Of a stretch of 58,825 bases of DNA, positions 1 through 58,825 are shown piece by piece; within the stretch, counting starts at the first letter, position 1; every line of letters starts with the position of its first letter. The notes below the pieces were generated by a model. That model saw nothing but the letters and a program-made list of their open reading frames with translations, did not search any database and had not been told where the DNA came from. The position numbers were made by a program, and so were the translations under genes. This DNA comes from a bacterium (lineage in GTDB: Bacteria; Patescibacteriota; Gracilibacteria; BD1-5; UBA6164), in the NCBI GenBank assembly GCA_024635485.1, contig JAGXIV010000010.1, positions 1 through 58,825 on the forward strand, in the 5' to 3' direction.

Positions 1-2
1 CT

Positions 3-875
3 CAAAACTTTATCCCTCTTTCACCAGAAGCCTACTTTGAAAATATCCTTGCAGAAAACTCGCTCTATACTCGCTACCAAATAAGTTATATGAGTGATGG
101 TTTTAAAATTTCTGGAATTATGAATATTCCGAAAAATATAGACAATGCTCCTCTTCTTATTCTCAATCATGGTTATATTGATACGAGTGTATACACGCTT
201 GGAAGAGGCCTGAAGCGTGAACAAGATTATTTTGCACGTAATGGCTTTGCCGTGCTTCATACAGATTATAGAAACCACGCTTTTTCAGATATTGACGAAA
301 GTTTAAGCTGAACTGGTATGATCCTTCGAAGTAAGAAGTATGGAACTGATGCTATAAATGCTATACTTGCCGTTCAAAAAGCAAAAAGTGATGGAGTTCC
401 TGAACTATGACGAGTTAATAGTGAGTCTGTTGGGATGCTGGGTCATTCTATGTGAGGAGGAGTCACAATGTACTCACTCGTTGCTGCAAATGAGCTCATA
501 GATGCTGCTGTTCTCTATGCTCCAGTACACAGTAATGAATATTATAATTATGAGAGATGGAGTAGTAATAGACTTTTGGGGTCAGAAAAAGAAATACTTG
601 CTTCTGAATTATGAAATCTTGATAATCCTCAAAACTTTATCCCTCTTTCACCAGAAGCCTACTTTGAAAATATAAAAGCTCCTGTACAGATATATTTTGG
701 AACAGATGATGAAAGTTGTCCTGTATCTTGGGGAACAGATATAAAAAATGCTTTAGAGATTGAAAATAAGTCAGCAGAACTAATTATCTATGAGTGAGAA
801 AAGCACGAATTCATTCCTGAATGGAATAATTTCATGCAGTGAAGTGCTGAATTTTTTAGAGAAAATTTGAAGTAA
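3..875 (+). CDS. alpha/beta hydrolase (S9/dienelactone-hydrolase-like), 5' partial
   Basis: Serine hydrolase of the alpha/beta fold, cut by the left edge. The frame is open from base 3 to a TAA at 873. The nucleophile elbow GHSMGG (Ser codon 447-449) has its second last glycine encoded by UGA, followed by an Asp in FGTDD and a His in EKHEF, so Ser-Asp-His are all present. The usual hydrolase opening (SDGFKISGIM, an oxyanion-type NHGY strand) begins near base 90. No signal peptide can be judged because the true start is uncertain. The first 46 bases are identical to bases 628-673 in the same frame, so the left end may be an assembly join or an in-frame duplication. Substrate unknown; the peptidase-versus-esterase choice is open. 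Confidence 0.8.
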
Positions 876-907
876 AAAAAAGACTGAAGTAATTCAGTCT
901 TTTTTTT
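874..907. terminator. bidirectional rho-independent terminator
   Basis: The hairpin agactgaa/ttcagtct is flanked by an A-run on the left and a T-run on the right. It lies between the convergent hydrolase and SIMPL genes and can serve both strands. Confidence 0.85.
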
Positions 908-909
908 AC

Positions 910-1647
910 TTATTTTATTTCATAGCTTATATCTACTGATACACTATATTCAAGCTCACCAGAAGAAATACTTGCACCTCCTCATACAGAGTCCATAGAT
1001 TCAGCCTTTGCCATAGGGTAAATTGGACCATTATATTGTGAAGTACTTTCAGAAATAGAAAGGATTTTTCCAAGCTTTACACCACTGGCATCAGCTATTT
1101 CTTGAGCTTTTGCTTTTGCTTTGGTAATTGCTTCCTTTCTTGCTTCACTGTAGACTCCATCTGTAGCAAGTGTTTCAAAATCTACTCCATTCATTTGTAT
1201 ATTTGGGACTTTAGAAACTGCATCAAGAATACTGTTTGCTATCTCTTCCTCTTTATTTTCTATACGTATAGTAAGAGTTTGATAGGCATTAAATCCATTG
1301 GGAGTCTGTTTTCCATCAATGTAATCAAATGACTGATTTACTGAAAGGTTCTGAGTTTGAATTTTTGATTCCTCAATTCCAGCTTTTTTGAGGATATCTT
1401 TTATTGCATTCACTGTTTGGTTCATTTGAGTATATGCCAGTTCTTGTGTTTCAGCTGCAATTATCTGAGCTCACGCATTGATAATAGTAGTATCAGGAAC
1501 TGATTTTGCTGTGCCTTCACTACTCACTTGAATAGTTCCAAAAGCAGCTTGTCACACTGGACTGACTCTATCTTGACCTGTCGAAATAACTCCAGTAACA
1601 ATAAGTGCAGCACCGAGAATAAGAGACGCAATAATATTATGATTCAT
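910..1647 (-). CDS. SIMPL domain (DUF541) secreted or membrane-anchored protein
   Basis: 245 residues with UGA read as Gly (UGA codons include 982-984). It starts MNHNIIASLILGAALIVTG, a hydrophobic N-terminus acting as signal peptide or membrane anchor, so the bulk should lie outside the membrane. The body matches the SIMPL/DUF541 family: an opening GTIQVSSEGTAKS strand, a central conserved segment near AYTQMNQTVNAIKDILKKAG, and a C-terminal TKAKAKAQEIADASG helix followed by the GKILSISE strand. Family members such as BP26 form oligomeric envelope proteins of unclear function. Convergent with the hydrolase; it shares the terminator at 874-907. The start was chosen as the only in-frame ATG before the hydrophobic segment. 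Confidence 0.85.
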
Positions 1648-1713
1648 AGAAAAATATCTTAAAAAATAAGTAGTACTTATTATAACGATATTTTTAACAA
1701 AAGGTGACAAAAG

Positions 1714-1941
1714 TTATTTTTCTCACCAATTTCCTTCTGCATCTTTTTCATATTTTTTTTCAACGGCTGACCACGCAACTCTATGTGAGACTTCTTCACG
1801 ACTTGAGTCTCATCTTCTATCTTGTGGATTTTTATACTCGTTCCATGCAGAATTATATGCTTCTTTATATATTTCTTGAGCATGTTTTGGAAGGTTATTT
1901 TTTACTCCGTCTGGGAGTGAGGTAATTCTTTCATATGGCAT
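1714..1941 (-). CDS. ChaB family protein
   Basis: 75 residues, MPYERITSLPDGVKNNLPKH then AQEIYKEAYNSAWNEY, which is the ChaB signature (LPxxVxxxLPxHAQxIYxxAFNxAxxxY). ChaB was first named as a regulator of cation transport in E. coli, but its real role is unclear and it is common as a small stand-alone protein. Two of the glycines near the C-terminus (RRGDSS and NWGEK) are UGA codons. In the standard code the gene is broken after residue 43, so it is easily missed. It is followed on the same strand by the SIMPL gene after 66 bases. Confidence 0.85.
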
Positions 1942-2066
1942 AATTTTAAAAATTTAAGAATTAATACATCTATTTTAATAGAAAATTGTAAAAAAAATGT
2001 ATAATTCCGTATATATTCATACAATATATTTCTATATTTATGGTAAAATATTTTTAAAAATATCTA

Positions 2067-2993
2067 GTGGGCATATACGAAGTAATTATAATATGATGAA
2101 GCTATGCTTGAAGTTCTGCAGCACTCACACTCGGGCGTTCTATGAGAAAGACTCTCATTATTGATGCTTGAGAACCCGCAAATAGATTTGCTCCAAAAGC
2201 TCATAATTTTATTAGTCATGATCACAAAAATCCAAGCGATATTCTTCGTGATTGCAAAGCTGATTTAGAGCGTTATAAATGCGTAATAAGTATGACTGAT
2301 ACGGTACATAAAATTGAAAAAATATCTTCAAAAGATGCAAGTTTTAGAGTCATATGTCAGAGTGGAAAAATCTTCGAAACTCAAAAAATAATGCTTACAA
2401 CAGGACTTCTAGATATTCTTCCGAGTATTCCAGGTTTTAAAGAGTGTTGGTGAAAAAGTATTATTCATTGTCCTTATTGCGACTGATTTGAACACAGAAA
2501 TTGTAAAACAGCACTTATTGCTGATGGAGAACTTGCCCTCGAAATGGTTCCACTTATTAAAAGTTGGACTGAAAATCTCACTCTTTTAACGAATGGAACA
2601 TCCAGTCTCAAAGATTCAAAAATATTTAATATCGAAAAACATGATATTCCAGTTTTAGAAAAGAATATCAAAGAAATACATCAGCAAGATGGAGTGATTC
2701 ATAGTGTAGAATTTGAAGATGGAACCAGTGAGTCATTTCAGTTTCTCTATGCTCGTCCACCACATACACTTCACAGCAGTCTCGCAGAAAATATTGGGTG
2801 CAAGATTACTGATGAAGGAAGAATTTGGATTGATGAAAATCATAAAACTTCAGTAATTTGAATTTATGCAGCAGGAGATAACTCATTTGTTTGAAGAAGT
2901 TTAGCACAAGCTATTGCCAATGGATCAAGTGCAGGAATGAGTGTAAACGGAGATTTACTTACAGAAGAATACCATAAACGAATTTGAAAATAA
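2067..2993 (+). CDS. thioredoxin-reductase-like FAD/NAD(P)-dependent oxidoreductase
   Basis: 308 residues, the usual length of the low-molecular-weight thioredoxin reductase family. N-terminal FAD-binding beta-alpha-beta fold: VIIIGGSYAGSSAA at residues 6-19, in which both glycines of the IIIGG step are consecutive UGA codons. The redox pair CPYC lies at residues 135-138 and the C-terminal FAD motif YAAGDN near 267. The CPYC-DGFE context resembles the family of pyridine nucleotide-disulfide oxidoreductases that accept partners other than thioredoxin. The start is a GTG at 2067; an in-frame TAA at 2055 excludes the ATG at 2040. No thioredoxin gene is adjacent. Confidence 0.85.
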
Positions 2994-3039
2994 AAATAAT
3001 GAATTATAATTATTATCATTTATTTATTAAATTTTAAGT

Positions 3040-3462
3040 ATGAATGATACTGCGATACTTATCGGAGTCCATTTTCACTCAGACATAAAAACTGTTTGGA
3101 ATCTGTATACAAAAATAGAACATATAGTAAAATGGAATAGTGCTAATGATGATTGGCATTGTCCTAAAGCTAGTAATAACCTCATAACATGAGGAGAATT
3201 TCATTATATAATGGCTGCTAAAGATGAATCTATGGAATTTGATTTTTGTTGAATATATACAGAAATTATAGATCAAAAGCTCATTGCTTACACTATGAAC
3301 GATGGAAGAAAAATTGAAATAGAATTTCAATCAGATGATCATTGCGTAAATGTATTAGTGGAATTTGAACCTGAAAGTGAGAATAGTAAAGAATTACAAC
3401 AACAGGGTTGGCAAGCAATACTGGATAATTTTAAAAATTATGTAGAAACATTAGATATATAA
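3040..3462 (+). CDS. SRPBCC / AHSA1-like ligand-binding protein
   Basis: 140 residues. It has the pattern of the START/SRPBCC fold in AHSA1-type proteins: an N-terminal strand-helix (FHSDIKTVWNLYTKIEHIVK), the conserved WNSAN and DDW segment, a central series of short strands, and a long C-terminal helix (GWQAILDNFKNYVE) that closes the pocket. These proteins bind small hydrophobic ligands or act as chaperone accessory proteins; the ligand is unknown. Glycines at residues 53 and 73 are UGA codons. Separated from the flavoprotein by 46 bases, so the two may be co-transcribed. Confidence 0.75.
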
Positions 3463-3480
3463 TAAAATTAAAATATAAAA

Positions 3481-3511
3481 AAACTATCTTATTACTAAGA
3501 TAGTTTTTTTT
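3481..3511. terminator. bidirectional terminator between SRPBCC gene and rRNA operon
   Basis: The hairpin aactatctta / taagatagtt has A and T runs on both sides. It ends the SRPBCC transcript on plus and the rRNA-tRNA transcript on minus. Confidence 0.85.
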
Positions 3512-3520
3512 AAATTTATA

Positions 3521-3597
3521 TGGTGGGTTATGTAGGACTCGAACCTACGACCCTCTGCTTGTAAGGCAGATGCTCTCGCCATCTGAGCTAATAACCC
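3521..3597 (-). tRNA. tRNA-Val (anticodon UAC)
   Basis: Complete cloverleaf with a 7-bp acceptor stem, anticodon loop cttacaa (anticodon TAC), TTCGAGTC T-loop and encoded CCA at 3521-3523. It is the last gene of the rRNA operon, downstream of tRNA-Arg. Confidence 0.95.
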
Positions 3598-3616
3598 ATT
3601 TTGTAAGGGAAGAAAA

Positions 3617-3692
3617 TGGTACACGAGACAGGGCTCGAACCTGTGACCTTCGCCTTAGAAGGGCGCTGCTCTTCCAACTGAGCTACTCGTGC
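3617..3692 (-). tRNA. tRNA-Arg (anticodon UCU)
   Basis: Cloverleaf with anticodon loop cttctaa (anticodon TCT, reads AGA/AGG), encoded CCA at 3617-3619 and a G1-U72 wobble closing the acceptor stem. The outer base pair of the anticodon stem is a G-A mismatch. AGA is the dominant Arg codon in this window, so this is a major tRNA, here placed in the rRNA operon. Confidence 0.92.
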
Positions 3693-3751
3693 AAAGAGAT
3701 TCAACTCAAAGCACCACAGTGTAAAAACAATATTTCAAAATTTAATATCAA

Positions 3752-3872
3752 TGTCTTGGCAGCTACCTACTCTCACACATCTACGAGATGCACTACCATC
3801 GGCACAAGTTGACTTAACTGCTGTGTTCGAAATGGGAACAGGTGTACCCCAACCGTTATAACCACCAAGACA
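3752..3872 (-). rRNA. rrf: 5S ribosomal RNA
   Basis: About 120 bases. The two ends, tgtcttggtgg and ctgccaagaca, are complementary (helix I), and the loop with gttcccatttcgaacacagc is the conserved 5S loop C region. Third rRNA of the operon. Confidence 0.93.
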
Positions 3873-3908
3873 TTAACATCAAATTTTCTAAGAGCGTGTT
3901 TTTTTGTC

Positions 3909-3934
3909 AATAATCTGACCTGTCAAAGTTAATT
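3909..3934 (-). other. 23S rRNA processing stem, 3' half
   Basis: In the transcript this stretch, just downstream of 23S, is complementary over about 25 bases to 6940-6968 just upstream of 23S; shared cores are ttaactttgac and tcagattatt. Such flanking duplexes are RNase III sites that excise pre-23S. That RNase III acts here is inferred. Confidence 0.75.
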
Positions 3935-3968
3935 AAAAGAGAAACAATAATAAATACTAGTAAAAAAA

Positions 3969-6903
<2,935 letters not shown>

Positions 6904-7031
6904 ATATAGTTTACACTATTATTCATGTCTCATTTCTCAATTACTTAACTTTGACTGATCAGATTATTTTAAAGGACAAAATAAACAAGATATTAGAAAA
7001 AAACAACAATTAGACACTTTAAGGAAAAATA
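6904..7031 (-). other. 16S-23S internal transcribed spacer, no tRNA
   Basis: A 128-base AT-rich spacer without tRNA-Ile or tRNA-Ala. It contains the upstream strand of the 23S processing stem (6940-6968) and the downstream strand of the 16S processing stem (6978-7003), plus a boxA-like tgtcctttaa in the transcript. Confidence 0.85.
6978..7003 (-). other. 16S rRNA processing stem, 3' half
   Basis: In RNA this strand is complementary to 8580-8605 in the 16S leader: aaaataaaca followed by two non-Watson-Crick positions and atattaga, then an A/T run. The pair brackets 16S and forms the expected RNase III stalk. Confidence 0.75.
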
Positions 7032-8507
<1,476 letters not shown>

Positions 8508-8579
8508 GTAATGCCTATAAAGTATAAATACAATATAGGTCTTTGATTTTTTAGTTTTTTTCCAAAGCACTAAAGGTCA

Positions 8580-8605
8580 TTTTTTTCTAATATTCTGTTT
8601 ATTTT
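8580..8605 (-). other. 16S rRNA processing stem, 5' half
   Basis: The leader strand, which pairs with 6978-7003 across the 16S gene, lies immediately downstream of boxA in the transcript. Confidence 0.75.
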
Positions 8606-8613
8606 AAGGAGCA
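8604..8613 (-). promoter_or_regulatory. boxA antitermination element of the rRNA leader
   Basis: The transcript reads TGCTCCTTAA, close to the boxA consensus TGCTCTTTAACA, between promoter P1 and 16S. NusB/NusE binding at such elements lets RNA polymerase pass rho-dependent termination in rRNA operons. Confidence 0.6.
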
Positions 8614-8635
8614 CTTGCCTTTTGAAAGCTAAGAG

Positions 8636-8663
8636 ATTGTATTTTTAAAGTACTGGAAGTCAA
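8636..8663 (-). promoter_or_regulatory. rRNA promoter P1 (16S-proximal)
   Basis: -35 TTGACT at 8658-8663, 16-base spacer, -10 TACAAT at 8636-8641. An A-run followed by GTT lies just upstream of the -35, resembling an UP element. Confidence 0.75.
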
Positions 8664-8748
8664 AACTTTTTTTCACTTTCTTTTAAGTGTTTTTGACTAA
8701 TGGTATTTTTATGTAAAAATATTGTTTCTCTTTTTCTAAAGCAGGAGG

Positions 8749-8776
8749 ATTGTATAGGTTAAATAGTTTAAGTCAA
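8749..8776 (-). promoter_or_regulatory. rRNA promoter P2 (16S-distal)
   Basis: -35 TTGACT at 8771-8776, 16-base spacer, -10 TACAAT at 8749-8754, with the same A-rich upstream element as P1. The two promoters share about 30 bases of design and lie 113 bases apart, so they look like a duplicated unit. Confidence 0.75.
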
Positions 8777-8835
8777 AACTTTTTTTGAACTTTCTTTTTT
8801 ACCCTTTTAAAACCTATTACTCAAGCTATTTTATA

Positions 8836-8911
8836 TGGTGGGCCTGGTTAGAATTGAACTAACGACCAATCGGTTATGAGCCGACTGCTCTAACCACTGA
8901 GCTACAGGCCC
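8836..8911 (-). tRNA. tRNA with CAU anticodon, probably tRNA-Ile2
   Basis: Cloverleaf with anticodon loop ctcataa (CAT) and encoded CCA. The body (GGGCCTGTAGCTCAGTGGTT, TTGGTCG variable region) resembles bacterial tRNA-Ile2 more than elongator tRNA-Met. If so, its wobble C is modified to lysidine by TilS to read AUA, a very common codon here. The other two CAU tRNAs in the window look like initiator and elongator Met, which supports this assignment. Confidence 0.7.
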
Positions 8912-8942
8912 GCAAATGTTCGGGAAAGCTCATGGATATTTA

Positions 8943-9032
8943 TGGCGGAAAGAGAGGGATTCGAACCCTCGGAACCCGTAAGGGTTCACTCCCTTAGCAG
9001 GGGAGCCCGTTCAGCCACTCTGGCACCTTTCC
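8943..9032 (-). tRNA. tRNA-Ser (anticodon GCU)
   Basis: Class II tRNA with a long variable arm (aaccc/gggtt stem), anticodon loop ctgctaa, G discriminator and encoded CCA at 8943-8945. Confidence 0.95.
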
Positions 9033-9056
9033 ATTTCACTATTCCTAAAACAATAA

Positions 9057-9144
9057 TGGCGGAGAGACAGGGATTCGAACCCTGGGTAACTTGCGCTACG
9101 ACGGTTTTCAAGACCGTTGCTTTCGACCACTCAGCCATCTCTCC
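9057..9144 (-). tRNA. tRNA-Ser (anticodon UGA)
   Basis: Class II tRNA with anticodon loop cttgaaa (anticodon TGA, reads UCA and other UCN), long variable arm, G discriminator and encoded CCA. It decodes serine codons and is unrelated to the reassigned UGA codon. Confidence 0.95.
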
Positions 9145-9198
9145 GAATATTATATATAAGGTAGATAAATCTCTACCTTATATATACATGTTTTTTTA

Positions 9199-9273
9199 TG
9201 GCTCCCCCAATTGGATTCGAACCAATGACCAAACGATTAACAGTCGTCTACTCTACCGCTGAGCTACGGGGGA
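9199..9273 (-). tRNA. tRNA-Asn (anticodon GUU)
   Basis: Cloverleaf with anticodon loop ctgttaa, 5' T1 typical of bacterial tRNA-Asn, G discriminator and encoded CCA at 9199-9201. First gene of the tRNA-rRNA transcript. Confidence 0.94.
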
Positions 9274-9645
9274 ATATTTTATTCCTAAGTTATATTTAGG
9301 AATACTCTATATTTTTTTCATATTCTTTACAGATACTTTATATATTTCATAGGAATCACCGAGAGTGCTGCAACTATCTTATATATGAGTGTATTCCATT
9401 AGAAGAGAAAAAGTATTTCTTTCAAAAAGCAGAGTATTTCAAGAACGAAAAAAGCTTGAGGATTTTATTAGTATTTGACCGTAAGTCAAACTTTTTATGA
9501 TAAAAAAACTTAGTGGTTTTTAGCAAGTTTTTAACAATCAAAATATACATTATTTGAACATAAAAAAAGGAGCTACTATTATGCAGCACCTTGGCCCAAA
9601 CTTAATCAATAAACAGGACTAAATAATCAAAACTCTATAAACAAA
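9274..9645. other. non-coding leader/intergenic stretch between tRNA-Asn and gyrB
   Basis: No convincing gene in about 370 bases. It holds a hairpin tattcctaa/ttaggaata at about 9280-9305 just upstream of tRNA-Asn (possible processing site), the tRNA promoter (9462-9489), and a 12-codon ORF at about 9581 preceded by aaggag that is probably not a gene. Confidence 0.6.
9462..9489 (-). promoter_or_regulatory. promoter of the tRNA-Asn/Ser/Ser/Ile2 (rRNA) transcript
   Basis: -35 TTGACT at 9484-9489, 16-base spacer, -10 TAAAAT at 9462-9467. The AAAAAGTTTGACTT context repeats that of rRNA P1 and P2. Confidence 0.6.
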
Positions 9646-9674
9646 AAACTCACTAATAATATAGTGAGTTTTAA
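9643..9674 (-). terminator. gyrB terminator
   Basis: The hairpin aaactcacta/tagtgagttt is followed on the minus strand by a T-run, 11 bases after the gyrB stop. Confidence 0.85.
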
Positions 9675-9684
9675 GATTTAAAAT

Positions 9685-11598
<1,914 letters not shown>

Positions 11599-11633
11599 AG
11601 TTGTTTTTTTCAGATTAGAATTATACATCTTCT

Positions 11634-11661
11634 AATATAATGAGTCTCAAAACAAGGTCAA
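11634..11661 (-). promoter_or_regulatory. gyrB promoter
   Basis: -35 TTGACC at 11656-11661, 16-base spacer, -10 TATATT at 11634-11639, about 36 bases upstream of the gyrB ATG. Confidence 0.7.
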
Positions 11662-11668
11662 ATTTTAC

Positions 11669-11777
11669 TTTTTTCCAGACGAGACTTTTTTTATCGTGTT
11701 TCTATGAGCAAATTTTTATAGAAATATATGCTAATTCAGTATTTTCATGATTTTCTAAATATTTTTTCCAGACGAGA
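11669..11777. repeat. pair of 16-bp direct repeats upstream of gyrB
   Basis: ttttttccagacgaga occurs at 11669-11684 and 11762-11777, 93 bases apart, starting 7 bases upstream of the gyrB -35. No coding sense in either copy; a regulator-binding pair or a repeat remnant. Confidence 0.7.
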
Positions 11778-11785
11778 AAAATAAA

Positions 11786-11813
11786 AAAACTCACGAGAGA
11801 ACGAGTTTTAGTA
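11786..11813 (-). terminator. terminator of the 11819-12313 gene
   Basis: On the minus strand, an aaaactc/gagtttt hairpin is followed by a T-run, placed just after the TAA of the unknown gene. Confidence 0.65.
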
Positions 11814-11818
11814 TTTAA

Positions 11819-12313
11819 TTAATCTAAAGTTGTTTCTATTAATCAAGAAATCTCTGAAATAGTTTTTCTTCTCTGTATTTCTCATATTAAATAAAGGTAA
11901 CACTCTCTCATTTCTCAAGCATATACATCATCTAGAAAATCTTCAAGTTGGTAATATTCTTCCATATTTTTAAAGAATTGTAATCTCCAGATTAAATATT
12001 CATTTAATAATCAAGCTGGAACTTGAATAAGCTCTTTTTTAAGTCATTCTAGACAAAATCATTTTCATGCAATTACATCAGGGCACTCGATTTCATTTAT
12101 AAGTGTATATGGTAAAAAAATATCCGGTATTCAGTAACACCAAATATTGTTTCAATCAATTTTCAGTAATCATCATTGAGCTAAATCTAATGGAGTACCA
12201 GTTTTTTCTACTATACTATCAGACATCCTAATAAGATTAAATTCCTCTCATTTATAAATAATTACATTATCATCTATTTCAGGAATTAAGTTACTTTCAA
12301 TAGAAGATTTCAT
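11819..12313 (-). CDS. unknown protein, 164 aa
   Basis: Not recognised. Open only with UGA = Gly, and UGA-rich (about a dozen), which marks it as a native gene rather than chance. Acidic N-terminal half, no membrane segment, no signal peptide. Sequence traits are a KTGTPLDLAQGG segment near residue 40, two cysteines (GFCLEG, RECYLY) and a C-terminal helix with basic RRKT. Reminiscent of small cytoplasmic scaffold or immunity-like proteins, but no family can be assigned. Divergent from the next gene with a 62-base AT-rich gap that must hold both promoters. Confidence 0.6.
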
Positions 12314-12375
12314 GTATTATATTTACAAAAAATAAATTATAATTATTATAGTATATGTAAACAAAAAATCAAATC

Positions 12376-12855
12376 ATGAATAAACCTAAATTATATCTCG
12401 ATAGCTTCTCAGACATTAATAATAATATTGGGTATGGGGATATTCAAGAATGTTTTGAAGCTTTAGAGTGAGAGTTTGATAGAAATGAATTTAGTGAACA
12501 TATTGATACAATATTGTGCGACGTATCAAGAAAGAGAGGAGATTATGATACATATAGTTTTATTGTAGATCATAATCTAGAAGCACAATATGATAGAAAA
12601 TGTTATACTATTTGTAGAGACGTGAGAAGCCAATTATGAGAAGCTAGAATATCAGCGAATTTATATTTAATAAAATGAAGTCCTCGTAAAGTAGAGAATA
12701 ATCAAGTATTTGAATACCTCAATATAAGACCTATAGATATAGGAATTTTTATTGAAAATGATGTCAAAGAAATCATAAAATGAGCCTGCAATAATATATG
12801 TTTTGCAGCACATACTTTACTGGATATGCACTGAAACAAATGAAAAAATACTTAA
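12376..12855 (+). CDS. unknown protein, 159 aa
   Basis: Not recognised. Acidic N-terminal half (GDIQECFEALEGEFDRNEFSEH), a central mixed segment with CYTICRDVRSQLGEARISAN, and a C-terminal helix IKGACNNICFAAHTLLD; four or more cysteines. No membrane span. The frame is coherent only with UGA = Gly (glycines at residues 32, 89, 101, 137, 153, 156). The 3' end overlaps the HAD gene start by 16 bases, so translation of the two is likely coupled. Confidence 0.6.
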
Positions 12856-13433
12856 TATTCGACTTTGATGGAGTCTTGGCTGATACCTTTGATTTTTCAC
12901 ATAGGAAAATTTTGGAATCTGGTCATAAAGGAACAAGCGTAGAACAGTGGAAAGCACATCACGATGGAAATGTTTTTGAAACTCCAAATGTGAAGTGAAC
13001 TAGCGAAAGCTGGAATCATTTTCGAGAATTATATTTTCAAGATGTATGTCTCTGCATTCCATTTTTTTCAAAGACTGAGTTAGAAAAACTTTCTCAAGAC
13101 TATACGCTCTTTATTATTTCTAGTAATCGAGAACATTCGATAGAAAAGTATCTCTGTCATCATGAACTCGAATATTTCGCAGAAGTACTTGGATGAGAGT
13201 TTCATAAATCAAAAGTAGAAAAGTTTAAGTATATATTTGAAAAATATAATTTTAGAAAGGATGAGTGTTATTTCATAACAGATACACTCTGAGATATACT
13301 CGAAGGAAATATCGTTTGAGTGGAAACAATTGCCGTTGATTTTTGATTTCACGAAAGAGCGCGACTCCAGAAATGAAATCCTTACAGGATTATCTCAAGT
13401 ACGAAGGAGTTAGATATGATTTTAAAAAGTTAG
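12840..13433 (+). CDS. HAD-superfamily phosphatase/phosphohydrolase
   Basis: 197 residues. HAD motif I DFDGV at residues 8-12 (nucleophile Asp8, acid Asp10), motif II IISSN near 94, a motif III lysine in KVEKFK, and motif IV ITDTLGD near 150. The helical cap between motif I and II is short, as in subfamily IA-like enzymes. Substrate not predictable; typical ones are sugar phosphates or nucleotides. ATG at 12840 was preferred over an upstream ATG at 12798 because it puts motif I at the usual distance from the N-terminus. The next gene starts 1 base after the stop, so this is a tight operon with NUDIX. Confidence 0.88.
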
Positions 13434-13434
13434 T

Positions 13435-13863
13435 ATGTTACACCCAGAAAAACCAGAAAATTTTATTCCCGATATGCAGGTTTCAGAATGAATTTTAGAA
13501 TATGAGTGAAAAATACTTATCGTTCAGCGTTCTGCTCATTGTAGTTCTCCCCTTACTTGGTCAGGTCCTGGTGGGAAGCTTGAAACATGAGAAAGTTTTG
13601 GTACTGCTCTTATTCGAGAATTAGAAGAAGAAATTTGAGTTGATATTTCAAAATACAAAAAAGATAAGGGTTTTAAAAAATACTTTTATTTTTTATGAAA
13701 AAATATAGAAATCCAATTCTATAAAATTTTTTGTGAAACTCTCCCAGAGATTATTTTAAATGATGAACATCAAGACTATCTTTGGGTTGAACCAAGGGAT
13801 GCACTTACTATGAATCTTACTGAAGATTTTGATTTGATACTTGAGGAAATGTATAGCCTTTAA
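13435..13863 (+). CDS. NUDIX hydrolase
   Basis: 142 residues with a complete Nudix box, G-x5-E-x7-REL-x-EE-x-G, starting GGKLETGESF near residue 47 and ending RELEEEIGV; two of its glycines (in LETGES and EEIGVD) are UGA codons. The enzymes cleave nucleoside diphosphates linked to another moiety, in housecleaning of oxidised nucleotides or cofactor turnover. Starts one base after the HAD stop; the HAD, NUDIX and HD genes following each other suggest a nucleotide clean-up operon. The N-terminal QRSAHCSSPLTWSGPGG region resembles MutT/ADP-ribose types; substrate open. Confidence 0.92.
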
Positions 13864-13925
13864 TACAATATTTGCATATTTTATTTATTATTTATAGTAC
13901 ATAAAAATATATCTAATTTTTTATT

Positions 13926-14873
13926 ATGTCTCTCTCTTCACACCAAATACCTACATCACATATAGAAGACTATTGCAGAGCTTGTTGAATAGAAGAATCT
14001 CAAGTTCCAGAGTATTCAAAAATTGTGGCATGAGTAATAGAGTGAAAGCAAGTACCAGTACTGAGTTTTGAGGAACTTCAAAATAGACTTGCATCAATGG
14101 AACGATTTCCAAATAACTGAAAATTCAACGTTCAACTACAAATGAACTATCAAGATTATGTTGGATTGCATCAAGAAAGAATGTATCAATTTGTTTTTCT
14201 TTTTAAAGATGAATTAGAAGAAATATGAATTGATATAGAAGTACTTTTATTTTTATGTCGATTTCATGACGCTCCTGAATGAGTGTCTATTTTTTGAGAT
14301 ATTTTAACTATAGTAAAAGATACCTTTACTACAGAAGTTCAAAATATTCATATTCTCTATGAAAGAGCGATTGTTAAAATACTCAGTGAACACATTCTTA
14401 CTTGAGACCATTGAATTCATACAGAAAATATTCATCCTGCACTTGAATGAACCATTGAAAAAAAAGAACTTATAACTCAACTCCTCTCATATTTCGATAA
14501 ATTTGATGCACTCATGATTTCTCTTCATGAAGTACTCTCTTGAAATTCTGAACACTTTATGGAGAAGCTTCAGTGGTATTTAGATTTTATGAAAGAAGTT
14601 TTTAATGGAAATTATCTTCCTCTCGTGAATGAGTTTATTGATACAATTCCCGCTTGAAGTCCACTTCAAGTTATATTCTCTCAGGAATATATGTTACAAA
14701 TTCAAGAGTCTATACAAACAAATCAAAGTGGAAATTTATTTTCTGAATCAGATGTTGAAAATGATTTCTGAGTGCCTGTTTACTGACATTGGAAAAAAAC
14801 AGTGACTCATATTAAATCAATCCAGGTTGGTGAAAGATATATCTCTGGTTACGAAAGCTTATTTCACAATTAG
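13926..14873 (+). CDS. HD-domain phosphohydrolase-like protein (YfbR-like)
   Basis: 315 residues. A central segment FLCRFHDAPEGVSIFGD (near residue 115) and a later FDKFDALMISLHE helix match the HD-domain pattern of YfbR-type 5'-nucleotidases (H...HD-PE...D), which act on nucleoside monophosphates. The first histidine of the H..HD set should lie in the preceding helix (LHQERMYQFVFLF). The N-terminal 60 residues and the C-terminal 80 residues are not recognised. Same strand and direction as the HAD and NUDIX genes, 62 bases downstream. Convergent with the MscS gene, with only 17 bases between the stops. Confidence 0.65.
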
Positions 14874-14890
14874 ATAAGTCTTTATTTATA

Positions 14891-16345
14891 TTATCCTATC
14901 TCTAATTGCTTAATAACGACCGTTTTTTCTTTTTGTGATCTTTCAAAAAAGAGTTCAACTATATCTGAACGGATACCGTGACGTTCTGGCCAATAGACGA
15001 AAACTTTTCATCGCAAGAATATACCTTGTGGCTTTATATCGAGAAATATTTCTGGATGCATATGATCTTCTGTAATTCCATATCTCTTAAATGGGGCTCT
15101 TGATTCTGATGGTAAACTATATTTATCATTTTTAAGGACTTCTCGCATTGACTCTAGTAGAATCTTTTTTGAGAGTGAAATAGAACTTGTTTTATCTAAA
15201 ATAATATCAATCGTAATATAAATCCAGCCATTAATTTTTGAAATATTTTTTATAGATTTTTCAAATACAGCCTTGTTTGGAAACGTCTTATACATTCCAC
15301 TTGGTCCAGAAAGTCAAAGCTCTTGAATAGTGGTGACAACAGGAGATATTTTAAAAACTCTTCCAAAAACGTTATCTCATTCTACTTCTATAACATCTCA
15401 GAGTTTGTATACTGAATCTTTATGGCCAATTAAAAACCAAGCAATAAATGATGAAATAATATCTCGAAGAGCAAAACCAATTGCAGTACCAAGTATTGCT
15501 ACAAATGGAAGAAAATTGAGAAGCTCTGAAAAGAAAAAAACAGCTATAACCGTTATAAATCAAAAATTTGTAATCCATCTCACGGCTCATACGAGTACAT
15601 TTTTTTTATCTTCCGACAGTTTGCTTCTAGAATAAATGACCCATCTCATTGAATGAGAAAAGATAAAAATAAGTGCAAGTATGAAAAAAAGTTGTGCTAA
15701 ACTATTTCATTGGTTTTTGTAGAGTTCTCGTAAAAGTTTTTGTTGGAGAACAAGTTCTGTTTGAAATGTATCCAGAGATTGTAGTAGACTTTTTATCTTT
15801 TGTTCCTGCGTTTCTTTCAAAAGATTTAATTCTGTACTTTTTTCTGTAAATGCATCTCTTATTTCTCATTCAATAAACAAGACATCTTCAATTCTTGTGA
15901 TTTCATTCACAGGAGGCTGAATGTCTAATTGAGAAATTAATTCTTGAGTTCTCAATTTTAAGCTTTCAGGAATTGTTCCTACTTGATTAATAAAATTAGC
16001 ACCAGTTTGAGTTTGAGTATTTTGTAATAATTTTAAACTACTTTCCCAATTACTGTAGCTTTCTTCCAGTTGTTCAATTTTTACAGTTGTTTGATTTAGA
16101 GCATCTTCTATCAGCTGAATAGACCCCTGTGTTTCTGTTATTTTAATTTCAATTGAATCAATAAGATCCATCGTAGAAAAAAGTCCAAGTTTCTTTCAAT
16201 CCTGAGAAATTACGAGATTTGATTCTGATGGAATAACGAGTGCACCAGATAAGTTCTCTCCATCCTGAGCATAAATAGTTCAAGGAAGTACCAAGAAAAA
16301 CGAAAATAGTATGCTTCCTATTATATATTTTACAATTGTATTCAA
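14891..16345 (-). CDS. MscS-family mechanosensitive channel with coiled-coil periplasmic domain
   Basis: 484 residues. N-terminal signal peptide (KYIIGSILFSFFLVLPGT, AxA-type cut at IYA), a long coiled-coil region (about residues 60-220: SIEIKITETQGSIQLIEDAL and following), then transmembrane helices and the MscS core: AIGFALRDIISSFIAWFLI pore-lining helix with the Gly/Ala pattern, GDVIEVEGDNVFGRV beta domain and a C-terminal mixed domain. Releases solutes on hypo-osmotic shock. No ATG fits; the start is TTG at 16345, upstream of the signal peptide. The coiled-coil N-terminus resembles the larger MscS relatives (MscK/MscM types). Confidence 0.82.
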
Positions 16346-16410
16346 TATCAAATAATTATAACGGATAAAAAATGCATTTTAAGGAAATAAAGCAGTTTAC
16401 AAATAATTAT

Positions 16411-16440
16411 AAAAAATACTCACAGATTGTGAGTATTTTT
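16411..16440 (-). terminator. terminator of HD-domain gene
   Basis: The hairpin aatactcaca/tgtgagtatt is followed by a T-run on the minus strand, just past the TAG at 16454. Confidence 0.85.
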
Positions 16441-16453
16441 CTATACTAATACA

Positions 16454-17023
16454 CTATTTTTTCCATTCTCTGTCACTCTCTTTCAGTGCACATTTTATAT
16501 CCTCAATAAATGCATCCAGTGGAATATCGAGCATCGTTTCACAATTTTTCGTATGTTCTCTGTCTACTCATGCAGCAAAGGCTTTATCTTTGAGTTTCTT
16601 TTTAATAGAAGAAACCTTTATATCCATTACATCCTCACTTGGTATCATTCTAAAATAAGCCCAAATAAATCCAGAAAGTTCATCAACCGCATTTATATAT
16701 TTTCTCACTAATGTATCTGGTTCTTCCTCAATTCATTCAAGAAAAAATCAGTGAGCTCTTATATCTCAGAGTAACTCATCTGGAGCATCGATTTCTGCTA
16801 ATATTTTTTCAAAGTCTTCCTTCATATGTTTGCTTCCATCTTTTTCAATATGATCCCAATCTATATCATGGAGTACTCCAACAAGCCACCAATAGTGTTC
16901 ATCTTCTCATAGTTTTTTTGCAAAATATTTCATTATTGCTCAAACTTGATACAAATGCTGTTGAGTAGAACTTGAATATTTTTCAATTAAATCATGTGCT
17001 TGTTGTTCGTTTGGGAGATTCAT
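16454..17023 (-). CDS. HD-superfamily hydrolase
   Basis: 189 residues. The HD doublet is at residues 52-53 in GVLHDIDWDH, with a preceding histidine in TQQHLYQVGAIM and a later Asp in NAVDELSGF, which fits the H-HD-D metal site of the predicted metal-dependent HD hydrolases (the HDIG-type stand-alone family). The RAHG and FFLEGIEEEP segments lie between. Cytoplasmic, no membrane segment. Such enzymes are often described as phosphohydrolases of unknown substrate. Clear of the MscS gene by its own terminator. Confidence 0.85.
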
Positions 17024-17080
17024 GTGTCAAAAAGTTACAGAGTAATTGCTATAGTATATTCAATAATTATTAAAATATAA

Positions 17081-17118
17081 TAAAAAATAAAGCATTTTTT
17101 AAACGCTTTATTTTTTTA
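17081..17118 (-). terminator. terminator of DUF378 gene
   Basis: The hairpin aaagc..gcttt has A/T runs on both sides; minus-strand T-run after the DUF378 TAG. Confidence 0.75.
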
Positions 17119-17131
17119 TTATATCTGGAAT

Positions 17132-17365
17132 CTATACTCTTGATCTGACTGTATCATTGTTTTCTGAAAAGTCTATCAGTCTTTTCCCATCGTAAAAAAT
17201 GACAAAAAGTGCAGCTATTCAAACAAGGATATATATTATTGATTCTAATAATGGAAATCCACCAAAAATAGCATCCACTAAATTATAATCAAAAGCTCAA
17301 ATAAGTCCCCAATTAATTCCTCCTATAACTAAAAGTAATAATGCAATTGAATCAAAAGATCTCAT
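17132..17365 (-). CDS. DUF378 family small membrane protein
   Basis: 77 residues with two hydrophobic helices: ALLLLVIGGINWGLIGAF (residues 8-25) and ESIIYILVGIAALFVIFY (about 42-59). The INWGLIGAFDYNLVDAIFGG signature is typical of DUF378 (YuzA-like). Function unknown; integral inner-membrane protein. The short polar C-terminus ends in TVRSRV. Two glycines (in GLIGAF and LVGIAA) are UGA codons. Confidence 0.88.
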
Positions 17366-17541
17366 AAATCATAAAGTTAGTGATAAACATTAAAAGCTTA
17401 CAGTTATATTGTATGAAAATAATAAGAAAATTATTAATTTAGGTAAAATTTTCTCAAAAAGCTGACTCTATAGAATAAAACTTTAACTATCAAAAATCTT
17501 GCATATAATTTGAGAAATTTATATAAAATATACTAATAGGT

Positions 17542-19158
17542 ATGAGAAAGAAATATATTATTGTGACTGGATGAGTTATATCTGGAATCTGAAAAGGGGT
17601 CACCACCGCAGCAGCATGATTTTTTTTATCAGAAAAATTTAATGTAGTTCCTATCAAACTTGATGGTTATCTCAATATCGATCCAGGAACAATGAATCCT
17701 CATGAGCATGGAGAAGTATTTGTACTTGCTGATGGAGCTGAAGTTGATATGGATTTTGGTCATTATGAAAGATTTTTAGGAAATGAATGCACATGAGTGC
17801 AGAGTATTTCTATGGGGAAAATATTTGCAGGTATATTAGAAAAAGAAAGAAGAGGTGATTTCTTATGAAAAACTGTACAGATGATTCCTCACGTTACAGA
17901 TCATATTGTAGAGAGAATTGAAGATGTTTTCGCTCAAACTTGAGGTGAAATTTGCATGATAGAAGTTGGAGGAACTGTTTGAGATATCGAAGTAGAGCTC
18001 TATCTAGAAGCTATTCGACAAATGAGAAGAATTAAACGCAAAGAAGATATTTTGCATATTCATCTCACCTACGTTCCCATTCCAGGATGAGTTCATGAAC
18101 AAAAAACAAAACCTACGCAACAATCTATCAACCTCCTACAATCAAGAGGATTATTTCCAGATATTATCGTAGCTCGAGGAAAAGCAAAACTTACTAAAGA
18201 ATCTCGAGAAAAAATAGCTCTTTTTTCAAATCTGAGAAAAGAAAGAATTTTTTCTATTCCAGATGTCCCTTCGATTTACGAGATTCCACAAATATTAGCA
18301 AAGCAAAAATTTGATAGTCTCATGCAGTGAATGCTCAATATTTGATATGAAAAAAGTGAAAAACTCGAAAAATGGAATAAAATACTATACCAAGAACAAA
18401 AAGAAAAAATCATCATATGATTAGTGTGAAAATATACAGCTTTAGAAGATTCCTATTCAAGTATTTCTGCTGCTCTTATTCATGTGGGGCATAAGTTCTG
18501 AGTACAAATAGAGACACGCTTTATTAATACTCGAAATCGAGATGGAATTGAAGAAGTGAAAAAATGTGATGGATGTATCATCCCATGAGGTTTTTGAGAT
18601 ACTGCCATTGAAAATATGATTACAACCCTCACTTATATCAGAGAAAATCAAATTCCATGTCTGGGAATCTGTCTTGGAATGCAACTTATGGCTATTGAAT
18701 TTACGAGAAATAAACTCTGAATTCCACAAGCAAATAGTTTAGAATTTGATAAACATTGCCAACCTTACGATGTAGTGACATTGCTCGATAGTCAAAAAAA
18801 TATAGTACAGCTCTGAGGAACAATGCGATTAGGAAAACAATCAAGTATCCTAATAGAAGGAAAAATAAAAGAGCTTTATACACAACAAAAACGAATTAAA
18901 AAATCAGGAAGCGTTCATGAAAGATTTCGTCATAGGTACGAGATAAATCCAGAATTTGCTCAAAAATTTGAATCAACCTGACTTCATATTACATGAAAAA
19001 GTAAAAAACTATGAATTGCTCAATTTCTTGAGTTAGATTCATCAGTACATCCCTATTATGTAGGGACTCAGTCTCATCCAGAACTTTGTAGTTATCTAGA
19101 AAATCCCACTCCATTATTTGTAGGACTTATAGAAAGTTGTCTAAAAATAAAAAAATAA
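17542..19158 (+). CDS. pyrG: CTP synthase
   Basis: 538 residues, normal length. Makes CTP from UTP using ATP and glutamine ammonia. N-terminal amidoligase: P-loop region VTGGVISGIGKGVTTAA (the first ones of these glycines UGA), [31 protein letters not shown]-terminal class I glutamine amidotransferase: oxyanion PGGFGD, catalytic Cys377 in CLGICLGMQ, and His in the SHPE motif near 512. Convergent with the protease gene through a shared terminator. Sits alone in its strand; regulation by CTP attenuation is not evident, as no G-leader is seen. Confidence 0.98.
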
Positions 19159-19180
19159 TCCCAATATGGGATTTTTTTTT
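19157..19180. terminator. bidirectional terminator between pyrG and serine protease
   Basis: The short hairpin atccca/tgggat has a T9 run for pyrG; on the other strand an A-run hairpin lies inside the overlap with the protease stop. Confidence 0.8.
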
Positions 19181-20498
19181 ATGATGCTTGAAGAAATCTA
19201 TTGTAGGCAGCTAATATATTAGGTTCTACAATTGCCGCTCCATTTCATTGATGAAATGCTCAGGTAATCATTCAAATTGGTTTCCCAGAAGCATCCACAA
19301 GTATTGATCCACTATTTCATTTTCTTGCTTGAATCAAAGCAACCGTATTATCTTGGCTATTTTTTATACCATCTCCATCAAAATCAGCCGTATTTGCTGA
19401 AGTTCTATAAATTTCAGCTCACCTGAGAACTTGTGCATTTCTAGAATCTTGCTCAGCAAATCGTATATCTGGATTTCAACCATGAGTTCATAACATCACA
19501 GAATTTGCAAGTGAATTTAAACTTCATCCATTATTTAAATTAAAAGAAAGAGGAGAACTTTCACGAACTCTAATAAAGGCAATATCCTCACCTGGAATTC
19601 TTGAAACACTTGATACAGTATATGATTTTCATGTCATACTCCTTATCTTCAGATTTCTCCCTGCAGCATTATTATTTTGAACTACATGAGCTGCTGTCAT
19701 AATTACATTTGGAGACACAAATGATCAAGTCCCATTTCAGATGTTAGAACTTATTCACACAATTGCATCATTATATTGTCTTGCTGATTCTGGATTTCTA
19801 AAACTTAGTTGTTCTCTACTTCTCAGTTGAGTGCTCGATCTAGGAGTGATTCTTGGAGTCATTGGAACATTTCGTGTCGAAACTCTGGGATTTAAAGAAG
19901 GTCTTTGAGTAGGATTTGGATTTCAAGTATTTCCAGTAAGTGAAATCATTGTTTGCCCTCACATATCCATAACTCCATCTCCGCCTTGTCCAAGTACTTC
20001 TTGTTGGTAAAGTTTTAATTTCTTTTCAGTATTAGGTCAAAATACTCCATCAAACACCCCATTTGAAAGTGCACAATTATATCTAGCACCTTTGGAAGAA
20101 AGGAGTTGTTGAAATATTTGAACATCTTGCCCCGTCATAAATGGTTTTTGTAATCAGAGAGTTCTTCAAAATTTAACAAATTCTAATCCTCTTGGAAGAT
20201 TAACTTTTAACGTATTGCTGTCTAATTGTTGCTCTTTTTGAACTGAAGCTCTTTCAGCAATATAATTACTTTCTATTTGATTCAGTTTATCCAAATATCC
20301 TCATCTTGAAAGATCAGAATCTCTTCCAATTCAAAACCATTTTCCTTGTTCAAGTTGTCTAAAAAAATTAGCAGGAAGTATTTTTCTCGCAGCATTTAAA
20401 TCTCAATACCTATCATCAGCTGTGAGCCTATTAATATCACCTTGAGTAATTCTCCCATCATCACCTGCAATTCTCTGAGCTCTGTTTTCAATTCCCAT
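19179..20498 (-). CDS. trypsin-like serine protease with peptidoglycan-binding domain
   Basis: 439 residues. A peptidoglycan-binding-1-like domain (about residues 110-170: FMTGQDVQIFQQLLSSKG, FDGVFGPNTEKKLKLYQQE) precedes a chymotrypsin-fold protease with His (MTAAHVV, about 271), Asp (GEDIAFI, about 305) and Ser (KGNSGSIL, about 394). A DFDGDGIKNSQDN segment near 375 resembles a thrombospondin-3 type calcium loop inserted in the protease. A proline/threonine/arginine-rich linker joins the two halves. No obvious signal peptide, so either export is non-classical or the start is misplaced. A cell-wall-bound protease is likely; the substrate could be own envelope or host protein. Confidence 0.85.
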
Positions 20499-20526
20499 AG
20501 AAAAAAATAAAACATATAATACTAGT

Positions 20527-20556
20527 ATTGTACTATATGTTTGAGCTATGAGTCAA
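20527..20556 (-). promoter_or_regulatory. possible promoter of the protease gene
   Basis: TTGACT at 20551-20556, 18-base spacer and TACAAT at 20527-20532 upstream of the protease ATG. The spacer departs from the 16 bases of the other promoters in the window, so this is tentative. Confidence 0.4.
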
Positions 20557-20558
20557 AA

Positions 20559-21635
20559 TTACTCTGTTTTTCCTGCTTGTTCAAGCTTCATTTGTTGATC
20601 AGCGAGTGCACAAGCTTCCATAATTGGTTCGAGTCTTCCTGCCATAATTTGTGGTATACCAGAAAAGTTTTGTCCGATACGGTGGTCAGTCACTCTATCT
20701 TGCGGGAAATTATAGGTTCTAATTTTTTCAGAACGATCTCAGCTCCCTACTTGAGCGAGTCGAGCTTCTCAGAGTTCTTGTTGTTTCTTTTCTTCTTCGA
20801 GTGCGTAGAGTTTTGCTTTGAGTATTTGATACGCTTTTTCTCTATTTTTATGCTGACTTCGTCCATCTTGACAGAACACAGAAACTCAAGTTGGGAGATG
20901 AACCATATGAATGGCAGAATCAGTGGTATTAACGTGTTGACCTCCAGCTCCAGATGATTTTGTTGCTTTGACTTCAAGGTCTTCTTCTCTAATTTCTATA
21001 TCTATATCATCAACTTCTGGCATAATAGCTACTGTAATAGTACTCGTGTGAACACGACCTTTACTTTCTGTTTCTGGGATTCTTTGTACTCGGTGAACTC
21101 CTGATTCATATTTAAAGAGACTATAAGCACCGTCTCACTTTATTTCAAAAATTAGTTCCTTAATTCATCCTCCTTCTGATTCAGATTTTTCAGAAATTTC
21201 TGTTTTGAATCCTTGAGCTTCTGCAAATGCAAGATAGGCCCGCGATAGTTCTCACGCAAATAATGCAGCTTCATCTCACCCAGCTCCGGCTCTGAGTTCG
21301 ACGATAATATTCTTGTCATCATTCGGGTCCTTTGGAAGGAGTGCTACTTTGAGTTTTTCTTCTAAAACTGGGATTTGGTCTTCTGCTTCATGGATTTCCA
21401 TTTTGAGGAGTTCTCTCATTTCTTCTTCTTTTTCAACTCCTAGCATTTCTTTATTTTCTACAAGTGCCTCACTGATTTGTTTATATTCTTTATACAAATT
21501 CACAGCTCACTCAATAGATTTTTTTCGAGTTGCAACGTGTTTAACTTTTTTTTGATCTTTAAATATTTCAGGATCTGAGAGTTGATTCTCAAGACTTTTA
21601 AACTCTTCAACGAGTGAATCTAGATTAAATTTCAT
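20559..21635 (-). CDS. prfA: peptide chain release factor 1
   Basis: 358 residues. Recognises UAA and UAG. The GGQ loop ([14 protein letters not shown] near residues 231-233) triggers hydrolysis. The codon-reading tripeptide is PET in [15 protein letters not shown] (about residues 185-200), the P-x-T type of RF1, not the SPF of RF2. The [19 protein letters not shown] segment carries a UGA glycine. An RF1-only release system is exactly what UGA-to-Gly reassignment needs, since RF2 would cut at UGA. No RF2 is present in the window. Confidence 0.97.
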
Positions 21636-21704
21636 AACTGTTTATAATTTTTTAAATTTTGACAAAGTGTAGCGAAAAGTGGTAAAATAGCAAGAAAGCT
21701 CCAA

Positions 21705-21739
21705 AGAAAAATCCAACTGAGTAGTTGGATTTTATTTTT
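21705..21739 (-). terminator. obgE terminator
   Basis: The 10-bp hairpin atccaacta/tagttggat with a following T-run on the minus strand touches the obgE TAG. Confidence 0.85.
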
Positions 21740-23206
<1,467 letters not shown>

Positions 23207-23217
23207 TTATTTTTATA

Positions 23218-23295
23218 TGGTGTCAGTAGCGGGAGTTGAACCTGCGACCTCGGGGATATGAATCCCGCGCTCTAACCAACTGAGCTATACTGACA
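23218..23295 (-). tRNA. tRNA-Met, elongator (anticodon CAU)
   Basis: Acceptor stem TGTCAGT/ACTGACA, D stem gctc/gagc, encoded CCA. Counting the D and anticodon arms against bacterial tRNA-Met puts CAT at the anticodon with an A31-C39 mismatch; a shifted reading would give UCA but places U at position 37 and breaks the stem, so it is rejected. Anticodon loop otherwise unusual. Confidence 0.75.
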
Positions 23296-23340
23296 AAAAA
23301 AGCTGAGGGCTGAACTAAAGGTCAGTCTCAGCTTTTTTAA
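23296..23340. terminator. hairpin terminator between tRNA-Met and tRNA-fMet
   Basis: The long stem agctgag...ctcagct has A7 and T6 runs on the two sides, so it can terminate in either direction; on minus it ends the fMet/Glu transcript before tRNA-Met. Confidence 0.75.
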
Positions 23341-23348
23341 AATTTAAT

Positions 23349-23423
23349 TGGTTGCGGAGATTGGAATCGAACCAATGACCTCAAGGTTATGAGCCTTGCG
23401 AGATACCACTTCTCTACTCCGCG
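23349..23423 (-). tRNA. initiator tRNA-fMet (anticodon CAU)
   Basis: Has the initiator hallmarks: unpaired C1-A72, A11-U24 in the D stem and anticodon loop ctcataa. The three G-C pairs usual at the bottom of the anticodon stem are reduced to two: stem caagg/ccttg, so position 29-41 is A-U. CCA is encoded at 23349-23351. Confidence 0.93.
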
Positions 23424-23429
23424 ATACAA

Positions 23430-23504
23430 TGGTACGGCTACGGAGAATCGAACTCCGGTTGCCTGGATGAAAACCAGATGTCCTAACCACTAGACGATAG
23501 CCGC
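23430..23504 (-). tRNA. tRNA-Glu (anticodon UUC)
   Basis: Cloverleaf with anticodon loop ttttcat (TTC), stem tctgg/ccagg, G1-U72 acceptor end and encoded CCA. First of the three minus-strand tRNAs. Confidence 0.93.
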
Positions 23505-23533
23505 ACAAACTATTTACTTAAAATAGCTTCGGT

Positions 23534-23560
23534 ATTATATACAAAAATGGAGTCAGTCAA
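23534..23560 (-). promoter_or_regulatory. promoter of tRNA-Glu/fMet
   Basis: -35 TTGACT at 23555-23560, 15-base spacer, -10 TATAAT at 23534-23539, ending 30 bases before tRNA-Glu. Confidence 0.65.
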
Positions 23561-23609
23561 GTTTTTTAGAGTATTTTATTTATAGTCAATTGAGTGTGTA
23601 AAAAATCTT

Positions 23610-23637
23610 TTGCCTGCACCTGATTTCTCTTTATAGT
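23610..23637 (+). promoter_or_regulatory. promoter of the HTH membrane protein gene
   Basis: -35 TTGCCT at 23610-23615, 16-base spacer, -10 TATAGT at 23632-23637, 36 bases upstream of the ATG at 23673. Confidence 0.55.
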
Positions 23638-23672
23638 ATTGTAGACAAAAATACAATCTAATACACACCCAA

Positions 23673-24293
23673 ATGTATAGTATAACAAGGGCAGAAGCTG
23701 CTGAAAAACTCTGAATGTCGACACGAAGTGTAGACAGATATGTAAAGGCTGGAAAACTCAGAAGTAAAAAAGATGGAAAGATTATATATATTCACGCCCA
23801 GGATATAGAAAATATGAGTTCTGATGGAGAAGAATCGAAAGCAGAAGTTATTATGCCTCAAGAAAAAAAACAGTCTTATACACAGCAGTCTCAAAATAGC
23901 AGTCAATCTCAAAGCCAAAATTCTCACCATACACCACAATCTCAAAGTACAAGTATAATGGACGCTCAAAGTCGAGCAACACTCGAAAAAATATATCTTG
24001 ATTTAAGAAGTGAAATCAAACAAAAAGATCAACTTATCCAAGATATTTCTCACAAACTTGGACAAGCTCAAGAAATTGCAAAAAATTCTGTAAGTGTTAT
24101 TGAGTTTAAAAAGTCTCAATACTTACTCGAAGAATCAAAAGGGAGTTTGCATCAAGAAATTGAAACATTAAAAATAAAAGAATCAGAATTAGCAAACAAA
24201 TTGAAATATGAAAAATCTACGAATTATATCCTGATTGGATTTTGCTTAATACTCATGCTTGGTCTTGGACTTCTTTGGTTTTTAAAAATCTAA
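23673..24293 (+). CDS. HTH protein with coiled coil and C-terminal membrane anchor
   Basis: 206 residues. Residues 1-45 form a MerR/excisionase-like helix-turn-helix: TRAEAAEKLGMSTRSVDRYV, then KAGKLRSKKDGKIIYIHAQD (wing). A low-complexity Gln/Ser/His stretch follows (about 70-95), then a charged coiled coil (about 105-178) and a single hydrophobic helix at the very C-terminus (IGFCLILMLGLGLLWFL). A DNA-binding protein tethered to the membrane is thus predicted. The only UGA codon is Gly14 in the HTH. Role unknown; membrane-linked HTH proteins can couple DNA or plasmid position to the envelope. Confidence 0.75.
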
Positions 24294-24304
24294 GTCCTTT
24301 TTTT

Positions 24305-24379
24305 GTCCTTATAGTTCAGTGGATAGAACAACCCCCTCCTAAGGGGTAGACGTAGGTTCGACTCCTGCTGGGGACACCA
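24305..24379 (+). tRNA. tRNA-Arg (anticodon CCU)
   Basis: Anticodon stem acccc/ggggt with loop ctcctaa; acceptor stem gtcctta pairs with tggggac through two G-U pairs; CCA encoded at 24377-24379. Reads AGG. Confidence 0.92.
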
Positions 24380-24402
24380 TTGATACAAAAATTGATACAA
24401 AA
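24379..24402 (+). repeat. tandem 12-bp duplication at the 3' end of tRNA-Arg
   Basis: attgatacaaaa occurs twice without a gap (24379-24390, 24391-24402), the first copy starting at the last base of the encoded CCA. tRNA 3' ends are favoured integration sites, so this could be an attachment-site scar, but no integrase or island is adjacent. Confidence 0.6.
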
Positions 24403-24403
24403 A

Positions 24404-24446
24404 TGAACTCTTACTCGTATCTTACATAGATACGCATAATAAGAGT
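24404..24446 (+). other. long hairpin downstream of tRNA-Arg
   Basis: The inverted repeat aactctta...taagagtt contains an inner cgtatct/agatacg stem. No poly-T follows, so it may be a processing or termination structure. Confidence 0.5.
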
Positions 24447-24554
24447 TATACATTAAAAAAAGGAAACTTTAAGGTAAAAGCACAAAGTTTGTTTAATTTT
24501 TCTGTAAAAGCATTAAAATACTTTCGTATATTTATATTATAAACCATTCAAACT

Positions 24555-25724
24555 ATGGTAGCACCAAAAGAAGAAGGCGTTAAAAAAACTCGGACTCCGA
24601 GAAAAACTGCAGTAAAAAAAGATTCTACAACTCTAGAATCAGTATCACACCTCGAAGAGGTAAACGCTCGACATATTGATGAAAATACGAGGGAAATTAA
24701 AAGCAACTCAAGTATGCTTCATCTCCTCTATGGAGTAATAATTCTCCTTATGCTCATCATTGCTGGTTTAGCTTTTTATGTATGAACTATGATGGGGAAT
24801 AATAGTTCTTGAGCAACAGCAGTAACATCAAATGAAGACATAGAAGTAGTAATCTATGATGATGATAGATGTACAGACTGTCAAACTGATACTATTGCAG
24901 CTCAGCTCAAAGCACTTCCATTTCTATCTGGAGCGACATTTATACAAAAAGAATTTAGTGAACCAGGAGTATCAGACTATCTTAAAGAGAATAATATTAC
25001 TCTTCTCCCTGCCATTACTTTTAATACTAATTCTATTGCTGGAGGAACAGATATTACAAACTATCTTAGCGTACTTCCAGATGAAAACTATACTCTCGCA
25101 CTTCCAGCTGAGTTTGACCCATTTGCGACACGAAGTACAAAAGGATTTCTCGAACTCTGAGATAAACAAGCTGTTGTAGAAACAATCAAAACTGATGGAT
25201 ATATTAATGGAAATCCTGATGCTCAAATAACTTGGATAGAATATAGTGATGTACAATGTCCATTTTGTGCTAAACTGCATAACGATGGAACTCCAGATGC
25301 TATCAGTGAAAAATATGGAGATGATATAAATATCGTATTCCAACATTTCCCTCTTGATTTTCATGCTCAAGCTCAAAAAGGAGCAGAAGGTCTTGAATGT
25401 ATTGCAGAACAAAATGAAGATGTACTTTATACAGTTATATCTGAGATTTATACGAAATATTCTAATCAAGATGTAACCATTCCATGACTTATAGAAATAG
25501 CAGGAAATAATGCAATTAATACTGAAGAACTTCAATCTTGTATCGATTCAGGAAAATATGCAGATAAGGTAAAAGCTCAAATGGCTCGTGGTCAGGAATC
25601 ATTTGGAATTACAGGAACTCCTGGTAATATTATAATAAATAATGCTACTGGTGAATATGAAGTAATTTCAGGAGCATATCCTGCAAGTGCTTTTGAAGCA
25701 GTAATAGATAAAATGTTAGAGTAA
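24555..25724 (+). CDS. membrane-anchored DsbA-like thiol-disulfide protein
   Basis: 389 residues. N-terminal cytoplasmic basic stretch, a transmembrane helix at about residues 57-78 (LLYGVIILLMLIIAGLAFYV), a thioredoxin-like domain with CTDC (Cys106/Cys109), then a second DsbA/thioredoxin-like domain with CPFC (Cys235/Cys238) and the cis-Pro segment FGITGTPG near 355. The protein is thus a tandem redox protein facing outwards, able to form or shuffle disulfides in exported proteins. The first ATG follows an AT-rich leader with no SD. Stand-alone gene with its own terminator. Confidence 0.82.
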
Positions 25725-25736
25725 TAACTCACTCAT

Positions 25737-25770
25737 AAAAAAACCTTCACATTTAGTGAAGGTTTTTTTT
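25737..25770. terminator. terminator between DsbA-like gene and era
   Basis: The hairpin aaccttcac/gtgaaggtt has an A-run before and T8 after, so it serves the convergent genes on both strands. Confidence 0.88.
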
Positions 25771-25783
25771 ATTTATTTAATAT

Positions 25784-26686
25784 TTATTGATTGAGCATCT
25801 TATTCACGAATCATTCATCCTTTCTCCAGTTCTTTTTCACTTTGACTCTGAGGGTCAAAAATACTTTTTGACCAAATATTTCTTCGAGTTCTTTTCTTGC
25901 TGCTGTAGCAATTTTGGTTATAAGTGAACCATTTTTCCCTATAATGATATATTTCTGAGAATCTGATTCGGTATAGACGTAACTTGATATTTTTTTGAGT
26001 CACTTTTCTGTATCTTCTATTTCTTCTACTGCAACAAATATACTATGAGGAAGTTCTTCTTTCAGCTCCATAAAGAGTTTTTCTCGAATGATTTCAGAAA
26101 TTCTAAAATAAATATTTTGCTTGGTATAATAATCTTCAGAGAAAAGCATTGGTCCAACTTCTAGATGATCTTTGATAGATTCAACAAGTGGTTTAAATCC
26201 AGTAAAATCAAAACTCGAAATTTGGAATATATTTTCTCATTCAGGTATTTGTATAACAGCTTGTAAATCTAGCTTGGTATACACTGTAAAAACTGGCTTT
26301 TGAACTTTTTGCATTATGTCATCTATGTATTCTTCTTCTGCTCCTCTTGGCCTTGAGCTATCAACGAAATAGAGAACCATATCAGCATCATTGAGACTTG
26401 AGAGTGCTTGAGAATTTACTTGTTCATTAAATTTTTTTTGAGATTCATGTATTCATGGAGTATCAAAAAATATAATTTGAGCCTCTTCATCATTATAGAT
26501 TGCTAATATCTTGTTTCGAGTCGTTTGAGGAATATGACTCGTAATAGCAATTTTTTCCCCAATAAGCGTATTAATAAAGGGAGATTTCCCTACATTTGGA
26601 CGTCCTACAATAGCAACATACCCAACTTTTTTACTTCATAGGTCTGTTGTATTATCTAGGATGTCTTGTAAATTGAGTTCTTGCAT
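25784..26686 (-). CDS. era: GTPase Era
   Basis: 300 residues. Binds 16S rRNA and aids 30S assembly. P-loop [12 protein letters not shown] (residues 28-39), the IPQTTRNK switch I with its Thr, switch II DTPG, G4 TKLD, and a C-terminal KH domain ending in an [20 protein letters not shown] segment and an NKMLNQ tail. The canonical GKST is GKSP here: residue 36 is proline, although the Ser that ligands Mg2+ remains. Its promoter faces that of rpsF in the 26687-26757 gap. Confidence 0.95.
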
Positions 26687-26752
26687 AGGTACAGTAATTT
26701 ATAAAGCATATAAATTAATACTCTCCAATTTTTTACACATGTCAATTTTCTT

Positions 26753-26780
26753 TTGACAATCAGGTCCAATTCTATACAAT
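26753..26780 (+). promoter_or_regulatory. promoter of rpsF-ssb-rpsR
   Basis: Perfect -35 TTGACA at 26753-26758, 16-base spacer, -10 TACAAT at 26775-26780. Leader of about 70 bases before the rpsF ATG. Confidence 0.75.
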
Positions 26781-26857
26781 TCGCTTGCTTTTTCATAAAG
26801 CATATTTTATATCCTTCTTTGTGCTTCAGATACAAAGATGTAATCCATAGGAACTAT

Positions 26858-27145
26858 ATGACAAACTATGAATGTATGATGATTCTTAATCCTACTGTAG
26901 GAGAAGAAGCAATCACTAGCAGTATTGATGCTGTTAAAAAAGCGCTCACTGATGTGGGAGCAACTCTTGGAAAAGAGGACGTATGGGGAGAAAAGAAAAT
27001 GGCATACAAAATCAAGAGTTCAGATACTGGATACTATATCCTCCTTAAGCTTGAAATTGATGGGAAAAATCTTAAAGGTCTTACTACAAATATGAATCTC
27101 GATAAAAATCTATGGAGATATATGTTCGTTAATCTTGATGCTTAA
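26858..27145 (+). CDS. rpsF: 30S ribosomal protein S6
   Basis: 95 residues, MTNYECMMILNPTVGEEAIT start and a MAYKIKSSDTGYYILLKLEI core as in bS6, binding the S18 partner in the central 16S domain. The start is the ATG at 26858; a long in-frame extension upstream (to 26753) would overlap the promoter and is rejected. No UGA codon is used. Genes rpsF, ssb and rpsR are in the universal order. Confidence 0.97.
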   Translation: MTNYECMMILNPTVGEEAITSSIDAVKKALTDVGATLGKEDVWGEKKMAYKIKSSDTGYYILLKLEIDGKNLKGLTTNMNLDKNLWRYMFVNLDA

Positions 27146-27162
27146 TTCATTACTCACGACCC

Positions 27163-27570
27163 ATGAGAACTATAAATAAAGTCATCCTTATCGGAAATGT
27201 GACTCGAGACCCTCTCGTGAAAACAACTGATAATACTAAAAAAATTGCGATGTTTACTATCGCTACAAATAGATACTATAAGACCAGTGATGGACAGGAA
27301 AAATCAGAAGCTGAGTTTCACAATTGTGTTGCTTGGGGAGCGCTTGCAGAACGAGTAGAACAATTTCTTACAAAGGGGAAACTTGTATACATCGAAGGAA
27401 GACTCAAAACAAGAATCATTGATAAAGACGGTGGAGAAAGAATCTATAAAACAGAAGTTGTAGCTGGAAATATAATATTTCTCAATAAGAAAAGTGATTT
27501 TGATGATATCTCATCAGAAGAAACTGACTCTATTGATATGCTCGATGACCTTGATGATGATAGATTTTAA
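27163..27570 (+). CDS. ssb: single-stranded DNA-binding protein
   Basis: 135 residues. N-terminal OB fold: INKVILIGNVTRDPLVKT, FTIATNRYY, HNCVAWGALAERVEQFLTKG and VYIEGRL, all diagnostic for SSB. The acidic tail (DMLDDLDDDRF) replaces the usual DDDIPF partner-binding tip but keeps the acidic, aromatic-ending character. No UGA codon. 17 bases after rpsF and 56 before rpsR; cotranscribed with both. Confidence 0.97.
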   Translation: MRTINKVILIGNVTRDPLVKTTDNTKKIAMFTIATNRYYKTSDGQEKSEAEFHNCVAWGALAERVEQFLTKGKLVYIEGRLKTRIIDKDGGERIYKTEVVAGNIIFLNKKSDFDDISSEETDSIDMLDDLDDDRF

Positions 27571-27626
27571 TCACTCACAATTTTCCGATTTAGGAAATAA
27601 AAAATATATATTTTAATACTGCAACT

Positions 27627-27851
27627 ATGGCAATTGAAAAAAAAGCATGTCCTCTTGAAGGCATCACAATAGACTACAAAGATGTAGAACTTCTCAAAAA
27701 ATATACAACGAAGTTCGGTAAAATTGTACCTCGATATTACAGCTGAGTTTCTCTTAAAAACCAAAAGAAACTTTCTCAAGCAATTAAACGAGCAAGAATT
27801 ATGGCTCTTCTCCCATTTGTGAAATCATTTGATCCTAACTTAGAAGGGTAA
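27627..27851 (+). CDS. rpsR: 30S ribosomal protein S18
   Basis: 74 residues with the bS18 core: IDYKDVELLKKYTTKFGKIV, PRYYSGVSLKNQKKLSQAIK and RARIMALLPF. One glycine (PRYYSG) is a UGA codon. The N-terminal Cys is single, so no zinc site is retained. Last gene of the rpsF operon, followed by a terminator. Confidence 0.97.
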
Positions 27852-27863
27852 TCCGCTTTAAGT

Positions 27864-27895
27864 AAAAAAACCTCAATTTTATAATTGAGGTTTTT
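27864..27895 (+). terminator. terminator of rpsF operon
   Basis: The hairpin cctcaatttt/ataattgagg (27871-27890) with an A7 run before and T5 after; it touches the stop of the next minus-strand gene and may serve both. Confidence 0.85.
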
Positions 27896-27896
27896 A

Positions 27897-28391
27897 TTAA
27901 TCTGAAAATGGTACAGCATCAAGTGGTTCAGCTAAGCCAGAAAATGGAAGATCCTCTCACATTTGTTGAAAATATTCTGCTTCAATTAAGAGAAAGTATC
28001 TTAGGTATAATTTTGGATACATTTTCCAGTCAGAAAAATCTGATTTAACAAATCTTACAAGTATATCATGAAATGAAAGTCAGTCTAAGATTGAATTATC
28101 TGATATATTTAATGTAGCCTCTAATTCCATCCATCAATATTTTTCAGCATTCAGTCTAAAACTTTGTAGCTTTTTAAATTCATTTTTAGTTAATATTGAA
28201 TTTTCTTGAGATAAAACTATATCTTCAATATCTTCAGGAAGCATAAAAATATCTGAAATTTTTTCACGGGCGATAACTCAAACTCTTTGAGAACATTCTC
28301 AGAATGTATCTTCTAGAAGTGGGGCACAATCTTCAGTTTCAAAGAGTATCATCATTCAATCATAGCTATGTTGTTGCGATAAGTCGAGCAT
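27897..28391 (-). CDS. unknown protein, 164 aa
   Basis: Not recognised. Acidic and probably helical, no membrane segment or signal peptide. Sequence traits are the N-terminal HSYDGMMILFETEDCAPLLE, a central LTKNEFKKLQSFRLNAEKYG helix and a hydrophobic C-terminal block YLRYFLLIEAEYFQQMGEDL. Six UGA codons are needed for it to be open, so it is a native code-25 gene. It lies head-to-tail with the 82-aa gene upstream (15 bases apart), so the two form one transcript. Confidence 0.6.
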
Positions 28392-28406
28392 AAATTTTTA
28401 TTTGAA

Positions 28407-28655
28407 TTAATTTTTCTTTCTTTTTTCTTCTATATAATAAGTCATTTTTATTATTTCTTCTGATACATTTCTTACTTGATCTAAGAGTGTTTGTATTTGT
28501 TCATCACAAGTCACCGTTTCATGACATTCTTGAAGTATATCTTTGACTTGTTGCTGCATCGTTAAGATTGATATCATTGCCGCGATTACTTGAGAATTCT
28601 CAAAATCATCTCTTTTTTCTCGAGCACCAGCTATATTTACAACATTATCTCACAT
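28407..28655 (-). CDS. unknown small protein, 82 aa
   Basis: Not recognised. Fully helical appearance: a short N-terminal NIAGAREKRDDFENSQVIAA helix, a glutamine-rich middle TMQQQVKDILQECHETV and a basic C-terminal end MTYYIEEKRKKN. The second codon is UGA (M-G-D-N). Two cysteines. Downstream it is followed by the 164-aa unknown after a 15-base gap, so function is probably shared. No membrane segment. Confidence 0.55.
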
Positions 28656-28724
28656 AGAATTTAAACTAAAATTTAATTATTTCTCATAATTTAATGAATT
28701 AGTCAATTTTTACAAATCTTTTTC

Positions 28725-28752
28725 TTGCATTTGGGCATTTTATCCCTATAAT
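28725..28752 (+). promoter_or_regulatory. typA promoter
   Basis: -35 TTGCAT at 28725-28730, 16-base spacer, -10 TATAAT (perfect) at 28747-28752, about 59 bases upstream of the typA ATG. Confidence 0.75.
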
Positions 28753-28810
28753 CCACGCGGTTTAGAAACTCTCAAAAAGCTGGGAGTATTTATTTTTTAT
28801 ATTTACCTGT

Positions 28811-30616
28811 ATGTCATTTAGAAATATTGCGATAATTGCCCATGTAGATCACGGAAAAACTACACTAGTAGACGAACTTCTGAAAGCTGCTGATGGATTT
28901 GATACTCGAGTTGGAATTGCTGAACGAGCCATGGATTCAAACGCTCAAGAACAAGAAAGAGGTATTACTATTTATGCGAAGAATACTTCGATTAATTATA
29001 AAGGAAATAAAATCAACATCGTTGATACTCCTGGTCATGCTGACTTTGGTTCTGAAGTAGAACGAGTACTGAGAACCGTAGATTCTGTATGTCTTGTCGT
29101 TGATGCGTATGAAGGACCTATGCCTCAAACAAAATTTGTACTCAAAAAATCACTTGAACTCGGTCTTCACCCTATTATTGTTCTCAATAAAATGGATAAA
29201 CCTTCAGCAAGAGCTGATTGGGTTATTGACCAACTTTTTGACTTATTTGTACAACTAGGAGGTTCTGACGAACAATTAGAAAACCTCAATAATCCTGTAT
29301 ATGCAATTGCTCGAGAAGGTCTCGCTTGGACGAATGATCATCCAGAACAAAAAGATATCACTCCTCTTCTTGATTACATCATGCAACATGTTCCTGAGGC
29401 TAAAAATGATGAAACAGCTCCACTCAAGATGCAAATAGCAAATCTTGGATATGATAACTTCTTAGGAAGACTTGGAATTGGTCGAGTATATGACGGTATT
29501 GTAAAAGTTGGTCAAGAAGTTGTTGTTACTTCAAATGAAGGAAAACAAAGAAAATGAAAAATTACAGATATTCTCACAAATAATGGACTAGAAAAAGTAA
29601 AAGCTACTGAAGCATTTGCTGGTGATATTATCACTATTGCAGGTATTCCAGATATTTTCGTTGGTGAAACAATCGCAGCAAATGCTGATGTTGAACAAAT
29701 GCCACCTATTACTATTGACGAACCAACACTAAAAATGGAATTCCTCGTAAATAATTCTCCATTTGCAGGACGAGAAGGAAAATTCGTAACGTCACGACAA
29801 ATCAGAGATAGACTTGAAAAAGAACTTGAAACCAATGTTGGACTTAAAATCGATTTTGAAGAAGGTGATAATTATTCAGTGTCAGGAAGAGGTGAACTTC
29901 ATCTTTCAGTCCTTATAGAAACAATGAGACGAGAAGGTTTTGAACTTCAAGTTGGAGCTCCAGTCGTAATTATGCATGAAAAAGATGGGAAAAAACTTGA
30001 GCCTCTTGAACGAGTGAATATCTCAGTTCCAGCTACATCTGCTGGATCAGTTATTGCTGAACTTGGAAAAAGAAAAGGAGAAATGATAAATATGTTTGAT
30101 GAAAACGGGATTACAAATCTAGAATTCATGGTTCCAACTCGAGGACTTCTTGGTTTCAAATCAGAATTTACAACGATGACAAAAGGAGAAGGTCTTCTTT
30201 CATCAGCTTTTGAAGAATATGTTCCTCATAAAGGGAAAATTGAAAAAAGAGCACGAGGATCTATGATTTCTATGGAAAATGGAAATGCAATGGCATACTC
30301 AATCTTTAATCTTCAAGATAGAGGAACAATCTTCATTAAACCTCAAACTGAATTATACGAAGGAATGATTCTTGGAGAATCTTCAAAAGATCAAGATCTT
30401 GCAGTAAACGCAACAAAGAATAAAAAACTTACAAACGTTCGAGCATCTGGTACGGATGAAGCACTCAAGCTTACTCCACCAAAACTTATGTCTCTTGAAG
30501 AAGCTATCGACTATATCTCTAATGATGAATATGTTGAAGTTACTCCTCTCTCAGTAAGACTTCGAAAGAAATGGCTTACAGAAGGTGAAAGAAAAAGAAA
30601 TAAAAGTAATGGGTAA
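28811..30616 (+). CDS. typA: ribosome-associated GTPase TypA/BipA
   Basis: 601 residues, normal length. Translation GTPase of the EF-G group that binds the ribosome in stress. P-loop AHVDHGKTT (residues 10-18), switch I RGITI, DTPGHADF, NKMDKPSAR, then the domain II and EF-G-like V domain and the TypA-specific C-terminal domain (NVRASGTDEALKLTPP, SVRLRKKWLTEGERKR). Only one glycine is UGA (29555-29557), against dozens of GGN, fitting a highly expressed protein. Long 5' leader (58 bases after -10), no SD. Confidence 0.98.
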
Positions 30617-30623
30617 TTAGAAA

Positions 30624-30657
30624 TAAAAAAACTCTCCAAATATGGAGAGTTTTTTTT
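30624..30657 (+). terminator. typA terminator
   Basis: The hairpin actctccaaatatggagagt (30631-30650) with T7 after; the TTGAC of the next promoter starts right inside its tail. Confidence 0.88.
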
Positions 30658-30683
30658 GACACAAACTAATCTATAAATATACT
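30656..30683 (+). promoter_or_regulatory. promoter of the persulfide operon
   Basis: -35 TTGACA (perfect) at 30656-30661, 16-base spacer, -10 TATACT at 30678-30683; 31 bases to the regulator ATG. Confidence 0.75.
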
Positions 30684-30685
30684 CT

Positions 30686-30709
30686 ATATATTAACAAATA
30701 ATAATATAT
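30686..30709 (+). promoter_or_regulatory. candidate operator of the SqrR-like regulator
   Basis: Inverted repeat atatatta / taatatat with 8 bases between, just downstream of the -10, where a bound dimer would block transcription. The AT-rich base composition of the region weakens the case. Confidence 0.45.
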
Positions 30710-30713
30710 TAAT

Positions 30714-31001
30714 ATGTATAAAGAAATACTTCAAAAGTCTGGTGAGGTCAGCAAGATTATGGATATCTTGTCACACGAAAAGAGGCTTGCTATGCTCTGC
30801 CTATTAAGCGAAGGAGAAAAGAATATTGCTGAGTTAACTGAGCTTCTTGAGATCTCGCAGTCTTTGGTCAGCCAGTTTGCCCTGAAGATGAAGGACCAGA
30901 ATATTCTGGAGAGTCGAAAAGATGGAAAAGAAGTCTTTTACGCGGTAAAAGATAAAAAAATACAAGAGCTTATGTGAGCTCTCAAAAGTATATATTGCTA
31001 A
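30714..31001 (+). CDS. ArsR-family regulator of the SqrR/BigR (persulfide-sensing) type
   Basis: 95 residues, winged helix with recognition helix SQSLVSQFALKMKDQNIL and wing SRKDGKEVFYAV. It lacks the metal-site CxC motif of arsenic sensors. Instead it has one Cys in RLAMLCLLSEGEK (Cys29) and one as the last residue (SIYC, Cys95). That pair is at the positions of the two thiols of SqrR/BigR, which form a tetrasulfide bridge with persulfide and leave DNA. Followed by rhodanese and a persulfide dioxygenase, so a local repressor of sulfide detoxification. Codon use is richer in GC than neighbours (for example agcgaaggag, gaggtcagc), perhaps a later acquisition. Confidence 0.82.
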
Positions 31002-31009
31002 TACAACTT

Positions 31010-31495
31010 ATGAAAGAACAAATAATCCTCGACGTGCGAAGCCACGAAGAGTACAATCAAGAACACATCAAAGGTTCTATCGATATGCCACTCTCCTATA
31101 TAGAATCACGAGAAGAAAAAGTCGCAAAACTCCTGAAAGGGAAACAAGTCCTCATTATGTGTCGAACTGGATGAAGAGCGGAACTCGCTCTGCAAATACT
31201 CGCTCCACATGCTGAAATAGAGAGCCTTAAGGTGTATCCAGGTGGAATACTAAAATACAAAACTGAATATCCAGATGAAATAATGACTTGAAAAACGAGC
31301 ACTCGAATTCCGATTATGAGACAAGTACTTATTGCAGCAGGTTCGCTGGTACTTACATTTTTGTTACTTTGATATTTCATTAATCCAGCGTTCCTATTAT
31401 GAGTCATATTTGTGAGTGGATGACTCATGTTCTCAGGAATTTCTGGAAACTGCCTCATGGCAACAATACTCTGAAAAATGCCTTTTAATCAATAA
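31010..31495 (+). CDS. rhodanese with two-helix membrane domain (YgaP-like)
   Basis: 161 residues. Rhodanese domain at 1-100 with active loop CRTGGR (Cys51; the second of these glycines is UGA), which moves sulfane sulfur between persulfide and thiols. Then two membrane helices, QVLIAAGSLVLTFLLLGYF and PAFLLGVIFVSGGLMFSGIS, the latter followed by GNCLMATILGKMPFN, the DUF2892/YgaP signature. The start ATG follows the regulator stop by 8 bases; the upstream in-frame ATG overlapping the regulator is rejected because it lacks family match. Membrane persulfide handling fits the operon. Confidence 0.9.
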
Positions 31496-31506
31496 TATTA
31501 ATTACT

Positions 31507-32217
31507 ATGAAAAATACTATACTCTTTCGTCAACTTCTTGACTACGAAACCAATACCTATACTTATATCATTGCTGACGCTGATACACTTGAGGCAGTCA
31601 TCATAGACCCTGTCTACGAAATGGCAGACAGAGATGAGAAACTTATCAAGGAGCTTTGACTCACGGTGAAATATTTTCTTGATACGCATGTGCATGCCGA
31701 CCATATAACTGGAAGTTCTGAACTCAAAGAACGACTCGGAACTGGACAAATCTGAGTGGGAGAACAAAATAAAGGTATTTCACATAATGACCTCTTTCTC
31801 AAAGATGGAGAAATACTCACCGTTTGAAATATACACATAAAAGTACTCGAAACTGCTGGCCACACTGGTTGATGTGTCAGTTATGTGATAGATGATATGG
31901 TTTTTACTGGTGACCTCATATTTGTTAGAGGTTCAGGAAGAACAGATTTCCAATCTGGTTCAAACCAAAAAATGTTCTATAACGTGAGAGAAAGGATTTT
32001 TACCCTTCCTAATAGTACAAAAATATATCCTGGTCATGATTATAATGGAAATATGTCAAGTACCGTTGGGGAAGAAAAACTCTATAACCCAAGACTCAAA
32101 GAAGCAAATAACTATGAGGATTTTGAGACTATTATGAAGAATCTTAAACTTCCCTATCCAAAAAAACTCGAAGCCAGTCTTCCTGCGAATATGAAGTGTG
32201 GACATAGATGTGGATAA
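31507..32217 (+). CDS. persulfide dioxygenase-like (ETHE1/Blh-type) metallo-beta-lactamase protein
   Basis: 236 residues. Metal ligands of the ETHE1 family are all seen: THVHADH (residues about 60-66), GHTGG, FTGD, the RTDFQSGS segment and the PGHDYNGNMSST block that is specific for persulfide dioxygenases over other lactamase-fold enzymes. Oxidises persulfide to sulfite with oxygen; needs mononuclear iron in known relatives. A cysteine/histidine end (MKCGHRCG) is added. Twelve bases after the rhodanese stop. In this operon it would complete sulfane sulfur clearance; an oxygen-dependent enzyme here implies at least occasional oxygen exposure. Confidence 0.92.
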
Positions 32218-32248
32218 TAAAAAAAGAACTCATATGAGTTCTTTTTTT
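32218..32248. terminator. bidirectional terminator, persulfide operon / dnaE
   Basis: Palindromic hairpin aagaactcatatgagttctt with A-run left and T7 right, between convergent genes. Confidence 0.88.
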
Positions 32249-32249
32249 A

Positions 32250-35200
32250 TTATGCAATCGAGAGTTTTCACAGTGTATTTTCCTGCCAAAGCTTTAGTCA
32301 TTCAAGAGAACTTAGTGAAAACTTCGTATCTACTTCTTGTCCTTGGAGTAAAATATATATACTCACTATTCATGGTTCCTGACTTGCGAGAAAGTCTTTG
32401 AGTGCGTGAATTTGTTCTATTTTCGTTCCAGATGGTATCTCAAGTACAAATTTAGTGAGTACATCTGCATTGTCATTTTTTTCAGCTTTTTCGAATTTGT
32501 TCACCGCTATTTTTCATTCTAATTCATTTTCGAATTCTGGACTCTCTAGCTTTATATCATTTGAAATATTCTCAGATTCAGTTTCTTCATTTTGATTCTC
32601 AGTTTCTGTTTTATTATCTTCCACTGGAGTGAGCACAGGACTTTCTTTCACTAAAAAAGTTCTTTTATGTGAATCTAGGAGTCCCATATCTCTCGCTTGT
32701 TCTCGGACTTGTGTGACCGAAGCTGCGATAATACTTCGAACATAGAGATTTTTTCGTCAATAATCAAAATTTACTCAGAGCATTCATTCAGCTATGATTA
32801 TTTTTCCTATAGAAACAAGGTCTTTAAATTTATCATAATCCTTATTGAATATGGTCACTTCAAAATCATAATCAAATCCTTCACATGTCAGAAATAGCAT
32901 ATTTTTTCCAGTTTTCGTGATGACTTTTCTCATATCTATAATGACTCCAACAGCAGCAATTTGTTGTTTTTGAAGGTCTTCTTTAAATTTATCAGGATTT
33001 TCATCATGTTTAATTTTGAGTTCAGAGAGAGAAGCTTTGAGATTCTTTGTACTACGAGAGCGTCTTTGACAGTAGAGCTTGAGTGAATCAAGTGGATGAC
33101 CTGAAACCATATACCCAAGTACTTCTTTTTCACCAAAAAGTTTTTGTTCATAACTCAGTGGAGTCACTTCTTGGAGTTTGATACTATCATCAAAGTCAGA
33201 AAGTCCCGTGTCAAACATCCCCATTTGAGCTGATGATTCTTTTTTAAGTTCATTTTTTGAGGCTCTCACAATTTCATCAATATTACATAGAAGTGTGTTT
33301 CTCTCTCAAAATATATCCATAGCTCCTGCATAAATAAGAGCTTCGAGCGATTTTTTCCCTAATGTTTCTCTTCCACCACGTTTAATGAAGTCTTGCAAGT
33401 CAGCAAAGACTCACTCTTTTCTTGCAGCAAGAATTGCATCAATTGGTCCATCTCCGAGTCACTTAATGGCTTTTAATCCAAAACGGATGTGAGAATCATC
33501 AATATAGGTAAAATGCTTGAGAGATTCATTAATATCTGGTCTCATAATCTCGATTCCATTTTGCTGTGCTTCTCCAACTTCAAGCACGATTCTCTCCATG
33601 TTTTCTTCATCAGATGTCATCATTGAGGTCAGAAACTCTGTTCTGTAATGTGCTTTTAGGTAGGCTGTTTGATATGCAATAAGGGCATAACAGGCAGCGT
33701 GAGATTTATTAAATGAATAGTTGGCAGCAGGCTGAATCATTTCCTCATAAATATAGCGAGAAGTTTCAGGTTTATAGCCTTTAAAACTCGCTGACTTTGT
33801 AATAAATTCTTTTTTGAGAGCTTCAATGACATCGAGCTTCTTTTTTCAAACTCAACGTCGAAGAAGGTCTGCCTCTCCTAAAGAGAATCACGCCATATAT
33901 TGTACAATAAACATAAGTTGTTCTTGGTATACCGCAATACCATAACTCACATCAAGGATTCGTTTCAAGTCTTCTTCAAGTTTCCGTTTTTCTTCTTCTA
34001 TTTCTGTACCTGAATATTTTTTTTCTAAAATAGCTCTGAGATCATCGGTCATATACTTGATTTCCTCCCGACCAAATTTACGGTTGATATAGGTTGGGAT
34101 ATATGCCAAAGGACCTGGTCGATAGAGTGACACCATCGCGATGAGATCTTCAAAACTATCTGGAGCCAAATCTTTGAGGTATTTTCTCATACCATCAGAT
34201 TCAAATTGAAACACACCCGTAGTATCTCCATCGGCAAATATCTTGTAGACAGATTGGTCATCCATGGCAACATCGAGTATATTTACCTTTACACCTTTTG
34301 AAGACTCTATAATTCTCTGAGCACGTTGGATAATTGTGAGGTTTCGAAGTCAGAGGAAGTCCATCTTCAGAAGTCCAAGATCTTCGAGTGGATAAGCGCT
34401 ATATTGAGTTACTATAGCTGCAGCATCTTTTGGAGGATGAGCCAAAGCCGTAAAATTCGTCATAGCTTGTGGTGCAATAATCACCGCACAGGCATGCACT
34501 CAGAGTTGTCGAACATTTCACTCAATCTTGAGAGCATTGTCTATAATTTGCTTGTATTTTGGTCTGCTTCCATCATTATATGCTGCATTAAATTCTGGAG
34601 AATCTTCAAGTGCTCAGGTCAGTTTCGTTCCTGGTTTCTCTGGTATGAGTTTCACAAGTTCATTCATTTCAGAAAATGGAACTCACATCACCCTTCCTAC
34701 ATCCTTCACTGCAGCTCTTGCAGCAAATGTCCCAAAAGTACATATTTGAGCTACTCGGTCTGCTCCATATTTTTGTCGACAATATTCTACCACTCTGTCT
34801 CTTTCACTATCAGCAAAATCTGTATCTATATCAGGCATAGAGATACGAGCAGGATTCAAGAATCGTTCAAATAGTAGGTCATATTTAAGAGGATCGATGT
34901 CTGTTATTCCTGTCAAATATGCCATGAGACTCCCTGCCGCTGAACCTCTTCCAGGTCAAACTGGAATATCATTTTTGCGAGCCCAACCAATATAATCAGC
35001 TACAATAAGAAAATACGCATTAAATCACATCTCGTGTACTACTACTAGTTCATATTCAAGACGTTCTATTTGATCTTGTAATTCTTGTTCAAAGGAGGCA
35101 AGAATTTCTTTTTTTCTATTTGAATAATAGGTCAAAGAGAGATCTTTCAGTTCTTCAGGTGAAGTTTCTGTCAGTGCTTTTGAAAGTCACGGCATATCTG

Positions 35201-36230
35201 TTTTTTGGACGAGTTCAAAGAGCATTTCTTCGGAAATATCTCTTTTATATCTCCAGTTAATCCCAGCGTATGACAAATATCTCAAATACCATTCATCAGA
35301 AGAGAGTATTTTTTTTGGAGTATTTCAAGGATTTTGTTTTTGAAATTCTTGGGCTTTTTCAAAAAGAATCTGCATTTCGTCTGGGAGTTCAAAGGTTGGA
35401 ATAAGGACTCCTCCCGTTTCAATCGTGATATTAATCATATCAGCAATTTTCTGTGTATTTTCAAGGGCTTCTGGAATATATCAAAAAATCTCCGTCATCG
35501 ACTCTTCACTCAGTAAACTATAATCTCCGGCAGTGAGTGTAGGCCTATCTGGATTCTCTATTTCATGTCATGTTCCAAGAGCCATAATAACATCTTGGGT
35601 CATTTTATCGTCAACATTGACATAATACGAATTTTGACAGGCAACAACTGGAATAGCATAATTATTATGTAATTCTACCATCTTATCAGTAACAAGTGAC
35701 TGTTTTGGTATATCATGATGATACAAAAGTTCAAGAAAGTAATTTTCGACTCAAAAGATATCTTGGTACAATTTAATTCTCTCAAGGATATCTTCGTCAC
35801 TTTTTCCTGACAAAATATAATACGGTATTTCACCTCCAATAGGACCTGAAAGAGCAATAATCTCTCCAGCATATTTCTTTATCTCAGAAATATCAATAGA
35901 TGGAACTTGTCATGGATTATTCAAAGATGCTTCAGATACCAGTCGAATCAGACTCTTGTATCATTCTCCTGATTTTGCGAGCAACACGAGCTTATGGTTG
36001 AGTCTTGCATCTGTTTCTGACTTCGTATAAATCTCTGCTCATAAAATAGGCTTAATTCCTTCAGCTTCACAGGCTTTGTAGAGCTCGTGTCATCCGTGAA
36101 GATTCCCTGTATCGGTCAATGCAATAGCTTTCATTCCAAGCTCAATAGCTTTTTTAACGTAATCTTTTGGTTTTGGAAGACCTTCTAAAATTGAATAATG
36201 TGAATGTGTGTGAAGATGAACAAATGACAT
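32250..36230 (-). CDS. dnaE: DNA polymerase III alpha subunit
   Basis: 1326 residues. Replicative polymerase. N-terminal PHP domain with [13 protein letters not shown] (residues 5-17) and the [15 protein letters not shown] block; the metal-binding histidines look intact, so proofreading by PHP is possible. Palm: [11 protein letters not shown] near 435, catalytic Asp pair in MPDIDTDF near 463-470, third Asp in KMDFLGLRNL near 622. Then fingers, the HhH and the OB fold ([17 protein letters not shown], about residue 1060). A Glu/Asn-rich linker at about 1180-1230 precedes a C-terminal acidic/basic domain. UGA-Gly use is moderate throughout. Confidence 0.97.
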
Positions 36231-36326
36231 ATTTTTTTGATTAAAATTCTTTCTTCCAGTGTATTTATTTTTGTGAAAAAGGCTACGGCAATTATACTCT
36301 TTTATGTTAATAAAATATTAAAAACT

Positions 36327-36995
36327 ATGAACTCTCACATACCAGAATCTTGGACAGAAATAATAGAACCAGAAACAAAAAAAGAATACTTTCAAAAAAT
36401 TAAACATTTCTTAGAGTGAGAAATATCTGCTGGAAAGACTATTTATCCAAATCCAAGCAATATTTTTGCAGCCTTTGAAAAAACTTCTCTCTCAAATCTC
36501 AAAGTTGTTATCCTTTGACAGGATCCTTATCATGGAGCATCACAAGCTCACTGACTCAGTTTTTCTGTACAAGATGGTATCAGAGTACCTCCGAGTCTCA
36601 GAAACATCTATAAAGAGCTTAAAATGGAATATCCTGAATATGAAATTCCTTCGTCTTGAAACTTAGAGTATTGGGCAGAACAATGAGTACTGCTCCTTAA
36701 TAGTATTTTAACGGTAGAAGCTTCAAAACCAGCGAGTCACTCAAGGATATGATGGTCTACTTTTACTGATACTGTCATACAAAAAATCTCAGAGTCTCAA
36801 CGATGAATTATATTTGTACTCTGGGGCAATTTCGCTCGCTCAAAAAAAGTGCTCATTGATGAATCTAAACACTGTATTCTAGAATCTCCTCACCCATCTC
36901 CCTTTTCAGCTCATACTGGTTTCTTAGGAAACGGACACTTCACAAAAATTAATGAAATTTTAAGACAAGAGTGAAAAGAAGAGATTTGGTGGTAA
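36327..36995 (+). CDS. ung: uracil-DNA glycosylase, family 1
   Basis: 222 residues. Removes uracil from DNA. Catalytic GQDPYHG near residues 64-70 (water-activating Asp); the first Gly is a UGA codon. Uracil-recognition and minor-groove loop [11 protein letters not shown] near 188-198, with the catalytic His. The HPSP-F-SA form deviates slightly from HPSPLSA. Other family blocks [20 protein letters not shown] and [18 protein letters not shown] are standard. Divergent from dnaE; the 96-base gap holds both promoters. Confidence 0.96.
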
Positions 36996-37042
36996 CAGCT
37001 GTAGCCTCTTTTGAAAAGGAGAGAGTTCAAGGGTGAATTCTT

Positions 37043-39106
37043 TTATTTATCTGTCATTCTCCAGACTCATGTCCAATCTGATGCTGGAGGATTCTTTTGA
37101 AATCCAGAACATCTCTCAGCATAATACTGAGATGGAGCATCTCACAAGTTTGCAAGTTCTCTAAATAGGGCTTGAGCTTCAATAAATTTTTTTTGAGTGT
37201 AGAGGTGTCGAGCTTCTGAAAATTTTTGTATTTGGAGAGCTTTATCTTCTGCTAACTCTCATTTACGAGTCAGTAACTCATAAATTTTCACTGAGATATC
37301 TTTTCACTTTACCTGTATTTCATCAAGAAATCTATATTCAAATGATTCATAGGTGTCTTCGTAAACTGTTTCACTCACACATATAAGTGTCCCATAATAT
37401 TTGTTTGCTCCTTCGAGTCTAGAAGCGAGATTAATATTATCTCATAGAGCTGTAAAACTCATCTTTTTTCAAAGGGCTCAGATATTTCCAATAATTGCTT
37501 TTCCACTATGAATCCCAATTCTCACTCTCAGACTTCTTTGTAGTTTTTCTTTCCATTCTAGATTAATATTTTCTATAGCTTCTTGATGAATAAGTGCTGT
37601 GGTGCAGGCTCTCATAGAATCATCTATGGTATCTTGCTGTTTTGAAAATGCTCCCCATAAGGCCATGATAGCATCACCTTCAAATTTATCAACGTATCAT
37701 TTTTGATCCATGATGCTCTCCGTCATTATCGTTAAGTATACTCTGAGAAAAGCGACAAGCTCTGTCGCAGTAAGTACTTCACTCAGGCTCGTAAATCATT
37801 CTATGTCTGAAAAAAAACAAACAAGATTCTTTTCTTGACCATCAAAATCTATACTTCCATCTTCATCAAGGATTTCCGCAGCAATATGACTTCAAACATA
37901 TTCACTGAGTGCTTTATTAAGTTTTTGTTTATTTTTATCTTCTATAAGATATTTCATAATATTAGCTACCAGAATCGAGAGAATGAGTGAAAAAATGATT
38001 TCAGTCGGAAAGTTGAGTATAAGATTAGTTCACAGTAATATACTCACTGGAATAATAATCCAGAATATAAGTATGATTAAAAAGTTTCCAGTAAGCAGTA
38101 AGCGAGATGAAGCTGAAAGATTTAAGGAAACTGAAAGAATAACTATGAGAAAAATGAGTACCCATTCAAGTGTTGGATCAAAGTACATCATAAAACTCTT
38201 TGTCAGAAGTGTATTGAGTATATTTGCGTGAATATTTACTCAATATTCATATCCATTTGGGGTAAAAAAGTTATCTTTGAGGCCATCAGCCGTAGGACCT
38301 ATGAGTATGATTGAATCTCTAAAATCAATGTCCTTGCGAAGTGTTTCAAAATTATCAGTGTCATATACATCTGACAAGGAAACTCGAGTAAAAGAATTCT
38401 CTGGAATAAAATTGATAAGAATCTCTTGAGAATTTTTTGAAGCTAAAGGAAAGAGGTAATCATCGGAAAGTGAGTAGTATTTGTCTTGGTAATTTCAGAT
38501 ATTTTCTCTTGTAGAACTTCAGTACATATAATCATAAAAATTCCTAAGAATTCGAATAGTAAAGTGTTCAAAAGTATTTCCTGAATAATCACTTATTTTG
38601 GGTGAAAAAGAATACACTGTTTTATTTGAATATTCAACATTTGGTGCGAGAAATCCATCGTCATATATGAACTCTGGTATAAGTTCTATCGGTGTCTCTA
38701 TCACACCTTGTGAATCTGTAGCATTTCATAGAACAACTGACGCTTCAGAATTTTTGAGGGATTGAATAAAAATTTCATCTTCATTCGGTGATGTAGCATC
38801 TAAAAATAACATATCAAATGCAATGACACTAATATCTTCTTTGTTGAGATTTTCTATCACCTGAGCGTAGACTGAGCGAAGAAATGGAAATGAACCTATG
38901 GACTCAAAACTTTTTTCATCAATTTCTACTATAATAATATGTGGATTTGCTGTAACTCAGAGAATTTCATTTTTTACTGTATAATACTCATTTTGAATAG
39001 TTTTATTGAGAACTCTGAAAAGTGAGCTACATGCTAATAAAACTACGATAATAAAGAGAGAGAGTAGTACCGTTAAGAGATTTGTATTTTTAAAAATATG
39101 TTTCAT
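37043..39106 (-). CDS. CHASE2-domain class III adenylate cyclase
   Basis: 687 residues. N-terminal TM helix (TVLLSLFIIVVLLACSSLF), CHASE2 sensor (about 40-330, SVIAFDMLFLDATSPNEDE, DSIILIGPTADGLKDNF), three more TM helices (about 345-420) and a class III cyclase domain: metal Asp in CFFSDIEGFTSLSE (about 433), FEGDAIMALWG (about 474), substrate Lys in VDKFEGD and Asp-Asn-Arg in LGDNINLASRLEG. The Lys/Asp pair marks ATP, not GTP. Makes cAMP in response to an extracellular signal. The upstream partner is a FecR protein 8 bases away, a common pairing with CHASE2 cyclases. Confidence 0.92.
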
Positions 39107-39114
39107 CCTTGTAT

Positions 39115-40398
39115 TTATCTACGAATTTGATCTATAAGAGACTGTGTATCATTGAGAAAATCTTTTACCTTCCCTTCAGCGGCATTTTTTATGCCATCAA
39201 GAGAGGGAATTTCTGGCATTTGAAAACTTGCAGGAAGCAGAGATTCTAATTGTTGAAATTGGTCTTGGTATTCTGTAAGTTTTTCAGTAGGAATTTTATT
39301 GAGTGTTGCAGAAAAGAAGTTCAAATCAATATTTTGAAGTCTTGTTTTATTTTCAGCAAGGAAATCTATACTTTGTTGAATTGCTTGTTCATTTCACGAA
39401 GCTATCAGTGTATCAATATCAAATGCACTGGAACGAACGAGTTGTTCTTTTTCAAGTTCATTATCTCAAAGAGCAATTAATGCTTTTTTATAAAATATTT
39501 TTCTTTTATAAAATTCATAGTCTCAAGCTCAGACAAAGTTAAAATCTTGATATCTTGAAAGTACAGCCTTATAGACTTTTTCTCTTTTATTTTCAGATAT
39601 ATCTGCTATGGTATTTTCTACAATTTCATAGCTCTCTGCTGTATCTAAATCATAGAGGAGTCTATAACTTGGTGATATCCAAGCTCTCAGCTTATCATAA
39701 AGTGATTTGTTTCAGATAGAATCTTGAAGTACTTTTTTAAGCTGATCAAAATATACAGAGTCATAAGATTCATTTATCTGTCTCCAAGTCGTATCTTGAA
39801 AATTGTTTACAAACTCTCAAATATCAATAAGAGAAAATGTAGAAATTTTTAAAGGATTATCTTCTTCTAATATAAGTACTTCTCCACTCTGTTTCTGAAG
39901 AGTAATTTGATGGTCGGTAACATTTACGTAATCTGCATCAAGATCCACATTAAAAATCGTTCCCCGAACTCAGGCTTCAATTCATGAAAAGTTTTGAGTA
40001 AAAGATGAATCTTTTCAAATAAAAGATACGACATTAGACCACGTTTTTCAAGCAAGAAGCTCAAATGAGATATTTATATTTGTATAGTCTCTAGAAATCT
40101 GGTTTTGTTCAATAGAAATCTTTGTATTCCCTCAAAGTCGAGTTAAACTACCATCTCACCATTCAATGACCGCTAAACTCTCATCTCAAATAACATGAAT
40201 TTTATCTCACGAATTTAAAATATTTTTTGTATCTTTTTGTATTCTTATCTCATTAATGCTTGCGTTCCCTTGAATAAGAGTAAGGTATGAATTCGCATCA
40301 ACATTACTATTTGAATAGGCCATAAAAACCTGGGAAAAAACAATAAGTACAATTATTGAAATAACTGCGAGAATAAATTTATTTTTTATCTTTTTCAT
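39115..40398 (-). CDS. FecR-domain protein
   Basis: 427 residues. N-terminal hydrophobic signal/anchor (KFILAVISIIVLIVFSQVFMA), then a FecR domain: SYLTLIQGNASINEI, NSGDKIHVIGDESLAVIEWG, SGIEAGVRGTIFNV (the A-V-R-G-T-x-F core, near 135-150) and DHQITLQKQSGEVLILE. The C-terminal 220 residues are helical and unrecognised (LGDNELEKEQLVRSSAFDID). Located outside the membrane; FecR domains sense or modulate signalling. It runs straight into the CHASE2 cyclase, so the two probably act as a sensor pair. UGA use is high. Confidence 0.88.
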
Positions 40399-40473
40399 TA
40401 TACTATTTCTAATACTAAAATTTTGAATACACTCTTTCAATCCTAGCATACAAAATCTCTTTTTACAAGAAAA

Positions 40474-40887
40474 ATGAAAAAACGTTACACCTTTATAATC
40501 CTGCTTATAGTTATGCTCTATTTGATATTTTTGGTACTCAATTATAAATATAGAGAATATAGGGTATATCTTTCCATTCAACAACTGAATCAAAACAATG
40601 AATTATTTTTAGGTGAGATTAAAGAAGCCCAAGAAATTCTAGAAAACAAAAGCACTCTGGCATATAAAAATAAAATACTAAAAGCTCAACAATGACTTAA
40701 AAGTCCTGGAGAAGAAGTTATATTTCTTATAAGTGAAGAAAAATATAATAAATATACACAAGAAAGAAATAATAATCCAAATCAGATTCAGGCTACTCCA
40801 AATTTACTTGAAGAAGATAGTCTCATACAAACTATGACTATATATCAAAGATGGATATATCTCATATTTTGAAAAGATATACGATAA
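40474..40887 (+). CDS. FtsB/DivIC-like septum formation initiator
   Basis: 137 residues. Short basic N-terminus, one transmembrane helix (FIILLIVMLYLIFLVLNY, residues 7-24), a coiled coil (about 25-72) and a short C-terminal block beginning LKSPGEEVIFLISEE, which is the pattern of the septum initiator family that links FtsL and FtsI/W. The weakly conserved family leaves some doubt. Divergent from the FecR gene (75-base gap). Gly84 and Gly132 are UGA codons. Consistent with the presence of FtsX in the window. Confidence 0.6.
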
Positions 40888-40916
40888 AAAAACTCCTCTT
40901 AAGAGGAGTTTTTTTT
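40886..40916. terminator. bidirectional terminator
   Basis: The hairpin aactcctcttaagaggagtt with A6/T8 runs lies between the convergent FtsB-like and two-helix membrane genes. Confidence 0.9.
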
Positions 40917-41355
40917 ATAGATCTGAGAAATCAGCAGGAAAATCATCGAGTGACTCTGGCTGAGAAGTATTATAATTAGTAGTGCCGTCTGAGGAACTTC
41001 CAAAGATTTTATTTCCTATTTCTTCAATTTTTTGAAAAATTCTTTGAGGCTTTGCATATTTTTCAACATCTAATCCAAGAAGTCTTCAAAATACAGGAAA
41101 GAGAAATATAGTAAGAACTGTTACTACCACTCAAATTACAGCAAAACGTATAGTATTAATTGCTGGTTTAATTTTGTCATCTTTTCCTCCGGAAAGTATA
41201 AGAAGCAAACCACCCCATAAAATAAATATTATAGAAAGTAGTCATGCAGCTAAAACAAATAAAGAAATTGTAAGAAGAATAAATTCACCAAAATCCATTC
41301 TTGCTTCAAATATCGATCACGTTTCGTTTATTGCGTATACTGTTGAATATAACAT
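40915..41355 (-). CDS. two-helix membrane protein (pilin-accessory/TrbC-like?)
   Basis: 146 residues. Two hydrophobic helices: FILLTISLFVLAAGLLSIIF-region (about 24-50) and FAVIGVVVTVLTIFLFPVFG (about 70-92), joined by a polar loop with GGKDDKIKPAIN. The arrangement (helix, GG-K-D-D-K-I-K, helix) resembles a family of conserved CPR membrane proteins often annotated as TrbC/VirB2-like, but that match is loose. The C-terminus is Ser/Asp-rich and cytosolic or extracellular. Last gene of the minus-strand tuf-rpsP-khpA series. Confidence 0.5.
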
Positions 41356-41391
41356 ATTTTTACATTAATACTAGGAACTAACATCCATATT

Positions 41392-41634
41392 CTACTCGTG
41401 TTCTAAAACTTTCAAAGTTATTTTTTTACCGATCTTCATTCATTGAAGTCTAAGAATTGATCTAAGAGCGTTGACCGTACTTCATTTCTTTCAAATAATA
41501 ATTCACATATCATCCAAATGTACTTGAAGTGTGAGCAAAGTTCAGAGTTCGTCATCTTTCTTTTCTATTTGTATTTGATCAGGATGCTCTACTATATTTT
41601 CTACAACATATTGTAAGAAATCTACTTCTTGCAT
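41392..41634 (-). CDS. khpA: KH-domain RNA-binding protein KhpA
   Basis: 80 residues, the small type I KH family (UPF0109/YlqC) usually placed next to rpsP. VEFLQYVVENIVEHPD-like start (MQEVDFLQYVVENIVEHPDQ), MGIIIGKKGSTVNALRSILR with the GxxG loop G48-K-K-G51, ending in ITLKVLE. All four glycines G31, G44, G48 and G51 are UGA codons, so the RNA-binding loop depends on the reassignment. Forms a complex with KhpB and binds small RNAs in firmicutes. 57 bases downstream of rpsP. Confidence 0.93.
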
Positions 41635-41655
41635 ATATAATATTTAAAAAATAAT

Positions 41656-41690
41656 AAAAATACTACTGAGGTACATTACAGTAGTAGTTT
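41656..41690 (-). terminator. rpsP terminator or attenuator
   Basis: The hairpin tactactg/cagtagta is followed by T-rich sequence on the minus strand between rpsP and khpA; read-through is plausible because khpA has no clear promoter. Confidence 0.65.
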
Positions 41691-41694
41691 GAAA

Positions 41695-41934
41695 TTAGAG
41701 AGAAATTTTGTTAGCTTCCATAAGTTTCACAACTCTTGGAGAAAATTGAACTCCATGAGAAGCATAAGTTTTAACTTTATCAAGATCTTTAATTTTAAAT
41801 TCTTTAGAAAAAGGATTATAAAATCAAAGTACTTCTTTATAACCATGTTTAGAAGCTGCTGTATGTTCAGTAAGAACAATTCTGAAAAATGGCATATTCT
41901 TTTTTCCAGCTCTTGAAAGTCGTATTTTTAACAT
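41695..41934 (-). CDS. rpsP: 30S ribosomal protein S16
   Basis: 79 residues with the bS16 core: MLKIRLSRAGKKNMPFFRIV, LGFYNPFSKEFKIKDLDKVK (one UGA glycine) and an HGVQFSPRVVKLMEANKI end. It joins 16S domain assembly. Next to khpA, the standard rpsP neighbour; tRNA-Leu lies immediately upstream on the same strand. Confidence 0.97.
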
Positions 41935-41972
41935 AAGGTATGAGAGAATGAATTAAATCTTTGTTGTATAAA

Positions 41973-42057
41973 TGGTGCCCAGACCGGGGATTGAACCCGG
42001 ACTCCCGAGGGAACAGGATTTTAAGTCCTGCGTGTCTACCAATTCCACCATCTGGGC
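41973..42057 (-). tRNA. tRNA-Leu (anticodon UAA)
   Basis: Class II tRNA with long variable arm (gttccctcgggagt), anticodon stem cagga/tcctg and loop cttaaaa, A discriminator and encoded CCA at 41973-41975. Between rpmB and rpsP on the same strand. Confidence 0.94.
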
Positions 42058-42088
42058 ATGAGGAGAAAAGGAACTTTAAGAAAAAAGT

Positions 42089-42286
42089 CTATACAATTCC
42101 TTTTTTCTTAAGTGTTTTAAGACCTTTCGCAGAAACTCGTATTCTATATATGAGACCTGTTGTAGGATCAGTAATATTTTTATAGAAAAGATTTGGATAA
42201 AATTTTCTTTTCGTAGCTCTAAGAGAATGACTTCGTCTATTTCCAACGGCCGTTTTTTTCCCTGTTATTTCACAAACTCTAGACAT
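42089..42286 (-). CDS. rpmB: 50S ribosomal protein L28
   Basis: 65 residues. Full bL28 pattern: SRVCEITGKKTAVGNRRSHS, TKRKFYPNLF, TTGLIYRIRVSAKGLKTLKKK. One cysteine only, so the zinc ribbon seen in some bacteria is missing. No UGA codon. Confidence 0.97.
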   Translation of the reverse strand: MSRVCEITGKKTAVGNRRSHSLRATKRKFYPNLFYKNITDPTTGLIYRIRVSAKGLKTLKKKGIV

Positions 42287-42313
42287 GATATTTTTTTATA
42301 ACTGAATAATAAA

Positions 42314-42634
42314 TTACGCTTTGATTTCTATACCAACTCCACTAGGAATTGAGACACCTTGTAGTAGTTCAAGTGTTTTAGGTGTATATTCTTGTATTTC
42401 TACAAGTCTTTTATGTCTTCGTATTTCAAATTGTTCTCTTGCATCTTTATTTACAAAAGTTGATCTGTTTACAGTAATTTTTTCAATTTTTGTAGGAAGA
42501 GGAATTGGTCAAACAACAACAGCACCAGAATCTCGAGCTATTCCAACGATTTTACTTACTGCATCATCTAAAAGTCTGTGATCAAAGGCTTTTATACTAA
42601 TTCGTATCTTCTGTGTATCTTTTTTTGCAGCCAT
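42314..42634 (-). CDS. rpsJ: 30S ribosomal protein S10
   Basis: 106 residues with the uS10 pattern: KIRISIKAFDHRLLDDAVSK, VVVGPIPLPTKIEKITVNRS, QFEIRRHKRLVEI and an S-I-P-S-G-V-G-I-E-I-K end. One UGA glycine in VVVGPIP. Also the partner of NusB in boxA antitermination. Follows tuf on the strand as in the str/S10 boundary of many bacteria, but the rest of the S10 operon is not here, so the cluster has been broken up. Confidence 0.97.
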
Positions 42635-42687
42635 AGCTTTCACTGGTAAATAATAATTAAATTTTTTTTAAGATATTTCCTAACTTA

Positions 42688-42713
42688 CTTCTTCAAGCCT
42701 TTACTTGAAGAAG
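42688..42713 (-). other. hairpin between tuf and rpsJ
   Basis: Perfect 10-bp stem cttcttcaag/cttgaagaag with a 6-base loop, no adjoining U-tract. A processing, stabilising or attenuating hairpin. Confidence 0.65.
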
Positions 42714-42736
42714 CACTGTTAGACTATATATTCAAA

Positions 42737-43936
42737 TTACTTGAGTATTTTTGCAACAACACCAGAACCAACTGTTCGACCACCTTCTCGGATTGCGAAT
42801 CTAAGTCCTTCTGACATGGCAATAGGTACTTGTAAGTCTACTGTCATTTGTACGTTATCACCAGGCATTACCATTTCAACTCCAGCAGGAAGTTCGATAT
42901 CACCAGTAACATCAGTAGTTCTAAAGTAGAATTGTGGTTTATACCCTTTGAAGAAAGGAGTATGTCTTCCACCTTCATCTTTAGAAAGGATATATACTTC
43001 AGCTTCAAATTGAGTATGTGGAGTAATAGATTTAGGTTTTGCAAGTACTTGACCTCTTTCAACGTCATCTCTTTCAATACCTCTGATAAGAAGACCAGCA
43101 TTATCACCAGCTTCACCTCTTTCTAATTGTTTGTGGAACATTTCTACTCCTGTAACAGTAGTAGTTTTTGTATCTCTAATACCAACGATTTCGATAGTAT
43201 CACCAACATTGATAACACCTTGTTCAATTTTACCAGTAACTACTGTACCTCGACCTTTGATTGAGAATACATCTTCAACTGGCATAAGGAAAGGTTTTTC
43301 AAGATCTCTTTCAGGAACTGGTACGAATTTTTCAATTTCTTCAAAAAGTTCAACGATTGTTTTAGCACCAAATTCTTTATCCATATCAGTAGGATTTTCA
43401 AGTGCAACAAGACCTGAACCTCTGATTACTGGAGTATCATCTCCAGGAAAATCATATTTAGAAAGAAGATCTCTGATTTCCATTTCAACAAGGTCAGTCA
43501 TTTCATCATCACCTCCCATCATATCACATTTGTTGAGGAAAACAACGATGTAAGGAACACCTACTTGTCTTGAAAGAAGAATATGTTCTCTTGTTTGAGC
43601 CATAGGTCCATCAGTAGCAGCACAAATAAGGATAGCAGCATCCATTTGAGCAGCACCTGTAATCATGTTCTTAACATAATCGGCATGTCCTGGACAATCA
43701 ACGTGAGCGTAATGTCTGTTAGCAGTTTCATACTCTACGTGAGAAGTATTAATAGTAATACCTCTTGCTCTTTCTTCTGGAGCATTATCTATAGAAGCAA
43801 AATCTCTTACTCCTTCACCACCACCGTACAGTCCATTGAGTACAACTGAAATAGCTGCTGTAGTAGTAGTTTTACCATGGTCAACGTGACCAATGGTACC
43901 GATATTCATATGTGGTTTAGATCTATCAAAAGCCAT
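42737..43936 (-). CDS. tuf: elongation factor Tu
   Basis: 399 residues. Brings aminoacyl-tRNA to the ribosome. GTPase motifs [10 protein letters not shown] (residues 16-25), [20 protein letters not shown], then domains II and III with [12 protein letters not shown] and the [13 protein letters not shown] end. Not one of its many glycines is UGA, the clearest case of UGA avoidance in the window. No SD before the ATG. The upstream gene arrangement (tRNA-Asp and Ala, then two short basic proteins) parallels the tRNA-tufB arrangement of E. coli. Confidence 0.99.
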
Positions 43937-44007
43937 ATTCGAAATAATTATAAATTTAAAATCAAAAACGTGTGTCCAATGTAGTAAAAATTAACAAAAA
44001 ATCAATA

Positions 44008-44094
44008 TTAACTTCTTGCTTTTTTTACTTTCTTTTCTATCAATTCTTTCGCTCTTCTGAGTTTTTTATGTGCATGTCCTGTTAATCTTGGCAT
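44008..44094 (-). CDS. 28-aa basic peptide upstream of tuf
   Basis: A 28-residue ORF, MPRLTGHAHKKLRRAKELIE then KKVKKARS, starting 3 bases after the stop of the previous small gene and ending in TAA 71 bases before tuf. Very basic, helical, possibly a ribosomal-protein-like or leader peptide. No family assigned; too short to be sure it is a gene. The conserved position ahead of tuf and the basic charge are its only support. Confidence 0.4.
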   Translation of the reverse strand: MPRLTGHAHKKLRRAKELIEKKVKKARS

Positions 44095-44097
44095 AAT

Positions 44098-44307
44098 CTA
44101 TATTTTGTTAGGATTTATTCCATATTTTTTTAACTTGATCATTACTATAGCCATGGCATTTTGAAGCCATTTTGTTTCTCCTTCAAACGCAAGACGTTTT
44201 TTCAAAGCTTGATAATGAGAAATTGCTTTTGCAACTTTTCATCCTGTAACTGGTCATTTCTTGTTTACTGAGTAGTTTAATCTTCTCGGTCTCTTGTTCG
44301 ATGGCAT
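44098..44307 (-). CDS. 69-aa basic protein upstream of tuf
   Basis: Not recognised. MPSNKRPRRLNYSVNKKGPV start (Gly is UGA), then a helical KVAKAISHYQALKKRLAFEG and a basic end KLKKYGINPNKI. Strongly basic, no membrane segment, suggests RNA or ribosome binding. It sits between tRNA-Ala and the 28-aa peptide in the tuf transcript. It could be a lineage-specific ribosome-associated protein; bS20, bS21, bL34 and bL35 were compared by eye and do not match. Confidence 0.55.
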
Positions 44308-44335
44308 AATATCCAAGTATAGAAAAATATAAAAA

Positions 44336-44412
44336 TGGTGGAGAATAGGAGAGTCGAACTCCTGACCTCTCGCGTGCAAGGCGAGCGCTCTAGCCAACTG
44401 AGCTAATTCCCC
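44336..44412 (-). tRNA. tRNA-Ala (anticodon UGC)
   Basis: Anticodon stem ctcgc/gcgag, loop cttgcac (TGC), acceptor GGGGAAT/ATTCTCC and encoded CCA at 44336-44338. Confidence 0.95.
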
Positions 44413-44432
44413 AAAAGTGCTTTGTTTTAAAA

Positions 44433-44510
44433 TGGCGGGATCGACGGGACTCGAACCCGCGACCTCCGCAGTGACAGTGCGGCGCTCTAAACCAACTGAG
44501 CTACGACCCC
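44433..44510 (-). tRNA. tRNA-Asp (anticodon GUC)
   Basis: Anticodon stem ccgca/tgcgg with loop ctgtcac (GTC), G discriminator and encoded CCA at 44433-44435. First gene of the tuf transcript. Confidence 0.95.
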
Positions 44511-44553
44511 ATTTCAAGCCAAATTTGGCTTCTTTCGAAAACAAAGCGAGGGA

Positions 44554-44581
44554 ATTATATAAAAAATTAGAGGTATTGCAA
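44554..44581 (-). promoter_or_regulatory. promoter of the tRNA-Asp/Ala-tuf transcript
   Basis: -35 TTGCAA at 44576-44581, 16-base spacer, -10 TATAAT (perfect) at 44554-44559; a gccaaatttggc palindrome lies in the leader at 44519-44530. Confidence 0.72.
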
Positions 44582-44614
44582 ATAATTTTTCTGCTTTTTT
44601 AGTACAATTGATTT

Positions 44615-47002
44615 TTATAATGAAAAAGGAATAGTTACTTCTTTTTTATGTTCTGTAAAATAGTTATTTTTTTCAAGACTCGGTATATCTTTAATTCCAA
44701 TTTTTCAGATATAGAGATCTCCAAGTTCTCACCCATTTTCTAAATAATCTTCAACTCAAAATAAACCGTTCACGTAAACAACATCTTTCATAAATACTCC
44801 TGACTTCGATGGATCTTGAAATCATCTTTTCAAACGAAGCATGAAATTAAAGACTCTTCCCCAATCATCGTCATAAAACTCTGCAAGATGTACCACAAGT
44901 TTTTTATATGAATGTTTTAGAGCAAATTGCACAAAATAGTATCTCTCAAAAATAGAGTAATATTTTTTATCATACGGTGTCAAAAATCTATTTTGATTAT
45001 AAATAGCAATTCACTCATCCGTTTCTAAGTATCAAGCTGTACCAGAAGCAAGAATCTTAAATTGAGATTTTCTTCCATTAATCTTTCGAAGATAATGACC
45101 TTCTATTTCATGTGCTATAATAGAGCGCATTTCTCTCTTACCTACAATAGCATCTTTTTTAAACTGGAGAATGTCTCATTTCATAGAGAATCGAGAGGTT
45201 GATTCTGATTCTTTCATTTTTACTTTGATTCCATAAATATGATTAAATTTTTTCATATAATCTCTAATATCTTCATACTCAATAAATTCCTCTTCTTCAC
45301 GAATGTTATCACGAGCTGAAATTCTCTCTTTCGATCTTTCAAAATTTTCTTGTACTATATCTCCAAAAACTTTTTGACTATAAAGTGTCATGTCTCCATG
45401 ATTTTGTTCTTTAAAAGCGATAAGGAAATTAATTTTATTTTCTATTTCTTTTGCCTTCTTTTGGTAAATTTGAGCAAGTGGAATATCTGGAATTTCAATA
45501 GATTTCAGCTCCTTCTTAAGAGCAGCTAAATCAAGTGGTACTTCTCTATACGTAAACTTTGGGGTATAATCTCCTTGTTTTTCTACAAATATTTGCTTTT
45601 GTTCATCTAAATTAAGTGGGGTTACATATTTTAAAAGAAGCATTTTTTTATCAATTGCTACGAGTCTTGTATCAAGCGCAAGAAGTTGTGACTGATGAAT
45701 CTTAGTAATAGCCGTATTACTTGCGGTAAGATTTCTTGTATTTTGAAGGAATGGATTTTCTCCTTTCTTGTACTTAAATGGATCAATAAGAAAACCTTTG
45801 AGACTACTTCTTCCAAGCAGCATCTTTTCTCCTTGTAAATCAGAGAGCTCAAAACGTAACATTTGAGGAATTCACAGTATTTCACATTCGAGTCGAAGTT
45901 TGGTTTTTTCTCAAAGAGGAATTTTAAGAATATCGACTACAAAAGAAGTATCTATTTTATTTTCTGATTTTCCAATATTTATATCAGCTATATAATTATA
46001 CGTCTTTTCATTATGAATAATTTTTACATATTCTCTTGCTCATACAACTTTTTTACCCGAGAGTTCTGTAATTTTATCTTCAATATCTCACGAAAACAAA
46101 TCTCTTCAAAGTCGTACTCACTTTTCAACCGAGCTAATATCTACCCCTTCTACTTTATCAAGACGGGTTCGCAAAGGAGCAAGATTTACATTTTGAATTT
46201 CAAGACCTGGACGAATATTTATTTCAAGAAGTAAAGGTCAAGAGACTTCATCTAATACGACATCACATCACAAAAACTTGATACCTGTAACTTTTTGAAC
46301 TTGAATTGCAAGTGACAATATCTTATCCCATTCAGGTACAACTATTCATCGTACATCTCCAATCCCAGGAATGGTTTTAACTGTTTTTCCTTTTGAAGAA
46401 ATATAGGTAAGTTTTCAAGTCCCAATATCGATTCCAACTGCACACGCTCAGCCGTGAATATTTGCTTTTCAGCCTGATTCTTTGGTAGGAATTCTCATCA
46501 TTGCCATCACAGGAACCATGTTGTAAGCTATGATTCTAATATCTGGGAGTCCAAAAGTTCCAAAAAGCTCTATCTCTTTTGTAAGTATTATTTTTTTTTC
46601 TATAAGAACGGTATCTCTGCCTCATGATAAAGAGAAAAATCCATCCAGAATATAAATGAAATGCTCAGCCATTTCTTTTGGAGTAAATATTTCTCCTGTA
46701 TTAGTCACAAAGTGACCGAGAGCATTTTGACTTTCTACAATCAAAATTCATTTTCATCCATATCAGTTATTTGGTTTTACAACAAAGGGAGTTTCATAGT
46801 TCTTTATAAGCATTGGATCAACTTCAGTATGTTTCTTGATAATCGCAAGTGTTTCAGGAACAGCAACGTTATGGGCAGAGAGAAATTTTTTGGTTCCGAG
46901 TTTAGAATCAGCTATCTTTTTAGAATCTAAAAAAGAAGCACCTTTGATGTAATGTAAATTTCTGGCATTTTGTCAGAGTAATCCATGAGATTTGAAAAAC
47001 AT
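44615..47002 (-). CDS. ATP-grasp ligase fused to DUF1704 (QEGLA-type) metallopeptidase
   Basis: 795 residues. N-terminal ATP-grasp domain of the RimK-like/sugar-transfer type (about 1-310): KPNNGYGGKG, DIRIIAYNMVPVMAMMRIPT, GGKANIHGGACAVGIDIGTG and the metal-binding LLEINIRPGLE, which allows an amide-bond ligase reaction. C-terminal DUF1704 region (from about 430) with HEIEGHYLRKINGR (HExxxH zinc motif, about 632) and an ETDEGIAIYNQN block, the counterpart of the QEGLA motif. DUF1704 proteins are usually separate genes beside an ATP-grasp ligase, so the fusion supports a joint peptide-ligation and cleavage role. Substrate unknown. Confidence 0.85.
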
Positions 47003-47011
47003 GTGGGAAAA

Positions 47012-47917
47012 TTATTTTTTTAAATATCTACGAGATGAAAAGAATCCACTCAATCAACCTACTGCAAGGAAAACAATAGCCTCAAGGAGTAAGACAAGTG
47101 CAAGATTTCAAGTATATACACCAGAAAAATTTGCGATTTGAAACAGATATTGGAGATTATCAATGAGGAGTAAAAAGAGAATTGTACTTATTGTAAAAGC
47201 CAGTGCTACATACATCATTCCCTGAAGAGAAAATGGTCCATAAATAAATATCTTACTCCCTCATACAAGTCTGGTAATGTAAATCTCATCTTTATAATAA
47301 TAAATAAAGTTTCAAATAATTGAATACACAATTATGGCGATTGAAACTACAAATGTTAATATAATAATATAAAGCCCAAGCTGTAATACCGATAAAATAC
47401 TAATAACATTTTCTATTCTCTCAAATTGTCTGGTATAGGTTGAAAAAAATGCACCTCCACTCTCTGCAGTTTCATTTTCTGTTAAAAGAAAGAGTTTATT
47501 CTCAATTATTCCGTTAAGATTTTCATACTCTGAAAGTGGAATGTTTTGAAGACTAATCGTTTCTGGGAGAGGGTTTTGCCTCTCTAGTATATTTACAAGT
47601 TCAGGATCCGTAGTTCTCAGCTCTTCTAGTACTTCATCTTTTGTTTTATATTTCACATCTATCGATGGAATAGCTCGCTTAATATCATTTTGCAAGTCAA
47701 TTACCTCAACAGAATTTTTATCATAGGCATCGTCTAAATACAGAGATATAGTAAGTTTATCATTAATACTATCTATAATTCTAAAACTCACATCATGTAA
47801 AACTATCAATATATTTATAAAAAACATCAAGAGTGTGAGGATGAGAACCGATGAAGCAGAGAGAAAAGTATTTCTCATTATGTTTTTTGTAGCGTATTTG
47901 AAGAGTCGTGGAAACAT
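47012..47917 (-). CDS. ftsX: cell division protein FtsX
   Basis: 301 residues. Four membrane helices: residues about 20-45 (SASSVLILTLLMFFINILIV), then about 170-200, 220-245 and 265-290, with a large extracellular loop between the first and second (about 45-165) that normally binds a peptidoglycan hydrolase activator. The FtsX family opening FPRLFKYATKNIMRNTFLS and a C-terminal GGLSGFFSSRRYLKK are clear. With FtsE it forms the ABC-like complex that controls septal wall hydrolysis; ftsE is not next to it here. Starts 9 bases past the preceding non-coding run; ATP-grasp gene follows 9 bases on. Confidence 0.9.
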
Positions 47918-48090
47918 ATGGTAGAAGTTTTGAATATATGAAATAAGTGTAATTGTTTTGCATTTTTTTGCAAACGTAGAAAATTGAGAAATAGCTGCTT
48001 AAAAATCTTAAATGGTCAAGGAGTATATTTTGCTAGAAAGAAGAGATATATGATAGAGTATTAGAGATTTTAAAAAATAATTTTAATACT
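47918..48090. other. intergenic gap between ftsX and the large unknown cluster
   Basis: 173 bases, divergent promoters expected. No terminator or RNA gene seen; the start of the 1230-aa gene follows AT-rich ttttaatactATGG without SD. Confidence 0.5.
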
Positions 48091-51000
48091 ATGGCTGGAA
48101 ATAATACTATCGAAACAGCTCGAGAACTTACATATGGTGATGTAACACAAGAAAATGCTCAAAAATTTCTTGATCATATTAATAATCATTTTCCAAATTG
48201 ATGGGAACAAAATGAACCAGTTCGAGTAATGGTATTAGATTATCAACTTAAAGTTCAAGATACGAACGAATTCTGGACTACTGATTTTATTAATCAATTG
48301 AATGCATCTAAAAATGCAAGATGAGCTCTTGCTACATCACTCACGTATCAAACAAAATCAAACATTTGAGTTTCTAGTACTAGTGAAAGTGTTTGAAATT
48401 CTTCAGAGTATACCTATATTTGAAATACGGTTGATAAAATATCAGATTCTGAATACAAAAGAATGTTTGAGTATGCTTCTGATACAGAGTTAGCTATAAA
48501 TTGAAATAGAAATTTATTCATTTATCAAGTATATATCAATAACTTGAATAACTGAATTAGTGTTGGAGTTGATGGACAAATTTGAGCTGAATCAAGAGAA
48601 GCGATGCAAAAAGATGTGTTTGCCACTCAATACTTTTTAAGAATATTAGAAGCTAAAGGAAAAGATGGAGAAATAATCAAAGTTGATTGAGATTTTGGTC
48701 AAAATACAAGGTTTGCGATTAATAGTATTTTTGCTAATGACTTAGAAGTCACTGAACAAGAAACAGTTTTACCTGTAGTTTTATCTTCTGTAAATAGACC
48801 AAATTTTGCAAAATTAGGTATAACTGAAGCAGAAAAAAACGATTTAACCATCAAAATTATTCCAGCTCCACAAGATATAGCAGCTATTAAAAAATATCAA
48901 AGTGAACATTCTCTTATAGATGATGGAGTAATTGGAGCTGAAACGTATTTAGAAATGGATGCAGATAGAATTGTCTGATTATTACGAGTCAATAAAACGG
49001 AACGAATATATCAAAATAAAGAAGAAATTATTAGGATTTTTGAAAACGGGAATCCACTGGGTCATAGTTTTAGAGCACTCAAAGGTGAGATACTAAGTTT
49101 TAAAGAAACATTTGATGATTCTAATGGGAGATTTACTGGGTTTTTCAATGAGCTACAAAGAATTTTTGTTGATCATCCAGAATCTAATCCTTATGTAGAT
49201 GCTATGAAACAACAAGCACAAGCAAGTTTCGATGATCCATATATAGATAGTGATGGATTTCTTTGAGATATCCCTAAACTCATAAGTGGAGAAATAACAC
49301 CAAAACAATATATCGATAAATATAAATGACCTGCAGCAATAATATTCTTTTTCGCATATGTATTTTTTGGAAGTAAAATTCCAGGAATGAAAGATCTACC
49401 AGGTTCAGGAAGTTTTCTAACTCGACTTCCACTTGCTGGATTATTTCTTGCTGGTGGTGGATTTAAGCTGCTTGATGCTGGAGTAGATAAAGCTATGGAT
49501 GGAGTAGGATCTATTAATAGATATATAAGATCTGATAAAGCTCAAAAAGATGTTGAAAAGTGACAAAATTTCTTTGTAAATACATGGAATAAATTGACCT
49601 CAGATTGAGAAAACGGAAATGTTGAGACTGAGGAAGCATGATGACTTTTTGACACTGTCATGACTGGCATGGAAAAAGTAAATAATAATTTTCAAAACTC
49701 TGATATTGGTAAATACATAAAAAGATTTGAGGCTAAATCAAGAATAATTGTTGCAGATCCAACATTCATAGATTTACCATCAGAAGAATGGATAGATGTA
49801 ACCACCTTAGCTTGATTAGAACTTCTCATGTCAGAAGAATGATTCAAGAATCTTATGGATATTAATCCAACTATGACAGACAAAGAAGTAGAGATATTCA
49901 TCAAAAATCATCTTATGCCTGTAAGTAGATGAGCTTCAAATACTCAATCTTTAAAAGACTTTTTATTTATTAAAAATACTCCTTGAATAGTAAAAGATGC
50001 TATACTCGACGTCAATATTCCATTTGATTCTGATGATACAGTTAATACTTATATTCAATCTCTTCTTTCTCCAATAGTTCGAACTAATCCTGACAGTGAG
50101 CTTTCAAAAGTATGAATTGACTTAGCTATTGCCCTACAAGTTGGAAGTTTAGATAATTTTGAAGTAAGTAATTATTCTGATTTAAATGAAACTGATTCAA
50201 AAAAATTACAAGATACGTTAGATCAAATCAGAGCTATTAAAGAAATTAAAAAATCAATTTCTGAAAGAGTTCTAGAAATAAACAATATAAGTATTGTTTC
50301 AAATAGTAGTATTCCTGAGAATAAAGTATCTCTTGAAGCAAAACTTGAGAATCTTGAAACTTTGAAGGATTATACTATTCCAGAAGAGTTTTTAAATGTT
50401 TGAGATACCTCACTCGATACATGAATGTTTAATATTCAAATAATAGAACGAGCATATTTAGCAAAAAGATTAGAAATATTTACAGTCGCATGAGAACTCT
50501 TAATACCAAAGTTATGAAGTATCACAGTATCTCAAGAACTTAGCGAAGTAGAAACACAATCAACTTTACGTTCAATAACTGAAGAGATAAATTCTCTTTC
50601 TACAAAATTTGAATGACTGAACTTAGATAACTTAGATTTGAAAGAATTCAAAGCAATTTATGATAGTTATAAATGAGATTTTGTTAGATTAAAGCAGATA
50701 AAACAACAGCTTTTATGATTATGATGAGAAAATAATTCAGAAATAATTTTAGAAATTGACACACTCCTAAATATTGAAAATAGTTTAAAAGATAAATATT
50801 GAGAAATCAAAAAAAAGCTTTTAAATGAGACTAAAGTAATCTCAATAATGGTTTCTTCTATTGCCACAATGGATTCAAATACATCTAATTACTCCGAAAT
50901 AAGAACTGAGCTTGAATCACTTATGCAAGATGCTCAGGTTATTCAGGAACAAATTGAAATATGATATACATTCAATCCACAAGAACTTTATAAACAATAT

Positions 51001-51783
51001 ATTTTAAATGAGTATATTACTCCTCAAGAAAAAAATCTCTTGGTTATTTTAGATAAACAATTTGCTAATACTGATGCTAGTCCTGAAATTACAGCCCTTA
51101 ATAGTCAACTAAAATCTACTGTTGTAGCACTGGAAAGTAATTACAAGCTTGGAATAGATATAAACTCAATTGATATAACTACAGTTTGAGCAGTCGGAAT
51201 AATTGTAGATAATCTAAAAAATCAAAAAGAGTTAATTAGTTGATTTGCGAATGAAACTATTAGAGAGAGAAAAATAGGTGAAATAGCTGATATTTATAAA
51301 GCAATTCAAAATAAATATGTTGTGGCAATTACTAATAGTGATAATCAAGAGGTTCGAGATAGATTATTTGCTGAATACAATGAGAATATTAAAGATGAAG
51401 TGCAATCTCAAAAATGGGTGAGTTTTTCTCAAGCTATTCAAGATATGTTCAAAGAGGATCCAGTAGAAGTAGAATATGAGAAAGTAACATTAGAGAAAGA
51501 ATTAGAAGAGATTTATTCTGCAAATATAGAAACAGATTTAATTGCAAAACCTGTTAAAGAATTACTTATAGATTTTTTTACACATAATCAAGAAAATGCT
51601 TACATTTTAAATATATGAAACAAGCTTGATGAGGATGATTCTCTTACGGTTAAAGGGTTAATTAATGGACTCGAACTGTACGTTAACGAAAATAACCCAC
51701 TTTATATTACAAATAATTCTAATCGAAGATTAATCGAAGACTTACTTGAAAATATCAAAAATACAATTTTAGAAATAAATTAA
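48091..51783 (+). CDS. giant membrane protein with three peptidoglycan-binding-like motifs
   Basis: 1230 residues. In the N-terminal 300 there are three repeats of the PG-binding-1 core (DG-x-x-G-x-x-T/S): VDGQIGAESREAM (about 155), VDGDFGQNTRFAI (about 198), DDGVIGAETYLEM (about 275). Then membrane segments AAIIFFFAYVFFGSKI (about 414-430) and AGLFLAGGGFKLLDAG (about 447-463), then 700 mostly helical, coiled-coil-like residues (SLEAKLENLETLKDY, EISNRINHI-type). UGA codons are abundant. No known family over the C-terminal half, no signal peptide. First gene of a compact set with 48, 49; a surface or wall-anchored scaffold is plausible. Confidence 0.7.
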
Positions 51784-51787
51784 TATC

Positions 51788-54619
51788 ATGGCAGTAAATA
51801 TACCATTTTCAGACAATAAAGACATACATATTGATACTCCTTGAGTAGTTGAAAATACATGAAATTCACAGGAAAATTCTAGTATTACTAAAATTATTGA
51901 GGACTTTGAAACGTCAAATGATTTTGTGCGGCTTTCATATGCCGAAATTTTAAAAGATATTAAAAATAAATTATCTACAGAAAACTTGAATGATTTATCT
52001 AATATCTTGAATCGACTTGCAAATGCATGAGATAACGAAAGAATTACAGAATTGATGAAAGAACTAGCACAGGCAACAGAAAATTATGTTCAAGAATGAT
52101 CTGCAGTAAATGAAGATGCAAATGATAAAGAAACTTGAATATTAGAATGATTAAAAGGCATTATATGATTAGGTAATTGAGTTTTAAATGCCCAATCACA
52201 AGAATGAGAAACTAAAGTCTTCAATACTCTTCCTGAAACTGACGATGATGAATATTTAAGAAGTACAGCAATAGCTCCTGCAGAAATATCAGACGACACA
52301 GACTATGCTTGAAATTTATTTTTAAATTCAATTCAAGAATCTTTTATACAAAATGAGAGTTTGAATGAAAATCAACTCGTGAGTCAAATTAATGAAATTG
52401 TTTTAACGAGGAGTATTGATAAAAATGATATAGATTCACATTTTGATGACCTTCTCGACGCTCGACAAAATAAAGAAGAGTGAGAAAAAATACAGAAGTT
52501 TATTTCTCTCTATAAATCTGAATCTACTGTTTATAAAAAATTAGATTCATGAGAAGTACTCTCACTTTCTGAAATAGACAGCCAGTTGAATGAAGCAGCT
52601 AAACTCATAAATGATTCCAGATCTACTTCACCATTTAGAGTTGAAATGTGAGGAGATTCGTGGGAATTTCAAAGTAAAAAAGAGGCACTCCTTACTATCT
52701 ATCAGTTAAAACTTCATCTTAATGAGATGGAGCCATATATGCTTCCTTACTTTTTTGAAGAATATGCTTGAATTATAGCTACATGAATATGATCAATTGC
52801 AGCAGTTTTAGCAGTTATTGCATGACCAGCAATACTTTACAGATATGTAAGAGATAGATTTAATGATCAGATTGATCGAATTAATGAATGACTTACAAAA
52901 AACGATATTAAACGACTGACAAATAATGAAAACACTGGAGTATTAGATGAAACTATTAAAATTTTTCAGGAAAATTGAATTCCTGACGAGGATATTAAAA
53001 ATTTAAAAACACTTTCAATATATTTATCTGCCACTCAAAGTGAACAAACAAGTGATGCTTGAGTGCAGTTACTGAAAGATAATAGTGATGCCTATAGACA
53101 ATTTGCTAGATTTAGGGGCAGTGTTTGATACTTTGTGTCATGATTCTATAGCATCAACAAACAAATTTGAATGCACACGGATAAAAATTGAAAAATCGTT
53201 CGGGAGAGTCCTTTTAAAATTAGAAATCTTACATGACTCATAGTTTGATCTATCAACAAATGACCTGAGGGTTGGGATGTACAAACTCAAAGACAAGTAT
53301 TTGAAAATTATATTGTGAAATTTAGAGAGTTTAACGGAATGATTGGAAAAGTTGATGAAATCATGAAATGACAAAACATTTGATGAGAAGCAAGAGGAAA
53401 AATAAGAAAAGATATTTTATCTCTCTTCACAACAGATTTACCAATTCCAGTTTTACGTCCAAATAGAACTAGACCATTGCAAAATAAATTTCCAGAAATT
53501 CAGAAAATATTAGAAAATGGCTGAGTAAACACATCTTGAAGTGATTTCAAACTTTTAGAAAGAAGAATAAAATGAGAAGTAATTCCAGAAATCTCCAATA
53601 GAATAAATCATATTAAAGATATAATAACATTCCATCCAGAAATAGATGATACTACTGAGAGGAAGTTCTTAGAAAAAATAGATTGGCTTGAACATAGTGA
53701 AACTGAGGATTGATTTAACAAATGAATTAATGATTTCATATCAAATAATAATATAAATGGGGTCTCAAATCATGATGATATTAGAAATATTTCTATTCTT
53801 TGAAATGTGAAAGTATCGAAAGAAGAATTAGGTATTTTGAAGGAAAGTATATTAACCAACTCTCCAAATAAAATTAAAATAGATGATTACTTAGAACATA
53901 CTACACCTTGACACAAGTGACTGATATATCTCAATATAGCACGTATAATGCGATGAGAAGCAATAATTAGTTCTATAACTTTAGAACAAGCAGAGAGCAT
54001 ATCAACAGCATTTAAATCAAGTTCGATAAAACAAATTTGAAGAATCCTTCTTGATAATTATAAAACCATTATTCTTGACAATAGTTGAACTTCTTCAAAT
54101 TCTTCTCAGAATGAATCAACAAAAGATTCAGATTCCAATACTAATAAAGAAGATACTACCTGAACAGATAGAAGCTCTTCAGAAAAACCAGCTGAAGAAG
54201 AGCCAACTCAGAGATCTGCGCCTAGAGAATCATCAGAATGAATTACTGATTATAAATCACTCAAGAAATATCTTGATGAAATATATCCAAGTATTCTTAT
54301 GAGTTGAGATGAAGAAGCTATCCAACAAATTAATGATGAATTTACAAAAATAAGTTCTTATCCACCATATTTAACTCTTATACTCGACTCCCCAAATATT
54401 GAAGATAGGTATAGAAACCAATTTAGGAGTATTGAAATATTTAAAGTTCAAGAACTTGGTAATTTGAGTGCTATTAGAATCAGATTATCTGAAATAGATA
54501 ATAGTTTTGCAGGAATAAGTAAATTTACAGATATTTGAGCAAGAATAGCATCACTATGAAGTACTGATGCTTGAAGACTTGCTAGAGAAGCACTGCAATG
54601 AATGAAAGTTCGTAAATAA
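51788..54619 (+). CDS. unknown 943-aa membrane-linked protein
   Basis: Not recognised. Starts 4 bases after the previous stop, so it is translationally linked. Long acidic helical N-terminal half (KIIEDFETSNDFVRLSYAEI, LSTENLNDLSNILNRLANAG), one membrane helix near residues 325-352 (AGIIATGIGSIAAVLAVIAG), a globular stretch to about 760, then a Ser/Thr/Asp/Glu-rich linker (about 765-817) and a C-terminal domain ending KFTDIGARIASLGSTDAGRL. Glycine is encoded by UGA in most places. No enzymatic motif seen. Could be a partner of the 1230-aa protein in one envelope complex. Confidence 0.65.
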
Positions 54620-54624
54620 TACAA

Positions 54625-56691
54625 ATGGATTGAATTGAACAAACTAATACTGAAACCTTAGACTCAAATCAAACCACTTGATTTGAGTCTCTTGTCTATA
54701 CTCCTATTTCAGACTTCACAAGAGAAGAAACTGATGTCAGCGATTATTTGGTATGATTGTATCAAACTATTTGGGAAAAATTAGAGGCTCCTAGATATAT
54801 TTTTGAGCAATTTTTAGAATCAAAATTATGAGATTTTTGAATTGATGAAACTCAGATTATTGCAGCAGCATTTACTCAGTGAAATTTTGAAATATATCTT
54901 CAAAATTGAGAAAAACATATTTTTTCAGTTCAGGACTTCACAGATTATAGAATTTCAGAAAGTTTACAGTGAGAAAAAATAGAAGATATTGAGACCAAAG
55001 TTTCTTGATTACTCTGAGCTATAGACTTAATTTATAATGATAATGATTGATTTTTTAGTGATGGAGAAATTGATGAAAATGATAGAGTGGGTTCATGAGA
55101 ATATCAATGAAAGACCCTCTGGGAACTCAAAGACGAGTTAGATATTGAAAAAATAAAATTATATAATGTTTACTCTATAACTTGAGACTCACATAAACAA
55201 CAAGAGCTACTTCGAAGAGAAATAGAAATGTTTGCCTGAGTTTGATGAGTATACGAATGATGAGCTCGTATGTTTTCACTGAGTGACTCTGATATGACTA
55301 GCTATGTAGGTCTTATGATTCAAGATATGAATATTGATAAAATATTTAATACAATCATTTGATTTAATGAAAAAATTAATAGTAACTGGAGAGCTTCTGA
55401 TTTAGTCGATTCTTCAAATATGAAGCTCATGAATGCTTTTTATATTCAAACATATGAAAAGCTCATCTCAAATGAATCTCCAAATTCTGATTTTATACGT
55501 TTTGCAGAAATAATAACTTGAAGAGCAACTACGTTAAGTAATATAAAAGATAGAAAATGAAATGTTCGATGAACAAAGGAAAGAAAAATATCATTTGATA
55601 ATGCTATGGCTAGTTATGATATTGCAAGTAAAGCATTACTCTATGTTATGAATAGACCAGATTGAGTTCTTGAAACGATACAAAATTCAAAAAAAGACTT
55701 TGAATTTTGAGATCCTGAATTAAAAGATAAAAATCCTACCACAATACTTAATACATTTTATTCCCAGGTTCAAAAACTACAACCTGATAATCCAAAATTT
55801 TGAGAAGATCTCATTTATAAAGCAAAATTTGAGAGTCTGGTATGAACACAAAAAAGCTACAATGAACTAAGTTATGATGAAAAAATTCAACTCTGAGCAT
55901 TGTATAGAATCTGAAACTACATTGCTTCACAAGATATCAGTGAATGAAATCAAGAAATTATCTTAGGTGAATATATACACCAAACAAGTCAAGAAGCATT
56001 TCTTGCTATACAGTCAGATTTTGATGACAGTTTTGATGGAATGAATCTTAATCTCTGAATAGCTCATCCTAATTTTTTTGGAGAAGATTCAAAAAGTCTC
56101 TGACTTACTGGGGACTTTGGACAAATTTTTGATTTATATCAAGATATAAATGGAAATATGTGATTTTTTGATTTACATGATTCTAACGAAGACTGGTTTC
56201 AAACTCCTGGAAATGTAGCAACTCTTGGTACATCTATCATTGCTTGAGCAATTCTTTTTTCAATTGCAGCTCCATCTGCGTTAGCACTTGCTTGAATTTG
56301 AGCAGCACTGTGAGCTGTAACATGAATCACATCTGTTCTCACATCGAGTAAATGATATGATACCAGAAAAGAAGCATTAATCGACTCATCTCTTCAAATT
56401 ATATATGAAATAGTTTCTTCAGCAGCATTTATGTATATTTTATGAAAGATATTAGTTGCGAAGGGACACGTGAAAAATTGAAACTTAGATTATAATCCAG
56501 ATTTATTTTTTAGTCGGGATGCATGGACAGCAAGATGAATGACTGATAAAACAATTATGATAATTGAAATTCTTACTTGAATGATATGATGATGATTTCT
56601 TACAAGTGTTGATAGAAAAAATTTTTCAGAAAATCATTTTGATTCTGAAACAACAAGCTATAGAGACTTAAGACAAAATAACAACTTATAA
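54625..56691 (+). CDS. unknown 688-aa membrane protein
   Basis: Not recognised. Begins 5 bases after the previous stop. Residues 1-520 are soluble, with an acidic DNDGFFSDGEIDENDR segment (about 137-152) that resembles a calcium-binding loop and a GVGGVYEGGARMFSLS stretch near 205. The C-terminal 170 residues hold hydrophobic helices (GTSIIAGAILFSIAAPSALA and following, about 533-575; SSAAFMYILGKILVA, about 597; KTIMIIEILTGMIGGGFLT, about 640-658). So the protein is anchored by its C-terminus. UGA-rich. Third of the linked unknown genes; no paralogue relation to the others was evident by eye. Confidence 0.65.
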
Positions 56692-56756
56692 TAATAAATT
56701 TGACAATTATATTATTAATGTTAATGTAATCTTATATTATAATTTATTTATTTTTT

Positions 56757-57194
56757 ATGAGAAAAAGAGATTTAGCATATTGAGCTACATGAGCAGGAGT
56801 TCTATGACTCGCAGCTGCTAATAATCCAGAAGTTTTGCCAGAACTAGCATTCTGAACAGTAAGTGCAATGAATTATGTAGGACAATGAGTAGTTGATACT
56901 CTTAATTTTGGAGCTTGATTTGCTCCAGCTTGATTTGCTTGATTAGCGGCTCCATTTGCTACTGCATGAGCATCTATGTATCTCAATAAAAAAGTTATGG
57001 ACAAAATATGAGTTGATAACAAAATTGCAAGGACTCTTTGATATGCTGGTTCAGCAGTTGCATGATTTTCTGCAGGAAGTGTTGCTCAAGCATATATACT
57101 CTGAGGGACCGCTGTAGTAGGATTATATAAAGGTGCTAAGTATTTATGGAAAAATTGATCGAAAATAATGGGTGAATCTACTCAAAATAGTTAA
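56757..57194 (+). CDS. small glycine/alanine-rich membrane protein
   Basis: 145 residues. Of its 23 glycines 14 are UGA codons. Three hydrophobic Gly/Ala segments (AYGATGAGVLGLAAA, AGFAPAGFAGLAAPFATAG, AGSAVAGFSAGSVAQAYILG) are typical of tightly packed membrane helices. A TTGACA at 56700 hints at its own promoter. Followed by a strong terminator, so it closes the 48.1-57.2 kb transcript. No family recognised; pore-forming or accessory role is speculation. Confidence 0.65.
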
Positions 57195-57205
57195 TTTAAA
57201 ATTTC

Positions 57206-57241
57206 ATCAAAAAACTCAGTAAATTTACTGAGTTTTTTGAT
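57206..57241. terminator. palindromic terminator
   Basis: Perfect palindrome atcaaaaaactcagtaaa/tttactgagttttttgat, strong hairpin with T6 on the right, ending the gene at 57194. Confidence 0.92.
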
Positions 57242-57292
57242 GTTAAAAGAAATATGTGATACTATAATATAAATATTTTTAAAAATACGTAT

Positions 57293-58825
57293 ATGCCAAT
57301 CGAAATAAATAAAACAACGGACATAACTCCTCTTACTCCAGCTCAAGAATTAGCTGAGCTCACTGGAATTCCAGAGGCTCAAATCACCCCTGAACAAATA
57401 GAAAAATATGAGCTTGCTAAAACTATTGATGCAAATTTAGATTTGCTTACTGTAAAAGCTGAGATAGATATAACAAAAAAAATCACAGCACTCAATACTC
57501 TTTTAGAACAAACTGATGATCAAACTTCAGGAGCAACAGAAAATCCAGAATGAGTATTAGCATGATTGAATTTTTCAGAATTATCAATGGATGAATTAAA
57601 AGTGAGAGTTTCAGAATGAGTAGCTTGAGCTTCTGAAGCATTAGAAGCAAAAAAACTAGAAGCGATTGCTACAGCTGAAAATAAATTCAAATCTGAAATG
57701 CAAGATTCTTTTATTGGAAAATTGATTCCTGAAAAATTCCTAGACTGGGTTATACAAACTTGAAAAGACAAAGTAGAATGAAAAGCAGATGCAATTCAAG
57801 GATGGATTGTATGATTACTGATTTGATTCATTCCAGGAGCTAAATTTCTTATGGATAAATATGAAGAAATAAATTCAATAAAATCATGAGACAATGCAGA
57901 AAATCCAAGTGTATGAAATACCGATACTCCCCCAGAAATGACTACATGAGATCCAGAAGTACCAGGAATACAAAGTGAAATATCAAATTCAAGTTGAAAT
58001 GAGAGCATTGAAAGTATAGATATTATGAGAAATCAGACACTTTACACAAACATATGAAAATGATTTTTACGACAAATTTCATGAGAAGTATTCACAGAAT
58101 GAAATGAAAGTGATACAATATTTTCTGAATTAGAAAACATCAAGTATTGAGAAATACAATCAAAATATATTACTTATTTAGAAAGCGTTTCCCAATGAAA
58201 AGATGAAGAGTGAGCATTGATTGAACTTTCAAATAGTCTAGGAATTAATGCAGCATGAATAGTTGACGCAGAAACAATATTATCAGTATTAGAATCAACA
58301 GTGTGAAATATTTCTATAAAAATAGTAGGTTACTATCTTGATTCAACTAGAATACAACAAATATCACAAGATCCAGATATTATTAGAAAATTTTGAGAAA
58401 ATTTTTGTTCGTCAATTAGTTGAAAAACAAGACGCGATTTAACTATGAAAGAAGTTCAAATTTGTTTATCACTGTCTATACCTCCTGTATTAAGAGAAGG
58501 GATTTCAAGTATGAAAGAAAACGGAACAGAATCACTTATGGATTCAATATTTTCTTCAAATTCACTAGAAAATGCAACAAAACATAGTGAGCTCATCTCA
58601 AGAGAAGTACTAGAGATTATTTATTGAGGGAGTGGTTGAAGTGCAATATTAAATAATGATAGTGAGTTTAAAAGAACTCTAAACTTTGATTCAATTTCTA
58701 GTGAAAAAACAAAATCAGAAATTGAGCTACTCATTTGATTTAAAAATAATTTTTTACCCGAAATAGTTGGAGACAATAAATTCAACCTTTGAATGGAAAA
58801 CTTTTGAGATGAATTAACATGAGAC
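57293..58825 (+). CDS. unknown large protein, 3' partial
   Basis: 511 cod ons open to the right edge with no stop. Acidic helical N-terminus (TPAQELAELTGIPEAQITPE, EQIEKYELAKTIDANLD), one hydrophobic helix near 167-186 (GWIVGLLIGFIPGAKFLMDK), a proline-rich linker (PPEMTTGDPEVPGIQS) and a helical C-terminal half (TKSEIELLIGFKNNFLPEIV). UGA-rich like the previous genes. Own promoter possible: TATAAT at 57262-57267. Probably continues the same unknown system; no known domain is seen. Confidence 0.6.

Follow-up and report, generated by a model that had tools for sequence, protein, structure and literature searches.

The window analysed here, a stretch of 58,825 nucleotides from a very small bacterium of the Gracilibacteria, carries on its minus strand a gene (44615..47002, read from 47002 to 44615) that encodes a single uninterrupted chain of 795 amino acids plus a stop codon under genetic code 25 and that is conserved class-wide. 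In code 25, the code of the SR1/Gracilibacteria group, TGA is read as glycine. All 24 in-frame TGA codons of the gene become glycine codons in this way and the frame remains open, whereas table 11 yields 24 in-frame TGA codons and was rejected for this gene. TGA is also read as glycine in most other long frames of the window, which places the genome in this group. A sequence-only reading of this DNA had described one 795-aa chain with an ATP-grasp ligase and a DUF1704 metallopeptidase, without giving the strand, and the continuous minus-strand frame confirmed the single chain. An assembly join between two genes, which had been named as the observation that would speak against it, was ruled out by five other genomes of the genus that carry the intact fusion at 51-83% identity. 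An FtsX-like permease gene (47012-47917, minus strand) stops 9 nt ahead of the fusion start and occupies the same place in 8 relatives of the family; the two genes may be cotranscribed, and a connection with the control of division or of the cell wall is possible. Genes for tRNA-Ala and tRNA-Asp (44336-44510, minus strand) lie immediately downstream of the fusion, and the plus strand between 48091 and 56691 encodes three large proteins in a row (1230, 943 and 688 aa), to which no family was assigned here.

The order along the chain is ATP-grasp ligase, degenerate retropepsin and MATCAP/DUF1704, that is, three domains and not two. Both domains named in the sequence-only reading were recovered, and the stretch between them is a third, overlooked domain with a retropepsin fold. 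The model of the full-length fusion had a mean pLDDT of 84.5 and a pTM of 0.50, and with the latter value the mutual arrangement of the three domains is not fixed by the model. From its sequence, which lacks a signal peptide, the chain is predicted to be cytosolic.

The ligase domain (residues 1-290; 46133..47002, minus strand) was identified as a relative of RloC and TIGR02291. It matches Pfam ATPgrasp_ST over residues 28-285 with 182 bits (cut-off 31), its fold matches RimK at a Z score of 17.1 over 215 residues, and its annotated relatives belong to rloABC-type operons. One of these, on a plasmid of Legionella adelaidensis, encodes in a row a retropepsin, an inactive transglutaminase-7TM protein and a ligase that shares 36% identity with the window's over 274 residues. 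Because its 229 bits against TIGR02291 (alpha-L-glutamate ligase-like) stay below the curated equivalog cut-off of 314, the domain was filed as an RloC relative and not as a member. The ATP-grasp catalytic and metal residues characteristic of RloC/TIGR02291 ligases (K76, E135, D247, E260 and N262) are all present, with the metal-binding residues D247, E260 and N262 encoded at 46217..46264 (minus strand). Across 30 aligned fusions, K76, N78, G80, E135, R156, R170, N181, H183, D247, E260, N262 and R264 were identical in every protein. The companions of such ligases, a retropepsin and a 7TM_transglut protein, were found as well, the first fused to the ligase and the second encoded in the same genome but unlinked; in most relatives outside the family the 7TM gene is adjacent. 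The identity as a tubulin tyrosine ligase (PF03133) was rejected, since its 23 bits cover residues 243-277 only and reflect the shared ATP-grasp metal motif.

The middle of the chain (residues 308-424; 45731..46081, minus strand) was assigned by model, structure match and profile to a degenerate retropepsin domain of the RimB/RloA type. Modelled alone with 56 homologues, it reached a pLDDT of 88, and the best solved structures against this model were Lpg0085 (Z 12.2), RloA (Z 11.7) and RloA2 (Z 11.5). A profile of intact split relatives, in which ligase and retropepsin are encoded apart from DUF1704, matches the same residues with an E value of 4e-20; given this profile match and the retropepsin-fold model, the segment was rejected as a mere linker. 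A direct search of the window genome with PF05618 (RimB/RloA) gave no match above the cut-off, and the link of the fusion to this family therefore runs through the intact split relatives, which match PF05618 above its cut-off. At the position of the catalytic Asp of the D[TS]G motif the alignment places Asn342 (N-I-G for D-T-G; 45977..45979, minus strand), and membership among the active RimB/RloA proteases was rejected because the catalytic Asp is missing.

The C-terminal MATCAP/DUF1704 metallocarboxypeptidase domain (residues 445-780; 44663..45670, minus strand) matches Pfam MATCAP (PF08014) over residues 472-778 with 105 bits (cut-off 27), covering positions 3-330 of the 365 of the profile, and human MATCAP aligns with the domain at a Z score of 24.1 with an rmsd of 2.6 over 277 residues. 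The HExxxH motif, the downstream Glu and the fold that characterise PF08014 are all found, the zinc site being formed by H631-E632-x-x-x-H636 and by E663 of a TDEGIA motif (45014..45112, minus strand). None of the residues H631, E632, H636, E663, K739 and Y743 differs among the 30 aligned fusions. The domain shares fold and zinc site with human MATCAP/TMCP (KIAA0895L/KIAA0895), and the KRG..KD.VY pocket segment aligns; unlike these, the fusion is bacterial, joined to a ligase and without a tubulin tail. The domain is likely, judged from its sequence, a MATCAP-type carboxypeptidase. The two active sites pointed out in the sequence-only reading, the LLEINIRPGLE metal site (E260 and N262, with K76 and D247 also present) and the HEIEGH zinc motif, thus hold throughout the 30 homologous fusions, and the suspicion that ligase residues might be missing was not borne out.

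Further MATCAP proteins were observed in other contexts. Besides the fusion, the window genome encodes a stand-alone MATCAP protein with 539 aa (L002:592-2208, contig C29 of G000), and in G152 a similar stand-alone protein follows directly behind the fusion (L088:6067-7686). On a plasmid of Vibrio sp. HDW18 (L127:4110-6098), an N-formylglutamate amidohydrolase domain is fused ahead of MATCAP in a protein of 663 aa, and in Sinorhizobium medicae (L128) a MATCAP gene has a glutathione-synthetase-like ATP-grasp gene as its neighbour and an amidohydrolase gene in the vicinity. In the Vibrio and Sinorhizobium neighbourhoods, MATCAP keeps company with glutamate amide chemistry. A literature search returned no report on the function of bacterial MATCAP/DUF1704 proteins.

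The fusion is old and widespread. In a sample of 288 genomes of the class, 206 had a match and at least 140 a near-full-length one, the latter count being a tally of the listed rows; identities ranged from 83% down to about 31%, and many of the matches lie in genomes without TGA recoding. A more distant homologue comes from a Candidatus Peregrinibacteria genome; a contig scan with one protein as query recovered only this source genome of the query. In a sample of the phylum, the ligase was present in 114 of 380 genomes. Outside the class, a shorter gene for ligase and retropepsin prevails, and DUF1704 is the next gene, lies elsewhere or is absent. In other lineages where it is the next gene, it overlaps or nearly touches the ligase gene, in agreement with the earlier statement that the two proteins are separate neighbours elsewhere. 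Further fusions or fusion-sized frames occur in other orders of the phylum. Fusion-sized open frames of 755-781 aa were seen in family f69 (order of G331) in G686, G696, G681, G670, G663, G677 and G679; close relatives in this family have two adjacent genes instead, and additional fusion events could be dated here. A tree of 92 ligase domains requires 2 changes to account for the fused state. The literature search found no description of DUF1704 with ATP-grasp or of MATCAP in Gracilibacteria, with an earlier mention possible in a 2009 amidoligase review that lay outside the search.

Loss of the retropepsin site goes with the fused state. In the alignment, 31 of the 36 split proteins retain D[TS]G, but 8 of the 63 fused ones do, the site thus being eroded in 55 of the 63 DUF1704-fused proteins. 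The sequences are related and the independent events few, and the pattern, though consistent, does not amount to a test of significance. All five eroded split proteins fall into a single clade and have DUF1704 as the next gene. The position of the eroded Asp holds many residues (N, R, K, H, Q, S, T, A), and further along the domain G397, L401 and D407 do not vary among 30 fusions. Judged from the sequences, catalysis was lost and the fold retained.

The ligase is accompanied by a 7TM protein of the RloB family (7TM_transglut, PF14402). It was detected in 110 of the 114 genomes that have the ligase and never among the other 266. In 70 of the 73 cases checked outside the class, its gene lies just upstream of the ligase gene on the same strand. 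An inactive transglutaminase domain was not found in the 7TM proteins scanned, and some members have a PKD domain in front. The partner in the window genome has 519 aa and is encoded on another contig, unlinked to the fusion (G000:C23:10621-12177; L123:5622-7178). It has a hydrophobic N-terminal stretch and ends in ...REISHNSDSEE. This tail follows an Arg-rich segment downstream of the last predicted membrane helix and, by a rough prediction from the hydropathy plot, would be cytosolic. A gene for a bacterial sugar transferase (Bac_transf) ends 7 nt ahead of the partner gene, and the pair was present in all nine loci read of the window's family (the window genome and 8 relatives, with Pfam checked in three).

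The Glu-Glu end of the partner varies with the type of system. In a first sample, a Glu-Glu end was seen on the partners of 48 of 50 fused systems and of 5 of 5 eroded systems with adjacent DUF1704; among the 31 split systems whose DTG is intact, the count was 0. Hold-out genomes gave 16 of 19 fused vs 1 of 38 split systems, G119 being counted as split because it lacks a fused MATCAP and having been reassigned before the count. Pooled, 69 of 74 fused or eroded-adjacent systems had the tail vs 1 of 69 others, and a second further sample, which also contained the eroded, non-adjacent locus L275, added by our count 5 of 5 vs 2 of 24 new loci. As background, 5 of 490 other open reading frames of at least 250 aa in the same loci end in Glu-Glu. 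Exceptions are the fused genomes G185, G124 and G008, whose partners lack the tail, and the split systems L153, L235 and L268, which have it despite an intact DTG. Three split proteins with adjacent DUF1704 (L062, L064 and L071) keep DTG, and their partners lack Glu-Glu. The clearest exception is L275 (G676), in which the retropepsin motif is eroded (NTK), DUF1704 lies on another contig and the partner tail lacks Glu-Glu. On the tree, the tail changes (3) and the system changes (3) agree, with 2-3 independent pairs and none contrary; tail and erosion patterns together go back to about three origins, a number with which an independent-pair test cannot reach significance. A Shine-Dalgarno artefact as the source of the Glu-Glu codons was rejected. 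Unlinked partner genes keep Glu-Glu (in the window genome the next gene is convergent), so a ribosome-binding site of the ligase gene does not by itself account for the tail, and the tail is missing from split systems in which the ligase gene comes directly after the partner gene.

Several characterised systems allow comparison. RimK adds glutamates to the C-terminus of S6, and RimB removes them in an Asp-dependent manner and stimulates RimK (PMC11957791). Like RimK-RimB and the hybrid RimBK (PMC11957791), the fusion has an ATP-grasp ligase and a RimB-type retropepsin on one chain. In RimBK, however, RimB is N-terminal and active, whereas in the fusion the retropepsin comes after the ligase and before MATCAP and has an eroded catalytic site; identity with RimBK was rejected because of the reversed domain order. 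The rloABC module of Pseudomonas and other Gammaproteobacteria consists of a secreted retropepsin (RloA), an inactive transglutaminase-7TM protein (RloB) and an ATP-grasp protein (RloC). The fusion resembles it in its RloC-related ligase, in a retropepsin nearest to RloA structures and in the RloB-family companion. It differs in that ligase and retropepsin are joined in one chain without signal peptide, the Asp is lost and MATCAP is added, and the scanned 7TM proteins lack the inactive transglutaminase domain of RloB, some having PKD instead. The split systems of the Patescibacteria share the domains and the upstream 7TM gene with the fusion but have two genes, a mostly intact DTG and a partner tail usually without Glu-Glu. 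In Pseudomonas aeruginosa, loss of rloB or rloC rescues the growth of an rloA triple mutant under hypoosmotic stress (PMC12239564), which indicates that the proteases oppose the pair of ligase and 7TM protein. The rlo operon of this species affects osmotic tolerance, cell shape and biofilm formation (PMC12239564).

The sequence-only reading had proposed a peptide-tag or peptidoglycan-modifying cycle. Its first part stands in outline as a ligase-protease cycle on one chain; for peptidoglycan no direct support was obtained, the closest known operon, rloABC, affecting cell shape and osmotic tolerance (PMC12239564). The dead retropepsin site, the kinship to rlo and rim systems, the RloB-like partner on another contig and the class-wide conservation of the fusion had no place in it.

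We propose, with a confidence just short of even, that the fusion derives from an rlo/rim-type module and, as one cytosolic chain, both writes and erases amino acids at protein C-termini, with the RloB-like tail as the likely substrate. In a first step, the RloC/RimK-like ATP-grasp domain would couple an amino acid to the C-terminal carboxylate of a protein at the expense of ATP; glutamate is the most likely choice, but another amino acid is possible. In a second step, the MATCAP domain would strip C-terminal residues, as the human MATCAP-family enzymes do on tubulin, where they trim C-terminal residues, shorten added glutamate chains and oppose TTLL6 (PMC10499314). The retropepsin is the eraser in Rim systems. 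With its catalytic Asp lost from the sequence, it would here probably serve as a scaffold or, like RimB toward RimK, as an activator of the ligase, and MATCAP would have taken its place as eraser. The presumed substrate is the cytosolic tail of the RloB-like 7TM partner, ending in ...SDSEE. S6, the RimK target, is an unlikely substrate, as the window's S6 has the C-terminus ..FVNLDA, a tail without Glu. Proteins with five or more glutamates at the C-terminus are reported to be encoded less often where rimB or rimBK is present (PMC11957791), and this rarity fits the lack of Glu-Glu tails where the retropepsin is intact. Against the partner tail as substrate counts that the partner gene is unlinked to the fusion in the window genome.

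A somewhat unlikely alternative is that the Glu-Glu tail is a docking signal, perhaps bound in the MATCAP cleft, that anchors the cytosolic fusion to the membrane, the target of the ligase lying elsewhere, e.g. in an envelope-polymer precursor. Binding of such a tail is to be expected of a carboxypeptidase even if no cut follows, the name of the ligase family (ATPgrasp_ST) refers to an association with sugar transfer, and the partner gene directly follows a sugar transferase gene in the nine loci described above. This neighbour is seen here in one family only, however, and acidic C-termini are known targets of RimK-type ligases (PMC11957791), which makes the tail a natural substrate. That the fusion makes and trims free peptides such as poly-alpha-glutamate, without any protein substrate and with the 7TM protein exporting or sensing the product, appears unlikely: the 7TM gene almost always accompanies the ligase, and RimK makes free poly-alpha-glutamate under stimulation by RimB (PMC11957791), but such an activity does not predict a Glu-Glu partner tail in fused systems. 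Quite improbable is a mere accident of shared ancestry, in which one old clade fused, lost DTG and gained the tail without any functional link, for although the few origins on the tree keep independent-pair tests from significance, the available pairs agree or do not differ, the site eroded to many different residues while the rest of the domain was kept, and the tail pattern was repeated in two further samples, largely within the same clades.

If the one-chain writer and eraser proposed here acts on the partner tail, it may be a bacterial counterpart of the tubulin tail cycle, in which one enzyme would write and erase C-terminal Glu on the Glu-Glu tail of a 7TM protein, a metallocarboxypeptidase replacing the retropepsin and the tail changing with each change of eraser; we regard this parallel as possible, with more doubt than belief. 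The fusion ties the rlo-type ligase/protease systems to the bacterial MATCAP/DUF1704 proteins and points to a definite candidate substrate for an rlo-type module, namely the Glu-Glu end of its 7TM companion. It looks like a natural case of a protease swap inside a writer/eraser module, parallel to the tubulin tail cycle of eukaryotes.
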